NCBI GenBank assembly: GCA_947259215.1
Contig: CAMYLJ010000003.1
Location: 62,001 to 126,000, forward strand
Direction of reading: 5' to 3'
Length of the DNA: 64,000 nt
DNA from: an uncultured delta proteobacterium
GTDB taxonomy: Bacteria; Myxococcota_A; UBA9160; JAFDET01
Below the pieces are notes generated by a model. It had not been told where the DNA came from, made no database searches, and saw only the letters and a list, made by a program, of their open reading frames with translations. The position numbers were made by a program, and so were the translations under genes. This document shows positions 1-64,000 of this stretch, piece after piece (position 1 is the first letter of the stretch; the number at the start of each line of letters is the position of its first letter).

Positions 1-990
1 CCCTCGCTCCCGTCTTCCCCGATCCGCGTCGACCTCACCGCGTCGTACGCCTTCTTTTCGGGGCAAGCGCTCGTGGGGTTCCAGTCCGGGACGAAGTCCT
101 ACGCGGCGCAACGGGTGGGATTCGACGCCTCCTACAGCCTCTTCGACTACGACGCGAACGTCTCCGACGCGGGACAGCTCTTCGTTCACGACTTCACGAT
201 CGGAAACGAGATACGCACCCTAGTCCCCGAGCCCTCGATCGCGCTGTTGCTGGGACTCGGTGTGCTGGGCCTCGGGCTCATGGCGAGCGGTCTCGGTGCA
301 GCCCGGTCGCGCCGCAGAACCCGCCGGCTCGCCCCCTGGCTGATCGTTCTGCTCGCCGCCGTGGCCCCGAGCACGGGGTCCGCCAGCGGGTTCCTGGTGG
401 ACTCGGGGACGCCCTCCTCGTCGATCAATCTCGCGATCTTCGACAATCGGCAGGGTACCGGTAGCTGGCAGTACGTCGCCCAGCAGTTCACCCTCCCGCA
501 GGAATCGCGCATCACCCAGATCGAGATCAACGCGGTCCGGTCCCGCTTGGCGACGGCGTGCTTCACGGGCTACCTGACCGACCGGATCGGGCTCGCTGCG
601 GATCCGGCGACCGATCTCCTCGCCGTCCTCCAGTTCTCGGTGGGGACCGTCCAGGGGTGGGTCCCGGACGACCTCGACCTCGTGCTTCCGGCCGGCGACT
701 ACTTCCTCACCGTGGCGTCTCCGGACGCCCCCGGCGGCGGCTGGTTCGGCGCCGCGCCCAACCCGATCGGACCCACCTTTGCCGCGTCCGACGGCAACAC
801 GACGCCGAACTTCGGGTTTCCGCCCGCCACCGACTTCCGCCTCGCCAGCCCGATCGGACAGGGTCCCCTCGGGCTGCGCGTGGTTGGCCACGTGCCCGAG
901 GTGCCGGTCTCCCTGATGTTCCTGCTCGCGCTTACGCGATGGGGCTCGTTGTTGCGCCCCTCCGCTCAGGCGTCGCGTCGATCGCTCTGA
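1..990 (+). CDS. PEP-CTERM-like secreted protein, 5' partial, apparently two proteins in one frame
   Basis: The reading frame is open from the first base of the window, so the true start lies upstream; 329 codons are visible. Around codons 75-78 there is VPEP, then a Leu/Gly-rich hydrophobic stretch and a basic run (RSRRRTRR), the layout of a PEP-CTERM exosortase sorting signal. Such signals normally end a protein, but no stop follows. An ATG at 280 and the next stretch (basic n-region, LAPWLIVLLAAVA, then STGSASG) look like a complete signal peptide for a second secreted domain of about 200 residues. That domain ends in a degenerate VPEVP, hydrophobic, RR tail. The two halves therefore look like neighbouring PEP-CTERM proteins joined by loss of a stop. 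Substrate and function of the globular parts are not recognised. Confidence 0.6.
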   Translation, partial: PSLPSSPIRVDLTASYAFFSGQALVGFQSGTKSYAAQRVGFDASYSLFDYDANVSDAGQLFVHDFTIGNEIRTLVPEPSIALLLGLGVLGLGLMASGLGAARSRRRTRRLAPWLIVLLAAVAPSTGSASGFLVDSGTPSSSINLAIFDNRQGTGSWQYVAQQFTLPQESRITQIEINAVRSRLATACFTGYLTDRIGLAADPATDLLAVLQFSVGTVQGWVPDDLDLVLPAGDYFLTVASPDAPGGGWFGAAPNPIGPTFAASDGNTTPNFGFPPATDFRLASPIGQGPLGLRVVGHVPEVPVSLMFLLALTRWGSLLRPSAQASRRSL

Positions 991-999
991 GCCCGGCCT

Positions 1000-1605
1000 T
1001 TAGGGCTGGAGCTCCGGCGAGAGCTTCTCCACGTACGGGAGCAGCGTGCCCGGAGGCACGCCCGCGCGCCGGGCGGCCTCTAGCAGGGCAGGGAGCGTGC
1101 AGCGGGCCGACCCGAAGTCGTCCCGGGCCTCCTGCAGGCCGCGGGCGGCGGTCGCGCGCTCGCTGCGGTCCTGGTCGTTCCGGCGCACCACGATGTAGCC
1201 GTCCTCGGCCTGGCGCATCCGCTGCTCGGCGCTGGCGTAGCGCTTCTCGGCCTCCGAGATGGCTTCCAGCCAGGCTGCCTGCTCGGCGTCGGCCGGCGGC
1301 GCGGCGTCCGCCGGCAGCCTCCCGTCGCAGGGCGGCGGGCTCCAGCTCCCCCCGGCGCGGTTCACCGCGTCCGTGGAGCCGCTGGCGCGGGCGCTGCCGA
1401 ACTGGTCCAGGCTCGCCGGGCTCGCCCCCGCGTCGGGGGTGCCGGTCTCCTGGCGCTCCAGGTCGTCGAGGCCCTTGGACTCCTGCTGCTGGAGGTCCCC
1501 CAGCCCGGTCGTCCCCGCGGACAGGGAGCTCGGCCCCTCCGCGCCGGCCGTTCCGGCTGTGAGCGCCACGCCCACCAGGGCGATCGCCATCGTCGATCCG
1601 CGCAT
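1000..1605 (-). CDS. Hypothetical secreted protein, 201 aa
   Basis: ATG at 1605 gives a 201-residue protein beginning with a short signal peptide (MRGSTMAIALVGVALTAGTAGA, probable cleavage after AGA). The next part (about residues 25-95) is low in complexity, rich in Gly, Ser, Asp and Gln. A predicted helical segment follows (about 105-165, Ala/Glu/Arg-rich, EAEKRYASAEQRMRQAE) and looks like a short coiled coil. A PCD-type and a later SARCT segment contribute two cysteines, possibly a disulfide. I do not recognise the family. It converges on the upstream PEP-CTERM-like gene with only 9 bases between stops. Periplasmic or exported location is inferred from the signal peptide only. Confidence 0.6.
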   Translation of the reverse strand: MRGSTMAIALVGVALTAGTAGAEGPSSLSAGTTGLGDLQQQESKGLDDLERQETGTPDAGASPASLDQFGSARASGSTDAVNRAGGSWSPPPCDGRLPADAAPPADAEQAAWLEAISEAEKRYASAEQRMRQAEDGYIVVRRNDQDRSERATAARGLQEARDDFGSARCTLPALLEAARRAGVPPGTLLPYVEKLSPELQP

Positions 1606-1907
1606 GATGCTCCCCTCCGCTCGCCGTGGGTCCGCGAGTCAAACGCCGTATCGGTGGGTGGGCCGCGGGACTGGAGCCGGGGGCGTCGGGGCTCCGGAGG
1701 CTCGCGCGGGGACGCGGAGGCTCTCACTTATCGTGACTTCGCTCGCCTGTGGCTTGCTGCGCGCCCGGCGGCCGAAGTGGCAGGGTGCGCGGGGGCTGGG
1801 TGCGCCGGGCTTGCAGGCGCCTGGCTCGGGAGGGTGCGCGGTTTCGGCGGCTAGGGTGTCTTGCGGGTCCTCTGCACGTTCGCGGAGGCGACGCGGGGCC
1901 GGGTGGT
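1606..1907. other. Gene-free stretch upstream of the NUDIX-pyrG promoter
   Basis: This GC-rich stretch lies between the divergent start of the small secreted protein and the promoter at 1908. Short open frames on both strands have no ribosome binding site and no recognisable protein family. I see no RNA gene, repeat or terminator in it. It presumably contains the promoter of the minus-strand gene, which I could not pin down. Confidence 0.5.
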
Positions 1908-1937
1908 TTGACAGGCACCGCGGCACCACGTTATAAA
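1908..1937 (+). promoter_or_regulatory. Sigma-70 type promoter for the NUDIX-pyrG unit
   Basis: TTGACA at 1908-1913 (exact -35 consensus) is followed by an 18-base spacer and TATAAA at 1932-1937. Transcription would start near 1944, about 85 bases before the TTG start of the NUDIX gene. This AT-rich box stands out in very GC-rich surroundings. Confidence 0.75.
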
Positions 1938-1964
1938 CCGACGAACCGCCCCACAGGTCGAGCC

Positions 1965-2033
1965 ATGAGCGACGCCAGCACGGCTGCGAACGGGTCCGTG
2001 CGGTCCGGTCATTCCGCGGGGAGGGCGCCTTGA
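1965..2033 (+). CDS. Possible 22-codon leader peptide before the NUDIX gene
   Basis: An ATG at 1965, just downstream of the predicted transcript start, opens a 22-codon frame whose TGA stop (2031-2033) overlaps the TTG start of the NUDIX gene at 2030 as TTGA. The peptide ([22 protein letters not shown]) has no recognisable motif. Its ribosome binding site is weak (AGGTCGAG). The overlap would allow translational coupling or re-initiation at the TTG. It may also be a chance frame; codon use in so short a stretch cannot decide. Confidence 0.3.
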
Positions 2034-2494
2034 CGCGCTACTTCGCGACCGAACCGCAGGCCCTTCGTCTCTCCGTGTCGGCAGTGGTGTGGCGCGAGCG
2101 CGCCTCGCGCGCGGAGCTCCTTCTGATGCAGCGCAGCGACAACGCACATTGGGGTCTCCCGGGCGGCTACGTCGAGCCCGGGGAGTCCGTGCCGGAAGCG
2201 GCGCGGCGCGAGGTGCTGGAGGAGACCGGCGTGCAGGTCGAGCTGGGGCGCCTGGTGGGCGTCTACTCCGATCCCGGCCGCCAGGTGATCGAGTATCCCG
2301 ACGGCCAGCGGGTGCAGGCGGTGAATCTCTGTTTCGAGGCCTTTCCCGTCGGCCTGGGGGAGGCCACCACGCCGGAAGAGACGCTCGCGACGGGCTACTT
2401 TCCGCACGACGGGCTGCCCGAGCCCTTCGTGCCGATCCACCAGGTGCGTGTGAGCGACGCCCTGGACAGGGGGGAGGCGACGCGGATCCGATGA
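2030..2494 (+). CDS. NUDIX hydrolase, 154 aa
   Basis: The protein has the NUDIX box at about residues 44-66 ([14 protein letters not shown] followed by RREVLEETG), matching the Gx5Ex7REUxEExGU motif that binds the metal and hydrolyses nucleoside diphosphates linked to another group. The substrate is not evident; [15 protein letters not shown] before the box is typical of the MutT/ADP-ribose pyrophosphatase-like group. The start is a TTG at 2030 preceded by a strong Shine-Dalgarno (GGGGAGGG, 5 bases away). It overlaps the ATG of pyrG by four bases, so the two are probably translated together. A house-cleaning or nucleotide-pool role next to CTP synthase is plausible but inferred. Confidence 0.9.
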
Positions 2495-4095
2495 GCGAGC
2501 GGCAGACCAAGTACATCTTCGTGACGGGGGGCGTGCTGTCCTCCCTGGGCAAGGGGTTGGCCGCTGCGTCGATCGGGGCCCTGCTCGAGGCGCGGGGCCT
2601 GCGGGTCACCTTCCTGAAGCTCGACCCCTACCTGAACCTCGACCCCGGCACCATGAACCCCTTCCAGCACGGGGAGGTCTACGTCACCGAGGACGGTGCC
2701 GAGACCGACCTCGACCTGGGCCACTACGAGCGCTTCACGAGCGCCACCATGGGCAAGCTCAACAACGTCACCGCCGGCAAGGTCTACGACGCGGTGCTCT
2801 CCAAGGAGCGGCGCGGCGACTACCTGGGCGGCACGGTCCAGGTGATTCCGCACGTCACCGACGAGATCAAGGCGCGCATCGAGGCCGCCTCCAAGGGTGT
2901 CGACATCCTGATCGTCGAGGTCGGCGGCACCGTGGGCGACATCGAGTCGCTGCCGTTCCTCGAGGCCATCCGCCAGTTCCGCGCCCAGGCCGGGCGCGAG
3001 AACGTCTGTTACATCCACACGGCGCTCGTGCCCTACGTGGCCACCGCCGGCGAACTCAAGACCAAGCCCGTCCAGCACTCGGTGAAGGAGCTGCGCAGCG
3101 TCGGCATCGCGCCCGACGTGATCCTGTGCCGCAGCGATCGTTTCCTGCCCAAGGCGGTGAAGGCCAAGGTGGCCCTCTTCTGCAACGTGGACGAGGACGC
3201 GGTCATCACCGCCAAGGACGTGGAGTCGATCTACGAGGTCCCGATCATCCTCCACAACGAGGGGGTGGACGACAAGATCACCCAGATCCTGAACATCTGG
3301 ACCGGGCGCCCGAACCTCGAGCTCTGGGAGGACCTCTGCGCCGGGATCCGCCACCCGGAGCGGGACGTCACCATCGCCATGGTCGGCAAGTACGTCGACC
3401 TGACCGAGTCGTACAAGAGCCTGAACGAGGCCCTCTACCACGCCGGATTCTCGCACCGCGCGCGGGTGAACATCGAGTACGTCGACTCCGAGAAGCTGGC
3501 GGACGCGTCGGTGCTGGCCTCGGCGGACGGCATCCTGGTGCCCCACGGCTTCGGCCCCCGCGGATCCGAAGGCAAGATCGAGGCCGTGCGCTTCGCGCGC
3601 GAGCGGCGGATTCCCTTCTTCGGCATCTGCTACGGCATGCAGTTCTCGGTGATCGAGTTCGCCCGCCACGTGGCGGGCCTGGAGGGCGCCAATTCCAGCG
3701 AGGTGGACGAGGCCTCGCCGCATCCGGTGATCGACCTGTTGCCCGAGCAGCGCGAAGTGACGGACAAAGGCGCCACCATGCGGCTCGGCGCCTGGCCCTG
3801 CGTGCTGCGGCCCGGGACCCGCGCTCACGCCGCCTACGGCGAGGAGCGCATCTCCGAACGCCACCGCCACCGCTTCGAGTTCAACCCGGATTACCGCGAC
3901 CGCCTGTCGCGGGCCGGGCTCGTGCTCTCGGGGACCTCGCCCGACGGACGCCTGGTGGAGGTGGTGGAGCTCGAGGACCACCCCTGGTTCGTGGGTTGCC
4001 AGTTCCATCCCGAGTTCAAGTCCCGGCCCTTCAAGCCGCACCCGCTCTTCGTGGCCTTCATCGGCGCCGCGGTTCGCCAGTCCGAGGGCGACTAG
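2491..4095 (+). CDS. pyrG: CTP synthase, 534 aa
   Basis: This enzyme makes CTP from UTP, ATP and glutamine in the cytoplasm, the last step of pyrimidine nucleotide synthesis. The N-terminal synthetase domain starts with the P-loop-like [10 protein letters not shown] (about residues 12-21). The C-terminal class I glutaminase domain carries Cys380 in FFGICYGMQ and the His/Glu pair in FHPEFKSRP. Length is normal for the family. The ATG at 2491 overlaps the NUDIX gene by ATGA. One oddity: the usual VPGGFG motif in the glutaminase domain reads VPHGFG, with His352 replacing the first glycine. The equivalent residue lies near the glutaminase oxyanion hole in family structures, so glutamine use may be affected. 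Confidence 0.97.
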
Positions 4096-6486
4096 CTACT
4101 CGGGGGCCGGCTCGCTCCCGCGGCCGAAGCGCGGGACCAGGGCGTCCAGGGTGCGCAGCGGAGCCCCGAGGATGCCGCGCAGCGCCGCCTCGGGCAGGCC
4201 GGCGACGTCCGCACTCACCTGGAGATCGCCGATCGGACCCCGAGCCCGGATCGGGATCGCGGGGAGGCGCGTCGTGTGCTCGAGGACGGGCAGCTGAGCC
4301 AGGGCGAGCGTCTTCTCCCGCCCCTGCCTCGTGAGGACCACCGTGCCCTGCAAGTCCACGGTCCAGTCGTGGCGGAGCGTGCCACTGCCTTCGACGCGGT
4401 AGTCGTCCGTACTCATGCTCTGGTCAGAGACGTGGAGCGCCCCGTCCCGAGGGGCGAGGGTGGCGCGGATGTGCCGGATCCGGGAGCGCGGCACGGGCGT
4501 CTCGGGAGGCTCGGGCTCGCTGCGACGGAGCTCCGGAACGAGCCCCCGCAGCGCAGCGCCGATGCTGCGCAGCAGATTGGCGTGGGGGACGCTGCCGCCG
4601 TGCGCGTCCACCCGCACCTGGCTGCCCTCCAGGTGGGCTGCCCAGTTGGGCTCGCCGGTCCAGCGTCCGTGCAGCACGCCGTCGGCGTCGAGCAGGATGG
4701 GATCGTCGCTGCTGGGCGCATCCGTTCGCTGCGCGGCCCGAACGACGTCGAGGTTCCGGACGGCGACGTTTGCGTCGAAGCGGGGCGGTCCCTCGAACCG
4801 CACGGAGCCCTGCGCGGTCCAGGCGCCGCCGTAGGCGTCGAGCTGCACGCCGTCGAGCGAGAGCGTGCGATCGGTGTAGCGGAGGGGGCCCTTCACCTCG
4901 CTGGCCTGCGCGCCGAAGAGCTCGAGCCGCGCGAGGTCGAGCCCGCCCGCGAGCTGCACGTGCGCGTGCCCGTCCGCTCCCCGGCGAAAGACCAGGTCGA
5001 CCTCGGCGCGCCCGCCGGCGCCGCCGATGCCCCACTTGGGGGGCAGCAGGGGGGCGAGCGCGGCCGCGTCGATGCCCGTCACGCGCAGCGTCGCGGTGAT
5101 CGGGACCTCGGCGAAGCCCGAGTCGGCTCGCAGCGGGCCGAGCTGACCCGAGAGCTCCACGGTCCCGGACTCCCCGGTCCCGCCGCGCCCTTGGTAGTGC
5201 GCGGTCCGACCTGGCGTGAGATCCCGGAGGTCGAGCTCGTGCAGCCGTACGCGCAGGGGAGGCGTCGTCCCGTCGGTCGATTGGGCCTCGATCACGACGC
5301 CGCGCAGCTCGATGCGCGGGAGCGCAACGCTCCGCCGCCCGCTGGCGTCGGTGGTCACTACTACGTCATGGACCTGGACTCGCCCGCCGGGATCCAGGCG
5401 GGTGTCCACCCGGAGCGGAACGCCCGGCGTTCCGAAGCCCGCCGACCAGAGCGGGTCCCCCCCTGCGGCCTCGAATCCCAGCGAGTCGAGTGACAGGCGC
5501 CCCGACTGCCAGTGGAAGGCCACGTCGACGTTCCCGGCGGCCGCGTCCGCCACGCGCAATCGGGCGGAGCGCAGGCGGCCGTCGCGCAGCGCCGTCGCGC
5601 CGTTCTTGCGGGCGAGCTGGGCCTCGAGCTCGCTGCGTCCCCGGAGGCCGAAGCGGCCCAGCTCGAGGGTGGCGTCGTCCAGGCTGAGCTCGACCCGTGC
5701 CTCGAGGTCGCCGGCCCGGCGGCCCTCGAGGTGGAGCTTCGCATCCAGGGAGCCGCCCGCAGCGTCGAGGCGCCAGGCCGCCGGCAGCCACCCGTGCAGC
5801 TCGCGGGCGTCGAAGCCCTTCAGCTCCAGGTCCAGGGAGCCGGGGGCGTCCCAGGGCCGATCCGGCTCGATCGGGCCGTAGTGCCCTTGCGCCGTGAGGT
5901 GCGCGGCCTCCGGGCCCACCCGCGCCTTCAGGGACAGGGTCGCCTCCTCCCCGGCGCGCAGTCCGTCGATGTCCAGCCGATCCACCCGCACCGACAGCGG
6001 CTCGAGGTCGGGATGTGCGCGGTCGCTCCAGGTGACCTCGGAATCGCGCCACTCGATCCGCGCCATGGGAGGCAGGCTCACGGGCCCTCCGCCCCCCTGC
6101 TCGTCGTCGGCGCCCGGGTCTCCGCCCAGCACGATGCGCCCGTCTTCCAGCCGCAACAGGGCGATGCGCGCGCCTTTCAGGTGCAGGCTCGCGAGCGCGA
6201 TGCGGCGCTCCAGCAGGGCACCCTCGTCGAGGCCGAGCTCCAGCGCGTCGCTCGTCACGCCGGCCTCGAGGGAGACGCCTTCCAGGCGCACGCGCGGGTC
6301 CGGCAGGAGCCGCAGCTCCACGTCCTCGATCGTGACGGGACGATCCAGCTCCGCCCGGGCCCAGCGCTCCACCTGCCGCGGCGAAACCAGCCAGTCCACG
6401 AGCAGGTGGGCTGCCACCACGGCAACGGCCAGGCCCGCTGCCAGGATGCCCGCCAGCCGCAGCGCCGCGCGAAGCCACCCGCCCAC
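4096..6486 (-). CDS. AsmA-like inner-membrane-anchored protein, 796 aa
   Basis: A single N-terminal transmembrane segment (about residues 8-32) is followed by a long periplasmic region. The opening, a membrane anchor then VERWARAELDRPVTIEDVELR, is typical of AsmA family proteins. The rest is built from many beta-rich stretches of the type found in the bridge-like AsmA/TamB/Vps13-related proteins. Family members are implicated in lipid transport between membranes and in outer-membrane homeostasis; no specific cargo can be read here. Its TAG stop sits directly against the TAG stop of pyrG (4093-4098), a back-to-back convergent end. The two tRNAs lie upstream on the opposite strand. Start ATG at 6486 is chosen because the membrane anchor begins at once. 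Confidence 0.85.
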   Translation of the reverse strand: MGGWLRAALRLAGILAAGLAVAVVAAHLLVDWLVSPRQVERWARAELDRPVTIEDVELRLLPDPRVRLEGVSLEAGVTSDALELGLDEGALLERRIALASLHLKGARIALLRLEDGRIVLGGDPGADDEQGGGGPVSLPPMARIEWRDSEVTWSDRAHPDLEPLSVRVDRLDIDGLRAGEEATLSLKARVGPEAAHLTAQGHYGPIEPDRPWDAPGSLDLELKGFDARELHGWLPAAWRLDAAGGSLDAKLHLEGRRAGDLEARVELSLDDATLELGRFGLRGRSELEAQLARKNGATALRDGRLRSARLRVADAAAGNVDVAFHWQSGRLSLDSLGFEAAGGDPLWSAGFGTPGVPLRVDTRLDPGGRVQVHDVVVTTDASGRRSVALPRIELRGVVIEAQSTDGTTPPLRVRLHELDLRDLTPGRTAHYQGRGGTGESGTVELSGQLGPLRADSGFAEVPITATLRVTGIDAAALAPLLPPKWGIGGAGGRAEVDLVFRRGADGHAHVQLAGGLDLARLELFGAQASEVKGPLRYTDRTLSLDGVQLDAYGGAWTAQGSVRFEGPPRFDANVAVRNLDVVRAAQRTDAPSSDDPILLDADGVLHGRWTGEPNWAAHLEGSQVRVDAHGGSVPHANLLRSIGAALRGLVPELRRSEPEPPETPVPRSRIRHIRATLAPRDGALHVSDQSMSTDDYRVEGSGTLRHDWTVDLQGTVVLTRQGREKTLALAQLPVLEHTTRLPAIPIRARGPIGDLQVSADVAGLPEAALRGILGAPLRTLDALVPRFGRGSEPAPE

Positions 6487-6576
6487 GGGGCCAGTCTAGC
6501 GCCGGAACGGCTGCGTCCGGGCCCCGGCCGTCGCCTTGCGCCCGCGCCCATCCTCTCCTAAATCAAGGCGGTTGCA

Positions 6577-6653
6577 GGGGCGTTAGCTCAGTTGGCTAGA
6601 GCGCCGTGTTCACACCGCGGAGGCCACTGGTTCGAGTCCAGTACGCCCCACCA
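6577..6653 (+). tRNA. tRNA-Val (anticodon CAC)
   Basis: A full cloverleaf folds: acceptor GGGGCGT/ACGCCCC, D-arm GCTC/GAGC, anticodon stem CCGTG/CGCGG with loop TTCACAC (anticodon CAC, reading GTG), T-arm containing GGTTCGAGTCC, and an encoded CCA tail (6651-6653). A weak promoter candidate lies upstream (TTGCGC at 6536, 17 bases, TAAATC at 6559). Confidence 0.95.
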
Positions 6654-6665
6654 CCGTTTCGCCGG

Positions 6666-6687
6666 CGGGCGCCCGGGTGCCCGCCAT
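6666..6687 (+). other. Hairpin in the spacer between the two tRNAs
   Basis: GGCGGGC and GCCCGCC form a 7-base-pair stem around an 8-base loop between tRNA-Val and tRNA-Arg. It may help separate or process a joint tRNA transcript; no T-run follows, so it is not a classical terminator. Confidence 0.5.
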
Positions 6688-6689
6688 GG

Positions 6690-6766
6690 GGCCCAGTAGC
6701 TCAGCTGGATAGAGCGCCTGCCTCCGGAGCAGGAGGTCGCAGGTTCGAATCCTGCCTGGGTCACCA
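6690..6766 (+). tRNA. tRNA-Arg (anticodon CCG)
   Basis: Acceptor GGCCCAG/CTGGGTC (one G-U pair), D-arm GCTC/GAGC, anticodon stem CCTGC/GCAGG with loop CTCCGGA (anticodon CCG, reading CGG), T-arm with GGTTCGAATCC, and an encoded CCA end (6764-6766). It lies 36 bases after tRNA-Val and is probably co-transcribed with it. Confidence 0.95.
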
Positions 6767-6817
6767 CATCTTCCTCCGACCGGCTCCGCTGGCGAGCCTC
6801 TGCTGGGGAGCCTCCTC

Positions 6818-8272
6818 GTGCGTCCGTCCCTGCGCCTGCTTCCGGTCCTCGGCCTGCTCGTCGCGGGCTGCGCCATCAACCCCGTGAGTGGACGCCCTCA
6901 AGTCGTACTGGTCTCCTCGGACCAGGAGCAGGAGCTCGGGCGCGAGCAGGAGGAGGTGGTCGAGCAGGAGATCGGTTTGGTGGACCACGGGTCCGAGGCC
7001 TGGGTCCGGGCGATCGGGAAGCGCCTCGCCGAGCAGTCTCCGCGCCAGGACGTGAGCTACCGCTTCGCGGTCGTGGACATGCCGGAGCCCAACGCCTTCG
7101 CGCTGCCAGGTGGGCCGGTGTACGTGTCGCGCGGCCTGCTGTCCTTCGTGAACAGCGAGGACGAGCTGGCCGGCGTGATCGCCCACGAGATCGGGCACGT
7201 CGCCGCACGCCACGCGGTGAGCCGCGTCAGCCTGGCCGCGCCGTTCGTGCTGCTGGCAGCGATTCCCGGCGCGATCGTGGGGACGGTGAGCCAGACCCTG
7301 GGCGCGGTGGTGGCCGCGCCGGGCGCCCTCGCCGGCGGCCTGGCCCTGTCGAGCTACAGCCGCGGCCAGGAGCTCGAGGCCGACAAGATCGGGATGGAGA
7401 TGGTGGCGAAGGCCGGCTGGGACCCGGCCGCTCTCGCGGGGATCCTTCACGCGATCGAACGGTCCGCCGACCTCGAGCGCGGCAAGCCGCGACGCCAGCA
7501 TCTGTTCGACTCGCACCCGGCCACCCCGGCGCGTATCGCCCAGGTGGAGAAGGTCGCGCCCGGCCTCACGCGAGCGCCCGCCAGGCCCATCGCTGGCAGC
7601 CGCAGCGCCGTATTCGGGAAGCTGAACGGCCTGCTGGTGGGCGACGACCCGGCCGTCGGCGTCTTCGAGGGGTCGACCTTCCTGCACCCGACCCTCGGAT
7701 TCGCCATGCAGTTCCCCGATGGCTGGAAGACCCAGAACCGGCCCACCGCCGTGCTGGCCGCGGACCCGGAAGGGAAGGGCGAGATCTTCTCGCTGCTCCA
7801 GCTCGTGACCGAGAGCGCCGATCCCATGGCCGGCGTGCGCAAGGACGAGCTGCACGACGACCTGATGAAGCAGCTGCGGGAGGAGCGGATCCACGGCCTG
7901 CCGGCCCAGCGCCTCGTCACCCAGGTGAAGGGCCACGCCTTCGACATGACCTGGATCGCCCACCAAAAGCACGTCTACCGGATCGTCAGCGTCTGCCCTC
8001 AGGACCTCTTTCCCGCGCGCAAGGCCCAGCTTGCAACGGCGGGCGCGAGCTTCCGTCCCCTCACCGACGCCGACGTGGCGCGCATCCGCGAGGCGCGGCT
8101 GCGCGTGCGCCAGGCGCAGGGCGAGAGCGCGACGGCGCTGGCGAAGCGCCTGGCGAGCGCCTGGAACGGAGACGAGCTGGCCGTCGCCAACGGGCTCGAG
8201 TCCGGTGCGACGACCCTCGCCGCCGGCCGGCCGGTGAAGGTGCCCCTGCGCGAGGCCTACCGCGCCCCGTAG
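6818..8272 (+). CDS. M48 family zinc metalloprotease, lipoprotein, 484 aa
   Basis: The start is GTG 6818 behind GGGGAG. The signal peptide ends in a lipobox (LLVAGC, Cys18), so the protein is probably anchored in the outer or inner membrane facing the periplasm. The zinc site is HEIGH at residues 123-127, with the third ligand in ELEAD at 185-189, as in M48 peptidases such as BepA/LoiP. The C-terminal half (about 280-480) is a separate domain common in longer M48 lipoproteins and ends in a LysM-like stretch (LAKRLASAW to VKVPL). Family members cleave or refold misassembled outer-membrane proteins; that role is inferred. It follows the tRNA pair and converges on the alpha/beta hydrolase gene with a 19-base gap. 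Confidence 0.92.
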   Translation: MRPSLRLLPVLGLLVAGCAINPVSGRPQVVLVSSDQEQELGREQEEVVEQEIGLVDHGSEAWVRAIGKRLAEQSPRQDVSYRFAVVDMPEPNAFALPGGPVYVSRGLLSFVNSEDELAGVIAHEIGHVAARHAVSRVSLAAPFVLLAAIPGAIVGTVSQTLGAVVAAPGALAGGLALSSYSRGQELEADKIGMEMVAKAGWDPAALAGILHAIERSADLERGKPRRQHLFDSHPATPARIAQVEKVAPGLTRAPARPIAGSRSAVFGKLNGLLVGDDPAVGVFEGSTFLHPTLGFAMQFPDGWKTQNRPTAVLAADPEGKGEIFSLLQLVTESADPMAGVRKDELHDDLMKQLREERIHGLPAQRLVTQVKGHAFDMTWIAHQKHVYRIVSVCPQDLFPARKAQLATAGASFRPLTDADVARIREARLRVRQAQGESATALAKRLASAWNGDELAVANGLESGATTLAAGRPVKVPLREAYRAP

Positions 8273-8291
8273 CGGCGCCCGAGCACAGCGG

Positions 8292-9275
8292 TTACTCGCG
8301 GAAGAACGCGATGAGGGCGTCGGCCACGGCGTCCGGGTCCTCCTGGATCACCCAGTGGGTGCCGCGCTCGAGCTCCACCAGCTCGGCGTCGTCCAGGTAG
8401 CGGATGCTCTTGCGGGCGACGTCGCTCGGGTTGAAGGGGTCGTCGGGTGCGACCAGCAGCAGCACCCGGCCCGCGTAGCGATCGGGAACCGGCTCGCCGA
8501 ACCCGAAGCGGGCACTGGCGCGGTACCAGTGGGCCATGGTCTCGAAGGCGCCGTCCCGGTCCCAGGCGGAGCGGTACAGGTCGAGCTTCTCGTCGGGAAA
8601 GGCGCCGGGCAGCGCGGTGGAGCGCAGTACGTACCCCGGCAGCCACCAGTTCCCGGCCCGCGCAGCCCACTCCGCGACGCCGCGTACCTGCGCCAGCGTG
8701 CGGTACCAGGAGATGGTCTCCTGTTCGGTCTCGATCTCGCGCCAGGCGCGCGGGTAGGCGGCGTCGATCAGCGCGAGGCGTCGTACCCGCTCGGGGTGAC
8801 GCTGCGCGAGCTTCCAGGCGACGGAGCCGCCGACGTCGTGGCCCGCGACGTGGGCGGACGCGTGACCGAGCGCCCCGATCAGGCCGGCCACGTCGTCGGC
8901 GAAGCGCGGTAGCTGGTAGGCCTCCACGGCGCGCGGCTTGTCCGAGGCGTTGTAGCCGCGCAGGTCCGGGACGATCACCCGGAAGCCGGCCTCGGCGAGG
9001 CGCGCCATGGGCACCGCCCAGGCGTACCAGAACTCCGGAAAGCCGTGGAGCAGCACGACCGGTGTCCCTGTCGCTGGCCCGGCCTGGACCACGTGCAGGC
9101 TCAGCTCGCCCACCGGCACCCGGTCCGACTCCAAGGTCAGGCCGAGCTGCGTCTCCGCGGCGGCCACTGCGTCGCGCGGGGTCTGGTTGCCCGACGCGTG
9201 ACCGAGCAGGACCAGCGCCAGTACTCCGGCGACGACGATCGCCGTCGCGCGCACGGCCCTCACCGGGTGGCCCAC
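8292..9275 (-). CDS. Alpha/beta hydrolase, epoxide hydrolase or dehalogenase type, 327 aa
   Basis: An N-terminal hydrophobic segment (about residues 8-28) suggests export or membrane anchoring. The fold signatures are HGFPEFWYAW (oxyanion region), a nucleophile elbow AGHDVGGSVAW in which the nucleophile is Asp rather than Ser, and a C-terminal ERGTHWVIQEDP carrying the catalytic His. An Asp nucleophile points to epoxide hydrolases, haloalkane or fluoroacetate dehalogenases rather than esterases; the substrate is unknown. GTG 9275 overlaps the end of the GH38/57-like gene by 16 bases, so it is the last gene of the four-gene minus-strand operon that starts at 14626. Confidence 0.88.
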   Translation of the reverse strand: MGHPVRAVRATAIVVAGVLALVLLGHASGNQTPRDAVAAAETQLGLTLESDRVPVGELSLHVVQAGPATGTPVVLLHGFPEFWYAWAVPMARLAEAGFRVIVPDLRGYNASDKPRAVEAYQLPRFADDVAGLIGALGHASAHVAGHDVGGSVAWKLAQRHPERVRRLALIDAAYPRAWREIETEQETISWYRTLAQVRGVAEWAARAGNWWLPGYVLRSTALPGAFPDEKLDLYRSAWDRDGAFETMAHWYRASARFGFGEPVPDRYAGRVLLLVAPDDPFNPSDVARKSIRYLDDAELVELERGTHWVIQEDPDAVADALIAFFRE

Positions 9276-12200
9276 AGGTGTTGCACGGTCGCCCAGGCCA
9301 GGCGCAGCATCAGCCCCAGCGACATCTCTCCGAGCTCGCTCCGGAGATCCACCATCTCGATCGGGCCGACGGTGACGCGGGCGGTCTCGCTCCAGCGGCT
9401 CGGCTCGCCGACTCCGAGTGTGCGGACCCGGACCGCGAGCTCTTCGCCGTCCCGGCGGCCGTCCAGCCGGTGGCGGCGGACACGGCCCGTGCGCAGCGTC
9501 TCCCAGGTGGCGCGGTCGGGCGTGCGCCAGGCCAGCTCGAACCCATCCACCCGCGGGTCGTCCGGCGGATCCCAGACCACGTCGACGGCTCCGGCCGTGG
9601 GGTTCGCGAGGAGCGCGCGCGGCCGGGGCAGCACGCCGCCGGCACGCCGCGCCAGCTCCCGGCGCCCGGCCTCCACCTCGGCGCGCGCCTCGTGGGGCAG
9701 GCGCACGTCGATTGCGAGCTCGGGCGGCACGCGTGCGTAGATCACGGCGGGCGGGGCGAAGAACGCGGCCGCGTCGGCCTGCAGGTCCGCGGGTGGCGCG
9801 TCCCCGACGTACGGGGCCAGCAGCAGCGAGAAGCGCTCCCGCTCGCCGTTGTAGCTCGGGCCGTTGGGGCGCAGGGAGGAGGAGAAGATCTCCGTCACCT
9901 CCGCGCCGAGTCCGGTGCCGCCCAGGTGGCTGTAGTCGAGCTGGCGGCCGTGGTAGGAGCCGAAGGGGTTCAGGCGCAGGTCCTGGCGGCCGTCGCGCTC
10001 CCGCAGCCGCATGGGCGCGAAGGCGAAGGACGAGCGCACGTCGCCCGCCGTGGCGACCAGCAGCCCGTGTCGGCGGTCGCTGACGGAGAGCCAGCCGGCG
10101 GTGACCTGGTGGTTGAAGGCGTCGAGCTCGGCGTTGCGCGGGTTGATCCGGGCGTAGTCCACGTCGTAGGCCGACGTCAGGCCCAGGTAGTTGTGCTTCC
10201 AGACCCGCAGCGGGGCCTCGCGCGTGCCCTCCAGGCGCGGGCGCAGCTCGAAGGGTGCGACTTCCACCCAGCGCAGGTCGAGGAAGCGGCGCAGCTTCTG
10301 CACGGCATCGTGAAGCGCGTCACGCTTGCTCGTGTACGGGTACGCCACCTCCACGTCCGCCACGACCCAGGGCACGGCGTCGGGCAGGGACAGGGTGACG
10401 GTCACGTCGGCCGCGACCTCTCCGTCCTCGGGGGTCGGGAATGCGACCCGCGTGCGCAGGCGAGCGCGTTGCAGGCCCTCGAGCCGCTCGCCCGGGGGCG
10501 TCTCCCGCTGCCAGCGGCCGTTGGAGAAGCTCCGCGGCGTGTCGTCGCTGCGGTAGGTGACGAAGGCCGACAGGAAGTCGTCTCCGCCGGCCTGCCAGTC
10601 GCCCGCGGACAGCGACGCTACGCCGCTCGCGTCGTCCAGCGTCAGCGCGATGCCGTCCCCGACGAGCGCTGTGGGCGCTTCGATGCTCGAGCCGCCGGGG
10701 GAGGGAGCTGCCTCGCTGTCGCGCAGCAGCTTCAGGATCCGGGTCTCGCCCGGGCGCAGGCTGAGGCGCGTCCAGAGCTCGGCGGCCACGCGTCCGTCGG
10801 GCAGCGGCTCTCGATTCACCAGCGAGTGGGGAAGGAGGAGCCCCGGCATGTCGTCGGAGCTCAGGTGAACGGGCGGCGGTTCGCCGGCGAACACCAGTGG
10901 CAGGCGCAGCAGGGACCGCGCCAGGGGCCCCTCACCGGGAGGGCGCGAGTCGCGCACCCGGAAGGAGTAGAGGGCCTCGGGATCGGCGCTCGGCTCCGGG
11001 CGGATCACGCTGTCCGCCACGAGCCGCTCCGCCTCTCGCGAGCGATCGCGCGCGCGGGCGGTCACCCGCTCCGCCACCGCCTGGCGCTCCTCGTTGACGA
11101 TCGGCGTGCTCATGCCGAAGTGGGTGGTCGAGAGGCCGATCACGCGCTGGAAGAAGGCGGACTCGCGGCCCTTCCAGAGCAGGTCCTCGATTTCGCGCTG
11201 GACCGCCTCCGGCGCGTCGCGCCGCCAGGCCTCGGCGCGGTTGCTGGCCAGGCGCGACTGGTCGAGGGCGGTCCAGATGCCGTGGCTCGCGAACTTCTCG
11301 GCCCAGGAGTACTGGCCGTCGAAGCCCCCGTCGGCCAGGTCCTGGCGTACCAGCACGTCTCCTCGGGGCTCGTGGTCCGCGAGGTAGCGCCCGGGCGTCG
11401 TGAACTCCGCCCAGGGGTACTTGTTGACGGCCTCGATGTACTCGCGCAGTCCGCCGGAGTTGGGCACGAAGCTCGGAATGTCCTGGGGCAGCCAGAAGTC
11501 GCCGTCGGCGTCGGCGTTGACGTGGAGCAGGAGGTCGCCGTCCACCTGCCCGCGGGTCTGGAGCCGTCGCAGGTCGAGGATCCACTTCTCGAGCGAGACG
11601 TGGTCCACCACGTCCCCGATGCTGGCGGCCGGCAGCAGCAGGATGCGCGGGCCGTCCTCGCGCAGGCGCAGCCAGGTGGCGCCGTAGCGCTGCTCCGGCG
11701 GCAGCGGCGGGATGAAGGTCGAGATGGCGTTGAACGGGACTCCCGCGTACAGGAGCACCAGGCCCTCGACGCCCTCTTCCTCGAGGATCGGCAGCATGCC
11801 CGTGGTGAGGGTCATCTCCTGGGGCCGCAGGACCGGGGTGAAGCTCCCGTAGAGGTCGCGCACGCCGGAGCCCCACGGATTGTGGATGGCCCAGCGCAGG
11901 TTCGCCCGCAGCTCGCGCGGCGTCATGGCGTGGATCAGGCCGTTGTCGTACGGCATCAGCAGGATCTCGTCCCGTCCTGCCTGCACGCGTGCGCGGATGC
12001 GCTCGATGATGTCCGGGGCGTGGGCGGGGAGGATTCCTTCCAGGGTGAAGAGGTTCTCCGAGTCCCAGTAGCCGCGGGCGTCGAGCCCCTCGGCCTCCGC
12101 CTCTTCGAGGATGTCGAGGATGGCGCGCACCACCCGGATGTCCGTGCCGAAGCCGGCCTCGTCCGGCGTGTCTCCGCGCCAGGAGTGGTAGAAGTTGGCG

Positions 12201-12319
12201 TGGAAGCCGAGGGCGACGTAGACCTTGTGGGGCGAGTCGGCCTCGCCGCAGCCGACCGCCACGAAGCACGCCAGCGCGACCCCCGCGCACCCGGATCGGC
12301 TCCGCCTCGCGTTGCCCAT
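9260..12319 (-). CDS. Large lipoprotein with a GH38/GH57-like N-terminal domain, 1019 aa
   Basis: A signal peptide with a plausible lipobox (AVGC, Cys24) leads into a domain containing a HANFYHSWRGD block (His40, His45, Asp50). Further motifs are GYWDSENLFTLEG, LMPYDNGLIHAMTPRE and VLRPQEM. This resembles the beta/alpha-barrel N-terminal domain shared by glycoside hydrolases of families 38 and 57. A long beta-rich middle region (about 480-830) resembles the sugar-binding C-terminal parts of such enzymes. The end (about 930-1005) looks like a fibronectin type III domain (VDVVWDPPDDPRVDGFELAW). A surface or periplasmic enzyme acting on a carbohydrate or glycoconjugate is inferred. It sits 16 bases after the LLM oxidoreductase and overlaps the hydrolase gene. 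Confidence 0.7.
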   Translation of the reverse strand: MGNARRSRSGCAGVALACFVAVGCGEADSPHKVYVALGFHANFYHSWRGDTPDEAGFGTDIRVVRAILDILEEAEAEGLDARGYWDSENLFTLEGILPAHAPDIIERIRARVQAGRDEILLMPYDNGLIHAMTPRELRANLRWAIHNPWGSGVRDLYGSFTPVLRPQEMTLTTGMLPILEEEGVEGLVLLYAGVPFNAISTFIPPLPPEQRYGATWLRLREDGPRILLLPAASIGDVVDHVSLEKWILDLRRLQTRGQVDGDLLLHVNADADGDFWLPQDIPSFVPNSGGLREYIEAVNKYPWAEFTTPGRYLADHEPRGDVLVRQDLADGGFDGQYSWAEKFASHGIWTALDQSRLASNRAEAWRRDAPEAVQREIEDLLWKGRESAFFQRVIGLSTTHFGMSTPIVNEERQAVAERVTARARDRSREAERLVADSVIRPEPSADPEALYSFRVRDSRPPGEGPLARSLLRLPLVFAGEPPPVHLSSDDMPGLLLPHSLVNREPLPDGRVAAELWTRLSLRPGETRILKLLRDSEAAPSPGGSSIEAPTALVGDGIALTLDDASGVASLSAGDWQAGGDDFLSAFVTYRSDDTPRSFSNGRWQRETPPGERLEGLQRARLRTRVAFPTPEDGEVAADVTVTLSLPDAVPWVVADVEVAYPYTSKRDALHDAVQKLRRFLDLRWVEVAPFELRPRLEGTREAPLRVWKHNYLGLTSAYDVDYARINPRNAELDAFNHQVTAGWLSVSDRRHGLLVATAGDVRSSFAFAPMRLRERDGRQDLRLNPFGSYHGRQLDYSHLGGTGLGAEVTEIFSSSLRPNGPSYNGERERFSLLLAPYVGDAPPADLQADAAAFFAPPAVIYARVPPELAIDVRLPHEARAEVEAGRRELARRAGGVLPRPRALLANPTAGAVDVVWDPPDDPRVDGFELAWRTPDRATWETLRTGRVRRHRLDGRRDGEELAVRVRTLGVGEPSRWSETARVTVGPIEMVDLRSELGEMSLGLMLRLAWATVQHLWATR

Positions 12320-12335
12320 CGGCGTGTCGCTCCGC

Positions 12336-13190
12336 CTAGGCGCCGTCGACGAGCTGTGCGGCGGCGTCGAGGCCCCGCCGGCCTGCGTCGGGATCGTCGG
12401 GAGGGAGCAGGAAGATCACGCGATCCACGCCCGCCTCCGCGCAGCGGGCGACCACGGCGGCGTCGGCGGGGCACATGTAGAGCGACACCGGGAAGCTCGC
12501 CGGGTCGCGGCCGGCCTCCTCGACCCGGCGCCGCAGCAACGGCACCAGCGGCAGCACGTTCTCCTCGTCCTGCGGGTTCAGCATGACGGGGAACCAGCCG
12601 TCGCCCTGGCGGACCACCCGGCCGAGGCCCTTCTCGCCGTTCACACCCACGTGGATCGGGGGGTAGGGCTTCTGCAGCGGCTTTGGCCACTGGTAGAGCG
12701 GCGCGAAGTCCACGTGCTTGCCGTGGTACTCGGCCTGGTCCTGGGTCCAGATGGCCTTCATGGCCTCGAGCCGCTCGGCCATGATGGCCAGGCGCCGGTC
12801 GAAGGGCGTGCCGTGGTTTCCCATCTCCAGCGGATGCCAGCCGGCGCCGATGCCGAAGTCGAAGCGCCCGCCCGAGAGGGCATCGAGGCTCGCCACCTGC
12901 TTGGCCAGCTGGATCGGGTCGCGCTGCACCACCAGGCAGATGCTCGTGCCGAGACGGATCGTCGTGGTGGCCTGCGCCGCCATCGAGAGCGCCACGAAGG
13001 GGTCCACCACGTGGTAGTACGGCTTCGGCGGCCCGGCGTCGCCGTCCGGTCCCGGCGTGAAGGGCGAGACGGGAAAGTGGGAATGCTCCGGCACCCAGAA
13101 CGAATCGAAGCCGCGCTCTTCGGCCAGACGCGCCAGCTCGGCGGGGTGGATCGAGTACTCGGTGGGAAACAGCGTGACGCCGTATTTCAT
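12336..13190 (-). CDS. LLM class (luciferase-like, F420-type) oxidoreductase, 284 aa
   Basis: The protein begins MKYGVTLFPTEYSIHP and continues as a TIM-barrel luciferase-like monooxygenase: WVPEHSHFP, RLGTSICLVVQRDP, LSGGRFDFGIGAGWHP and VNGEKGLGRVVRQGDGW. This layout matches the F420-dependent LLM group common in actinobacteria and some deltaproteobacterial-type lineages. The hydride transfer cofactor could be F420H2 or FMN. The ATG at 13190 overlaps the stop of the upstream FAD-dehydrogenase gene as ATGA, which fixes the start and implies co-translation. The frame remains open further upstream, but that part is antisense to coding sequence and is not part of the gene. Confidence 0.9.
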   Translation of the reverse strand: MKYGVTLFPTEYSIHPAELARLAEERGFDSFWVPEHSHFPVSPFTPGPDGDAGPPKPYYHVVDPFVALSMAAQATTTIRLGTSICLVVQRDPIQLAKQVASLDALSGGRFDFGIGAGWHPLEMGNHGTPFDRRLAIMAERLEAMKAIWTQDQAEYHGKHVDFAPLYQWPKPLQKPYPPIHVGVNGEKGLGRVVRQGDGWFPVMLNPQDEENVLPLVPLLRRRVEEAGRDPASFPVSLYMCPADAAVVARCAEAGVDRVIFLLPPDDPDAGRRGLDAAAQLVDGA

Positions 13191-14626
13191 GGGGCTCCGT
13201 TCCGGGCCGCACACGCGCCGGCGCGCCGGCCGAAGTAGGTTCCGTCGCCGAGCGAGAGACCGCTCGAGTAGCCCCCCACCGCCAGGCCCGAGCTCGCCCG
13301 GCCCGCCGCGAAGAGGCCTGGGATCGGATCGCCGGCGGGATCCAGCACGCGGCCGTCCGGGTCGGTGTGCAGGCCGCCGAGGGTGAAGGCCGCGTAGAGT
13401 GAGCTCGTGCTGGTGCAGTCGAAGGCGCCGAAGGGCGGCCGCGAGAGCGGCTGCAGATAGTCCGCCTGCTTGTGGAAGAGCGGATCTTCTCCGCGCTCGG
13501 CGTGGCGGTTGTAGAGCGCCAGGGTCGTGTCGAGGCTCCCCGCCGGCAGGTCGAGCTCGCACTCCAGCTCGCCCGGGCTCTCGCCGACCGCCGCCAGCTC
13601 CCGCGGATAGTCGGGCTTCTCGAACACCGCGTCGTCCACCACCAGCCACGCGCGCCCATCGTGGCGCAGCAAGGCGTACTCGCCCAGACGACCGTAGTAG
13701 GCGTCCTCGTTGATGAAGCGCTGGCCCTGGCCGTTCACGAGGATGCCCCGCTTGAGGCCCCAGGGCTGGGTCACCGGCAGCGAGATGGAGAGCGCGTCCA
13801 TGTGCAGGGTCGCGCCGCCGGCGGCGACTCCGAGCGCGATGCCCGAGCCGTCGTCGCCTTCGGCACCGACTCGGAACTTGCAGCGGCGCGCTCGGGGCGC
13901 GTGGGCCTCCAGCATGGCCCGGTTCTGGATGAAGCCGCCGGTGGTGAGCACCAGGCCGCGGCGCGCGCGCAGGTTGCGCGTCTCGCCGAAGCTCTCGCAC
14001 ACGGCGCCCACCACGCTGCCGTCGGGCTCCTGCACCAGCGCCACCGCGCGATGACCGGTGGCCACACGCGCCGGGCTGGCCTCGGTGGCCGACACCAGCG
14101 ACTGCATGAGGAGCGGACCGGCCTGGTGCTCCATCTGCGGGACGTGGCCGCGGGGCGCCGGCTCGGCGGCCTCGCAGAAGGGCCACGCGCGCTCGGAGCC
14201 GGACCACACCAGACCGTCGTCGGTGGGCGGCTCGCCGCTGCAGCCGTGGTAGAAGACGGGCTTGAAGGGCACGCCCTTCTCGACGAGCCAGTCGTAATGC
14301 TCCAGCGAGCCCTCGCAGTAGCGCCGCGTCTTCTCTTCGTCCGGCGCATCCCCGCACGACGCCATCAGGTAGCGGAACATCGCCTCCGGCGAGTCCTCGA
14401 AGCCGCAGGCCTGCTGGAGCGGGGTCCCGCCTCCCAGGTAGAGGACGCCGCCGGACATGGCCGACGTGCCGCCGCCGCCGCCGGCGCGCTCGAGCACCAG
14501 CGTCTCGGCGCCCGTCGCCGCTGCGTCCAGGGCCGCGGCCGCACCGGCTGCACCGAGCCCGACGACGAGCACGTCGGTCTCGTCGTCCCAGCGGGCGATC
14601 TCGCTCGGGTCCCGGACCAGGCTCAC
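13187..14626 (-). CDS. FAD-dependent dehydrogenase of the fumarate reductase / 3-ketosteroid dehydrogenase family, 479 aa
   Basis: The FAD-binding Rossmann motif is at about residues 18-40 (VLVVGLGAAGAAAALDA), followed by LERAGGGGGTSAMSGG. The C-terminal flavin-contacting motif is TLGGLHTDPDGRVLD, then GLFAAGRASSGLAVGGYSSG. This is the architecture of flavoproteins that desaturate ketosteroids or reduce fumarate-like enoates; substrate not deducible. The chosen start is GTG 14626 (VSLVRDPSEI) behind a weak GGGAAG; a GTG about 17 codons further upstream is possible. It is the first gene of a minus-strand operon and is divergent from the acyl-CoA dehydrogenase gene 96 bases away. Confidence 0.88.
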   Translation of the reverse strand: MSLVRDPSEIARWDDETDVLVVGLGAAGAAAALDAAATGAETLVLERAGGGGGTSAMSGGVLYLGGGTPLQQACGFEDSPEAMFRYLMASCGDAPDEEKTRRYCEGSLEHYDWLVEKGVPFKPVFYHGCSGEPPTDDGLVWSGSERAWPFCEAAEPAPRGHVPQMEHQAGPLLMQSLVSATEASPARVATGHRAVALVQEPDGSVVGAVCESFGETRNLRARRGLVLTTGGFIQNRAMLEAHAPRARRCKFRVGAEGDDGSGIALGVAAGGATLHMDALSISLPVTQPWGLKRGILVNGQGQRFINEDAYYGRLGEYALLRHDGRAWLVVDDAVFEKPDYPRELAAVGESPGELECELDLPAGSLDTTLALYNRHAERGEDPLFHKQADYLQPLSRPPFGAFDCTSTSSLYAAFTLGGLHTDPDGRVLDPAGDPIPGLFAAGRASSGLAVGGYSSGLSLGDGTYFGRRAGACAARNGAP

Positions 14627-14722
14627 GCGCGCTTCCCGCGCGGATGGGAGGGCGGCATGGGCGGAGCATACCCGAGCCGGGCCGGATTCCCGCCCCGCGC
14701 GGCTTTCCGATAGAGTCGCGCC

Positions 14723-15967
14723 ATGGACTTCCGCGTTCCCGACGAGATCCGCGCCTACCTGGCCGAGCTCGACGACTTCATCGAGCGCGAGATCGCGCCC
14801 CTGGAGCGCGAGCACAACCAGTACTTCGATCATCGGCGGGAGTGGGCGCGCACCCTGTGGGAGGAGGACGGTCGTCCGAACCCCGAGTGGGAGGCGCTGC
14901 TGGCGGAGATGCGCCGGCGCGCCGACGCCGCCGGGCACCTGCGCTTTGCGTTGCCCAAGGAGCTGGGCGGCCGCGGCGGCAGCAACCTGGCCATGGCGAT
15001 GATCCGCGAGCACCTGGCCGCCCGGGGCCTGGGGCTGCACAACGACCTCCAGAACGAGTCGTCGGTCGTCGGGAACTTCCCGACCGTGCACATGCTCCAG
15101 GCCTACGGCACGGCCGAGCAGAAGGCGGCCTTCGTCGAGGGCATGATCACCGGCGGCGTGCGCATGGCGTTCGGGCTCACCGAGCCGGACCACGGGAGCG
15201 ACGCCACCTGGCTCGAGACCACGGCGGTGCGCGACGGCGACGCCTGGCTGCTGAACGGCCAGAAGCGCTTCAACACGGGCCTCCACCACGCCACCCACGA
15301 CATGATCTTCGCCCGCACCTCCGGCGATCCGGGCTCGCCGCGGGGCATCACCTGCTTCATCGTGCCGACCGACACGCCGGGCTTCCGGGTCGACTTCATG
15401 TGGTGGACCTTCAACATGCCTTCGGACCACGCCGAGGTGACGCTGGAGGACGTGCGGGTCCCGAACTCGGCGATCCTCCACCAGGAGGGGGAGGGCCTGG
15501 TCTGCGCCCAGCACTTCGTGCACGAGAACCGCATCCGCCAGGCCGCCTCGGGCGTCGGCGCCGCCCAGTACTGCATCGACGAGGCCGTGGCGTACGCCCG
15601 GGAGCGCAAGACCTGGGGCAAGCCCCTGGCGCTGAACCAGGCGATCCAGTTCCCGCTGGCCGAGCTCCACACCGAGTGCGAGATGGTGCGGAACCTGGTG
15701 TACAAGACCGCCTGGCACCTGGACCAGGAGCACCACATGCAGGTCTCCGACCAGGTCTCCATGGCCAACTACCGGGCCAACCGCCTGGTGTGCGAGGCCG
15801 CGGACCGCGCCATGCAGGTGCACGGCGGCCTCGGCTACACGCGGCACAAGCCCTTCGAGCACATCTACCGTCATCACCGCCGCTACCGGATCACCGAGGG
15901 CTCCGAGGAGATCCAGATCCGCAAGGTGGCGGGGCACTTGTTCGGATTCGTCGGGGGCAGGGGCTAG
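14723..15967 (+). CDS. Acyl-CoA dehydrogenase, 414 aa
   Basis: The protein shows the three-part acyl-CoA dehydrogenase layout: an N-terminal helical domain, a middle beta domain (MAFGLTEPDHGSDATWLET, then NGQKRFNTG), and a C-terminal helical domain with MQVHGGLGYTRHKPFEHIYR and the FAD-binding end RYRITEGSEEIQIRKVA. It would oxidise an acyl-CoA thioester to the enoyl-CoA and pass electrons to ETF. Chain length or substrate type cannot be read. It starts at ATG 14723, is divergent from the FAD dehydrogenase, and is followed immediately by a double-hairpin repeat beginning at the stop codon. Confidence 0.94.
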   Translation: MDFRVPDEIRAYLAELDDFIEREIAPLEREHNQYFDHRREWARTLWEEDGRPNPEWEALLAEMRRRADAAGHLRFALPKELGGRGGSNLAMAMIREHLAARGLGLHNDLQNESSVVGNFPTVHMLQAYGTAEQKAAFVEGMITGGVRMAFGLTEPDHGSDATWLETTAVRDGDAWLLNGQKRFNTGLHHATHDMIFARTSGDPGSPRGITCFIVPTDTPGFRVDFMWWTFNMPSDHAEVTLEDVRVPNSAILHQEGEGLVCAQHFVHENRIRQAASGVGAAQYCIDEAVAYARERKTWGKPLALNQAIQFPLAELHTECEMVRNLVYKTAWHLDQEHHMQVSDQVSMANYRANRLVCEAADRAMQVHGGLGYTRHKPFEHIYRHHRRYRITEGSEEIQIRKVAGHLFGFVGGRG

Positions 15968-16037
15968 CACGCCGACCGAGACGAAGTCTTGGGTCGGCGT
16001 GCGCCGCAAACGGAGCCCTTCGGGCTCCGTCAGCTAG
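15968..16037 (+). repeat. Dispersed double-hairpin repeat, family 1, copy 1
   Basis: Directly after the acyl-CoA dehydrogenase stop lies an 11-bp stem (GCACGCCGACC at 15967 with GGTCGGCGTGC ending at 16002), then CGGAGCC-CTTCG-GGCTCCG (16011-16029) closed by a C(UUCG)G-type tetraloop, and finally CTAG. The last 37 bases (16001-16037) are identical to 52521-52557 after secF. It probably acts as a transcription terminator, perhaps without a T-run. Confidence 0.85.
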
Positions 16038-16054
16038 CCCAGGGAGGCGCGCAG

Positions 16055-16432
16055 ATGGCAGCGGACCAACGACCGGGGGTCTGGATCGGGCACGCGCTCC
16101 TGCCGACCGCCGACGTGGAGAAGGCGCTCCCGTGGTGGCGCGCCACGGGCATGCGCTTCATCACCTCGGGCGACGGCTTCGCGGTGCTGGAGCTTCGGGG
16201 CGGCACCCACCTCGTGCTGCTGGCGGCCGAGACGCCCATCGAGGCCGGCACGAAGTGCCCATTCGACCTGATGGTGGAGGACGTGGAGGCGAGCCACCTC
16301 GCGTTCGCAGAGCAGGGCTTCGCCCCGACGCCCCTGGAACCCGGGCGCATCCACACCTCGTTCACGATCCGCGATCCGAGTGGCTACGACGTCACCGTGA
16401 ACTCGACCCACGTCTCGGACCAGCCGGTCTAG
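16055..16432 (+). CDS. VOC family (glyoxalase/dioxygenase fold) protein, 125 aa
   Basis: The ATG at 16055 has a good Shine-Dalgarno (AGGGAGG). The protein is a single vicinal-oxygen-chelate domain: WIGHALLPTADVEKALPWW at the start, LELRGGTHLVLL, and FTIRDPSGYDVTVNSTHV at the end, with repeated beta-alpha-beta-beta-beta units. Metal ligand candidates are His (GHALL), His (GTHLV) and Glu/Asp residues. VOC proteins include glyoxalases, dioxygenases and epimerases (e.g. methylmalonyl-CoA epimerase), so the reaction is open. It lies after the family 1 repeat and converges on the MerR/TPR gene. Confidence 0.8.
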   Translation: MAADQRPGVWIGHALLPTADVEKALPWWRATGMRFITSGDGFAVLELRGGTHLVLLAAETPIEAGTKCPFDLMVEDVEASHLAFAEQGFAPTPLEPGRIHTSFTIRDPSGYDVTVNSTHVSDQPV

Positions 16433-16446
16433 CGGCGGGTCGCTGC

Positions 16447-17247
16447 CTACTCGCCGCCGAGCCGGCGGTAGGTGGAGAAGTGGCGGATGGCGTCGGCGGT
16501 GCGACCGAGCTGCTCGCACAGGCCCGCCAGGTTGAAGTGGGCGTCGGCGAACTCCGGGTCCAGGTGGAGGGCCGTTTCGTAGCGGGCGGCGGCCTCGGCA
16601 GGACCGGCCGTGTCCTCCAGGGCGAGGGCGAGGTTGTAGTGGATCACCGGGTCCGACGGGCTCCGCTCCAGGGCCTGGTGGTAGAGACGCACGGCCTCGG
16701 CCGCGTCGCCGGCCTCGTGGGCCAGGCGTCCCAGGTTCACGCAGGCGTCCACGTTGCCCGGATCCTCGGCGAGCACCTCGGCGTACGCCGCCCGGGCCGC
16801 CTTGGGGTCGGCGTCCTCCAGCTCGAGGGCGCGGGCGAAGGCGTCGCCCGGGTCCGCGGCGTCGGGGCGCAGCGCCTCGGCCTCGCGCGCCAGGGCGTCG
16901 AGCTCCAGGTCGAGGAGCGTCTGGCCCGTCTCCGGCTGCCAGGCGCCGCTTCCGTCGTCCACCGCGACGCGCCCGGCATCCGCGAAGATCCGCAGGCCCG
17001 AGAGCGGTCGCTCCCCGGCCAGCTCCGCCACCAGCGAGGCCAGGGCGCGCTTCACGCGCGCAGCCGGGACGCCCGCGTCCACCAGGTCGCGGGCCGCGCG
17101 CAGGGCCACCAGGTCGCGGAAACGGAAGGCGTAGCGGTGCCCGCGCCCGGCCGGGCGCGCCAGGCCGCTGCGGGCCAGCTCGCGCACGCGGTCTTCGGAG
17201 ACGCCCAGGATCCGCGCCACCTCCGCCGTCGAGCGCGTGCGGGTCAT
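16447..17247 (-). CDS. MerR-type HTH and TPR repeat protein, 266 aa
   Basis: Residues about 1-75 form a MerR-like winged helix-turn-helix (TAEVARILGVSEDRVRELAR, then a wing with HRYAFRFRDLVALRAA). A linker and about three tetratricopeptide repeats follow (about 140-260), e.g. AYAEVLAEDPGNVDACVNLG, LYHQALERSPSDPVIHYNLA, RYETALHLDPEFADAHFNLA. DNA-binding plus protein-protein interaction suggests a regulator or scaffold. Its ATG lies 7 bases after the stop of ku on the same strand, so the two are almost certainly one transcript. A role in controlling or assembling end-joining repair is an inference from this position. Confidence 0.85.
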   Translation of the reverse strand: MTRTRSTAEVARILGVSEDRVRELARSGLARPAGRGHRYAFRFRDLVALRAARDLVDAGVPAARVKRALASLVAELAGERPLSGLRIFADAGRVAVDDGSGAWQPETGQTLLDLELDALAREAEALRPDAADPGDAFARALELEDADPKAARAAYAEVLAEDPGNVDACVNLGRLAHEAGDAAEAVRLYHQALERSPSDPVIHYNLALALEDTAGPAEAAARYETALHLDPEFADAHFNLAGLCEQLGRTADAIRHFSTYRRLGGE

Positions 17248-17254
17248 GGGCGCG

Positions 17255-18130
17255 TCAGCGGGCGGCGGTCTTGCGCTTGCTTCCGCCCTTGGGCTTGCCC
17301 TTGCCCTTGGCGGGTTTGCGCACGCGCTGCATGCCGGCCTTGGCGGCCTCGCCCTCGCGCTTCTCGGCGAGGCTCTGCTTCAGCGCCGCCACCAGGTCGA
17401 TGATCTGCTCCCGCGGCTCCTCGGCCGGCGCCGCCACCACCTCCTCGCCGGCCACCTTGCGGTCGACGGCCGCGAGCACCGCCTGGCGGTACTCGTCCTC
17501 GTAGCGCTCCGGCTCGAAGGCGTCGTTCGAGAGCTGGTCGATGAGCTGCTTGGCGAGCTCCACCTCGCCCGCCTTGAAGCCGGCGCCGTCCTCCAGGTCG
17601 ACGTCGTCGAAGCCGCGCACCTCGTCCGCGTAGTGAAGGCCGTGGAGGACCAGGCCCTCGGCGTAGGGCCGGAGCAGCACCAGCTGCTGGCGGCCGCGGG
17701 TCGAGTAGCGCCCGATCGCCACGCGCCCCATCTCACGCATGGACTCGCAGAGCAGGCGGTACGCCTTGGCGCCGCCCTTGTCGGGGCCGAGCAGGTTGGC
17801 GCGGTCGAAGTAGAGCGGATCCACCTTTTCGATGGGCACGAACTCCTCGATCTCGATCGTGCGGTCGCTCTTCTGCTCGAGCGCCTTCAGCTCCTCCTCC
17901 CCGAACACCACGTACTGGCCGCGGCTGTACTCGTAGCCGCGCAGGGTGTCTCCCCGCTCGACCACCTCGCCGGTCCGGGCGTTCACCAGCTGCTGCTTCA
18001 CCCGGGTCTTGTCCTTCGGGTCCAGCATGTTGAAGCGCACGGCCTGGCTCTGGCTGGCCGTGTAGAGCTTCACGGGGATCGAGACGAGTCCGAACGAGAT
18101 GGTGCCGGAGGAAGTCGCGCGAGCGGGCAT
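17255..18130 (-). CDS. ku: Ku DNA end-binding protein, 291 aa
   Basis: Bacterial Ku forms a ring-shaped homodimer on double-strand breaks and recruits LigD for non-homologous end joining. The start MPARATSSGTISFGLVSIPV is the standard Ku N-terminus. The core contains RGYEYSRGQYVVFGEEEL, IEIEEFVP and the YSTRGRQQLVLLRPY beta-barrel strand. The C-terminus (about 265-291) is a Lys/Arg/Gly tail (KPAKGKGKPKGGSKRK), common in Ku proteins and involved in DNA contact. Start ATG 18130 is preferred over in-frame codons further upstream, which would run into the ligD region. It is divergent from ligD with 61 bases between the starts, and followed by the MerR/TPR gene. Confidence 0.96.
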   Translation of the reverse strand: MPARATSSGTISFGLVSIPVKLYTASQSQAVRFNMLDPKDKTRVKQQLVNARTGEVVERGDTLRGYEYSRGQYVVFGEEELKALEQKSDRTIEIEEFVPIEKVDPLYFDRANLLGPDKGGAKAYRLLCESMREMGRVAIGRYSTRGRQQLVLLRPYAEGLVLHGLHYADEVRGFDDVDLEDGAGFKAGEVELAKQLIDQLSNDAFEPERYEDEYRQAVLAAVDRKVAGEEVVAAPAEEPREQIIDLVAALKQSLAEKREGEAAKAGMQRVRKPAKGKGKPKGGSKRKTAAR

Positions 18131-18191
18131 GGCGCACCCGGGGCCGGGGGAAGTGAACGGAGGACGAAAATCGTACCATAGGCTCTTCGGC

Positions 18192-20708
18192 ATGGGCGAC
18201 CTCAAGCCTTACCGCGCCCGGCGCGACCCCGAGCAGAGCCCCGAGCCCTTCGGCGGCGAGGGGGAGCTGCGGGCTCTCGCCCCCGCCGCGCCGCGCCGGT
18301 TCGTGGTGCAGCAGCACGCGGCGCGCCGCCTGCACTGGGACCTGCGCCTGGAGATCGGCGGCGTGCTGGCGAGCTGGGCGGTGCCCCGGGGCCCGAGCCT
18401 CGACCCCGCCGAGCGGCGCCTGGCGGTCCGCACGGAGGACCACCCGCTCGAGTACGCCGAGTTCGAAGGCGTGATTCCGGAGGGCAACTACGGCGCCGGT
18501 GCGATGATCGTCTGGGACGCCGGCAGCTACTCCAGCGCGAACGGCGAGGCGCCGGACGCCGGGCTCGCGTCCGGAAAGCTCGACCTGGTGCTCGAGGGCC
18601 ACAAGCTGCGCGGGCGCTTCGCGCTGGTGCGGACGAAGGGGGAGGGCGGACGCGAGTGGCTGCTCCTGAAGAAAGGAGCGAAGCCCGCCGGGCTCGAGGA
18701 GCCGGTGGTGGTGTCGCCCGCCTCCGTGCTCTCGGGACTGAGCGTGGAGGAGCTGGCGGCGGGCGTGACCCGCGACGCCGACGTGCGCCGCAGGCTGCGC
18801 GGCGTGCCGCGCGACGAAGAGGACGTGGCGGCGCTGCGGCCGATGCTCGCGGACCGGGCCGAGGCGCCGTTCTCCGATCCGCACTGGCTCTTCGAGCTGA
18901 AGTACGACGGGGTTCGCGTGCTGGCGGAGCGCCGGGGTCCGGACGTGCGGCTCTTCGCACGCACGGGCGCCGAGCGCACGCACGTCTACCCGGAGGTGGC
19001 CCGGGCGGTCGCCCGTCTCCCCCTGGACGACTTCGTGCTCGACGGCGAGCTGGTGGCGCTGGACTCGAACGGCCGCAGCTCCTTCGAGCGCTTGCAGCGG
19101 CGTTGGACCCAGACCGATCCGCGGATCGTGGCGCGGCTCCAGGTCGAGATCCCCACGCTGCTGTACGCCTTCGACCTGCTGCGTGCGGCGGGGCGCGACC
19201 TGCGCGGGCTGCCCCTGGCGCGGCGCAAGCAGATCCTGTCGCTCTTTGCCCCGAGGACGGGAGTGGTGCGCTTCGCCGACCACGTGGAGGGCGACGGGGA
19301 GGCGCTCTTCGCCGCGGCCGCCGAGCAGGGGCTCGAGGGTGTGGTGGCCAAGCGCGCCGACGCGCCCTACGAGGCCGGCCGGCGTTCGCGGCGCTGGCAG
19401 AAGCTGCGGGTGCCCCGTACGGCGGACCTGGTCGTGGTCGGCTGGGTCCCAGGGAAGGGATCGCGCGCGGATCTCGGCGCCCTGATGCTGGCCTGGTGGC
19501 GCGACGGCGAGCTCGCCTACGCGGGGAACGTCGGCTCGGGCTTCGACGACGCCACCCTGGCGGCGCTGCGCGAGAGCCTGTCGGAGCTGCGGACCGACGC
19601 GCCGGCCTTCGTCGGCGCGCCGGAACCGGCCGCTCGAGGCACTGCCTACGTGCGGCCCGAGCGGGTGTGCGAGGTGCGCTATACGCAGGTCACCTCCACC
19701 GGCGTGCTGCGGCAGCCGGTCTTTCTGCGCCTGCGCGACGACAAGCCCGCGTCCGAGTGCGATGCGCCCAGCGAGCGCAGCGCGGCGGCCGAGGCGCTCG
19801 CCCCGGCGGCGCCGCAGCCGAATCCCGGGTCCGAGCTCGAGCTCACGCGGCTCGACAAGGTGTTCTGGCCGGTGGAGGGCTACACCAAGGGAGATCTGCT
19901 GGCCTACTACGAGCGGGCCTGGCCCTGGCTCGAGCCCTACCTGCGCGACCGCCCGGTGGTGCTTACGCGCTACCCGGACGGGATCGAGGGCAAGCACTTC
20001 TACCAGAAGAACGCGCCGGACTTCACGCCGGACTGGGCCACGCGCCGCGAGATCGACGGCACCGACTACTTCGTCTGCAACGACCTGCGCACGCTCCTCT
20101 ACGTGATCAACTCGGGCGCGATCCCGCTGCACGTCTGGAGCGCGCGGCTCGCGGACCTGGAGCATCCGGACTGGCTGATCCTGGACCTGGATCCGAAGCA
20201 GGCGCCATTCGCCGCGGTGCTCGAGGTGGCGCGGCGCCTGCACCGCCTGCTGGACGCGCTCGGCGCCACCCACGTGGTGAAGACCTCGGGGCAGGACGGC
20301 CTGCACGTCCTGCTCCCGCTGGGCGGGCGGCTCGGCCATGCGGAGTCCCGTGCCCTGGCCGAGGTGCTGGCCCGGGTGGTGGTGGCCGACCTGCCCGAGA
20401 TCGCCACGGTGACGCGCCCCGTGGCCGCGCGCGGCGACAAGGTCTACGTGGACTACCTCCAGAACGGGCGGGGCCAGCTCCTGGCGGCGCCGTTCTCGGT
20501 GCGGCCGCGCGCGGGCGCGCCCGTATCGATGCCTCTCACCTGGCGCCAGGTCACGGCGCGGCTCGACCCCGGGCGCTGGACCATCAAGACCGCCATCCCC
20601 CGAGTCGAGAAGCACGGGGATCCCGTGCTGCCGGTCCTGGGGGAAGGGGTGGACGCCGAGGCGATCCTCGGGGCCCTGGGTGAGCGGCTGGCCGACGGGG
20701 TAGGATGA
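18192..20708 (+). CDS. ligD: Multifunctional DNA ligase D, 838 aa, order PE-LIG-POL
   Basis: Three domains lie in the Pseudomonas-type order. The N-terminal 3'-phosphoesterase (about 30-170) keeps His42, His48, Asp50, Arg52, His84 and Tyr88, the same residues and even the same numbers as described for P. aeruginosa LigD. The ATP-dependent ligase (about 210-510) has motif I KYDG with the adenylated Lys237 and a later EGVVAKR motif. The C-terminal primase-polymerase (about 550-830) starts at LTRLDKVFWP and has the metal-binding DLD at 665-667. With Ku it repairs double-strand breaks. The ATG at 18192 is chosen because the conserved numbering fits. The stop overlaps the next gene (ATGA). Confidence 0.96.
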   Translation: MGDLKPYRARRDPEQSPEPFGGEGELRALAPAAPRRFVVQQHAARRLHWDLRLEIGGVLASWAVPRGPSLDPAERRLAVRTEDHPLEYAEFEGVIPEGNYGAGAMIVWDAGSYSSANGEAPDAGLASGKLDLVLEGHKLRGRFALVRTKGEGGREWLLLKKGAKPAGLEEPVVVSPASVLSGLSVEELAAGVTRDADVRRRLRGVPRDEEDVAALRPMLADRAEAPFSDPHWLFELKYDGVRVLAERRGPDVRLFARTGAERTHVYPEVARAVARLPLDDFVLDGELVALDSNGRSSFERLQRRWTQTDPRIVARLQVEIPTLLYAFDLLRAAGRDLRGLPLARRKQILSLFAPRTGVVRFADHVEGDGEALFAAAAEQGLEGVVAKRADAPYEAGRRSRRWQKLRVPRTADLVVVGWVPGKGSRADLGALMLAWWRDGELAYAGNVGSGFDDATLAALRESLSELRTDAPAFVGAPEPAARGTAYVRPERVCEVRYTQVTSTGVLRQPVFLRLRDDKPASECDAPSERSAAAEALAPAAPQPNPGSELELTRLDKVFWPVEGYTKGDLLAYYERAWPWLEPYLRDRPVVLTRYPDGIEGKHFYQKNAPDFTPDWATRREIDGTDYFVCNDLRTLLYVINSGAIPLHVWSARLADLEHPDWLILDLDPKQAPFAAVLEVARRLHRLLDALGATHVVKTSGQDGLHVLLPLGGRLGHAESRALAEVLARVVVADLPEIATVTRPVAARGDKVYVDYLQNGRGQLLAAPFSVRPRAGAPVSMPLTWRQVTARLDPGRWTIKTAIPRVEKHGDPVLPVLGEGVDAEAILGALGERLADGVG

Positions 20709-21475
20709 CGGGCGCCATGGAGCTTCGCGTCGGCACCAGCGGCTTCAGCTACAAGGAGTGGAAGGGTCCCTTCTACCCCGAGGACCTGCCCGCGAAGAAG
20801 ATGCTCACGTACTACGCGGAGCACCTCGGGACGGTCGAGATCAACAACACCTTCTACCGCCTGCCCAAGGCGAGCGTGCTGGAGTCGTGGGCCGAGCAGG
20901 TGCCCGAGGGCTTCCGCTTCGTCATCAAGGCGTCGCGGCGCATCACCCACTTCAAGCGCCTGAAGGAGGCGGGTGACGAGACCGCCTACCTGTTGCGCAC
21001 GGTGAGCGCCCTCGGCGACCGGCTCGGCTGCCTTCTCTTCCAGCTGCCGCCGAACCTGAAGCTCGACCTGCCGCGGCTCGACGCGTTCCTGGGCGAGCTG
21101 CCGGCGGACGTGCCGGCGGCCTTCGAGTTCCGGCATCCCTCGTGGGCCTGCGCCGAGGTGTTCGACCGCCTGCGGGCCGATGACCGCGCCTGGGTGGGCG
21201 TGGACGCCGACGACGCGCCCCTGGAGCGGCTGGTACGGACTGCGAGCTGGGGCTACCTGCGCCTGCGCGGCGCGGGCTACGACGCCGACGCGCTGGCCGG
21301 CTGGGCGGCGCGGATCCAGCAGCCGGGCTGGCGCGAGGCCTTCGTGTTCTTCAAGCACGAGGACGAGGGCGCCGCGCCGCGCCTGGCCGCGGAGCTGGCG
21401 GACCACGTGACGGCCGGTCCGCGGCCGGCGCCCGCCCGCCCGGCGCGCCGCCGGAGCCGCCGCGAATCCGCCTAG
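20705..21475 (+). CDS. DUF72 domain protein, 256 aa
   Basis: The protein shows the DUF72 pattern: VGTSGFSYKEWKGPFYP near the start, EINNTFYRLP, VIKASRRITHFKRL, LLFQLPPNLKLD, AFEFRHPSW and a final FVFFKHEDEG. DUF72 proteins have a TIM-barrel fold and no firmly established reaction. The ATG at 20705 overlaps the ligD stop; a second ATG at 20717 (MELRVGTSG) is a reasonable alternative. It is therefore probably co-expressed with ligD, although its link with end joining is unproved. Its TAG stop shares CTAG with the stop of the convergent SDR gene. Confidence 0.88.
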   Translation: MTGAMELRVGTSGFSYKEWKGPFYPEDLPAKKMLTYYAEHLGTVEINNTFYRLPKASVLESWAEQVPEGFRFVIKASRRITHFKRLKEAGDETAYLLRTVSALGDRLGCLLFQLPPNLKLDLPRLDAFLGELPADVPAAFEFRHPSWACAEVFDRLRADDRAWVGVDADDAPLERLVRTASWGYLRLRGAGYDADALAGWAARIQQPGWREAFVFFKHEDEGAAPRLAAELADHVTAGPRPAPARPARRRSRRESA

Positions 21476-22212
21476 AAGCTCTCCTTGTAGGGGCGCAGGT
21501 CGAGCTCGAGGGTCCAGGCCGTGCGGTCCTGTGCGTGCAGGTGCCAGTACGCGTCGGCGATGGCGTCGGTCGCGAGCATCCCGTCCTCGCCCAGACGCTC
21601 GGCCACCTGGGGCAGGCGCGAGCGGATCTGCTCCCCGGCGATCACGCCGTCGACCACGACGTGGCCGACGTGGACGCCCTGGGGGCCGAGCTCCCGCGCC
21701 AGCCCGAAGGCCAGCGCGCGCAGCGCCGCCTTGGCCGAGGCGAAGGCCGCGAAGGGCGGGCGCGCCCGCAGGGAGGCGGTGGCCCCGGTGAAGAGCAGGG
21801 TCCCGCTGCCGCGCGGGAGCATGCGGCGGGCGGCCTCGCGGCCGACGAGGAAGCCTCCGAAGCAGGTGGTGCGCCAGGTCTCCTCGAAGAAGCCGGCCTC
21901 CATCTCCGCCAGGTTCCCGACGCGCATGTTGCCGGCGTTGTGGACGGCGAGGGCCAGGCCGCCCGCCTCGGCGTCGGCGGCCTCGAAGAGCCGCGCCACC
22001 TCGGCTTCCGAGGTGGTGTCGGTCGCCAGGGCGCTGGCCGCACCGCCGGCGGAGCGGATCTCCCCGACCACCGCCTCCAGCCGCTCGCGGGTCCGGCCCG
22101 CCGGAAAGACGTGGAGCCCCTCGCGCCCGAAGCGGCGGCAGAGGGCGGCGCCGAGGCCTTCCCTCGCGCCCACGCCCACCACCACCGCGCTGCCGCTCGT
22201 CACCGCTGCCAT
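21472..22212 (-). CDS. Short-chain dehydrogenase/reductase family protein lacking the catalytic Tyr, 246 aa
   Basis: The Rossmann fold is clear: VVVGVGAREGLGAALCRRFG for dinucleotide binding, HNAGNMRVG for the NAG motif, and FTGATASLRARPPFAAF. At the YxxxK site the sequence is FASAK, so the usual catalytic Tyr is Phe while Lys is kept. Relatives with the same FTGATASL and FAxAK pattern exist, so this is a subfamily trait rather than an error, and it casts doubt on classical ketoreductase activity. It is the last gene of a minus-strand run (LolA-like, DUF1302, methyltransferase, SDR). Its stop shares CTAG with the DUF72 gene. Confidence 0.85.
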   Translation of the reverse strand: MAAVTSGSAVVVGVGAREGLGAALCRRFGREGLHVFPAGRTRERLEAVVGEIRSAGGAASALATDTTSEAEVARLFEAADAEAGGLALAVHNAGNMRVGNLAEMEAGFFEETWRTTCFGGFLVGREAARRMLPRGSGTLLFTGATASLRARPPFAAFASAKAALRALAFGLARELGPQGVHVGHVVVDGVIAGEQIRSRLPQVAERLGEDGMLATDAIADAYWHLHAQDRTAWTLELDLRPYKESF

Positions 22213-22267
22213 GGCACCTCCTCCGCGCCGTCGGGATCCCGTTGCGATGCGCGTCGCGGGCTCCGGG

Positions 22268-23056
22268 TCACGCGTCGGGCGGCCGCCGCCGTTCGACGCG
22301 ACAGACGCCCTTCAGCTCCACCGGGTCGTCGAGGCTCGCGAAGTGCTCGCGCATGGCCTGGCGCGCGGCGCCGAGTGCCGTCTCCAGCTCCGCGTTCGAG
22401 AGCGCGAAGGTCCAGGCGAAGGCGCGCTCCCCGATCAGGCGCAGCATGGCCGCGGGCACCAGGCTGCGCTGAAAGGAGAACGACGCCGGCTCGGCGTCGA
22501 GGGGCCAGCCCGCCACGTCGAGGCTGCGATCGCGTTCGCCGGCGCCGGCGCGGGCCACCCGGAAGCCGCTCCCACGCGAGGCGCGCCGGCTGACGGCGTC
22601 GAGGACCGGCACCCCGGACTCGGCGTGCACCAGCGCGGCTCCGGGGCGCAGCACGCGCGCGACCTCGTCGAGGGCCCGGCGCCACGCGGGGATCAGGTGG
22701 AAGACGCGCACGACCAGGACGGCGTCGACGCTGGCGTCGGGCAGGGGCAGGCGCGTCGCGTCGGCGCGGGCCACGTGGACGGGGAGCGCTCCCCGCTGCC
22801 GGCGCAGCTGCTCGAGCATGGGGCGCGAGAGGTCCACGCCGACTACCGAGCCCACGTGGGGCGCGACGGCTCGCGCGACCCGACCGGTCCCGACCCCGAT
22901 CTCGAGCAGCCTGCCGGAGGAGCCGATTCGCGCCTCGTGGGCGATCAGCTCCCCGAAGCGGGCCGATGTCTCCGGGGGCAGGCCGCGGGTCGCGTCGTAG
23001 ATCCCGGCCACGCGGTCGAAGGGAACGGAGCCGGGAGAAGCGTTCCTGGAGGTCAT
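22268..23056 (-). CDS. Class I SAM-dependent methyltransferase, 262 aa
   Basis: Residues about 20-160 form a Methyltransf_11-type domain: FDRVAGIYDATRGLPPE, the SAM-binding LLEIGVGTGRVARAVA, GVDLSRPMLEQL, ADATRLPLPDASVDAVLVV and VLRPGAALVHAE. The last 100 residues resemble a C-terminal cap seen in small-molecule methyltransferases. The substrate is not deducible. The ATG at 23056 lies 8 bases after the stop of the DUF1302 gene, and the SDR gene follows 55 bases later, so it sits in the middle of a four-gene operon. Confidence 0.88.
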   Translation of the reverse strand: MTSRNASPGSVPFDRVAGIYDATRGLPPETSARFGELIAHEARIGSSGRLLEIGVGTGRVARAVAPHVGSVVGVDLSRPMLEQLRRQRGALPVHVARADATRLPLPDASVDAVLVVRVFHLIPAWRRALDEVARVLRPGAALVHAESGVPVLDAVSRRASRGSGFRVARAGAGERDRSLDVAGWPLDAEPASFSFQRSLVPAAMLRLIGERAFAWTFALSNAELETALGAARQAMREHFASLDDPVELKGVCRVERRRPPDA

Positions 23057-23064
23057 GCGACGCC

Positions 23065-24495
23065 TCAGAGACCGAATCCGAACTCATAGCGAAACCTCAG
23101 GAAAACGCGGCTCGGGCGGCCGGGGAACGGGTCGAAGAGGCAGCCTCCGGTGGCGGCGGGCACGCAGCTTCGGCGGGCCGAGAACTGCCCCAGCAGGCCC
23201 GTGCTCGGCCCCGTGAAGAGATCGGCCCCCAGCACGAGCGACAGGCGATCGGTGGCCCGCCACTCGATGGACGGCCGCAGCATCGACTCGTTGTCCTCCA
23301 CGCCGTAGAGCACGAAGAGCTGCGGGAAGAGCGTCTCGCCCAGCAGGTCGAAGCGCAGCAGCACCGACAGGAAGTGGCGAAACGCGTCGAGCTGGATGCG
23401 CGAGTCGTGGTCGAAGATCACGTACTGGATGAACTGGAGGTTGGCGAAGAGGGGAGACCAGCCGTTCCAGTCCAGGCCGAGGGCGTACTGGAGATCGGGT
23501 CGTTGCACGATCCCGTCGGAATCGCCGAGGTCGTCCACCACGAACTGCCGGCCTCCGCTGACGGTGCCCTCGCCCCACAGCGTGAAGTTCGCCACGGCCG
23601 CGGAGAACGAGAAGCCGCCGCTGCGCAGGCGCCGGTGACGGCGACGCAGGACGTTGCTGATGCCGCCGTCGACGGGCACCACGCGCCGTTCGAAGGCGCC
23701 CAGCGGATCCGTGCGGTCCCAGTAGAAGAGGCCCCAGTCCACGCCGCGGAAGACGCCGCCGACCCGGCCGCCGAAGCTCCAGGCCTGGCCGCTGGCGTCT
23801 ACCGGCTTTTCGTCTTCGCCCAGGATCACCGTCGGCGCTCGTCCGGGCGCGGCCGCCAGTCCCGGGAAGAGCCCGCGGAGGTTCTGGGAGAACGCGAACT
23901 CGCTCTCCGGATCGGCCAGGTCATCCGGCTCCCAGTCCGGGAAGGCCAGAGCCTGGAAGGTCAGGCCGCCGGCGAAGCCGTCCAGCCGCGCACCCCAGGT
24001 CGGCGTGCGCGCGGTGACGAAGTCGTCGAGGATGAACTCGCGGAAGTCCTGGGGGTTCACCACGTCCAGCACCCGCAGCCCGAAGGACTGGCCCCACACG
24101 ACCTGCTGCTTGCCGAGCCGGACGTCGAGGCGGGCCCCGCCCACGCGGCCCCGCCAGTCGGCGTAGAGCTCGCGCAGCTCCGCCTCCACGTGGCGAGAGC
24201 CGCCCACGTTCCAGCGGTCGACGGGAAACTCGCCGAAGTCCGGGTCCGGGCCGTTCAAGCGGGCGATCGGGTCGTAGAGCAGCCAGCCGTGGGCGTGCAC
24301 CCCCCAGTCGTCGTTCAGCTGGAGGGTCAGTTCCGGGGCGATGCGGTTCTGCGACTTCTGGGCGCGTCGGGGCGAGTAGACGCGCCAGGCGGTGTCGCTC
24401 TCGAAGTAGACCGTGCCGTCCAGGCTCGGGGCTGCGTCTGCCCCGGGCGCCTGGCCCAGGCCGAGCAGGATCGCCAGCGCGAGCCGCCGGCCCAC
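23065..24495 (-). CDS. DUF1302 family outer-membrane protein, 476 aa
   Basis: After a short signal peptide (to about residue 22, PGADA) the sequence is beta-rich with an alternating aromatic pattern. It contains the DUF1302-like segments RLGKQQVVWGQSFGLRVLDV and VNPQDFREFILDDFV, and it ends in an FRYEFGFGL outer-membrane beta-barrel type C-terminus. DUF1302 proteins are predicted porin-like barrels often encoded with a LolA-like protein and an RND/MMPL transporter, in systems linked to steroid, terpene or lipid handling. The GTG start at 24495 follows the LolA-like stop with no gap, indicating translational coupling. No MMPL gene is present nearby. Confidence 0.88.
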   Translation of the reverse strand: MGRRLALAILLGLGQAPGADAAPSLDGTVYFESDTAWRVYSPRRAQKSQNRIAPELTLQLNDDWGVHAHGWLLYDPIARLNGPDPDFGEFPVDRWNVGGSRHVEAELRELYADWRGRVGGARLDVRLGKQQVVWGQSFGLRVLDVVNPQDFREFILDDFVTARTPTWGARLDGFAGGLTFQALAFPDWEPDDLADPESEFAFSQNLRGLFPGLAAAPGRAPTVILGEDEKPVDASGQAWSFGGRVGGVFRGVDWGLFYWDRTDPLGAFERRVVPVDGGISNVLRRRHRRLRSGGFSFSAAVANFTLWGEGTVSGGRQFVVDDLGDSDGIVQRPDLQYALGLDWNGWSPLFANLQFIQYVIFDHDSRIQLDAFRHFLSVLLRFDLLGETLFPQLFVLYGVEDNESMLRPSIEWRATDRLSLVLGADLFTGPSTGLLGQFSARRSCVPAATGGCLFDPFPGRPSRVFLRFRYEFGFGL

Positions 24496-25290
24496 CTAGG
24501 GAACCCCGTGGCGCAGGGCGCTCTCGGCGAAGACGTCGTCGGTCAGCCCCAGGTCGTGCTCGACGGACTGGACCTCGATCCGCGTCCGGTGCTTGCGGCG
24601 CACGCCGTCCATCTCGAGCTCGCGCCAGGCCCAGATCCCGTCCACCTGCTGCCAGCGGATGCGGAGCGTCTTCTCCAGCCGGTCGCCCCGGGCGTAGAAG
24701 TCGATGCGCGAGGGCGTGTGGCGCTCCGGGTGGACGTAGACGACGCGCCGCTCGTAGCCGGACTCCCCCTTCGGCGTCGATTCCACCACCCAGTGGACCA
24801 CGCCGTCCAGCTCTTCGCGCCTCAGGAGCCGATGCTCGTCCTCGCCCACGGCGCGCTCGGAAAGGTCTTCGTAGCTGAAGTCGCTGCCGGCGAAGAGCTT
24901 GTCCCGGTCGCCGCTGGCGATCCGGCGCACCTTGCGCAGGGCGGGCAGGTACACCCAGCGCCGGTCCTCTCCGCCCGCCCCGGCTCGGCTGTGCACCAGG
25001 AAGGCCGTGTCCTTCACCGGCGCCGGGGCGTCGAAGATGATCAGCCGCTGGCTGTGCAGTCCCTCGTCGTCGCCGCGGCGGTCGCGCCAGTAGGTCCGCG
25101 TCTCGCGCACCCGCTCGCGGCCGCTCTTCGGGATGAGCCGCCAGCGTGCGGCCAGCCGCTCGTCCGGGCCGCGGGGGCGCGCGTCGACGAGGGTCATGAC
25201 GGCGCGGCCGTCCGGCGGCGCGTCGTCGGCCGCGATCGCGCCGGCCGCCAGCGCCGCCAGCAGCAGGCCGGCGCTTGCCGGAGTTCGCAT
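24496..25290 (-). CDS. Outer membrane lipoprotein-sorting (LolA-like) protein, 264 aa
   Basis: A signal peptide (residues 1-21, ending AGAIAA) precedes a single LolA/LppX-like half-barrel: RERVRETRTYWRD, LIIFDAPAPVKDTAFLVHS, RRWVYLPALRKVRRI, FAGSDFSYEDL and ITEVQ-type end strands (RTRIEVQSVEHDLGL). This is the COG2834-type protein usually found beside DUF1302 proteins and MMPL-like exporters; it is thought to carry a lipophilic substrate across the periplasm. It is the first gene of the minus-strand operon with the DUF1302, methyltransferase and SDR genes, and is divergent from the GST gene by 55 bases. Confidence 0.87.
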   Translation of the reverse strand: MRTPASAGLLLAALAAGAIAADDAPPDGRAVMTLVDARPRGPDERLAARWRLIPKSGRERVRETRTYWRDRRGDDEGLHSQRLIIFDAPAPVKDTAFLVHSRAGAGGEDRRWVYLPALRKVRRIASGDRDKLFAGSDFSYEDLSERAVGEDEHRLLRREELDGVVHWVVESTPKGESGYERRVVYVHPERHTPSRIDFYARGDRLEKTLRIRWQQVDGIWAWRELEMDGVRRKHRTRIEVQSVEHDLGLTDDVFAESALRHGVP

Positions 25291-25345
25291 GCGCGTGGCA
25301 CCCTCCCGCGGCCGAGAATAGGGGATCCGCGGGAGACACGGCGGG

Positions 25346-25948
25346 ATGCTGCGCCTCTACGACTACCTCGAGTCGGGAAACGGCTACAAGGTCCGCCTGC
25401 TGCTCCACCAGCTGGAGCGACCCTACGAGCGCGTGGAGCTCGACATCCTGGCCGGGCAGACCCGCACGCCGGAGTTCCTGGCGCTGAACCCGAACGGCCG
25501 GATTCCGTTGCTGCAGCTGGAGGACGGCACCTGCCTGGCCGAGTCGGGCGCGATCCAGTGGTACCTGGCCGAGGGCACGCCCTTCCTGCCGCAGGATCGG
25601 CTGTTCCGGGCGCAGGTCCTGCAGTGGATGTTCTTCGAGCAGTACAGTCACGAGCCGTACATTGCGGTGCTGCGCTTCTGGCACCACGCCGGGGTGCTGG
25701 AGGACCACCGCCACGAGCTGGACGCCCGTCGCGCGCGGGGCGAGGAGGCGCTCCGCGTGATGGAGACGCACCTGGAGACGAACGCGTTCTTCGCCGCGGG
25801 CCGCTACACGATTGCCGACATCGCCCTGTACGCCTACACCCACGTGGCCCACGAGGGCGGCTTCGACCTCTCCGGGCTGCCCGCGGTTCGCGCCTGGCTG
25901 GAGCGGGTGCGGGCCCAGCCGGGCCACGTGCCCAGCGAGCGGGGCTAG
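25346..25948 (+). CDS. Glutathione S-transferase family protein, 200 aa
   Basis: The N-terminal thioredoxin-like domain (about 1-75) has YDYLESGNGYKVRLLLHQL and the cis-Pro/Glu-Ser glutathione-binding pair in IPLLQLEDGTCLAESGAI. The C-terminal helical domain (about 85-200) ends with the N-capping motif FFAAGRYTIADIALYAY. The catalytic residue is probably Ser12 or a nearby residue, as in bacterial beta/nu-type GSTs. It would conjugate or reduce electrophiles with glutathione, or with another thiol. ATG 25346 follows the divergent LolA-like gene; the DUF1028 gene begins one base after its stop. Confidence 0.92.
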   Translation: MLRLYDYLESGNGYKVRLLLHQLERPYERVELDILAGQTRTPEFLALNPNGRIPLLQLEDGTCLAESGAIQWYLAEGTPFLPQDRLFRAQVLQWMFFEQYSHEPYIAVLRFWHHAGVLEDHRHELDARRARGEEALRVMETHLETNAFFAAGRYTIADIALYAYTHVAHEGGFDLSGLPAVRAWLERVRAQPGHVPSERG

Positions 25949-25949
25949 C

Positions 25950-26759
25950 GTGCGCGGGGCGCGCATCCTCGTCGCTGTCGTCCTGGCCCTGGCGCCGATT
26001 CCCGCGGCCGGGACCTGGTCCGTGGTGGCCGTCGACCCGGCCACGCGCGAGGTGGGCGTGGCCGGGGCGTCGTGCATCGGCGGCAGCCAGATCATCGCGG
26101 CCCTGGCGCCGGGCCGCGGGGCCATCGCGGCCCAGGCCATGTCGAACCTGGCCGGGCGCGACGTCGGCGCCGCGCTGCTGGCGGCGGGGATCGCGCCGCG
26201 CGCCGTGCTGGCGTCCGTGGCCGACGCCGACTTCGACTCGGCCTTCGGGCTGCTGCCGAGCCATCGCTTGCGCCAGTACGGGGCCGCCGCCCTGGGCTTC
26301 GAGGGGGCCAGCTACACCGGAGCCTGGACGATCGGCTGGGCGGGCAGTCGCACCGGTCCGGGCGTCGCCGTCCAGGGGAACATGCTGGTGGGTTCGGGGG
26401 TGGTGGAGGCGTCGTTCTGCGCCTACCAGGCCTCCGCGGGCTGCTGGCTCGGAGATCGCCTGCTGCGCGCCCTCGAGGCGGGGGCGGGTCCCGGCGGCGA
26501 CCGCCGCTGCGAGCCCGCGCAGGCGGCGCTCTCGGCCTTCGTGAGCGTGGCGCGGCCACAGGATCGCGCGGAAGCGCCGATCCTGTGGCTGACGGCGCCG
26601 GAGCAGCGGAAGGGCGAGGGCAACCCGGTGGCCCTCCTGCGCCGCGCGTACGACGCCTGGTGGGCGGGCCGCAGCGGGCTGCCTCCGCGCCTAGCCGAGT
26701 GCGGCGTCGACGGCGCGCTCCACGAAAGCGCCCCCGAGCCACGAGGCCAGGGGCAGTAG
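25950..26759 (+). CDS. DUF1028 domain secreted protein, 269 aa
   Basis: The GTG at 25950 starts a signal peptide (VRGARILVAVVLALAPIPAAG) followed at once by the DUF1028 signature TWSVVAVDPATREVGVAGAS. Later come GAIAAQAMSN, GAAALGFEGASYTGAW and AVQGNMLVGSGVV. DUF1028 proteins adopt an Ntn-hydrolase-like fold, and hydrolase activity has been suggested but not settled. Four or five cysteines in the exported part may form disulfides. Its last 23 codons overlap the convergent membrane-protein gene (26691-26759). It is probably co-transcribed with the GST gene. Confidence 0.85.
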   Translation: MRGARILVAVVLALAPIPAAGTWSVVAVDPATREVGVAGASCIGGSQIIAALAPGRGAIAAQAMSNLAGRDVGAALLAAGIAPRAVLASVADADFDSAFGLLPSHRLRQYGAAALGFEGASYTGAWTIGWAGSRTGPGVAVQGNMLVGSGVVEASFCAYQASAGCWLGDRLLRALEAGAGPGGDRRCEPAQAALSAFVSVARPQDRAEAPILWLTAPEQRKGEGNPVALLRRAYDAWWAGRSGLPPRLAECGVDGALHESAPEPRGQGQ

Positions 26760-27908
26760 CAGGATCAGGGCCAGACGGAGCAGGATGGTCGTGTCCACGG
26801 GCCACTCCCGGGCGCCGGAGATCCGCGCCTCGTAGGCCAGCAGGTCCGCCAGGTGGCCTCCTCCGCTGGCCGGTGCGCCGGAGAGCCGCGCGACCCGCGT
26901 GCCGAGGCGCTCGCGCTCGGCGCGGATCTGGTCGCGCAGGCTCGCGAGCAGGAGCTGCTTCTCCGCGTGGATGCTGCGGTGGATGCCGTAGACCGGGAGC
27001 AGGAAGCTGAACATGGCGAAGCCCATGATCGCCACGAACACGAGCGCCGGCGGCGTGGCGAAGCCGGCGTCGACGAACACGAAGGCGGCCACGGTGGCCA
27101 GCAGCAGCCAGCGCAGCGCGCGGCGCTGGCCGCGGCGGGCGAAGGGCCGCAGCGGCGACAGGTCGAGCAGATCGATCGTCGCCACCTGCCCGGAGAGCCG
27201 GGCGAACGCTCGGTCCTGCACGACGCCGGCGTAGAGCGTGCGGAACAGCATCCAGCCGATCACCGCGCCGATGGCCAGATCGAACAGCACCGACGGCATC
27301 GCGTAGGTGTCGGCGCGCAGAAACCGCGCGGGGTCGCGGTACAGCGCTGGAACCAGGCTCGCGATCAGGACGGCGCCCACACCGCCGGCGACGTCCAGGC
27401 CGCGCCGCGGAACGTGGCTCACCTGCCTCTCCACCAACGCGACCTGGTTCGGGGGGCGCAGCTGGGGGGCCAGACGCACCACGTCCTGGCGGATCCCCAG
27501 CTCTTCGTAGCGGTGGGTCACCAGGATGCCGCCCAGCAGGATGGCCACCACCAGCATGCTGCGGAACTCCACGTGCGCCCACAGCGGCACCTCGCCCGCG
27601 ATCAGGTTGGCGTAGTTGCCGTCCAGTACGTCGAGCAGTGCGAAGGTACTGGCCAGGGCGAAGGCGAACGCCAGGCCCACCGCGTGCGGCGAGATGGCGG
27701 CCGCATCGAAGACCCAGCTCCAGAGCGGGCACACGGGCCGCACCCGGAGTGTGGCCGGGATGGGGTGGCGCCGCTCGGCGCGCCGCGCCGCTGCGCTCAC
27801 CAGGGATCGCAGGGGTGCGACTGCCGGATCCGACAGGTAGTCGTCGCCCAGCTCCCAGCGCTGGACGTCGTCGCTCGCAGGCGGGCTCGCTCGGGTTTGG
27901 GTGTCCAT
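26691..27908 (-). CDS. Hypothetical multi-pass membrane protein, 405 aa
   Basis: The ATG at 27908 has a strong Shine-Dalgarno (AAGGAGG). About six or seven hydrophobic segments are visible, e.g. ISPHAVGLAFAFALASTF, SMLVVAILLGGILVTH, LDVAGGVGAVLIASLVPAL, VLFDLAIGAVIGWMLF, LLLATVAAFVFVDAG and a C-terminal LLRLALILLLPLASW. A polar helical stretch (about 320-365: EKQLLLASLRDQIRAERERL) sits between the last membrane segments, an arrangement that recalls signalling or sensory membrane proteins. I do not recognise the family. It is divergent from a small gene at 28025; the 116-base gap contains two inverted repeats. The 3' end overlaps the DUF1028 gene by 69 bases. Confidence 0.75.
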   Translation of the reverse strand: MDTQTRASPPASDDVQRWELGDDYLSDPAVAPLRSLVSAAARRAERRHPIPATLRVRPVCPLWSWVFDAAAISPHAVGLAFAFALASTFALLDVLDGNYANLIAGEVPLWAHVEFRSMLVVAILLGGILVTHRYEELGIRQDVVRLAPQLRPPNQVALVERQVSHVPRRGLDVAGGVGAVLIASLVPALYRDPARFLRADTYAMPSVLFDLAIGAVIGWMLFRTLYAGVVQDRAFARLSGQVATIDLLDLSPLRPFARRGQRRALRWLLLATVAAFVFVDAGFATPPALVFVAIMGFAMFSFLLPVYGIHRSIHAEKQLLLASLRDQIRAERERLGTRVARLSGAPASGGGHLADLLAYEARISGAREWPVDTTILLRLALILLLPLASWLGGAFVERAVDAALG

Positions 27909-27965
27909 CCTGGCCTCCTTCCCCCCTGCTGGCCGTATTTTCGCCGCAACGCGGCTTGCACCGCT

Positions 27966-27997
27966 GTGAAGCGGTTCACACGCCCGTGTAGGGCGTG
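27966..27997. promoter_or_regulatory. Two inverted repeats in a divergent promoter region
   Basis: GTGAA-GCGG-TTCAC (27966-27979) is a perfect palindrome with a 4-base spacer, and CACGCCC-GTGTA-GGGCGTG (27979-27997) is a 7-bp stem with a 5-base loop. They share one base and lie between the starts at 27908 and 28025. The first looks like an operator for a dimeric regulator; the second could be an operator or an RNA hairpin in the 28025 leader. Confidence 0.45.
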
Positions 27998-28024
27998 CCA
28001 TCCTGGGAGCCGAGGGAGGACAGC

Positions 28025-28453
28025 ATGTCCGATCGGCCCGCCCCGTCCGAAGCCCCCCTGGAGGACCGCCGCTGGGGGCTCATCCGCGATGTCCTGGTCT
28101 TCCAGGCCAAGATGGTCCTCGAGGGCTTGCGCGACGTGCTGCTTCCCATCGCGACGCTCGTGGCCGGCGCGGCCGGGCTGGCACTCGGGGGCGAGCGCCC
28201 GGAGCGCGGCTTCCACGCCGTCCTGCGCGCCGCCGCGCGCTTCGACGTGTGGCTGAACCTCTTCGGCCCGGTCGGGAAGCGCGGACGCGTGGCGCACCTG
28301 GCGCCGGATTCGGAGGGCGTGGACCGCTACTTCCACGCGCTGGAGGCGCTGATCGTCGAGCAGCACGAGAAGGGCGCCCTCACCCGCTCCGCGCGCCAGA
28401 CCATCGACGGCTGGCTGGACCGGCTCCAGCGGGCCTCGCGGCCCCGCGGCTAG
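28025..28453 (+). CDS. Hypothetical protein with one membrane segment, 142 aa
   Basis: The ATG at 28025 follows GGGAGGA. The protein starts with a polar stretch, then helix LIRDVLVFQAKMVLEGLRDV, a probable transmembrane segment LLPIATLVAGAAGLALG (about residues 42-60), and a soluble C-terminal helix region (VDRYFHALEALIVEQHEKGALTRSARQTIDGWL). Small proteins of this shape occur in several proteobacterial genomes without assigned function. It is divergent from the multi-pass membrane gene and may be co-regulated with it through the palindromes between them. Function unknown. Confidence 0.7.
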   Translation: MSDRPAPSEAPLEDRRWGLIRDVLVFQAKMVLEGLRDVLLPIATLVAGAAGLALGGERPERGFHAVLRAAARFDVWLNLFGPVGKRGRVAHLAPDSEGVDRYFHALEALIVEQHEKGALTRSARQTIDGWLDRLQRASRPRG

Positions 28454-28503
28454 CGCCGCCGATCCCGCCACCTGGAAGCCCCTCGCGTCCACCTCCTGGG
28501 GTG

Positions 28504-29247
28504 ATGGAACCGCACGCGCCCGGGCTGCGGCAGGCGTGGATCTCGGCGCTGGCCGCCGCCTTCACCCTGGGTGCGGGAGTGGCCGCGCACGCCACCCCGC
28601 TCGCGTACGTCCGTGCCGACCGCTCCGTGGTGGCGGAGTTCCAGATCTCCACCGCGCAGGACTTCGACGCGGACGGCGCGGTTGCGGCGGCCAGCGGCTT
28701 CGAGCCGTTCGACGCGGGGGTCACGGTCGCCGGAGGCACCCCAGGCACGGCGGCCGAGGCGGGGGCCGCGCAGGATTCCGTGCTGCTGGACACCGCGATC
28801 GGGGGCTCCGGGCGCGCGCATGCGGGGACCTGGGTCGAGGTCGATCCGGCATTCCTCTTCGGCCGTGGCGAGTCCTTCCTGCAGGTGGTCTTCGCCGTCG
28901 CCGGCGACACCCGCTTCCGGCTGGGCGGCGAGCTCGGCGTCTTCGAGGACGAGATCGCCGACGGGTTCGCCAGCGTCGTGCTGGTCGACCTGGCGGCGGG
29001 GACGACCGTCAGCGAGGTGCTGCTGGACAGCCAGGGCCGACTTCCCATCGCGGCGACCGGGGTGCTCCGGGCCAGGGTGCCGTACGCGCTGACCGCGACC
29101 GCGCGTGCCGACGCAGCCGGCACGTCCGGGGCGGGCGGCGACTTCGTCTTCGAGCTCGTGCTCGTGCCCGGGCCGGCGGGGACGGTGCTGGCTACGCTCG
29201 CGATCGGCGCCGCGCTGGCTCGGCGGCGCGGGGAGGGCGAGCGGTGA
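28504..29247 (+). CDS. Secreted protein with a PEP-CTERM-like tail, 247 aa
   Basis: ATG 28504 (GTG 28501 is an alternative) begins a signal peptide (ISALAAAFTLGAGVAAHA). The mature part is beta-rich, as in extracellular PEP-CTERM proteins. The C-terminus reads VPGPA, then a hydrophobic run (GTVLATLAIGAALA) and RRR, which matches the exosortase sorting layout except that VPGPA replaces VPEPA. It overlaps the Tat-exported PhoX-like gene by GTGA and probably forms an operon with it. The cargo function is not recognisable. Confidence 0.72.
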   Translation: MEPHAPGLRQAWISALAAAFTLGAGVAAHATPLAYVRADRSVVAEFQISTAQDFDADGAVAAASGFEPFDAGVTVAGGTPGTAAEAGAAQDSVLLDTAIGGSGRAHAGTWVEVDPAFLFGRGESFLQVVFAVAGDTRFRLGGELGVFEDEIADGFASVVLVDLAAGTTVSEVLLDSQGRLPIAATGVLRARVPYALTATARADAAGTSGAGGDFVFELVLVPGPAGTVLATLAIGAALARRRGEGER

Positions 29248-30449
29248 AGCGACGCGAGTTCCTGCGCCTCGGCGCCGCCGTCGCTGCCACCGGCGTCGTG
29301 GGTTCCTCGCTCTGGCAGGAGGCGCTGGCTGCCTTCCCGGCCGTGGACGGACCCAGCCCCTACGGTCCGCTCGGGCCCCCGGACGCCAACGGCCTGCGAC
29401 TGCCGGCCGGCTTCCAGTCGCGGCTCGTGGCCACCAGCGGCCTGCCGGTCCCGGGCACCGGCTACACCTGGCACACCTTCCCCGATGGAGGCGCCACCTT
29501 CCCGATCCAGGGTGGCTGGATCTACGTCTCCAACAGCGAGTTCATCGCCATCGCCGGCAGCGGCGGCGCGGGTGCGGTGCGCTTCGACCACCAGGGCAAT
29601 GTGGTGGACGCCTACCGGATCCTGGCTGGCACCGACCTCAACTGCGCCGGCGGTGCCACGCCCTGGGGCACCTGGATCTCCTGTGAGGAGATCGACACCG
29701 GTTACGCCTGGGAGTGCGATCCCACCGGCCAGCAGCCGGGCGTCCGCCGCAGCGGGCTGGGTCGCTTCAAGCACGAAGCCGCCGCGGTGGATCCCGAGTT
29801 CCGCCACGTCTACCTCACCGAGGACGAGGGGGACGGACGCCTCTACCGCTTCACGCCCGCCGTCTGGGGCGACCTCGCCTCGGGCCTGCTCGAGGTGGCG
29901 CGGGTGGACGCGGCGGGAGACGTCGCCTGGATTCCCGTCCCCGAGCCCGACCCGCCGGCGCCGATCACGAACCCCACCCGGCATCAGGTGTCCGACAGCA
30001 CGCCCTTCAACCGCGGCGAGGGGATGGTGTGGCGGGACGGACACGTCTACTTCACCACCACCGGCGACGACCGCGTCTGGGACCTGGAGACTGCGAGCCA
30101 GCAGCTGCGGGTCCTCTACGACCGCAGCCTGGATCCCGGAGACCGACTGAACGGCGTCGACAACATCACCGCTGCGCGCTCCGGAGACCTGCTGGTCGCC
30201 GAGGACCACAAGGGCGGGGAGCAGGAGCTCGTGCTGATCGCGCCGGACGGTGTGGTGAGCCCGTTCTGCCAGCTGACGGGGGCCGACCAGGCCGACTCCG
30301 AGATCACGGGCCCCGCCTTCGATCCCTGGGGCCGCCGGCTCTACTTCAGCTCGCAACGCGCCGGCAGCCTCGGGATCGGCCTGACCTACGAGGTGAGCGG
30401 TCCGTTCCGTCAGAGTGCGACGGGCGGCGGCTGCGCAGGACCGGTCTAG
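29244..30449 (+). CDS. PhoX-like (DUF839) secreted protein with a Tat signal, 401 aa
   Basis: GTG 29244 gives VKRREFLRLGAAVAATG, a twin-arginine signal (RREFLR), so the protein is folded in the cytoplasm and exported by Tat. The mature protein is a beta-propeller of the PhoX/DUF839 type: GFQSRLVATSG, GTWISCEEIDTGYAWE, GRFKHEAAAVDPEFRHVYLTED, FNRGEGMVW, LLVAEDHKGGEQ and a final YFSSQRAGSLGIGLTYEV. PhoX enzymes are calcium and iron dependent alkaline phosphatases. The Glu and Asp residues in CEE, KHEA and EDEG are candidate metal ligands, but phosphatase activity is not certain for this shorter branch. It follows the PEP-CTERM-like gene in one operon. Confidence 0.85.
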   Translation: MKRREFLRLGAAVAATGVVGSSLWQEALAAFPAVDGPSPYGPLGPPDANGLRLPAGFQSRLVATSGLPVPGTGYTWHTFPDGGATFPIQGGWIYVSNSEFIAIAGSGGAGAVRFDHQGNVVDAYRILAGTDLNCAGGATPWGTWISCEEIDTGYAWECDPTGQQPGVRRSGLGRFKHEAAAVDPEFRHVYLTEDEGDGRLYRFTPAVWGDLASGLLEVARVDAAGDVAWIPVPEPDPPAPITNPTRHQVSDSTPFNRGEGMVWRDGHVYFTTTGDDRVWDLETASQQLRVLYDRSLDPGDRLNGVDNITAARSGDLLVAEDHKGGEQELVLIAPDGVVSPFCQLTGADQADSEITGPAFDPWGRRLYFSSQRAGSLGIGLTYEVSGPFRQSATGGGCAGPV

Positions 30450-30499
30450 GCGCGCGCGTCCTCCGCTGCGAGAGGGCGGAGTGCTAGTCTCGCCGCGCC

Positions 30500-32154
<1,655 letters not shown>

Positions 32155-32158
<4 letters not shown>

Positions 32159-33102
32159 CGTCCGGCGAGCGGCGCGACGACCTCTTCGGCGAACGACTCC
32201 AGGGCGTCGCTACTTCCCTGGATCACGACGTAGCTGATCCCGGTCTCCTCGCGCCGCTTCTCCAGCCGATCGCGGATCTCGGCGGCCGAGCCGGTGAGGA
32301 AGATCGGGCAGTCCGCCACCTCTTCGGGGGTCATGCCGCTTCCCCGCGCCAGCGCCTCGCGCAGGCCCTGGGGCTGATCCGTGATCGCGACCACGAAGAC
32401 CAGGGCGTTCAGCTCGAGGTCGTCGGGGCTGCGCCCGGCCGCCGCGGCGGCTTCTCGCACCCAGCCCACCTTCTCGCGCACGCGCTCGGGAGCCAGGTCG
32501 GCCGCCGTCGTGTTCGTGACCTTGCCGTCCAGCATGGTGGCGTTGATCCCGACGATGTCCGCGTGGCGGCCCGCCAGGGACAGCACCTTGCGGCCTCCGC
32601 CCCCGATCAGGATCCGGGGCTGCTTGTCGGGGGGGAGCTCGGCCGCCTGGGCGATCTCGCGAATCGTGTAGTGCTCGCCCTCGAAGCTCGTGCGCTCCTG
32701 GCTCCACATGCTGCGGATGATCTGGAGCGCCTCGTCCAGGCGCGCGATGCGCACACCGGGCCGGTCGTAGGGGATGCCGGCCTCGACGTAGTCGGTCTCC
32801 ATCCAGCCGGCGCCGATCCCGAACTCGTGGCGACCCCGCGACAGCAGGTGGATCGTCGCCGCCGCCTTGGCCAGCACCACGGGGTGCCGGTAGTCGACGT
32901 CCAGCACCAGGCTGCCGACGTGCAGGCGTTCGGTGACGGCCGCGGCCGCCGCGAGGGCCGCGATCGGTTCCCACTGGGTGCCGAAATGGTCCGGCCAGAA
33001 GACGCTCGAGTAGCCCAGGCTCTCGATGCGGCGGATCCGGTCCTGCCAGTCGCCGGCGGGGAGGCTCGAGAGCTGGACGCCGAAGCGGAAGGGGCGGGGC
33101 AT
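32155..33102 (-). CDS. LLM class (luciferase-like, F420-type) oxidoreductase, 315 aa
   Basis: The protein begins PFRFGVQLSSLPAGDW and carries the motifs VFWPDHFGTQWEP, RLHVGSLVLDVDYRHPVVLAK, LSRGRHEFGIGAGWMETDY and ILIGGGGRKVLSLAGRHAD. This corresponds to a TIM-barrel luciferase-like monooxygenase of the F420-dependent subgroup. The substrate is not deducible. ATG 33102 is preferred over in-frame codons upstream because the barrel starts immediately after it. It follows the DUF4404 gene by 57 bases on the same strand and ends in a CTAG shared with gpmI. Confidence 0.9.
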
Positions 33103-33159
33103 GGGGGCTCTCCTCGGGCTGCGAGTGTACGCGCACGCCCGGGAGCGCAACAGGCGGCG

Positions 33160-33429
33160 TCAGATCCCCAGGTTCGCCAGCATGCCGGCCAGGCGTCCGG
33201 CCACCTCGGCCAGGCTCGGGTGCTCTTCCTCGAAGTGCTCCGTGAATTCGCCCAGCCGGTCGGCGAGAGACGTTCCGTCCTCGCCGCCGCCCGTGCGCTC
33301 GAGCGCGCCGGAGATGTCCTCCAGCGTCGCGCGCAGGCGATCGCGCAGATCCGGATCCAGCTCGCCGCTCGACTCGAGCAGTCCGTGGAGCCGCTCCAGG
33401 GTGGCGCGGAGCTCGGTTTCGTCGTTCAT
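33160..33429 (-). CDS. DUF4404 family small protein, 89 aa
   Basis: The sequence MNDETELRATLERLHGLL, then LRDRLRATLEDISGAL, FTEHFEEEHPSLAEVAGRL and the terminal AGMLANLGI match the DUF4404 layout of short, all-helical proteins. No reaction is known. The ATG at 33429 lies 8 bases after the stop of the 87-residue coiled-coil protein, so usp, the 87-residue gene and this gene form one minus-strand operon. A stress-related role is inferred from the Usp neighbour only. Confidence 0.8.
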   Translation of the reverse strand: MNDETELRATLERLHGLLESSGELDPDLRDRLRATLEDISGALERTGGGEDGTSLADRLGEFTEHFEEEHPSLAEVAGRLAGMLANLGI

Positions 33430-33437
33430 GCAGGCCC

Positions 33438-33701
33438 TCAGAGAAGATCGCGCAGGTTCTTGTATCCCTTGCGGATTTCCGCGGTGAGCAGGCGGGCCGC
33501 CTCGCCGATCTCCTCCAGTGACTCCTGGGAGCCGTCGCGGATCACCTTGAGGCGACCCTCGAGATGCTCCCAGTGCTTCTCGAGGCCCTCCCAACGCTCC
33601 CGCGCCTCTTCCTTCCCCAGGTGCAGCTGCACCCGGATCTCGTCCCGCACCCGGCGCAGGTCCTCGATCTCGTCGGTGAACTTCTCGCTCCAGTCGCTCA
33701 T
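33438..33701 (-). CDS. Small coiled-coil protein, 87 aa
   Basis: The ATG at 33701 follows GAGGAGG. The protein is nearly all helix: SEKFTDEIEDLRRVRDEIRV, EARERWEGLEKHWEHLEGRL, then EEIGEAARLLTAEIRKGYKN. Charged heptad-like spacing suggests a coiled coil or a small helical bundle; there is no signal peptide or membrane segment. I do not know a named family. It sits 20 bases after usp and 8 bases before the DUF4404 gene, and similar trios would be worth looking for. Confidence 0.72.
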   Translation of the reverse strand: MSDWSEKFTDEIEDLRRVRDEIRVQLHLGKEEARERWEGLEKHWEHLEGRLKVIRDGSQESLEEIGEAARLLTAEIRKGYKNLRDLL

Positions 33702-33721
33702 GGGGTCCTCCTCGCGTCCGA

Positions 33722-34165
33722 TCAGGCGTCGGGCACGTGCACGGTGAGTACGGGGCAGGTGGCCTGGCGGATCGTGCGCTCGGCCACGCTGCCGAGGACG
33801 ACGTGCTTCAGGCCGGTCAGGCCGCGCGTGCCCATCACGATCAAGTCGGCGCCGAGCTGCTCGGCGGTGTCGAGGATGGCCTGGGTCGGCAGCCCCTCGG
33901 TGATGACGCCCTTGGCGGGCACGCCCGAGTCGGCGAGCTTGCTCACCTCCTCGTCGACGCGCTTCTTCGCCGACTCCCGCATGTCGGTCAGGATGTTGGC
34001 GGGGATCTGGTAGTCGTAGGGTCCCACGACGCCGACGGGCAGGCTGTAGGCGTGCAGCAGGTGCACCTCGGCTCCGAATGCCTTGGCGAACTCCACCGCC
34101 GTCTCCATCGCCTTCTCCGAATGGCTGGAGAAGTCGATGGGAACCAGGATCGTCTTGATCTTCAT
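33722..34165 (-). CDS. Universal stress protein (UspA family), 147 aa
   Basis: The protein is a single Usp domain: KTILVPIDFSSHSEKAME at the start and the ATP-binding motif VMGTRGLTGLKHVVLGSVAE (G-2x-G-9x-G-S/T type) near the end, finishing CPVLTVHVPDA. The intact motif suggests an ATP-binding Usp, which acts as a dimer in stress tolerance. The ATG at 34165 follows GGGGCTTGA, a modest ribosome site. It is the first gene of a three-gene operon and is divergent from the sigma factor gene. A TATACA box on the minus strand (34201-34206) is a possible -10 element. Confidence 0.92.
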   Translation of the reverse strand: MKIKTILVPIDFSSHSEKAMETAVEFAKAFGAEVHLLHAYSLPVGVVGPYDYQIPANILTDMRESAKKRVDEEVSKLADSGVPAKGVITEGLPTQAILDTAEQLGADLIVMGTRGLTGLKHVVLGSVAERTIRQATCPVLTVHVPDA

Positions 34166-34200
34166 TCAAGCCCCTCGTGCCGCGGCAGCGGCATATCCAT

Positions 34201-34206
34201 TGTATA
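34201..34206 (-). promoter_or_regulatory. Possible -10 box for the usp operon
   Basis: On the minus strand TATACA lies about 36 bases before the usp ATG; a TTGCCA lies upstream but 21 bases away, longer than the usual 16-18. The AT-rich pocket is conspicuous, yet the promoter assignment is tentative. Confidence 0.35.
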
Positions 34207-34320
34207 GGCTGCGCCCCGATCGCCGTCTGGCAAGCGGGCTACGTCGATGTGGCAGCGTCCCCGAATCTTCCGGCCGCCGCCAGCGTCCAAGAAGAGAGCC
34301 CGGAGCGGGCCGTGCCCCCT

Positions 34321-34376
34321 GGGGGGGGGGGGGAGGGCGGCTTGTCCGGGCCCGCCGCGTTCATACCTACGCGGCG
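34321..34376 (+). promoter_or_regulatory. G13 tract and palindromic promoter before the sigma factor gene
   Basis: Thirteen consecutive G (34321-34333) precede a candidate promoter TTGTCC (34342-34347), 16 bases, TACCTA (34364-34369). The -10 region lies in the loop of a perfect inverted repeat, CGCCGCG (34353-34359) and CGCGGCG (34370-34376). The arms could bind a repressor or fold in RNA. The G tract could change length by slippage. Confidence 0.5.
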
Positions 34377-34402
34377 AGCGCGGCACTGGAAAGAGGGTTT
34401 CG

Positions 34403-35614
34403 ATGGATCGCGAGGGAATGAAGAAGACCGCCCGGGCCCCGGGCGTGGATCCGGATCCCGATGCGCTCGGGGCGTACCTGGCTTCGATCCGGCGCATCCG
34501 CGTGCTGGATCACGAGGAGACCTGCGCGCTGGCCCGCGAGCTCAAGCGGGACGAAGAGCACTTTCGCCAGGCGCTGTACGAGCTGCGCGCAGTGGCTCAC
34601 GAGGTGGTGGAGCGCTGGCGTGCCCGCCGGAGCGCGGGCAAGGTGACCGCCACCCTGGCGGCGGGCTATCGGGACGGGAGCGGCCGGGACTGGAGCGCCC
34701 ACGTGGACCGGGCCCTGCGCCAGCTCGAGCGGCTGCTGGAGCAGAAGGCTCCGGCCGCCCAGCGCGCCACGGTGCTCGCGCGCGCGGAGCTGTCCCTCGA
34801 CCTGCTGCTCGACGTGCATCGCGAGACCCGGGCCGCGGGGGTGCGTGGACGCGCGGAGCGGGCTGCGCTCGCCCGGGCCGAGCGCGCCCTGGCGGCCTGG
34901 TACGAGAAGAAGCAGCGCTTCGTGCGCCACAATCTCAAGCTCGTCGTCAGCCTGGCCAAGCGGTACCGCAATCTCGGGGTCGGCTTCACGGACCTGATCC
35001 AGGAGGGCAACCTGGGCCTGATCCGGGCCGTGGAGAAGTTCGACCCGGAGCGTGGCTTCCGCTTTTCGTCGTACGCGGTCTGGTGGATCAGCCAGGCGCT
35101 GATCCGCGTGATCCAGACCCAGTCGCGGACGGTGCGCGCGCCGTCGCACCTCTACGAGCTGCGCTATCGCGGCCGGTCGGCGGAGCAGGCGCTGCGTCAG
35201 CAGCTCGGCCGTGCGCCCGACGACGACGAGCTGGCGCGCGCGCTGGGCGTCCGCCGCGAGGCGGTGGTCGAAGCACGGGGGCTTGCGAACCCGGGGGTGT
35301 CGCTCCAGGCACCGCTGGCGGGTTCCGAGGACCTGACCCTGGAGGATCGGCTCGCCGACGACGAAGGCGCGGACCCGATCGACGCGCTGGACGCTCCGCG
35401 CCGGCGGGACGGACTGGGGCGGGAGCTCGCCGGCCTGCCGGACCGGGAGCGCCGGGTGCTCGAGTGGCGCTTCGGCCTCGCCGGCGACGCGCCGCTCACC
35501 CTGGCCGAGATCGGCCGGCGCATGGGCCTCTCGCGAGAGCGCGTGCGGCAGCTCGAACGGCGCGCCCTGGAGACCCTCCGCGAGCGCCCCGATATCCGCA
35601 GGCTCGTCGCCTAG
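34403..35614 (+). CDS. Sigma-70 family RNA polymerase sigma factor with a long 1.2-2 insertion, 403 aa
   Basis: Region 1.2-like sequence (about 20-45: LGAYLASIRRIRVLDHEETC) is separated from region 2 by about 120 mostly helical residues. Region 2 (about 170-243) is well kept: RFVRHNLKLVVSLAKRYRN, FTDLIQEGNLGLIRAVEKFD and FSSYAVWWISQALIRVIQ. Region 3 lies at about 250-310. Region 4 (about 340-395) has LPDRERRVLEWRFGL and the helix-turn-helix TLAEIGRRMGLSRERVRQLE. No region 1.1 is present. This fits a group 2/RpoS/RpoH-like alternative factor rather than the housekeeping one. ATG 34403 follows GGAAAGAGGG. Hairpins and a repeat follow before recQ. Confidence 0.9.
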   Translation: MDREGMKKTARAPGVDPDPDALGAYLASIRRIRVLDHEETCALARELKRDEEHFRQALYELRAVAHEVVERWRARRSAGKVTATLAAGYRDGSGRDWSAHVDRALRQLERLLEQKAPAAQRATVLARAELSLDLLLDVHRETRAAGVRGRAERAALARAERALAAWYEKKQRFVRHNLKLVVSLAKRYRNLGVGFTDLIQEGNLGLIRAVEKFDPERGFRFSSYAVWWISQALIRVIQTQSRTVRAPSHLYELRYRGRSAEQALRQQLGRAPDDDELARALGVRREAVVEARGLANPGVSLQAPLAGSEDLTLEDRLADDEGADPIDALDAPRRRDGLGRELAGLPDRERRVLEWRFGLAGDAPLTLAEIGRRMGLSRERVRQLERRALETLRERPDIRRLVA

Positions 35615-35654
35615 GCGAGGCAGAGCCTCCGCGCCACGCGCGCGTCTGGAAGCC

Positions 35655-35685
35655 TGCGGCCCCGCAAGCGCCGCGCGAAGCGCGG
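35655..35685 (+). terminator. Hairpins downstream of the sigma factor gene
   Basis: Two stems, TGCGG-CC-CCGCA (about 35655-35666) and CCGCGC-GAA-GCGCGG (35671-35685), follow the sigma factor stop by some 40-55 bases. There is no clear T-run, so termination strength is uncertain. The family 2 repeat begins next to them. Confidence 0.45.
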
Positions 35686-35688
35686 GGC

Positions 35689-35787
35689 GCGCAGCGGTCT
35701 CAGCGACAGCGCCAAGCAGGCTGGGAAGTCGGTCAACGGCCGACTTCCGATCTCTCCTCTGCCCGAAGGCGAGCGGAGTTCATCAGA
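35689..35787 (-). repeat. Dispersed hairpin repeat, family 2, copy A
   Basis: This 99-base element runs from the recQ stop codon outwards. Read on the plus strand, its first 62 bases match 57 of 62 bases of the reverse complement of 48410-48507 (after metK). The core is a stem GGAAGTCGG (35724-35732) with CCGACTTCC (35740-35748). In both copies the element starts at a TAG stop and has the same orientation relative to the gene, so it probably acts as a terminator. Confidence 0.85.
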
Positions 35788-37557
<1,770 letters not shown>

Positions 37558-37602
37558 GGCGTCAGGGTAGCCCTCACGGGCGCGCCTGACCCCTCGCCCG
37601 GC

Positions 37603-38634
37603 TCACGGCGCCTGGGCCAGCCGCGCCAGGCGCCCGAGTCCGGACTGTTCGCCCACGACGACCACGTGGTCGCCCGCCTGCAGCGCCTCGTCCGGCGGGG
37701 GCTGGAGCCGGGTGGGGGCCCCCGGGCGTTTGAGGGCGACCAGGGAGACCCCGAGCTCCTCGGCGACCTGACCCACCGTCCGGTCCACCAGCGCGCACCC
37801 CGGGGCCAGGGAGACCTCCTCGAGATCGATGGGCGCCTCGCCGCCGGGCGCCGAGAGCTCGATGAAATCCACCACGGCCGGGCGCACGATGGCCTGGGCA
37901 ATGCGCTGGCCCGCGAGGCCGTGGAGCGAGATCACCTGGTCCGCTCCCGCCAGCCGCAGGCGCCGCACGCCCGGCTCGGTCTCGGCGCGGGCGTGGACGG
38001 CGATCTCCGGATTGAGCTCCCGGGCCGAGAGCGCGATGAACACGTTGTCGGCATCCTCGGGCGTGGCGATCACGATGGCCTGGGCCCGCTCGATGCCCGC
38101 GGCCCGCAGCACGTCGTCCTCGAGCGCCGAGCCTTCCACGACGATCCGGCCCGCTTCCTCCAGCGCCTTGGCCCGGTCCGGGTGCATCTCGACGACGACC
38201 AGTGGCTGGTCCTCGCGCTCGAGGAGCTCCACCACGGACCGCCCCAGGCGTCCGTAGCCGCATACGATCACGTGGTCTCGCAGCGACTCGATGCTGCGCT
38301 TCATGGCTCTCCTCCCGAGCATGTCCTGAACCCGTCCCTCGACCCAGAACTCCGCCAGCGACACGGCGGCGTAGAGCGCCGCGCCGACCCCGACCACGAT
38401 GAAGCCGATCGTGAACACCCGCCCCGCGAGACTCGCGGGTGCCACTTCCTGGTAGCCCACCGTGGAGAGCGTGATGACCGCCATGTAGAGGGCGTCGAGC
38501 CAGCCGATGCCCTCCGTGATGCGGAAGCCCACGGTCCCGACCAGGGTCAGGCTCATCAGCGCCGCGAGGGCGACCGCCGCGCGCCGGAGCGCCCCGTCCG
38601 TGGCCGTCTTGATCCGCTTCAGCCGCCTGGCCAT
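37603..38634 (-). CDS. Two-transmembrane potassium channel with RCK domain, 343 aa
   Basis: Two membrane segments (about 18-38 and 72-95) flank a pore helix and the selectivity filter TLSTVGYQEV (TVGY). The cytoplasmic part begins with an RCK/TrkA-N Rossmann domain (VIVCGYGRLGRSVVELLE at about 118-135, then VVVEMHPDRAKALEE, GSALEDDVLRAAG and ADNVFIALSARELNP). A TrkA-C domain follows (about 255-340). This is the MthK/Kch-type architecture: a potassium channel gated by ligand binding to the RCK ring. The start ATG 38634 is preferred because upstream in-frame residues are Pro-rich and do not look like a channel N-terminus. It is divergent from the MBL gene. Confidence 0.93.
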   Translation of the reverse strand: MARRLKRIKTATDGALRRAAVALAALMSLTLVGTVGFRITEGIGWLDALYMAVITLSTVGYQEVAPASLAGRVFTIGFIVVGVGAALYAAVSLAEFWVEGRVQDMLGRRAMKRSIESLRDHVIVCGYGRLGRSVVELLEREDQPLVVVEMHPDRAKALEEAGRIVVEGSALEDDVLRAAGIERAQAIVIATPEDADNVFIALSARELNPEIAVHARAETEPGVRRLRLAGADQVISLHGLAGQRIAQAIVRPAVVDFIELSAPGGEAPIDLEEVSLAPGCALVDRTVGQVAEELGVSLVALKRPGAPTRLQPPPDEALQAGDHVVVVGEQSGLGRLARLAQAP

Positions 38635-38714
38635 CGTGGAACCCTGCTTTACCGGTGTCGGGGCCGTCCGGCAATCCCGGGTAGAATGGCGCGGGCCTGG
38701 CAGGGGAGGGCGGC

Positions 38715-39623
38715 ATGGCACGGGCGATGCGATGGGCGGCGCTGGCAATCGGGGGTCTGGCGGCCGTGGGGGCGGTGTCGCTCTACCACCGGATCACCGG
38801 ATTGCGGGCGGAGCGGGTTTCCGGTGACGTCCACGTGCTCTTCGGGACCGGCGGCAACGTGGGAGTCCTGTCCACCGCCGCGGGGGCGGTCGTGGTCGAC
38901 ACGCTCACATTCCGCGGCCTCGGCGAGCGCGTGCGCACCACGGCCGAGAGCCTTGCGGGTGCACCCGTCGTGGCGGTGATCAACACGCACTATCACGGCG
39001 ATCACACCCACGGAAACCCGGGCTTCGCCCCGGGCACGCCGGTTCTCGCGACCCACCGGACCCGGGAGCTGCTGGAGGAGCGGGACGCCGACGCCTGGAC
39101 CGGGGACCGCGCCCAGGCCCTGCCGTCGGTGCTCTTCGAGCGGCGGCATGTCCTGGCAGTGGGCGGCAAGGAGGTCCGCATCCTGCATCCGGGGCGCGGC
39201 CACACGAGCGGCGACCTGGTTGCGCTCTTCGTGGAGGACCGCGTGCTGCACGTCGGGGACCTCTTCTTCCACGGACGCTATCCGCGCATCGATCTCGAGG
39301 GCGGCGGCTCGCTGGCCGCCTGGATCGAGAGTCTCGACCGGGTGCTGGAGCTGGAGTTCGACCACGTGATTCCCGGACACGGGCCCGTGGCGGACCGGGC
39401 GGCGCTGGTGGCGTTCCAGGACTTCCTGCGCGAGCTCTGGCAGGTGGCGAGCCAGGCGGCCGCCGACGGTCGCTCGTTGGAGGACACCTTGGCGACGGCG
39501 CGGCTCACCCGGGACGCGGGCTTCGGGAGCATGCACATCCCCTTCGTGGTGCGCATCGATCGCGAGTCGGTGCTCGGCGAGGCCTGGCGCGAGGCGACGC
39601 GCAGCGCAGCGGGAGCGCCGTGA
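38715..39623 (+). CDS. MBL fold metallo-hydrolase, membrane anchored, 302 aa
   Basis: An N-terminal hydrophobic segment (MRWAALAIGGLAAVGAVSLY) suggests a membrane anchor or signal. The metallo-beta-lactamase fold is clear: GNVGVLSTAAGAVVVDT, the zinc motif NTHYHGDHTHGN (HxHxDH), HPGRGHTSGDLVAL, LHVGDLFFHGRYPRID and the last His in VIPGHGP. The group resembles quinoprotein-relative and SoxH-like hydrolases, so substrate assignment is open. GTGA at 39620 overlaps the next gene, the sirtuin, and the two form an operon divergent from the potassium channel gene. Confidence 0.9.
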   Translation: MARAMRWAALAIGGLAAVGAVSLYHRITGLRAERVSGDVHVLFGTGGNVGVLSTAAGAVVVDTLTFRGLGERVRTTAESLAGAPVVAVINTHYHGDHTHGNPGFAPGTPVLATHRTRELLEERDADAWTGDRAQALPSVLFERRHVLAVGGKEVRILHPGRGHTSGDLVALFVEDRVLHVGDLFFHGRYPRIDLEGGGSLAAWIESLDRVLELEFDHVIPGHGPVADRAALVAFQDFLRELWQVASQAAADGRSLEDTLATARLTRDAGFGSMHIPFVVRIDRESVLGEAWREATRSAAGAP

Positions 39624-40369
39624 GTGATTCCCGGACGGCGCTGGCCCGCGCCTGGCGCGAGGCGGAATCGGTGGTGGTCCTCACCGGGGCGGGGCTCTCG
39701 ACCCCGTCCGGGATCCCCGACTTCCGCTCGCCGGGGGGGCGTTGGGAGCGCTACCGGCCGGTGCCGCTGCCGGAGTTCCTGGCCCACGAGTCGGCCCGCG
39801 AGACCTACTGGCGCTACAAGGGCGAGACGTGGCAGGTGATCTGCGAGGCCGAGCCGAACCCCGCCCATCGCGCGCTCGCCGAGCTGGCGGCCCAGGACCG
39901 GATCGAGCTGCTGGTCACGCAGAACGTGGACGGGCTCCACGAGCGCAGCGGCTTCCCGAACGAGCGGCTGGTGAACATCCACGGCAGCGACGCGAACGTC
40001 GAGTGCATGGCCTGTCACGCGCGCGAGCCGCGCGGGCCGGTGCAGGCGCGTTGGGAGGCGGGCGAGGCGGTGCCCCGCTGCGCCTGCGGTGGGCCCTGGA
40101 AGCCGGCCACGATCTCCTTCGGTCAGAGCCTGGTGGCGGCCGATCTCGAGCGGGCACTCGAGGCCGCGCGCCGCTGCGACCTGTTCGTGGCGGTGGGTAC
40201 CTCACTCGTGGTCGGGCCGATCAACCAGATGCTGCCCGTGGCGCAGGCCGGGGGCGCGGCGACGGCCATCCTGACGGCGTCGGAGACCCCCTACGACGAC
40301 GTGGCGGACCATCGCCTCGCCGACCCCGTGGAGCTCGCGCTGCCGGCGATCTGCACCCGCGTGCTGTGA
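39620..40369 (+). CDS. NAD-dependent protein deacylase (Sir2 family), 249 aa
   Basis: The NAD-binding motif is TGAGLSTPSGIPDFRSPGG (about residues 20-38), followed by TQNVDGLHERSG and the catalytic His in NIHGSDANVEC. Four zinc-binding cysteines are present as CMAC and CAC. KPATISFGQSL and AVGTSLVVGP are the C-terminal NAD contacts. Sirtuins remove acetyl or longer acyl groups from lysines with NAD. The GTG at 39620 overlaps the MBL gene by four bases. No protein target is evident from the neighbourhood. Confidence 0.95.
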   Translation: MSDSRTALARAWREAESVVVLTGAGLSTPSGIPDFRSPGGRWERYRPVPLPEFLAHESARETYWRYKGETWQVICEAEPNPAHRALAELAAQDRIELLVTQNVDGLHERSGFPNERLVNIHGSDANVECMACHAREPRGPVQARWEAGEAVPRCACGGPWKPATISFGQSLVAADLERALEAARRCDLFVAVGTSLVVGPINQMLPVAQAGGAATAILTASETPYDDVADHRLADPVELALPAICTRVL

Positions 40370-40429
40370 GCGCGATCCCCGTCGGGCATTTCGTGCCCAA
40401 GACGCCGCGCCGTTGTGCCGAGAAAGTGG

Positions 40430-40458
40430 TTTCGATCGAGGCCGGGGGCTGCTATTAG
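40430..40458 (+). promoter_or_regulatory. Possible promoter of the small exported-protein gene
   Basis: TTTCGA (40430-40435), a 17-base spacer and TATTAG (40453-40458) precede the ATG at 40516 by about 50 bases. The match to the sigma-70 consensus is moderate. Confidence 0.4.
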
Positions 40459-40515
40459 AGGGTCGGCCGAACCCCTCGCCACACTCCGGGTTCCCACCAT
40501 CGGAGGGGTCGCAGA

Positions 40516-40779
40516 ATGGCAACACGGAAGCGCAAGTCCGGCACGCAGGGCGCCCGCCTGGTCGCGCTCGCGTTGGCTGCGGCGCTCCTGGGGCCGGTTT
40601 CGGTGGCCCGGGCGGACGACCACGATCCCCAGCAATCCGGCCACCCGCTGCGGATCATCGCCTACCTCGCGCACCCGGTGGGCGTCATCGTGGACACGCT
40701 CCTCTTCCGGCCGGCCCACTGGCTGGTGCACAAGGGGCCGCTCCCGACCCTGTTCGGGCACGACCACTACACGGAGTAG
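40516..40779 (+). CDS. Small conserved exported protein, 87 aa
   Basis: The ATG at 40516 follows GGAGGGG. A signal peptide (RLVALALAAALLGPVSVARA, cleavage near residue 33) leads to a mature part of about 54 residues: HPLRIIAYLAHPVGVIVDTL, LFRPAHWLVHKGP, LPTLFGHDHYTE. The pattern of HPxR, HPxGxxxD, RPxHWL and FGH recalls short exported proteins of unknown role in deltaproteobacterial-type genomes. The mature part looks amphipathic and could lie along a membrane. It stands alone with its own promoter, just before lptC. Confidence 0.75.
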   Translation: MATRKRKSGTQGARLVALALAAALLGPVSVARADDHDPQQSGHPLRIIAYLAHPVGVIVDTLLFRPAHWLVHKGPLPTLFGHDHYTE

Positions 40780-40798
40780 ATCCCTCCGGGGATCTCCC

Positions 40799-40826
40799 TT
40801 GTTCGATCGGTCGAAACCGGTATAAT
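40799..40826 (+). promoter_or_regulatory. Strong sigma-70 promoter of the lptC-lptA-lptB-rpoN block
   Basis: TTGTTC (40799-40804), a 16-base spacer and a perfect TATAAT (40821-40826). Transcription would start near 40833, only about two bases before the lptC ATG at 40835, so the mRNA would be almost leaderless. A small CGGT-CGAA-ACCG palindrome lies in the spacer (40808-40819). Confidence 0.7.
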
Positions 40827-40834
40827 TCTTGCAT

Positions 40835-41422
40835 ATGCGCGCCCGCACCATTGTGCGTCCCGGCTCCGCTGGGCCGGGAGTCAGGTGGCCTGCGCGGCTG
40901 CCGTTGCTGCTGGCCCTGCTCCTGTTACCCGGCTCCGCTCCCCGGGCCCAGGAGGCGGCGCCCGCTGCACCCGCGCCGAGCTCCGAGAGCGCGCGCTCGA
41001 CCCTGCGCTTGTCCGGGATGACCTTCGTCGACAGCACGGCCGACACCAACGGCCTCGTCCTGGAGGCCGAGCAGGTCGATCTGCCTCCCAGCACCAACGT
41101 GGCCCACCTCGAAACCGTTCACGTGCGCATGCGCGACCCGCAGGCCACCGGGGGAGCCTTCGAGATGACCTGCGACCGCGGCGACCTCGAGCTGGGCTCG
41201 AGCGACTTCCGCGCGGAGGGGGACGTGGAGGGCCTGACCGGCGACGGCCGCCGCTTCTTCACCACCTGGGTGATCTACGACAGCAAGAGCCACGTGGTCT
41301 CCACCGAGGCGCCGGTGCGGATTCTCGACGGCGGCACGACCCTGCGCGGCAAGGGTTTCCGGTACCACGTGGGGAGCGGGCGCTTCGTCCTGACAGGCGG
41401 CGCCCGGGTCGTGCAGCAATGA
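40835..41422 (+). CDS. lptC: Lipopolysaccharide export protein LptC-like, 195 aa
   Basis: The protein has an N-terminal signal or anchor ([19 protein letters not shown]) and then a beta-jellyroll typical of LptC/Lpt[43 protein letters not shown], then [20 protein letters not shown] and [20 protein letters not shown]. LptC passes lipopolysaccharide from the LptBFG ABC transporter to LptA. Sequence identity between LptC proteins is low, so the call leans on the fold pattern and on lptA and lptB following. ATG 40835 has no Shine-Dalgarno; see the promoter entry. It overlaps lptA by ATGA. Confidence 0.85.
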
Positions 41423-42435
41423 GCTGGCGCGTCGGCCTGCTCGCCCTGGTGTTGCTCGCGCTCGGGAGCGCCGGCCCGCCCGCGCAGGCGGCGGCGACGC
41501 GCGACCTGGCCGTCGGCATCGCGCCGTTCGAGGAGGTCGGGCCGCCGGGCGCCGACTTCCCCGACGTGGCGCGGATGCTCGCCGACCGGCTCGGGACGCG
41601 AGGCGTGGGCCGTGTCGCCGGTCCGGGCCAGCTCGGCGGCAGCCCGGCGTCGGACCCCACCGCGGAGCAGCTCCAGGCCTGGGGCCAGGCCGGGGAGGTG
41701 TCCCTCGTGGTGGTCGGCCGCACCACGCGCCTCGGGCGGAGCTACAGCCTGGACGTGCACCTGTATCCCGCGGCCGGGGGCGCCGCCCTGGCGACCCGTG
41801 TGGCGGAGGCGGGCCGGATCGAGGACCTGGAGGCGGCGGTCGTGCGCCTCGCCGACCAGCTGGTGAAGGACGCTGCCGCGGCGCCCGTGGTGCCCGCCGT
41901 CGCTGCGCGCGGGGCGGGCGGCTCGACCAATGGCTCCGGTGGCGGCGGCTCCGCGGCCGCGGCCGCCGCGGAGACGCCGGAGGAGGAGGAGCCAGGCCGG
42001 CTCGGGTTCGGCAAGAAGGACGATCCCATCGACATCCAGTCACGCGAGCTCGAGATGCTTCAGAACGGGCCCGAGCGGCGCTTCGTGTTCAAGGGCAACG
42101 TCCACGTGACCCAGGGCACCATGACCCTCACCTGCCGGAAGCTCGAGGCGCTCTACCCCGACGGCTCCAGCAAGCCGGAGCGGCTGGTCGCCACCGGGCG
42201 CGTGGTCCTGACCGAGACCGACGAGGAAGGCAAGAAGCAGGCCTTCTGCGACCGCGCCACCTACATGAGCGCGAATCGGCGGGTGATCTGCCGCGGCGAG
42301 CCCGCGGAGCTGCAGCAGGGCGAGGACTGTGTGCGCGGCAAGGAGGTCGAATTCGACCTCGGCACCAGCCACATGGTGGTCCGAGGCGGGGCCGACGTGC
42401 GTCTGGGCACGACGGGCCCGTGCGCGGGCCGCTGA
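41419..42435 (+). CDS. lptA: LptA (OstA-like) fused to an extra N-terminal domain, 338 aa
   Basis: A signal peptide (residues 1-29) is followed by about 125 residues that are not Lpt[57 protein letters not shown] and [18 protein letters not shown]. That pattern resembles the TolB N-terminal/LpoB/FlgO group of alpha/beta domains. A Gly/Ser/Ala linker and acidic EEEE stretch (about 165-195) lead to the LptA jellyroll (about 197-335: [53 protein letters not shown]). LptA bridges the periplasm in lipopolysaccharide export. The stop overlaps lptB (TGATG). Confidence 0.88.
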
Positions 42436-43166
42436 TGGCGGCCGCCACCCTCTCGGGCTCGGGTCTCAGCAAGCGCTACGGCCGCAAGGAGGTCGTGAAG
42501 GGCATCGAGCTCGAGGTTCGCGCGGGCGAGGTCGTGGGCCTGTTGGGCCCGAACGGCGCGGGCAAGACCACCACCTTCGGCATGGTGGTGGGCGCGCTGC
42601 GTCCCGACGGCGGTCGCATCTTCCTGGGCGGGGAGGACATCACGGAGCTGCCCATGTACCGCCGGGCCCGTCTGGGGATCACCTACCTGCCCCAGGAGCC
42701 GTCGATCTTCCGCAAGCTGACCGTGGAGCAGAACGTGCTCGCGATCCTGGAGACGGTCGAGGCCGACGCCAGCATCCGCCGCGAACGGCTGCGCGAGCTG
42801 CTGGCGGAGCTGGGGCTCTCCGAGAAGAACACCCAGCGCGGGGATTCCCTCTCCGGCGGTGAGCGCCGGCGGGTGGAGATCACCCGGGCGCTGGTGCTCG
42901 ACCCGAAGTTCATGCTCCTGGACGAGCCCTTTTCGGGCATCGATCCGATCGCGGTGATCGACATCCAGAAGATCGTCGAGCAGCTGAAGGCGCGGGGCAT
43001 CGGGATCGTCGTCACGGACCACAACGTGCGCGAGACGCTTTCCATCTGCGACCGCGCCTACATCATCAAGGACGGCGAGATCATCCAGCACGGCCCGCCC
43101 GAGCAGGTCGCTGCCGATCCGAACGTCCGCAAGATCTACCTGGGGGACAACTTCCAGCTCGGTTGA
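42435..43166 (+). CDS. lptB: LPS export ABC transporter ATP-binding protein, 243 aa
   Basis: The nucleotide-binding domain has Walker [13 protein letters not shown] (about residues 36-47), a Q-loop [12 protein letters not shown], signature [13 protein letters not shown], Walker [14 protein letters not shown] and the H-loop [11 protein letters not shown]. The tail ending in [13 protein letters not shown] is typical of LptB. It powers extraction of lipopolysaccharide from the inner membrane with LptF and LptG, which are not in this window. ATG 42435 overlaps the lptA stop; a GTG 15 bases upstream is less likely. rpoN follows 17 bases later. Confidence 0.97.
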
Positions 43167-43183
43167 GCTGGGAGCAGCGCGCC

Positions 43184-44644
43184 ATGGCCATCGAGCTCAA
43201 GCAGCAGTTACGCCTGACCCAGCAGCTGGTGATGACGCCCCAGCTGCAGCAGGCCATCAAGCTGCTCCAGCTCTCGCGGCTCGAGCTGGTCAACGTGGTC
43301 CAGCAGGAGCTGACCGAGAACCCGGTGCTCGAGGAAGTGACCGAGGTCGAGGAGGACCAGACCGCCGAGGCCCGGTCGGCGGGCGACGTGCCGCTGGAGG
43401 CCGAGATCCCCGCCGATGCGCCCAGCGACGCCAACGGACCCGAGCCCAGCGACGCCCAGAAGATCGACGACATCGACTGGCAGAGCTACGCGGAGTCGAA
43501 CCCCCAGACGGCCCCGGCCGTGGTGCGCGACGACGACGAGCGCCGCTCGCTGGACGCGACCCACAGCCGCCGCGCGACCCTCGGCGAGCACCTGGAGTGG
43601 CAGCTCCAGCTGGCGGGTCTCTCGCCTGAGGAGACCAGCGCCGCGCGCTGGATCGTCGGCAACCTCGACGACGACGGGTACCTGAAGAGCGAGCTCGGCG
43701 AGATCGCGCGCCAGTCCGGTGTGCCCGAGGAATGCGTGGAGCGAGCGCTCGCGGCGGTCCAGGCCCTCGACCCCACGGGCGTCGGAGCCCGCGATCTGCG
43801 CGAGTGCCTGCTGCTCCAGGTGCACGCCCTGGCGATCGACGACCCGCTGGTGACCGCGCTGATCGACAAGCACCTGGACGACCTGCAGCGGCGCGACTTC
43901 CGCGGCATCGCCCGCGAGCTGGGGGTCTCGGTGGAGGAGGCCGCGGCCGCGGCGCGGGTGGTGGCCCACCTGGAGCCCCGGCCGGGGCGGCCCTTCGGCG
44001 GCGAGGAGCCGGTCTACATCGAGCCGGATATCTTCGTCTACAAGGTGGCTGACGACTTCCACATCGTGCTGAACGAGGATGGCCTGCCGAAGCTGCGAGT
44101 CAGCAATCTCTACCGCGACGTGCTGACGCGCGGCGACGCCGCCGCCAAGGAGACCCGCGACTACGTTCGCGACAAGATGCGCTCGGCCCTCTGGTTGATC
44201 AAGTCCATCCACCAGCGCCAGCGCACGATCTACAAGGTGATGCAGAGCATCATCAAGCACCAGCGGGACTTCTTCGAGCGCGGCATCCAGAATCTGCGTC
44301 CCTTGAACCTGCGAGACGTCGCGGACGACATCGAGATGCACGAATCGACCGTCAGTCGCGTGACCACCAACAAGTACGTGCAGACCCCCCAGGGCATCTA
44401 CGAGCTGAAGTTCTTCTTCAACTCGAGCATCAACCGATTCGATGGCGAGGCGATTGCCAGCGAGAGCGTCAAGGAGAAGATCCGGCGCATCGTCCAGAGC
44501 GAGGATTCGCGCAGGCCGTTGTCGGATCAACGCATTGCGGAGATGCTGAAAGCGAGCAACATCGACATCGCACGCCGCACGGTCACGAAGTATCGTGAGG
44601 CCATGCACATCCTGTCGTCGACCAAGCGGCGGCAGGTCGGGTAG
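43184..44644 (+). CDS. rpoN: RNA polymerase sigma-54 factor, 486 aa
   Basis: Region I at the N-terminus is Gln/Leu-rich (LKQQLRLTQQLVMTPQLQQA), region II is acidic, and the core-binding and DNA-binding parts follow. The C-terminal helix-turn-helix HESTVSRVTTNKYVQTPQG and the RpoN box ARRTVTKYRE (near residues 468-477) are intact. Sigma-54 directs polymerase to -24/-12 promoters and needs an activator ATPase. Such a promoter occurs in this window at 62297. It lies between lptB and ptsN, the order seen in many Proteobacteria, but without the hpf gene that often comes between rpoN and ptsN. Confidence 0.97.
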   Translation: MAIELKQQLRLTQQLVMTPQLQQAIKLLQLSRLELVNVVQQELTENPVLEEVTEVEEDQTAEARSAGDVPLEAEIPADAPSDANGPEPSDAQKIDDIDWQSYAESNPQTAPAVVRDDDERRSLDATHSRRATLGEHLEWQLQLAGLSPEETSAARWIVGNLDDDGYLKSELGEIARQSGVPEECVERALAAVQALDPTGVGARDLRECLLLQVHALAIDDPLVTALIDKHLDDLQRRDFRGIARELGVSVEEAAAAARVVAHLEPRPGRPFGGEEPVYIEPDIFVYKVADDFHIVLNEDGLPKLRVSNLYRDVLTRGDAAAKETRDYVRDKMRSALWLIKSIHQRQRTIYKVMQSIIKHQRDFFERGIQNLRPLNLRDVADDIEMHESTVSRVTTNKYVQTPQGIYELKFFFNSSINRFDGEAIASESVKEKIRRIVQSEDSRRPLSDQRIAEMLKASNIDIARRTVTKYREAMHILSSTKRRQVG

Positions 44645-44649
44645 CGCTC

Positions 44650-45111
44650 ATGAAGATCATGGACATCCTGCTCCGCGACGCCGTGGTGCTGAATCTGGCG
44701 TCGGATGCCAAGGAAGACGTGTTGGCCGAGATGGCCGGAGCCGTGGCGGGCGCCGAGTCCAGCATCGACGGCGACGTGCTGCTGAAGGTCCTCCAGGACC
44801 GCGAGGCGCTCCAGAGCACGGGCATCGGGGAGGGGGTGGCGATTCCCCACGGCAAGCTACCGGGCCTGCATCGCCTGATCGCCTCGTTCGCGCGCAGCCG
44901 TTCGGGCGTCGACTTCGCGTCCATCGACGGCCAGCCGACGCACCTGTTCTTCCTGCTGGTGGTGCCCGAGCACTCCGGCGGCCAGCACCTGAAGGCGCTG
45001 GCACGTATCTCACGGTTCTTCCGAGACGCTGCCTTCCGCATCCGCCTCCACGAGGCGGAAACCCTCGACGACGTGTGTCGCGCCATCGAGGAGGAAGACG
45101 CCAAGTTCTAG
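44650..45111 (+). CDS. ptsN: PTS IIA-like nitrogen-regulatory protein (EIIA-Ntr), 153 aa
   Basis: The protein is a single EIIA mannitol/fructose-type domain. The phosphorylated His is in GEGVAIPHGKLPGL (about residue 68), after a LLKVLQDREALQSTGIG helix, and LFFLLVVPEHSGGQHLKAL follows. EIIA-Ntr is the output of the nitrogen phosphotransfer system and regulates potassium transport and metabolism in proteobacteria. ATG 44650 lies 5 bases after the rpoN stop. HPr kinase, RapZ and HPr follow in the same operon; enzyme I (PtsP) is not in the window. Confidence 0.95.
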   Translation: MKIMDILLRDAVVLNLASDAKEDVLAEMAGAVAGAESSIDGDVLLKVLQDREALQSTGIGEGVAIPHGKLPGLHRLIASFARSRSGVDFASIDGQPTHLFFLLVVPEHSGGQHLKALARISRFFRDAAFRIRLHEAETLDDVCRAIEEEDAKF

Positions 45112-45122
45112 GCGGGAGAGGG

Positions 45123-45641
45123 GTGGAGACACAGATCCACGGCGTCCTGTGCGAGGTGCTGGGCGTGGGGATCCTGTTGCTCGGCCCGAGCGGGATCGGC
45201 AAGAGCGAGTGCGCCCTGGAGCTGGTGGCGCGGGGTCATCGGCTCGTGGCGGACGACGTCGTGCGGCTGCGGCGCGAGGAGGGCTCGGTGCTCGGCTCCG
45301 CGCCCAAGCGCATCCGGCACTATACGGAGATCCGTGGCCTGGGGCTGCTCTACGTCCCCGATCTGTACGGGCCCGACGCCGTCGCGGACGAAGGCCCCGT
45401 CGACGTGATGGTTCGTCTGGAGCGCTGGCGCGAGGGAGCCGAGTACGAGCGGGTGGGCCTGGAGCGGCCCCGGGACGAGCTCTGCGGCGTGTCGCTGCCG
45501 AGTCTGGTGCTGCCGGTGCGCCCGGCCACGAGCATGGCCACCTTGATGGAGGTGGTGGCCCGCGACCATCGCTCCCGCCGTCGGGGCGAGCCGGCCGTGC
45601 TGCGTCTCGGACGCGTGGACGGCGAGGTGGGGGAGGAATGA
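45123..45641 (+). CDS. hprK: HPr kinase/phosphorylase, short form, 172 aa
   Basis: Only the C-terminal catalytic domain is present: QIHGVLCEVLGVGILLLGP, the P-loop GPSGIGKSECALELV (about residues 24-38), HRLVADDVV, and the signature IRGLGLLYVPDLYG. The usual N-terminal domain of about 130 residues is absent, as in the short HprK of Alphaproteobacteria. It would phosphorylate HPr on the Ser50 equivalent and remove that phosphate. Start GTG 45123 follows GGAGAGG. It overlaps rapZ by ATGA. Confidence 0.9.
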   Translation: METQIHGVLCEVLGVGILLLGPSGIGKSECALELVARGHRLVADDVVRLRREEGSVLGSAPKRIRHYTEIRGLGLLYVPDLYGPDAVADEGPVDVMVRLERWREGAEYERVGLERPRDELCGVSLPSLVLPVRPATSMATLMEVVARDHRSRRRGEPAVLRLGRVDGEVGEE

Positions 45642-46507
45642 ACGAGGCCGCGTCGCGCGTGATCTTCGTGAGCGGCCTCTCCGGCAGCGGCAAGACCACG
45701 GCCATGGGGGCGCTCGAGGACCTGTCGTTCTACTGCGTCGACAACCTGCCTCCTGGGCTGATCGACCCGTTCCTCGAGCTCTGCGCCAAGGCCACGCCCC
45801 CGATCGCGAAGGTGGCCGCGGCCCTGGACGCCCGGGAAGCGTCCTTCCTGCGGGGGTTTCCGGCCGCGGTGGACGCGCTGCGGCGGCGCGGAGCCCAGGT
45901 CGAGGTGCTCTTCCTCGAGTGCGCGAACGAGGTGCTGGTCAACCGCTACCGCGAGACCCGGCGCGTGCATCCCCTGTCGCCGGGCGGTAGCGTCGAGGAG
46001 GGCATCGAGACCGAGCGGCGCCTGCTGGCGGACGTGGCCCAGCTGGCCGATCGGGTGATCGACACCTCCCCACTGAACGTGCACCAGCTGCGCGAGCTGC
46101 TGGTTCGCCACGTGGCGGGGGGCGCTCGCGAGACCGTGGTGAACCTGGTCTCCTTCGGCTTCCGGCACGGGGTCCCGGGCTCGGCGGAGCTGCTGTTCGA
46201 CGTGCGCTTCCTGCCGAACCCCTATTTCGAGGCGGCCCTGCGCGAGCGCACCGGCGAGGACTCCGAGGTGGCGGAGTACGTGCTGAAACACGCCCGCAGC
46301 GACGCCTTGCTGGAGCAGCTGCGCCGCCTGCTGGGATTCCTGCTGCCCCTCTACGAAGAGGAAGGAAAAGCCTATCTTACGATCGGGGTTGGCTGCACGG
46401 GGGGACAGCACCGCTCCGTGGCCATCGTGAATGCGCTCGCCGCCGAGCTGCGGGCGGGGGGGCGTGAAGTCAACGTGCAGCACCGTGAGCTGGAGCACGT
46501 GCGATGA
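45638..46507 (+). CDS. rapZ: RNase adapter protein RapZ-like, 289 aa
   Basis: The N-terminal P-loop domain starts VIFVSGLSGSGKTTAMGAL and continues FYCVDNLPPGLID, EVLFLECANEVLVNRYRETR and RVHPLSPGG. The C-terminal domain has LVSFGFRHGVPGSAELLFDVRFLPNPYF and the final LTIGVGCTGGQHRSVAIVNAL. In E. coli RapZ guides RNase E to the small RNA GlmZ and senses glucosamine-6-phosphate; outside enterobacteria its role is less clear. The ATG at 45638 overlaps hprK, and its stop overlaps the EIIA gene. Confidence 0.96.
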   Translation: MNEAASRVIFVSGLSGSGKTTAMGALEDLSFYCVDNLPPGLIDPFLELCAKATPPIAKVAAALDAREASFLRGFPAAVDALRRRGAQVEVLFLECANEVLVNRYRETRRVHPLSPGGSVEEGIETERRLLADVAQLADRVIDTSPLNVHQLRELLVRHVAGGARETVVNLVSFGFRHGVPGSAELLFDVRFLPNPYFEAALRERTGEDSEVAEYVLKHARSDALLEQLRRLLGFLLPLYEEEGKAYLTIGVGCTGGQHRSVAIVNALAAELRAGGREVNVQHRELEHVR

Positions 46508-46914
46508 AGGTCGGGATCGTGATCGTCACCCACTACCGCCTGGGCGAGGAATTCCTCCAGGCGCTGGATCTGATCGTGCCGGAGCACCCGCCCTTCCAGG
46601 CGGTGTCCGTGGATCCGAAGCAGCCCGTGGACGAGATGCGCGCCGCCATCTCCCGGGCGATCCGCGGCGCCGACGCGGGGGAGGGCGTGCTCGTGCTGAC
46701 CGACATGTTCGGGGGCACGCCGTCGAACATCAGCCTCTCCTTCCTGGACGAGCACCGGGTGGAGGTGGTGACCGGCATCAACCTGCCCATGCTGATCAAG
46801 CTGGCCACGTTCGGCGAGGAGAAGCCCCTGGAGGAGCTGGCGCCGTTCATCGCCGGCTACGGCCAACGGAACATTTCGGTGGCCAGTGAAATCCTGCCGG
46901 ACGACGCCGCGTGA
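46504..46914 (+). CDS. PTS mannose-family EIIA component, 136 aa
   Basis: The protein is a mannose-type EIIA: GIVIVTHYRLGEEFLQALDL with the phosphorylatable His10, VLVLTDMFGGTPSNISLSFL and VVTGINLPMLIKLATF. No EIIB, EIIC or EIID genes lie nearby, so it is probably regulatory, as in other rpoN-ptsN-hprK-rapZ operons of deltaproteobacterial-type genomes. ATG 46504 overlaps rapZ, and the stop overlaps the HPr gene by GTGA. Confidence 0.93.
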   Translation: MKVGIVIVTHYRLGEEFLQALDLIVPEHPPFQAVSVDPKQPVDEMRAAISRAIRGADAGEGVLVLTDMFGGTPSNISLSFLDEHRVEVVTGINLPMLIKLATFGEEKPLEELAPFIAGYGQRNISVASEILPDDAA

Positions 46915-47195
46915 GCCCGCAGCCGATCGAGCGCGAGTTCGTGGTGGCCTACGAGCTCGGGCTGCACGCGCGTCCTGCCGGCAGGTTCGTCACGTTGGCC
47001 GGCAAGTTCCGCGCAGAGGTCCAGGTAACGCGCGGCGGGGAGTGGGTCAGCGGCACGAGCGTGCTCTCCCTGCTCTCCCTGGCCGCCAGCCAGGGGACGC
47101 GGCTCCGCATCCGCGCGCTGGGCGAGGACGCCGAGGCCGCGATCGTCGCCCTGGGCCAGCTGATCGAGAATCCCGACGCGATTGAAGGCGCCTAG
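46911..47195 (+). CDS. HPr family phosphocarrier protein, 94 aa
   Basis: The active His19 sits in [13 protein letters not shown] (His15 in standard HPr), and the HprK target Ser50 in [15 protein letters not shown] (Ser46 in standard HPr) has the same 31-residue spacing. The protein can thus receive phosphate from enzyme I at His and from HprK at Ser. The GTG at 46911 overlaps the EIIA gene. It closes the phosphotransfer part of the operon; metK begins 50 bases later. Confidence 0.94.
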
Positions 47196-47245
47196 CCCAT
47201 TCCGTACCCTGCTGGGTCACTTCAGCCTGCGGAGAGAAATGCGCG

Positions 47246-48409
47246 ATGGCCAAGTCCCTGTTCACCTCCGAGTCCGTTTCCCCGGGTCACCCCGACAAGC
47301 TCTGCGACCAGGTGTCGGACGCCGTTCTCGACGCCATGCTCGCGCAGGACCGGCACTCGCGCGTCGCCTGCGAAACCCTCACCACCACCGGGCTGGTGAT
47401 GGTGGCCGGGGAGGTGACCACCCAGGCCCAGCTCCACCTGCCGGCGCTGATCCGCGAGGTCGTCTGCGACATCGGCTACACCAGCTCGGACATGGGCTTC
47501 GACGGCAACACCTGCGCCGTCGAGGTGGCCCTGGGCCAGCAGTCGCCGGACATCTCCCAGGGGGTGTCCGAGGGCGAAGGGCTCCACAAGGAGCAGGGCG
47601 CGGGCGACCAGGGCATGATGTTCGGGTACGCCTGCGACGAGACGCCCGAGCTGATGCCCGCGCCGATCCGGCTGGCGCACCGGCTGATGGAGTCCCACCG
47701 GAGCCACTTCGAATCCGGCGAGCTCGAGTATCTGCGGCCCGACGCGAAGAGCCAGGTCACCATCGAGTACGCCAAGGGCCAGCCGGTGCGCGTGTCGGCA
47801 GTCGTGCTCTCGACCCAGCACGACCCCGACGTGTCCCACGATCAGCTCAAGAAGGACGCGATCGACCGCATCATCAAGCCGTCGCTCCCCTCCGAGTGGC
47901 TGGACGACGACACGGTCTTCCACGTGAACCCGACCGGCCGCTTCGTGGTGGGAGGGCCAATGGGCGACGCCGGTCTCACCGGGCGCAAGATCATCGTCGA
48001 CACCTACGGGGGCATGGGCCGCCACGGGGGCGGCGCCTTCTCGGGCAAGGATCCCTCCAAGGTGGACCGCAGCGCCGCCTACGCCGCGCGCTGGGTGGCC
48101 AAGAACCTGGTGGCCGCGGGACTGGCCCGCCGCTGCGAGGTCCAGGTGGCCTACGCGATCGGCGTGGCCGAGCCGGTCTCGATCCGGGTGGAGACCTTCG
48201 GCACGGGCAACCACGACGAAGACACCCTGGTGCGCCTGGTGCGCAAGCACTTCGACCTGACGCCGCGGGGGATCATCGAGGGGCTGGACCTGCTGCAGCC
48301 TCGCTACCGCGCGACCGCGGCCTTCGGGCACTTCGGGCGCGAGAACCAGGGCTTCCCCTGGGAGGAGACCGGCAAGGCCGAGGCGCTGCGCCGCGACGCC
48401 GCCCGCTAG
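47246..48409 (+). CDS. metK: S-adenosylmethionine synthetase, 387 aa
   Basis: The enzyme forms SAM from methionine and ATP. The N-terminus [20 protein letters not shown] holds the ATP and magnesium contacts; [20 protein letters not shown] is the flexible loop and hexapeptide [24 protein letters not shown] is the glycine-rich P-loop-like motif. Length is normal. The ATG at 47246 follows GGAGAG. The gap after the HPr gene is only 50 bases, too short for a SAM riboswitch. A family 2 repeat and a further hairpin follow the stop. Confidence 0.97.
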
Positions 48410-48507
48410 CTGCTGAACTTCGCTCGCCTGCGGGATGCCGAAGAGTCGGAAGTCGGCCGGGAGCCGACTTCCCAGCCCGCTTGGCGCTGTCGCTGAGACC
48501 GCTGCGC
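48410..48507 (+). repeat. Dispersed hairpin repeat, family 2, copy B
   Basis: This 98-base element begins at the metK TAG stop. It contains a perfect 10-bp stem GGAAGTCGGC (48448-48457) with GCCGACTTCC (48463-48472) around a 5-base loop. In reverse complement it matches the element after recQ (35689-35787) at 57 of the first 62 bases, less well towards the gene. Placement at two stop codons suggests a mobile or recurrent terminator element. Confidence 0.85.
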
Positions 48508-48510
48508 GGG

Positions 48511-48533
48511 GGGCGACTCGGGGGTCGCCCTTT
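48511..48533 (+). terminator. Hairpin terminator after metK
   Basis: GGGCGAC (48511-48517), loop TCGGGG, GTCGCCC (48524-48530), then TTT. A 7-bp GC-rich stem followed by a short T-run; it lies just after the family 2 repeat. Confidence 0.6.
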
Positions 48534-48581
48534 GCCGGCTTGCTTGAAAATCCCCACGCGCCGTGCGATACCCCGCACGCG

Positions 48582-49676
48582 ATGGGGGGTCCGCGCGCGC
48601 GCATCGGCTGGGGGGCGGTTCCGGCGCTCCTGGCCGCCGGACTCGCGGCGGGCGCCGCCTGGGGAGACTCCCTCGAGGCGCGGCCCCTGGAGCCCTGGTT
48701 GCGCGTCCTGCTCTACGAAGGCGGCGGCCCGGTCCGGGTCGCCGGCGCCCGGCTGCGGCCCGCCCGCGGCGGTCTGGAGCGAAACGGTCGTGCCGCCGGC
48801 TCGCGGATTGCGGTCCCCGGACCGGCGGACGTGCAGGGCACCCGCTACCGCGGCCGCATCCTCGTGGAGCGGACCGGGGCCGGCCTGCGGGTGATCAACG
48901 AGGTCCCGGTGGAGCGCTACGTGGAGGGGATCCTGCTGAGGGAGGTCTACCCCAGCTGGGGCGACAGCGTGCTGCGGGCCCAGGCGGTGGTGGCGCGGAC
49001 CTACGCCCTGCACCGCAAGCGCCTGAGCCCGGACCCCGCGTACCATCTCACGGCGGGCCCCGAGAGCCAGGTCTACGGGGGCCTCGACGCCGAGGCGCCG
49101 GTGGCCCGGAACGCCGTCTCCGCCACCCGCGGCGAGGTCCTGATCTGGCAGGGCGAGCCCATCCTGGCCGCCTACCACTCCGCCTCGGGCGGCCGCACCG
49201 CCAGCTCGGAGGAGGTGTGGGGGCGCCCGCTCCCGTACCTCGTGAGCGTGCCGGTGGAGGGCGAGGAGAATTCTCCCCGCACCTACTGGCGGATTCCCGT
49301 TCCGGCCGCGACTCTGGGGCGGGCCCTGGGGTCGCTGGGCTTCCGGACGGGCCGTGTGCGCGAGGTGCGGGTGCTCGACCGCTCGCCCAGCGGACGGGTG
49401 GCGGAGGCCGAAGTCCGGGGCGGCTCCGGCCGGGTCCGTGTGGACGGGCGCGTGCTCCGGCGCGCGGCCGGAGGCCTGCCGAGCACGCTCTTCGAGGTGC
49501 GGCGGGACGGAGACGGGTTTCTGTTCATCGGCTCGGGACACGGCCACGGAGTGGGCATGAGTCAGTGGGGCGCGCAGGCCATGGCGGAGCGCGGCGCCAG
49601 CTATCGGGAGATCCTGGCGCGCTTCTATCCGGGGGCGCGGCTGCGGCCCGATTGGGGCATGGGAGACGAAGGATGA
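48582..49676 (+). CDS. SpoIID/LytB domain protein, 364 aa
   Basis: After a signal peptide (VPALLAAGLAAGAAWG) comes a SpoIID domain: INEVPVERYVEGILLREVYP, RAQAVVARTYALHRK, ESQVYGGL, YHSASGGRTASSEEVWG and the end GSGHGHGVGMSQWGAQAMAE. In sporulating Bacillus SpoIID is a lytic transglycosylase acting on stripped peptidoglycan. Homologues in Gram-negatives are thought to process the cell wall as well. ATG 48582 is chosen because it starts the signal peptide, although it has no clear ribosome site. The stop overlaps yajC by ATGA. Confidence 0.9.
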   Translation: MGGPRARIGWGAVPALLAAGLAAGAAWGDSLEARPLEPWLRVLLYEGGGPVRVAGARLRPARGGLERNGRAAGSRIAVPGPADVQGTRYRGRILVERTGAGLRVINEVPVERYVEGILLREVYPSWGDSVLRAQAVVARTYALHRKRLSPDPAYHLTAGPESQVYGGLDAEAPVARNAVSATRGEVLIWQGEPILAAYHSASGGRTASSEEVWGRPLPYLVSVPVEGEENSPRTYWRIPVPAATLGRALGSLGFRTGRVREVRVLDRSPSGRVAEAEVRGGSGRVRVDGRVLRRAAGGLPSTLFEVRRDGDGFLFIGSGHGHGVGMSQWGAQAMAERGASYREILARFYPGARLRPDWGMGDEG

Positions 49677-49993
49677 ACGCCGTCCTCGCCAGCATCGCGC
49701 TCCAGGCGGGTCAGCCGCGTGGCCTCCAGCCCCTCGACTTCCTGCCCTTCGTGGCGATCTTCTTCATCTTCTACTTCCTGCTGATCCGGCCCCAGCAGCG
49801 CCGCCAGAAAGAGCAGGACCAGATGCTGTCCGCCATCGCGAAGGGCGACCAGGTCGTGACCCGCGGCGGGCTGCACGGGCGGGTCACGGGCCTGACCGAC
49901 GACGTCCTGACGGTGGAGATCGCGGACCGGGTGCGGGTGAAGATCGCTCGCAGCGGCATCGAGACGGTGTCCAGGAAGGGCGGGGACGCGTGA
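49673..49993 (+). CDS. yajC: Preprotein translocase subunit YajC, 106 aa
   Basis: A single membrane segment (FLPFVAIFFIFYFLLIRPQQ, about residues 21-40) is followed by a conserved cytoplasmic domain RRQKEQDQMLSAIAKGDQVV, TRGGLHGRVTGL and VKIARSGIETV. YajC associates with SecDF and helps the Sec translocon. The ATG at 49673 overlaps the SpoIID gene stop and its own stop overlaps secD (GTGA). Confidence 0.96.
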   Translation: MNAVLASIALQAGQPRGLQPLDFLPFVAIFFIFYFLLIRPQQRRQKEQDQMLSAIAKGDQVVTRGGLHGRVTGLTDDVLTVEIADRVRVKIARSGIETVSRKGGDA

Positions 49994-51582
49994 GCATTCG
50001 CGCGCGCGGCATCCTCGTCGGCCTGTTCGTGGCGTTCATCGGCTTATTCGCCGCCAGCAACTTCGCGTCGGAGGCCACCCGCAGGGCGAGTGGGCTCCTG
50101 CCCGACCAGGGCATGCGGCTCGGGCTCGACCTGCGCGGCGGCATCCACTGGGTCATCGGCGTCACGCTCGACAAGGCGGTCGAAGACGAGCTCAGCTTCC
50201 TGGCCCGCAACCTCAACAACAGCTTCGAAGAGGAGAAGCTCTTCGGCGCCAAGGCGGTGGTCGAGGAAGGCCAGCTGGAGGTGCGTGCCGGCGCGGATCA
50301 GCGGGCCCGGGTGCGCGAGCTGGCCCAGGAGACCGACGTCCTGCGCGAGCTGGATGCCTCGACGGCGGGCAGCAGCGTCTACGGGCTCAGCGACGACTGG
50401 CGCGGCGAGGTGCGCGAGCGCGCCATGCAGCAGGTGCTGGAGGTGCTTCGCAATCGCGTCTCCGATCCGGCGACGGGCATCGCCGAGTCGGTGATCACGC
50501 GACAGGGCACCGACCGGGTGCTGGTCCAGATCCCCGGTGGCGAGGTCGACCGCGAGAAGGCCCGCAGCATCCTGGACGTGACCGGGCGGCTCGAGTTCAA
50601 GATCGTCCAGGACCAGGCGGCCTCCGCCGAGATCCTGGAGGGCAAGTACCCGGCCGGGCTGCCCGAGGCGACGGAGATCGTCTTCGAGCGCGACGCGGAG
50701 ACCCAGCGCGAGATCATGGCCTACCTGGTGCCGAAGGACCCGGCGATCACGGGCCAGTACCTGGCCGACGCCCGCGTGGGCTTCGACAATCGCCAGCGCC
50801 CGATCGTCAACTTCCGCTGGACGCCCGAGGGCGGCGAGCTGTTCGGGACGATCACCGAGGAGAACATCCAGAAGCCGCTGGCGATCATCCTGGACGGCAA
50901 CGTCCGGAGTGCACCGGTGATCCGCAGCCGGATCTCGATGCAGGGCCAGATCGAGGGCCGCTTCACCACCCAGGAGGCGTCGGACCTGGCGATCGTGCTG
51001 CGGGCCGGCTCGCTGTCGGTCCCGGTGGTGATCGAGGAGGAGCGCACCGTCGGCCCGGCACTCGGCGCGAACTCCGTGCGCCGCGGCGTGCGCGCCTCGA
51101 TCCTCGGCCTGGTGGGCGTGGTGCTCTTCACCTGCTTCTACTACCGGGGTGCGGGCGCGCTGGCCAGCGTGGCCCTGGGCACGAACCTGATCCTGATCAT
51201 CGGACTCATGTCCCTGCCCGAGGCGGCAGCCACCCTCACCCTGCCGGGCATCGCGGGCCTGGTGTTGACCGTCGGCATGGCGATCGACGCCAACGTGATC
51301 ATCTTCGAGCGGATCCGGGAGGAGCTGCGCAGCGGCAAGCTGCCGCGGGCCGCCGTGGACACCGGCTTCCAGAAGGCCCGCTGGACGATTCTCGACGCCA
51401 ACATCACGACGCTCATCACGGCGGTCGTGCTGTACGAGTTCGGTACCGGGCCGATCAAGGGATTCGCGGTCACCCTGTCGATCGGCATCCTCACCAGCGT
51501 CTTTTCCGCCCTCGTGATCACGCGGCTGCTCTTCGACCTGATCCTGCGCGGCAATCGCCGCCTGGACGCGCTCTCGATCTAG
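49990..51582 (+). CDS. secD: Protein translocase subunit SecD, 530 aa
   Basis: SecD uses the proton gradient to pull proteins out of the Sec channel on the periplasmic side. It shows the N-terminal membrane segment, LGLDLRGGIHWVIGV, a large periplasmic domain (about 60-360), and the C-terminal five-helix RND-like part with LPGIAGLVLTVGMAIDANVI, then IIFERIREELRSG and FGTGPIKGFAVTLSIGILTS. GTG 49990 overlaps yajC. secF follows 12 bases later with its own AGGAGGA ribosome site. Confidence 0.97.
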   Translation: MSIRARGILVGLFVAFIGLFAASNFASEATRRASGLLPDQGMRLGLDLRGGIHWVIGVTLDKAVEDELSFLARNLNNSFEEEKLFGAKAVVEEGQLEVRAGADQRARVRELAQETDVLRELDASTAGSSVYGLSDDWRGEVRERAMQQVLEVLRNRVSDPATGIAESVITRQGTDRVLVQIPGGEVDREKARSILDVTGRLEFKIVQDQAASAEILEGKYPAGLPEATEIVFERDAETQREIMAYLVPKDPAITGQYLADARVGFDNRQRPIVNFRWTPEGGELFGTITEENIQKPLAIILDGNVRSAPVIRSRISMQGQIEGRFTTQEASDLAIVLRAGSLSVPVVIEEERTVGPALGANSVRRGVRASILGLVGVVLFTCFYYRGAGALASVALGTNLILIIGLMSLPEAAATLTLPGIAGLVLTVGMAIDANVIIFERIREELRSGKLPRAAVDTGFQKARWTILDANITTLITAVVLYEFGTGPIKGFAVTLSIGILTSVFSALVITRLLFDLILRGNRRLDALSI

Positions 51583-51594
51583 GAGGAAGACGGC

Positions 51595-52497
51595 GTGCGC
51601 GAGATCATCCGGCCCGGAACCCACTTCGACTTCGTCGGGAAGTGGCGGATCTGTGCAGTGATCTCCGCCGCCGTGTTGCTGGCCGGCCTCGTCGCCACCC
51701 AGGTCCAGGGCATCCGCTTCGGGATCGACTTCGCGGGCGGCACCGAGATGCTGGTCCGGTTCGGCGAAGAGACGCCCGTCGACGAGGAGGCGATCCGCGG
51801 CGCGCTCCAGGAGCAGGGCGTCGAGGCGCAGGTGGTGCGCTTCGGGGACCTGGGCGGAAACGAGTTCTCCGTGCGCTTCGCCGGCGAGCCGGGCGAGAAG
51901 GGCGAGCACGTGGACGCGGTCCGCGCCGGTCTCGAGGCCGCGTTCGGCGAGCTCATCGTCGACCGGGTGGAGTTCGTCGGGCCCAAGGTGGGCGCCGAGC
52001 TGCGTCGGGACGGCCTGGCGGCCCTGGGCTGGGCCTGCGCGCTGATCCTCGTGTACGTGGCCTTTCGCTTCTCGACGCGCTTCGCGCCGGGTGCGGTCGT
52101 CGCCCTGGTGCACGACGTCCTGATCACGGCCGGCCTCTTCGTGATCCTGGGTCTCGAGTTCGACCTGCGCGTGCTGGCCGCGCTGCTGGCGATCATGGGC
52201 TACAGCCTGAACGACACCATCATCGTCTACGACCGCATCCGCGAGAACATGGAGATCCGCACCAAGGCGGACCTGCCCGAGGTCCTGAACCTGAGCGTGA
52301 ACCAGACGCTCTCACGCACGTTCCTGACCTCGGGCACCACCATGCTGGCGGTGCTCGCGCTGCTCTTCCTGGGCGGTGAGGTGATCCGACCCTTCGCCCT
52401 GGCCATGGCCATCGGGATCGTGGTCGGAACGTACTCGTCCGTCTACATCGCCGCGCCCATGCTGCTCCTGCTGGAGCAGCGCTTCGCGAAGAGCTAG
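51595..52497 (+). CDS. secF: Protein translocase subunit SecF, 300 aa
   Basis: SecF partners SecD. Its sequence shows IRFGIDFAGGTEMLVRFGEE after the first membrane segment, then the RND-type membrane bundle: ALGWACALILVYVAFRF, HDVLITAGLFVILGLEFDLR, LLAIMGYSLNDTIIVYDRIR and LSRTFLTSGTTMLAVLALLF. The GTG at 51595 follows AGGAGGA. A family 1 double-hairpin repeat begins at its stop and ends at the stop of the convergent bactofilin gene. Confidence 0.97.
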   Translation: MREIIRPGTHFDFVGKWRICAVISAAVLLAGLVATQVQGIRFGIDFAGGTEMLVRFGEETPVDEEAIRGALQEQGVEAQVVRFGDLGGNEFSVRFAGEPGEKGEHVDAVRAGLEAAFGELIVDRVEFVGPKVGAELRRDGLAALGWACALILVYVAFRFSTRFAPGAVVALVHDVLITAGLFVILGLEFDLRVLAALLAIMGYSLNDTIIVYDRIRENMEIRTKADLPEVLNLSVNQTLSRTFLTSGTTMLAVLALLFLGGEVIRPFALAMAIGIVVGTYSSVYIAAPMLLLLEQRFAKS

Positions 52498-52557
52498 CAG
52501 GCCGACCCTCGGGTCGGCTTGCGCCGCAAACGGAGCCCTTCGGGCTCCGTCAGCTAG
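52498..52557 (+). repeat. Dispersed double-hairpin repeat, family 1, copy 2
   Basis: Between the stops of secF (52495-52497) and the bactofilin gene (52554-52556) lie GCCGACC-CTCG-GGTCGGC (52501-52518) and CGGAGCC-CTTCG-GGCTCCG (52531-52549), ending CTAG. Bases 52521-52557 are identical to 16001-16037. With stems readable from both strands it can serve as a bidirectional terminator for the convergent pair. Confidence 0.85.
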
Positions 52558-53105
52558 GGCGTCGGCCGGGGTTCGCCGCCCACGGGGCCGACCGGCTTGG
52601 GAGACGGGCTCGCCTGCTTGATCGCGCCGGCGCCGCCCTTGTCGTCCATCTGGATCGAGCCGTTGATGCGGGCGCCTTCCTGGACGATCAGCCGCGGCGC
52701 GCGCACGTCGCCGTCCACCACGCCCGTGGCCTGGACTTCCACGCGCTCGGAGCCGTTCACGTTCCCGGCCACGCGTCCCACGACCGTCACGGCCTTGGCG
52801 TGCACGTCGGCCTTCACGTGGCCGTTGGCCCCGATCGTGAGCTCGCTCTGAGGCAGGTCGACCTTGCCCTCGACCTTGCCTTCGATCACCAGGTCTTCTT
52901 CCCCGGTGAGATCGCCCTTGATCGAGATCGACTTGCCAATATTCGCCATCTCGCTGTCCCCTCTCATCGGCGGATTCCCCGCTCCCGGGCCCACGGCCGG
53001 CTGGGTTCGCGCCGCCGGGTGATCCGCATCACGTTTTTGGTCACCCAGCGCGGTCGCTGCCGCTTCCGGCTCGCCATCCCGTCGCTTGCCTCCAAACAGA
53101 CTCAC
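52554..53105 (-). CDS. Bactofilin family cytoskeletal protein, 183 aa
   Basis: The polymer-forming (DUF583) domain covers about residues 58-155: KSISIKGDLTGEEDLVIEGK, VEGKVDLPQSELTIGANGHV, GRVAGNVNGSERVEVQATGV and DGDVRAPRLIVQEGARINGS, a regular right-handed beta-helix pattern. Bactofilins form filaments without nucleotide and organise envelope or chromosome structures. The N-terminal 52 residues are disordered and charged. GTG 53105 is used here; an internal ATG at 52949 (MANIGKS), with GAGAGGGG upstream, would give only the filament domain (131 aa). A proline-rich C-terminal tail is present. Confidence 0.9.
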   Translation of the reverse strand: MSLFGGKRRDGEPEAAATALGDQKRDADHPAARTQPAVGPGAGNPPMRGDSEMANIGKSISIKGDLTGEEDLVIEGKVEGKVDLPQSELTIGANGHVKADVHAKAVTVVGRVAGNVNGSERVEVQATGVVDGDVRAPRLIVQEGARINGSIQMDDKGGAGAIKQASPSPKPVGPVGGEPRPTP

Positions 53106-53138
53106 GCCTGCCTCCGCCCCGTTCCCGATCGGCGCAGT

Positions 53139-54749
53139 CTACCTCATAGCCCGCACCTGATCGATCATGACGTTGCGGGTCTTGAGGATGGTGCCCTGCT
53201 GGCGGTCGAGCGCCACGATCGAGTTGCGGTAGATGCGGATCGCGTCGATCAGCTCGCTCTGGGATCGGACGAACTCCTGCTGGCGCAGCAGCACGTCGAA
53301 GGGCGTGGACTCTCCCTGCTCGAGGCGGATCCGCTCGGCCCGCAGCTGTTCCTCCGCCGCCGTGACGGCGCGCTCGGCCGCCACGATGCCCTTCTGGGCG
53401 GCCTCCAGAGTGCGCGCTGCCCGGCGCACGTCCACGATGATGTCCTGCTCGAGCCGGGCCAGCTGGGAGCCGGCCTTGCGCAGGTCGATGCTGGCCCGGG
53501 TGGCGTTGGAGCGGGCCGTCTTGTTCAGGAGCGGGATCGAGAGCAGGCCGCGCACCGACGCGTCCTGGGCGTTGTCGAAGGTGTCTTGGGACCCCCAGTA
53601 GTTGCGGGGAATGCCCACGATGGGCGCGCGCGGTTCGCCGAAGATGTTCGGTGCTTTGTTGGTGCTTCCCGAGAGGCCGTTGAAACCGTAGCTCGCCTCC
53701 AGGTCGAGCTGGGGCAGGCGCTGGTTGTTGCGGAACTTGACCTCGATCTGGCGCCGCTCGATCTCCTGGCGCGCGCCAGCCAGCTCCGGGCGATTCTCGA
53801 AGGCCTTGCGCGCGGCCTCTTCCACGTCGATCTCGTAGGCGATGTAGGCGTCGGGCCGGTCGCTGGCGGTCACCTCCAGCTCGGAGCCCGGACGCAGTCC
53901 GCGCCCCAGCACCGCGTCCATCAGGTCGTCCTGGGCGTTCTGGTGGGCGTTCGTGGCCCGGATCAGCTCCACCTCGCGCAGCGCCAGGCCGGCCTCGGCC
54001 TCGGTGACCTCGACCCGCGACACCACGCCCACCTCGTACTGGGTCTCGGTCTGCCGCAGCAGCTCCTGGGCGGTCTCCACGCTCTTCTCCGCGACGCCCT
54101 CTTCCTCCTCGGCTGCCGCCAGGTCCCAGTAGGCGATCTCGATGCTCTGGACCGTGTCCATCACCTGGCGCCGGAAGTTCTCCTCCTCGATGCCGTACAG
54201 GACCCGGGTCTGCTTGACGCGGGTCCAGTCCTGGTCCCAGATCAGGTTGCGCAGCAGGGGCACGCGGAAGGACGCCACGAGCCTGGTGCGGTACTCGGGC
54301 GAGAGGTCCTGGATGGACGACGACGTGGTGAGGCGCTTGCCCTCGTAGTTCACGCCGTAGGTTGCGTTCAGCCAGGGGATCTTGCCGTTCAGCCCGGACC
54401 GGCCGCCGAGCTCGCGATCGACCAGCAGGTTGGCGTCCTGGAGGGAGCTGGCGACCGGCCTCTCGAAGCTGTCCCAGCCGAAGTCGGCGCTGAACTCGGG
54501 GTCGTAGGCGCCCCAGGCCGCCTGAAACTCCTCCCAGGAGAGCAGCGGATCGTAGCGTGTGACCTCCACGTCGAGGTTGTTCTTCAACCCCATCGCGATG
54601 GCTTCCGCGATGCTCAGCTCGTACCTGCCGAGCAGCGTGGGCGGAGGCGCGAGATCCGATCCGTCGTCCCGCTCTCCCTGTGCGCCGGCGCTGCCGGCGA
54701 ACGCGGAGGAGAGGGCGACGCTGAGGCAGAAGACGTAGCGCAAGGGCAT
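53139..54749 (-). CDS. TolC family outer-membrane protein, 536 aa
   Basis: A signal peptide (LRYVFCLSVALSSAFAGSAGA) precedes two TolC-type repeats with long helices: LSIAEAIAMGLKNNLDVEV, VQSIEIAYWDLAAAEEE, ELLRQTETQYEVGVVSRVEV, and in the second half QLARLEQDIIVDVRRAARTL and LRAERIRLEQGESTPFDVLL. Such trimeric channels work with inner-membrane pumps and periplasmic adaptors. No pump or adaptor gene lies nearby, so its partner must be encoded elsewhere. ATG 54749 follows GGAGGAA. It is divergent from ispD. Confidence 0.9.
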   Translation of the reverse strand: MPLRYVFCLSVALSSAFAGSAGAQGERDDGSDLAPPPTLLGRYELSIAEAIAMGLKNNLDVEVTRYDPLLSWEEFQAAWGAYDPEFSADFGWDSFERPVASSLQDANLLVDRELGGRSGLNGKIPWLNATYGVNYEGKRLTTSSSIQDLSPEYRTRLVASFRVPLLRNLIWDQDWTRVKQTRVLYGIEEENFRRQVMDTVQSIEIAYWDLAAAEEEEGVAEKSVETAQELLRQTETQYEVGVVSRVEVTEAEAGLALREVELIRATNAHQNAQDDLMDAVLGRGLRPGSELEVTASDRPDAYIAYEIDVEEAARKAFENRPELAGARQEIERRQIEVKFRNNQRLPQLDLEASYGFNGLSGSTNKAPNIFGEPRAPIVGIPRNYWGSQDTFDNAQDASVRGLLSIPLLNKTARSNATRASIDLRKAGSQLARLEQDIIVDVRRAARTLEAAQKGIVAAERAVTAAEEQLRAERIRLEQGESTPFDVLLRQQEFVRSQSELIDAIRIYRNSIVALDRQQGTILKTRNVMIDQVRAMR

Positions 54750-54802
54750 GGTGGTTCCTCCGCGGCGCAGCCTAGCAAAGGGCCATTGGCTACCTTCGGC
54801 GC

Positions 54803-55498
54803 ATGTCCACCGCTGCATTAGTGCTGGCGGCGGGCCGCGGTGAGCGCCTGGGGGCGGGCCTGCCCAAGGCCTTCGTCACGCTGGCCGGGGTCCCCCTCGT
54901 GGCGCGCGCGCTCTCCGCCGTGGCCGCCTCACCCGAGATCGACCGGGTCGTGCCCGTGATCCCGGCCGACGCCGGAGAGCGCTACGCCGCCGCGGCCGCC
55001 GGGTTGGCCGGTCTCGCCAAGCTGGCGGACCCGGTCGTCGGCGGTGCCGAGCGCCAGGACTCGGTGAGGGCCGGGCTGGCGGCGCTGCCCGAGGACACCA
55101 CGCTGGTCGCCGTGCACGATGCCGCCCGCGCGCTGGTGCGACCCGAGAGCGTGTCGCGCGTGGTGGCCGAGGCCCGGAAGCACGGGGCGGCCCTGCTGGC
55201 CGTGCCGGCCCGCGACACCCTGAAGCGTGTGCGCGACGGCAGCGTGGTGGATACCCCCCCGCGCGAGGAGTGCTGGCTGGCCCAGACGCCCCAGGTCTTC
55301 CGCGTGGAGCTGCTGCGCGAGGCCCTGGCCAAAGCCGATGCCGAGGGCTTCGTGGGGACCGACGACGCCCAGCTGGTCGAGCGCCTGGGGGTAGCCGTGC
55401 GGGTCGTGCCGGGCGACCCGGAGAACCGGAAGATCACCGGTCCCGACGACCTGGCGGCGGCCGATGCCTGGCTGCGGCAGCGGGAGGCGCGGCCGTGA
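54803..55498 (+). CDS. ispD: 2-C-methyl-D-erythritol 4-phosphate cytidylyltransferase, 231 aa
   Basis: This is the third step of the MEP isoprenoid pathway: MEP plus CTP to CDP-ME. The nucleotidyltransferase motif is LVLAAGRGERLGAGLPKAF (residues about 6-24), with VGGAERQDSVRAGL, VAVHDAARALVRPESV and the later DDAQLVERLG. ATG 54803 has no clear Shine-Dalgarno. The gene begins a chain of 4-base overlaps to ispF, cysS, uvrB and uvrC. CTP for this step comes from pyrG. Confidence 0.95.
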   Translation: MSTAALVLAAGRGERLGAGLPKAFVTLAGVPLVARALSAVAASPEIDRVVPVIPADAGERYAAAAAGLAGLAKLADPVVGGAERQDSVRAGLAALPEDTTLVAVHDAARALVRPESVSRVVAEARKHGAALLAVPARDTLKRVRDGSVVDTPPREECWLAQTPQVFRVELLREALAKADAEGFVGTDDAQLVERLGVAVRVVPGDPENRKITGPDDLAAADAWLRQREARP

Positions 55499-55971
55499 GG
55501 GTGGGGCAGGGCTTCGACGCCCACCGCCTGGTGCCGGACCGACCGCTCGTGCTCGGCGGCGTCCGCGTGCCCTTCGAGCTGGGGCTCGAGGGCCACTCCG
55601 ACGGCGACGTGCTGCTCCACGCCATCACCGACGCCCTGCTCGGCGCCCAGGGGATCGGCGACCTCGGCCGTCACTTCCCGTCCAGCCGGGCGGACCTGCG
55701 CGGGATCGAGAGCAGCCTGATGCTCGCCGGGGTCGCCCAGCGCGCGCGCGAGTCGGGCTTCCGCCTCGCAAACCTGGACGCCACCATCATCGCCGAGCGG
55801 CCCCGGCTGGCGGGATACCTGGACGCGATGGAGAAGGGCATCGCGGCGACCCTCGGCGTCGAGCTCGAGCGCGTGAACGTCAAGGTCACCAGCAGCGACG
55901 GCCTCGGAGCCACCGGTCGCGGCGAGGGGATCGCGGCGCTGGCCGTGGTGCTGCTGGAGGAGGGCGCGTGA
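55495..55971 (+). CDS. ispF: 2-C-methyl-D-erythritol 2,4-cyclodiphosphate synthase, 158 aa
   Basis: IspF closes the ring to form MEcPP in the MEP pathway. The metal ligands are in GQGFDAHRL (Asp, His) and [25 protein letters not shown] and [11 protein letters not shown] are also typical, and [19 protein letters not shown] closes the protein. It is the usual trimer-forming length. GTG 55495 overlaps ispD by GTGA, and its stop overlaps cysS. Confidence 0.97.
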
Positions 55972-57377
55972 GCGAGCTCGTGCTCTACAACACGCGCACG
56001 CGCCGCAAGGAAGCCTTCCGGCCCCTGGAGCCGGGCCACGCCCGCGTCTACACCTGCGGGCCCACCGTCTACTCGGCGCAACATCTGGGCAACATGCGGC
56101 CGGTGCTCTTCGCCGATCTGCTGGTGCGGGCGCTGCGCATGACGGGCCTGCAGGTCACGCACGTGATCAACGTGACGGACGTGGGCCATCTGACCCAGGA
56201 CGACATCGATGCGGGCGAGGACAAGATGGAGAAGGCGGCGCGCGAGAGCGGACGCAGCGCCGCGGACGTCGCCGCCGAGTACACCCGCCAGTGGCTGGAC
56301 GACCGGCGGCGGCTCAACATCCCCGATCCGGACGTCCTCTGCCGTGCCACCGAGCACATTCCCGAGCAGATCGCGATGATCCGCCAGCTGGAAGACAAGG
56401 GCTACAGCTACCGGCTGGAGGACGGCATCTACTTCGACACGGCCAAGTTTCCCCGCTACGCCGAGTTCGCGGGCGTCGACCCGGAGCCCGCCGACGGCGA
56501 GAGCCGCATCGGCGAGGTCTCCGGCAAGCGCCACCCGGCCGACTTCGCCCTGTGGAAGTTCGCGGCCCGGGGCGTGCAGCGTCAACAGGAGTGGGATTCG
56601 CCCTGGGGGCGGGGTTTCCCGGGCTGGCACATCGAGTGTTCGGCCATGAGCACCAAGTACCTGGGCGAGCGCTTCGACATCCACACCGGTGGCGTCGAGC
56701 ACGTGCGTGTGCACCACACCAACGAGATCGCCCAGAGCGAGTGCGCCCTGGACGTGCACCCCTGGGTGCAGGTCTGGATGCACGAGGACTGGATCGTGTT
56801 CGAGGGCGAGAAGATGTCGAAGTCCCTCGGCAACATCTACGTGCTCCAGGACCTGGTGGATCAGGGCCATCCCCCGCTGGCGTTCCGCTACTTCTTCCTC
56901 CAGGCGCACTACCGCAAGCAGCAGAACTTCCAGGACGACGCCATGGCGGCCGCGGACCGCGGCTATCGGCGGCTGCTGGGGCAGGCCGCGGCCGTGCGCG
57001 AGGCCGAGGGCGCGCCCGACGAGGCCGCGGCGGCGCCCCTGCGCGAGCGCTTCCGGGCGGCGGTCTTCGACGACCTGAACGCGCCCCAGGCGCTTGCGTT
57101 GGCGGGGGAGGTCGCGCGCGACGCGGGCCTCGCGCCTGCCACCCGGCGCGCTCTGCTGCTGGAGTTCGACGCCTGGCTCGGCCTCGACCTGGTGGCGGCG
57201 GATCCGCCCACGGCCGAGCAGGAGGCCGATCCGCGCATCGACGCGCTCGTGGCGGAGCGGGAAGCCGCCCGGGCGGCCCGGGACTGGGCCACGGCGGACC
57301 GGATCCGGGACGCGCTGGCGGCAGAGGGCGTGACGCTCGAGGACTCGCCGGACGGGCCGATCTGGAGGCGCTCATGA
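55968..57377 (+). CDS. cysS: Cysteinyl-tRNA synthetase, 469 aa
   Basis: A class I synthetase that charges tRNA-Cys. The zinc Cys is in [19 protein letters not shown], where the HIGH motif reads [18 protein letters not shown] with HTGGVEH contributes further zinc ligands; the KMSKS motif is in [10 protein letters not shown] (about residue 280). The C-terminal helical domain ends [18 protein letters not shown]. Length matches the family. GTG 55968 overlaps ispF; the stop overlaps uvrB by ATGA. Confidence 0.97.
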
Positions 57378-59374
57378 GCGACGCGGCCTTCAAGCTGCTG
57401 AGCGAGTACGTGCCCCGGGGCGACCAGCCCGCCGCCATCGACGCGCTGACCGCGGGTCTCGAGCGCGGGGAGAAGCACCAGACCCTGCTCGGCGTCACGG
57501 GCAGCGGCAAGACCTTCAGCGTCGCCTGCGTGGTGGAGCGCGTGAACCGGCCCACCCTGGTGATGTCGCCCAACAAGACCCTGGCGGCCCAGCTCTACGC
57601 GGAGTTCAAGGAGCTCTTCCCCGAGAACGCCGTCGAGTATTTCGTCTCCTACTACGACTACTACCAGCCCGAGGCCTACATCCCCTCGAGCGACACCTAC
57701 ATCGAGAAGGACTCTTCGATCAACGACGAGATCGACAAGCTCCGGCACTCGACCACCCACTCGCTCCTCACCCGTCGCGACGTGCTGGTGGTGGCGAGCG
57801 TGTCGTCGATCTACGGCCTGGGCGCGCCGGAAACCTACGGCTCGATGCACGCGTTCCTCCAGACCGGCATGCGGCTGGATCGCGACCAGCTGCTGCGCCA
57901 GCTGGTGGACATGCTCTACGAGCGCAACGACCACGACTTCCACCGGGGTACCTTCCGCGTGCGCGGCGACGTGGTGGAGATCTTTCCGCAGTACGAGGCC
58001 GAGCGCGCGATCCGGATCGAGTTCTTCGGCGACGAGGTGGAGGCCATCGCCGAGATCGATCCCCTGCGCGGCAAGGTGGTGGCCCGCAGCAAGCGCGCCA
58101 TGATCCATCCCGCCAGCCACTACGTGGCCACCGACGCCGTGCTGAAGCGCGCCGTGGCGGGGATTCGCGACGAGCTGCAGGAGCGGCTCCAGTGGTTCCG
58201 GTCCCAGCAGAAGCTGCTGGAGGCGCAGCGCCTGGAGCAGCGCACGATGTTCGACCTGGAGATGCTGGAGGAGATGGGCTTCTGCCACGGCGTGGAGAAC
58301 TACTCGCGCTGGCTCGACGGCCGGAGCGAGGGCGAGACGCCCTACACGCTCTACGATTACTTCCCGGACGACTTCCTGGTGGTGCTGGACGAGAGTCACA
58401 TCAGCGTGCCCCAGATCGGCGGCATGTACCGGGGGGATCGGGCGCGCAAGGAGACACTCGTCGACTACGGCTTCCGGCTGCCGTCGGCGCTGGACAACCG
58501 CCCCCTGCGCTTCGACGAGTGGGAGGCGCGGACCGGCCAGGTGCTCTACGTGTCCGCCACTCCGGCGGACTACGAGTTCGAGCGCTCCCAGGGCGTGGTG
58601 GTGGAGCAGATCATCCGGCCGACAGGGCTGGTGGACCCCAAGGTCGAGGTGCGGGCGGCCTCGGGACAGGTGGACGATCTGCTGGCCGAGATCCGCGCCC
58701 GGGTGGCGGCCGGCGAGCGCGTGCTGGTCACCACGCTCACCAAGCGCATGGCCGAAGAGCTCACCGACTACTACGCCGAGCTCGACGTGCGCGTCCGCTA
58801 CCTCCACAGCGACATCCAGACCATCGAGCGCATGGAGCTGATCCGCGAGCTGCGCGAGGGCGCCTTCGACGTGCTGGTGGGCATCAACCTGCTGCGCGAG
58901 GGCCTGGACATTCCGGAGGTCTCCCTGGTGGCGGTCCTCGACGCCGACAAGGAGGGCTTCCTGCGCTCGACCCGCTCGCTGATCCAGACCATCGGGCGCG
59001 CCGCGCGCAACGTGAACGGCTCGGTCATCCTGTACGCCGACAAGCAGACCAACTCGATCCGGGAGACTCTCGCGGAGACCGAGCGCCGCCGCGAGGTCCA
59101 GCAGCGCTACAACGAAGAGCACGGCATCACGCCCACCTCGGTGAAGAAATCCATCTCGAGCCTGCGCGACTCGATCTGGGAGCGCGACTATGTGACGGTC
59201 CCGAAGCCGAGCGAGGACAGCGAGGCCGACATCCCCGCCCACGAGATTCCCGAGCTGATCGACGCCCTGCGCCGGGAGATGAGCGAAGCCTCCAAGGAGC
59301 TCGCCTTCGAGCGCGCCGCGGAGCTGCGCGACCGCATCCAGGCCCTGGAAGCGGAGCGTCTGCGCCGCCAATGA
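57374..59374 (+). CDS. uvrB: Excinuclease ABC subunit B, 666 aa
   Basis: UvrB verifies DNA damage in nucleotide excision repair after loading by UvrA and recruits UvrC. Walker A is GVTGSGKTF (about residues 38-46); the beta-hairpin has [34 protein letters not shown] is the DEAD-like box; [19 protein letters not shown] and QTIGRAARN are later helicase motifs. A UVR domain closes the protein ([20 protein letters not shown]). ATG 57374 overlaps cysS, and the stop overlaps uvrC. Confidence 0.98.
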
Positions 59375-61251
59375 GCGTCGACCCGGAGCGGGTCGAGGCG
59401 CTGCCCCAGGCGCCGGGGGTCTACCTGTTGAAGGACGCTCGCGGGCGGGTGCTCTACGTCGGCAAGGCCCAGAACCTGCGCAGCCGGGTGCGCTCCTACC
59501 TGCTGCCGGGCGGGGACGGGCGGCACCAGATCCCGCGCCTGGTGGAGCGGGCGGCGGACGTGGACGTGGTGCTGACGCCGGGCGTGAAGGATGCGCTGCT
59601 GCTCGAGAACGAGCTGATCAAGCAGCACCGGCCGCCCTTCAACGTGCGCCTGCGGGACGACAAGCAGTACCTGGCGCTGCGGCTGGATCCGCGGGCCGAC
59701 TGGCCGCGCCTGACCCAGGTGCGGCGCTTCCAGCGGGACGGCGCGCTCTACTTCGGCCCCTACACCTCGAGCCAGTCCATGCGCGAGGCGGTGTCGAACC
59801 TGAGGCGCATCTTCCCGTTGCGTTCCTGCAGCGACGCCGTCTTCCGCGACTACCAGCGGCGCGGGCGGCCCTGCATCGAGTACGAGATGAAGCGCTGCGG
59901 CGCGCCCTGCTGCGGGCGGATCGACGAGGCGGCCTACCGCGAGCTGGTGGAGGGCACCGCGCTCTTCCTGCGCGGCCGTTCGAGCGACCTGGTGGCCCTC
60001 CTCGACCGCAGGATGCAGGAGGCCGCGAAGGCCGAGCGCTTCGAGGAGGCCGCCCGGCTGCGCGATCGCATCTCGGCCGTGGAGCAGACGGTCGAGCGCC
60101 AGCAGATCGTGGCCGAGGAGGCGGCGGACCGGGACGTCTTCGGGCTGGCGCGTGACGGAGGCGAAGTCGAGCTGCAGGTGCTTCACGTGCGCGCCGGTCG
60201 CGTGGTGGGCGCCGCCGGGCACGCCTTCTCCGACGTGCGCCTCGACGACGGCGCGGTGGTGAGCTCCTTCCTGGGACAGTTCTATGCGCAACGCACCACG
60301 GACGAGATCCCTGGCGAGGTGCTCACCGGCCAGGAGATCGAGGACGAGGAGGCCCTGGAGGTCTTCCTCAGCGAGCGGCGCGAGCGGCGGGTGAGACTGC
60401 GGGTACCGCGCCGCGGCCCGCTGCGGGAGCTCGTGGCGATGGCCTCCGCCAACGCGCGGCTGGGGCTGGCGCGTCGGCTGGAGGCGCGCGAGAGCCTGGC
60501 CGCGGCGCTGGGCGAGGTGGCGGAGCGCGTGGGCCTGTCGGTCCTCCCGCGTCGCATCGAGTGCTACGACGTCTCGACCTTGAACGGGGTGCTCACCGTG
60601 GCGAGCCGGGTCGTGTTCGAGGACGGCCGCCCGGCGAAGAACGACTATCGCCGCTACCGGATTCGAAGCGTCGAGGGCGCCGACGACTACGCGGCGCTGC
60701 GCGAGGCCCTGGGGCGGCGTCTGGCGCGGGTGGAGCGCGAGCCGCTCCCCGATCTGCTGATGGTGGACGGCGGCCGCGGACAGGTCGGCGTGGTGACGGC
60801 GAGCCTGCGCGACGCCGGGCTGGAGCAGGCGGTGGAGGTGCTGGGCCTGGCCAAGGAGCGCGATTCCGAGAGCGCCACGGCCCGGGTGCGCCGCTCGGGC
60901 GGCCTCAAGGCCGAGCGCATCTTCCGGCCCGGCCGCAAGGACGCCATCCTGCTGCCCCCGAGCTCACGCGGCCTGTTGTTGCTCCAGCGCGTGCGCGACG
61001 AGTCCCACCGCTTCGCCATCGAGTACCAGCGCCGCCTCCGGAACCGGAGCGGGCTGGTGTCGATCCTGGAGGAGCTACCCGGCATCGGTCCCAAGAAGCG
61101 TCGGGCGCTGCTGCGCAGCCTCGGCTCCCTGAAGCAGGTGCGCAGCGCGAGCGCAGAACGCCTGCGGCAGGTACCCGGCATCTCCGAGGGCGACGCCGAG
61201 ATCATCCGGCGCTTCTTCGACGCTGCGGAGGCCCCCGAGCCCCCGGCGTAG
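59371..61251 (+). CDS. uvrC: Excinuclease ABC subunit C, 626 aa
   Basis: UvrC makes the 3' and 5' incisions around a lesion bound by UvrB. The N-terminal GIY-YIG nuclease is at about 13-35 ([20 protein letters not shown]). A UVR domain ([20 protein letters not shown]) lies at about 200-240. The RNase H-like nuclease includes [12 protein letters not shown] and [14 protein letters not shown], and two helix-hairpin-helix motifs end the protein ([26 protein letters not shown]). ATG 59371 overlaps uvrB. Confidence 0.97.
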
Positions 61252-61302
61252 CGCGTCAAGGTCGCCCCGAGTCCGGCCGATGCGACGAGGGGGAGGATCC
61301 GC

Positions 61303-62172
61303 ATGCGCAGGATCGCGGCCATATTGGCGCTGAGCCTGCTGGCCCTTCCGGCCGGCGGCGAGATCTATCGCTGGACCGACGCGCAGGGCCGGGTGCACTT
61401 CACCCAGGACCTCTCGCAGGTACCGCCGGACCAGCGCCCCGGCGCCGTCGAGCGGACCCTGGAGGGCTCCGAGGGCGGGCGCATCAGCACCTACTCCAGC
61501 GACTCGGACGAAGCGCCTCCCGCGCGCCGCGCCCCGGCACTCCGTACGCCGGACACGTCGGCGGGGCGCGCGGTGCACCGGATCCGCGTCGAGCGGGCTG
61601 GCACCTCCATGATGGTGGCGGCGCGTCTCAACAACAGCGTGGTCGTGCCGTTCGTGGTGGACACGGGGGCGACCGACGTCTCGATCCCGCGCTGGGCGGC
61701 GGCTCAGCTCGGCCTGCGGGACTCCGGCCGCACGCGCCAGTACATCACCGCCAACGGCATGATCGAGGAATCCGTGGTGATGCTGGATTCCGTCGAGCTG
61801 GGCGGCGCCCGCGTCGAAGGCGTGCCGGCCAGCATCAGCTCGACCATGGACGTCGGGCTCCTCGGCCTGTCGTTCTTCAACCACTTCACCTACCACGTGG
61901 ACACCGCGGGCGGCGTGCTCACCCTGGTGCCGAACGACCTGGCCGAGAGCGGCCAGATCCGCGGCGGCCGCAGCGAAGCGCAGTGGCGCTCCGAGTTCGG
62001 AGGCCTGCGCGCGCGCCTGCAGCAGGTGGACGCCGAGATGTCGCGCACCAACTCCAACGCCTCGAGCAAGCGCCAGGCACTGGACCGCTCCCGCAGCGAC
62101 CTGCTGGCACAGCTCGATCTCCTGGAGGGCGAGGCGGACCAGGCGCGTGTCCCCATGGCCTGGCGCGAGTAG
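61303..62172 (+). CDS. Exported retropepsin-like aspartic protease with DUF4124 domain, 289 aa
   Basis: A signal peptide (MRRIAAILALSLLALPAGG) is followed by a DUF4124 segment (EIYRWTDAQGRVHFTQDL). A retroviral-type clan AA protease domain comes next (about 88-210): VPFVVDTGATDVSIPRWAA with the catalytic Asp in DTGA, QYITANGMIEESVVMLDSV and LLGLSFFNHFTYHVD. The last 60 residues form a coiled coil (LRARLQQVDAEMSRTNSN). Such proteins may dimerise like retropepsin; physiological targets are unknown. It follows uvrC by 51 bases. Confidence 0.88.
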   Translation: MRRIAAILALSLLALPAGGEIYRWTDAQGRVHFTQDLSQVPPDQRPGAVERTLEGSEGGRISTYSSDSDEAPPARRAPALRTPDTSAGRAVHRIRVERAGTSMMVAARLNNSVVVPFVVDTGATDVSIPRWAAAQLGLRDSGRTRQYITANGMIEESVVMLDSVELGGARVEGVPASISSTMDVGLLGLSFFNHFTYHVDTAGGVLTLVPNDLAESGQIRGGRSEAQWRSEFGGLRARLQQVDAEMSRTNSNASSKRQALDRSRSDLLAQLDLLEGEADQARVPMAWRE

Positions 62173-62201
62173 CACCTCCAGTTCCCAGAAGCGGACGCCG
62201 G

Positions 62202-62223
62202 GTTCCCCGAACGACTGGTCGGG
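62202..62223 (+). promoter_or_regulatory. Overlapping palindromes upstream of the sigma-54 promoter
   Basis: GTTC-CCC-GAAC (62202-62212) and CCCGA-N8-TCGGG (62206-62223) lie about 75-95 bases before the -24 element. This is a usual distance for a binding site of a sigma-54 activator, but the palindromes are short and could be chance. Confidence 0.3.
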
Positions 62224-62296
62224 TCGCGGCTCGTGCGTTCCCGGGTCGCCCTGCGGTGTCGAGGACTTGCGGCCGTCTTTGCGCGTGCGTCGTCCG

Positions 62297-62312
62297 TGGC
62301 ACCGTTCTTGCT
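62297..62312 (+). promoter_or_regulatory. Sigma-54 (-24/-12) promoter
   Basis: TGGCAC (62297-62302), five bases, TTGCT (62308-62312): a full match to the consensus TGGCAC-N5-TTGCW. Transcription would start near 62323, 30 bases before the TTG start of the gene at 62353. The window also encodes RpoN. Confidence 0.8.
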
Positions 62313-62352
62313 CCCTGTAGATCTGGGGAGTCATGGAGCGGAGGACGCCGAG

Positions 62353-62709
62353 TTGAAGCCGAATCCCGACGCGCTGGAACGCTGCCGTCGCGAGCTGGAG
62401 TCCCTGGGTGTAGACACCGGATTCGCCGAGGCCATCGTGCCGACCCTGGTCGAGCTCTCGGCCTCCTCCGACACCGGGCCGACCCGGAGCGGCTTTCTCG
62501 CCGGCGTGGTGGCGGCGTACGCCGTCCACCGGGACGCCCTCGAGCGGCTGCGCCGCAGCCTGCGCGAGGTGAACGAAATGGGCCGGCTGGTCGACGCCTT
62601 CGGCGGCGAGCTGGAGAAGCTGGACGAAGCGCTGCGGACCCTGGGCGCCTACGTCGAGCGGATGCGCACGCAGACCGCGAGCGACGACGACGAGCGCGTG
62701 ATCCACTGA
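62353..62709 (+). CDS. Unknown 118-residue helical protein behind a sigma-54 promoter
   Basis: The start is taken as TTG 62353, which has GGAGGA 7 bases upstream. An ATG at 62333 is in another frame and ends after seven codons. The protein is soluble and mostly helical: PNPDALERCRRELESLGVDT, FAEAIVPTLVELSASS, GFLAGVVAAYAVHRDALERL and LVDAFGGELEKLDEALRTLG. No signal peptide, clear membrane segment or known domain is seen. A consensus sigma-54 promoter places it under activator control, e.g. for nitrogen, motility, development or envelope stress responses. comEC follows on the same strand. Confidence 0.7.
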   Translation: MKPNPDALERCRRELESLGVDTGFAEAIVPTLVELSASSDTGPTRSGFLAGVVAAYAVHRDALERLRRSLREVNEMGRLVDAFGGELEKLDEALRTLGAYVERMRTQTASDDDERVIH

Positions 62710-62723
62710 GCCGGCCGGGCTAG

Positions 62724-64000
62724 GCTGGCTGCTCCCCGGTCCCGGGGCGCAGCGACCTGGTCCGACTCCCCATCCTGCTGCTGGCGGCCGAGGCCGCGGG
62801 GATTCTCGCCGCCGACCGCGGCGCCGTGGAGCCCGGCGCGGCGCTGGTGCTGGGCGCGCTCGCGCTGGGTGCGGCACTCGTCGCCCGCGGGCGCGCGCGC
62901 GCGGCAGCGGCCGTGCTGGCCGTCGGCGTGGCGAGCGCGTTCCACCTCGGCTCGCTGCGGGTCTCCGCCGAGTCCCGGCGTCCCGCGCGACCCGTCGAGG
63001 TGACCGTCGAGGCGCGGGTGGCCGCCGCCCGTGCGACCCGCAGCGGGCGGGTGCTGGAGCTCGAGCGTGCGGTCGGCGTGCTGGCCCGCGAGCGCGCGGT
63101 GCCCGACCGGATCCGCGTGCTCCTCGCGCCGCTGCGGAAGGACGAGCTGCCGGGCATCCTGAGAGAGGTGCTGCCCGGCGATCGCGTGCGCGCGCGCCTG
63201 CGGCTTCGCGCGCCCGCTGGGCTCCGCAACCCGGGCAGCCGCTTCGATCCGGAGACCGACACCCGGCGTGGGATCGGCGCGACCGCGCAACCCGTGCATC
63301 CCCTGCTGGCGGAGCGGCTGGAAGCCGGGCGCGGGCCGGCGGCTCGCGTGGCGGACGTCCGGCGGCGCATCGACGGGCGCCTGGTCGCACTCGGTCCGGG
63401 CGGGGCGCTGCTCTCGGCGCTGGCGCTGGGCGAGCGCGGACACCTGGACGCGGCGACGCGCGACGCGTTCGCAGGTCTCGGACTTGCGCACCTGCTGGCG
63501 GTCTCCGGGCTCCACCTGGTGCTCGTGGCGGCAGCCGTGTACGCGGCGCTGCGGCTCGCGGTCGTGCGGCTGTCGCTGGCGCGCGCGCGCGACGCCCGGC
63601 AGCTGGCTGCGGCGGCGACCCTCGTCGTACTCGTCGGCTACGCGGCCCTGGCGGGCTTCGGTCTGCCGGTGCGGCGCGCGCTGCTGATGGCGACGGCCGC
63701 GGTGGCCGCGCTGCTGCGCGGGCGGGCCACGCGCCGCGAGCAGCCCCTGGTGCTGGCTGCCACGCTGCTCCTGGCCCTCGAGCCGGGGGCGCTGTTCGCG
63801 GCGGGCGCGTGGCTGTCCTTCGCCGCCGCGGCGGCGCTGGTGCTGGCAGCGGCGCCGGAGGCAGCCGAACGCCGGGGACTCGCGGCCCTGCGCGCCAGCG
63901 CCACGGCGCTGCTCACCACGGCGCCCCTGGTGGCCGGACGTCTGGGCGGGAGCGCGCCCTGGGCGCTCCCGGCCAACGCCCTGGCGGTGCCGTGGACGGG
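62724..64000 (+). CDS. comEC: ComEC/Rec2 family DNA uptake protein, 3' partial, start unclear
   Basis: The frame opens after an in-frame TAG at 62721 and runs off the window end. It encodes LVRLPILLLAAEAAGILAAD (first membrane segment), a DUF4131-like region (VEVTVEARVAAARATRSGRV to RLRLRAPAGLRNPGSRFDP), and the ComEC competence domain with GLGLAHLLAVSGLHLVLVAA and GAWLSFAAAAALVLAA. ComEC forms the inner-membrane channel for transforming DNA. No ATG, GTG or TTG precedes the first membrane segment; CTG 62757 is the likeliest start, while GTG 62826 would cut off that segment. The MBL-like C-terminal domain, if present, lies beyond the window. Confidence 0.85.

Follow-up and report, generated by a model that had tools for sequence, protein, structure and literature searches.

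What does a sigma-54 promoter control when it stands in front of a small family-less gene beside a DNA uptake gene, and which activator would act on it? The question arose from a prediction made on the letters of a stretch of 64,000 nt from an uncultured delta proteobacterium; the whole of this stretch is called the window hereafter, and the small gene is called X. We followed up the locus in its own genome (G000; 5.7 Mb in 128 contigs) and in its relatives, and all the results presented here come from draft genomes and sequence statistics. The features of the window needed below are listed in window coordinates.

43163-44644, + strand: rpoN (sigma-54), with PF04552 (E = 1.7e-62) at C3:106159-106635 (window 44159-44635)
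61303-62172, + strand: upstream neighbor with DUF4124 and a clan AA aspartyl protease (from Pfam and synteny)
62193-62206, no strand: candidate activator site (UAS) GGACGCCGGGTTCC, matching GGAA-N6-TTCC at 7 of 8 positions; degenerate and moderately supported
62297-62312, + strand: sigma-54 promoter (-24/-12) TGGCACCGTTCTTGCT, exact consensus, kept at 70 of 70 readable orthologue loci
62323-62352, + strand: predicted 30-nt leader, read from the sequence, with the ribosome-binding site GGAGGA at 62340-62345
62353-62709, + strand: gene X, 118 aa, TTG start, a class-restricted helical protein (from a 59-member alignment, profile search and AlphaFold model)
62724-64000 and past the window end, + strand: 5' part of comEC, with PF03772 (E = 7e-43) and DUF4131 (E = 6e-11); it follows X in relatives

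A conserved sigma-54 promoter upstream of gene X

The original prediction described a perfect -24/-12 element, and TGGCAC-N5-TTGCT at 62297-62312 indeed agrees throughout with the consensus TGGCAC-N5-TTGCW, with the GG of -24 and the GC of -12 at their fixed spacing. This is the only site with zero mismatches within the 64-kb window, which contains 17 other sites with two mismatches (16.3 expected by shuffling). Placing the transcription start 12 nt past the C at -12 gives a predicted +1 at 62323, deduced from the position of the -12 element. The leader of 30 bases and the GGAGGA that had been noted before TTG 62353 are both recovered with this start. The rpoN gene was found in a single copy in the genome, inside the same window as X. 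Across the whole genome, TGGCAY-N5-TTGCW presents 25 exact sites and the reversed pattern presents none. Inspecting by eye the translations of genes behind these sites, we recognized two ammonium transporters, a response regulator, an Hsp20-like protein, a type IV pilin and a further prepilin-like protein, which is the kind of gene set expected of sigma-54. Two near-identical small excisionase-like helix-turn-helix proteins (L105 and L110) also each follow an exact site and probably constitute a repeated element.

The distribution of X was established across the phylum. A protein search of 192 relatives identified the gene in 67 genomes, and a profile search, which added ten carriers to this earlier search, recovered it in 71 of 379 genomes of the phylum. 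Every one of these carriers belongs to the 91 genomes of this class, and the profile search found no X in the ~288 genomes of the phylum outside the class. One X locus (G056) is unreadable upstream because its contig ends there. At all 70 readable loci (our own and those of 69 relatives), a sigma-54 site matching at least 9 of 11 positions is found upstream of X, and the match is complete in 54 of them. Among the 59 aligned loci, our own included, GGCA-N6-TTGC lies upstream on the same strand with 11 matching positions in 48 cases, 10 in ten cases and 9 in a single case. For comparison, none of 2,973 equally long control windows from the same loci presents a complete match, and 1.7% present at least 10 matching positions. 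The site was also found at every one of 11 hold-out loci, namely the ten profile-found loci, which were not used in defining the pattern, and G073. The original prediction had been staked on the conservation of the promoter before orthologues of X; with a site at 70 of 70 readable loci, far above the control windows, it passes this test. These results confirm that a textbook sigma-54 promoter is present before X and comEC, and we infer from the sequence that this promoter depends on RpoN.

The distance between the promoter and X varies across the class. In 19 of 59 genomes, the start codon of X is located 27-30 nt past the first T of TGGCA, which places it 1-4 nt downstream of the predicted +1, and such short-leader starts occur in several families (e.g., L044, L048-L052, L054, L057, L063, L085 and L089). 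A Shine-Dalgarno-like sequence was found in none of the 20 genomes where X starts closer than 40 nt and, under a somewhat wider motif list, in 30 of the 39 genomes with longer leaders. Near-leaderless sigma-54 transcripts of X are thus predicted for roughly one third of the genomes.

Gene X and its genomic context

Gene X ends with a stop codon at 62707-62709 and its product terminates in ...VIH. A longer frame opening at GTG 62233 (158 aa) was considered and rejected because the conserved promoter would fall inside the gene and because homology begins past the TTG. The product had been described as a helical soluble protein without known domain, which agrees with the AlphaFold model: two short helices and one 70-residue helix (pLDDT 92, pTM 0.65). 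No Pfam or NCBIfam family was found above cut-off, profile and Foldseek searches gave no convincing PDB match, and the model matches no PDB fold at E ≤ 0.001. The best-conserved part of the protein is the long helix (E75, F83, E86, K89, E92, L97 and R103) together with a C-terminal LH, which is LQ in genus g19. The three-helix domain of RecX (PF02631) presents some likeness to X, including a similar N-terminal L..RGV motif, but only 2 of the 59 X members yield a weak single-domain match and the other 57 yield none. In view of these counts, and of the missing fold match, we did not retain RecX as the identity of X. The most probable reading of X is that of a small, soluble coiled-coil protein whose production keeps pace with that of ComEC. 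That X acts as a partner of ComEC is a guess about which we are doubtful; a cytoplasmic partner or a channel regulator would both be possible.

The position of X next to comEC, also part of the original prediction, is borne out: comEC lies directly downstream on the same strand, and its part inside the window carries both the competence domain and the DUF4131 domain of ComEC/Rec2 proteins. Its start codon could be GTG 62826 or a non-standard start further upstream. Wherever contigs allow, the order of genes is fixed as uvrB-uvrC-(aspartyl protease)-X-comEC, the protease being sometimes absent. Gene-order comparison indicates that the upstream protease gene is not part of the X unit, since it is absent in many relatives that keep the activator site and the promoter. 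Searches for Rfam RNA elements in 60000-64000 returned none. The genome also encodes type IV pilin and ComEA genes. Finally, one genome without X (G083) presents a weak sigma-54 site (10 of 11 positions) directly before comEC, although a single match of this kind is near chance.

An activator palindrome shared with PEP-CTERM genes

Short palindromes had been noted at activator distance upstream of the promoter. One of them, GGACGCCGGGTTCC, fits 7 of the 8 arm positions of the activator palindrome of the X family, GGAA-N6-TTCC. Its distance to the promoter is -104, equal to that of the 7/8 palindromes in the same-family relatives G002 and G003. Matches of at least 9 of 11 positions to the extended form GGGAA-N6-TTCCCA are present in 39 X upstream regions relative to 2.0 in shuffles, and perfect copies of GGAA-N6-TTCC (8/8) are present at 21 of the 59 loci relative to 0.02 expected. 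At 16 of the 59 orthologue loci, the X promoter lacks a UAS of at least 7/8. The distances from UAS to promoter cluster near 113, 124, 135, 146 and 157 nt, with a best period of ~10.4 bp; most X loci are related and share a spacing of about 135 nt, which leaves this periodicity with a smaller number of independent cases than the count implies. The UAS is thus in helical phase for the family, whereas the site of our own genome reaches only 7/8. We rejected the possibility that the UAS is left over from the upstream gene or serves as its terminator, because the site persists where the neighbor is uvrC instead of the protease.

The same arrangement was found well beyond X. A UAS followed after 98-128 nt by a sigma-54 site occurs over 100 times, spread across 62 of 93 genomes, relative to 3 occurrences of the reversed pattern. 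Of the 87 readable downstream genes, 34 end in a PEP-CTERM sorting signal (two examples scanned with Pfam fall slightly under the curated cut-off); these genes were picked by length and codon GC, so that errors in individual assignments are possible, but the excess of PEP-CTERM genes is not in doubt. The other genes behind such sites encode an ECF sigma factor, SLT transglycosylases, DUF5658 proteins and a histidine kinase. In our own genome, we identified three exosortase matches and many PEP-CTERM proteins, and two of 15 inspected PEP-CTERM loci carry tandem UAS before the sigma-54 site. The best reading of these sequence patterns is that X-comEC and the PEP-CTERM genes belong to one sigma-54 surface-matrix regulon, which suggests that comEC may be activated along with the cell-surface matrix in this class.

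Several genes behind this promoter type deserve mention in their own right. A conserved ECF sigma factor lies behind UAS and sigma-54 sites at five loci (L103, L142, L192, L212 and L213), pointing to a putative cascade from sigma-54 to the ECF factor. A conserved 165-residue protein with the same pair of sites (L136, L144 and L152) presents a zinc-ribbon-like N-terminus (YCENT..YCPRC) that we recognized by eye, the Pfam match being sub-threshold. Two other proteins, both cut by contig ends (L143 and L145), contain long PTATPTATP repeats.

The histidine kinase of this gene set offers a lead to the activator. It carries a degenerate domain resembling the AAA domain of sigma-54 activators, is single-copy in 79 of the 93 genomes and is missing in both outgroup genomes. 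Its own upstream region presents UAS and sigma-54 sites in G086, G062, G039 and G037. In our own genome (L249, C39:18500-25500; domains assigned by eye on the translation), the kinase gene is directly followed by an NtrC-type regulator and then by an HD-GYP response regulator, and a 7/8 UAS together with a sigma-54 site precedes the latter gene. NtrC-type candidates otherwise number dozens per genome. Based on its proximity to this class-specific kinase and on the autoregulation-like sites, the NtrC-type regulator of contig C39 is most likely the activator of the regulon, and an autoregulated kinase/regulator pair would be the simplest candidate.

Alternative explanations

A fortuitous origin of the -24/-12 match and of the palindromes in GC-rich DNA would fit the two-mismatch sites, which are as frequent as in shuffles. 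The 70 conserved loci, the complete lack of full matches among the control windows and the lack of reversed sites in the genome refute this explanation for the X family as a whole and leave it a negligible probability. A more serious alternative is that the promoter serves X alone, comEC having its own promoter and X merely adjoining it without relation to DNA uptake. The gap between X and comEC measures 50-110 nt in many genomes and is longer in some, which leaves room for an additional comEC promoter. In addition, ten comEC genes in relatives lacking X present no nearby sigma-54 site of at least 10/11, which indicates that comEC is not always under sigma-54 control. However, we found nothing resembling a sigma-70 promoter or a terminator in 62100-62900, and the X-comEC order is preserved in at least seven families of the class. 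In one draft genome (G030, L294), the profile finds no X and the frame after the promoter holds the N-terminal motif of X before coming to a stop; the UAS, the promoter and comEC are all retained despite this apparent truncation, which suggests that the promoter was kept for the sake of comEC. A promoter for X alone consequently appears unlikely, and X and comEC are very probably both served by a single promoter, as a putative operon.

The activator itself could be PilR, which would control X-comEC along with pilin genes as part of type IV pilus and competence control, by analogy with Ralstonia, in which twitching and competence require RpoN. The type IV pilin gene (L102) and a FimT/GspH-like gene (L118) of our own genome do carry exact sigma-54 sites, but GGAA-N6-TTCC is absent from both and is instead shared with PEP-CTERM and ECF sigma genes, and comEA has no nearby sigma-54 site. 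The missing palindrome at the pilin promoters led us to discard PilR as the activator, and we consider this explanation highly improbable.

Proposed mechanism and implications

We favor, with a probability of roughly 0.7, a sigma-54-controlled X-comEC unit whose GGAA-N6-TTCC activator is shared with PEP-CTERM genes and is likely the C39 regulator. The sigma-54 promoter would drive a two-gene unit composed of X and then comEC. A bacterial enhancer-binding protein would bind GGAA-N6-TTCC ~100-150 bp upstream and reach the RNA polymerase-sigma54 complex by DNA looping, a contact that would account for the spacing of the UAS by helical turns. The same activator would drive the PEP-CTERM (exosortase-sorted) surface proteins, the ECF sigma factor and cell-wall lytic transglycosylases, such that comEC would be induced with the surface-matrix program rather than constitutively.

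A broader proposal, which we advance only tentatively, is that this class runs DNA uptake within an exosortase/PEP-CTERM matrix program: the kinase/NtrC-type pair and sigma-54 would switch on matrix proteins, wall-remodeling enzymes and X-comEC, and X would act as a new partner or regulator dedicated to ComEC. We found no description of a sigma-54 promoter directly before comEC in the open-access literature. If DNA uptake is indeed coupled to exosortase-sorted surface proteins across the class, the acquisition of genes would be connected with life in a matrix or biofilm in a large group of uncultured Myxococcota. Being widespread, conserved and without family, and holding a fixed place before comEC, X is a direct candidate for a novel component of the machinery of DNA uptake.

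Comparison with known systems

The closest parallels come from systems where sigma-54 controls surface proteins or competence. In the PrsK/PrsR/RpoN control of PEP-CTERM genes, sigma-54 promoters are accompanied by a 17-nt motif ending in TTTACA ~63 nt upstream (Haft et al. 2006, PMC1569441), and pepA is an RpoN-dependent PEP-CTERM gene (PMC9850573). The likeness extends to PEP-CTERM genes preceded by a sigma-54 promoter and, further upstream, an activator motif, to an NtrC-type regulator with a histidine kinase and to exosortases; our own genome presents both exosortases and PEP-CTERM proteins, as does the PrsR regulon. In contrast to the TTTACA-ending motif, the activator site here is GGAA-N6-TTCC, located about 85-150 nt upstream. 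The exact hexamer TTTACA/TGTAAA, the only form searched, is found in 1 of 59 X regions and 3 of 87 UAS regions, and the cut-off of the PrsR model TIGR02915 is reached in 1 of 93 genomes, which is not our own. On the basis of this motif and of the model cut-off, we rejected canonical PrsR as the activator. The regulon described here also includes X-comEC, which the available part of the PrsR description does not mention. A second parallel is rpoN1 of Ralstonia solanacearum, where RpoN is needed for twitching motility and natural competence (PMC4371752), again tying sigma-54 to DNA uptake. The link described there is to twitching and competence, whereas here the sigma-54 site lies directly before the comEC unit and is accompanied by an activator site unlike that of the pilin genes.
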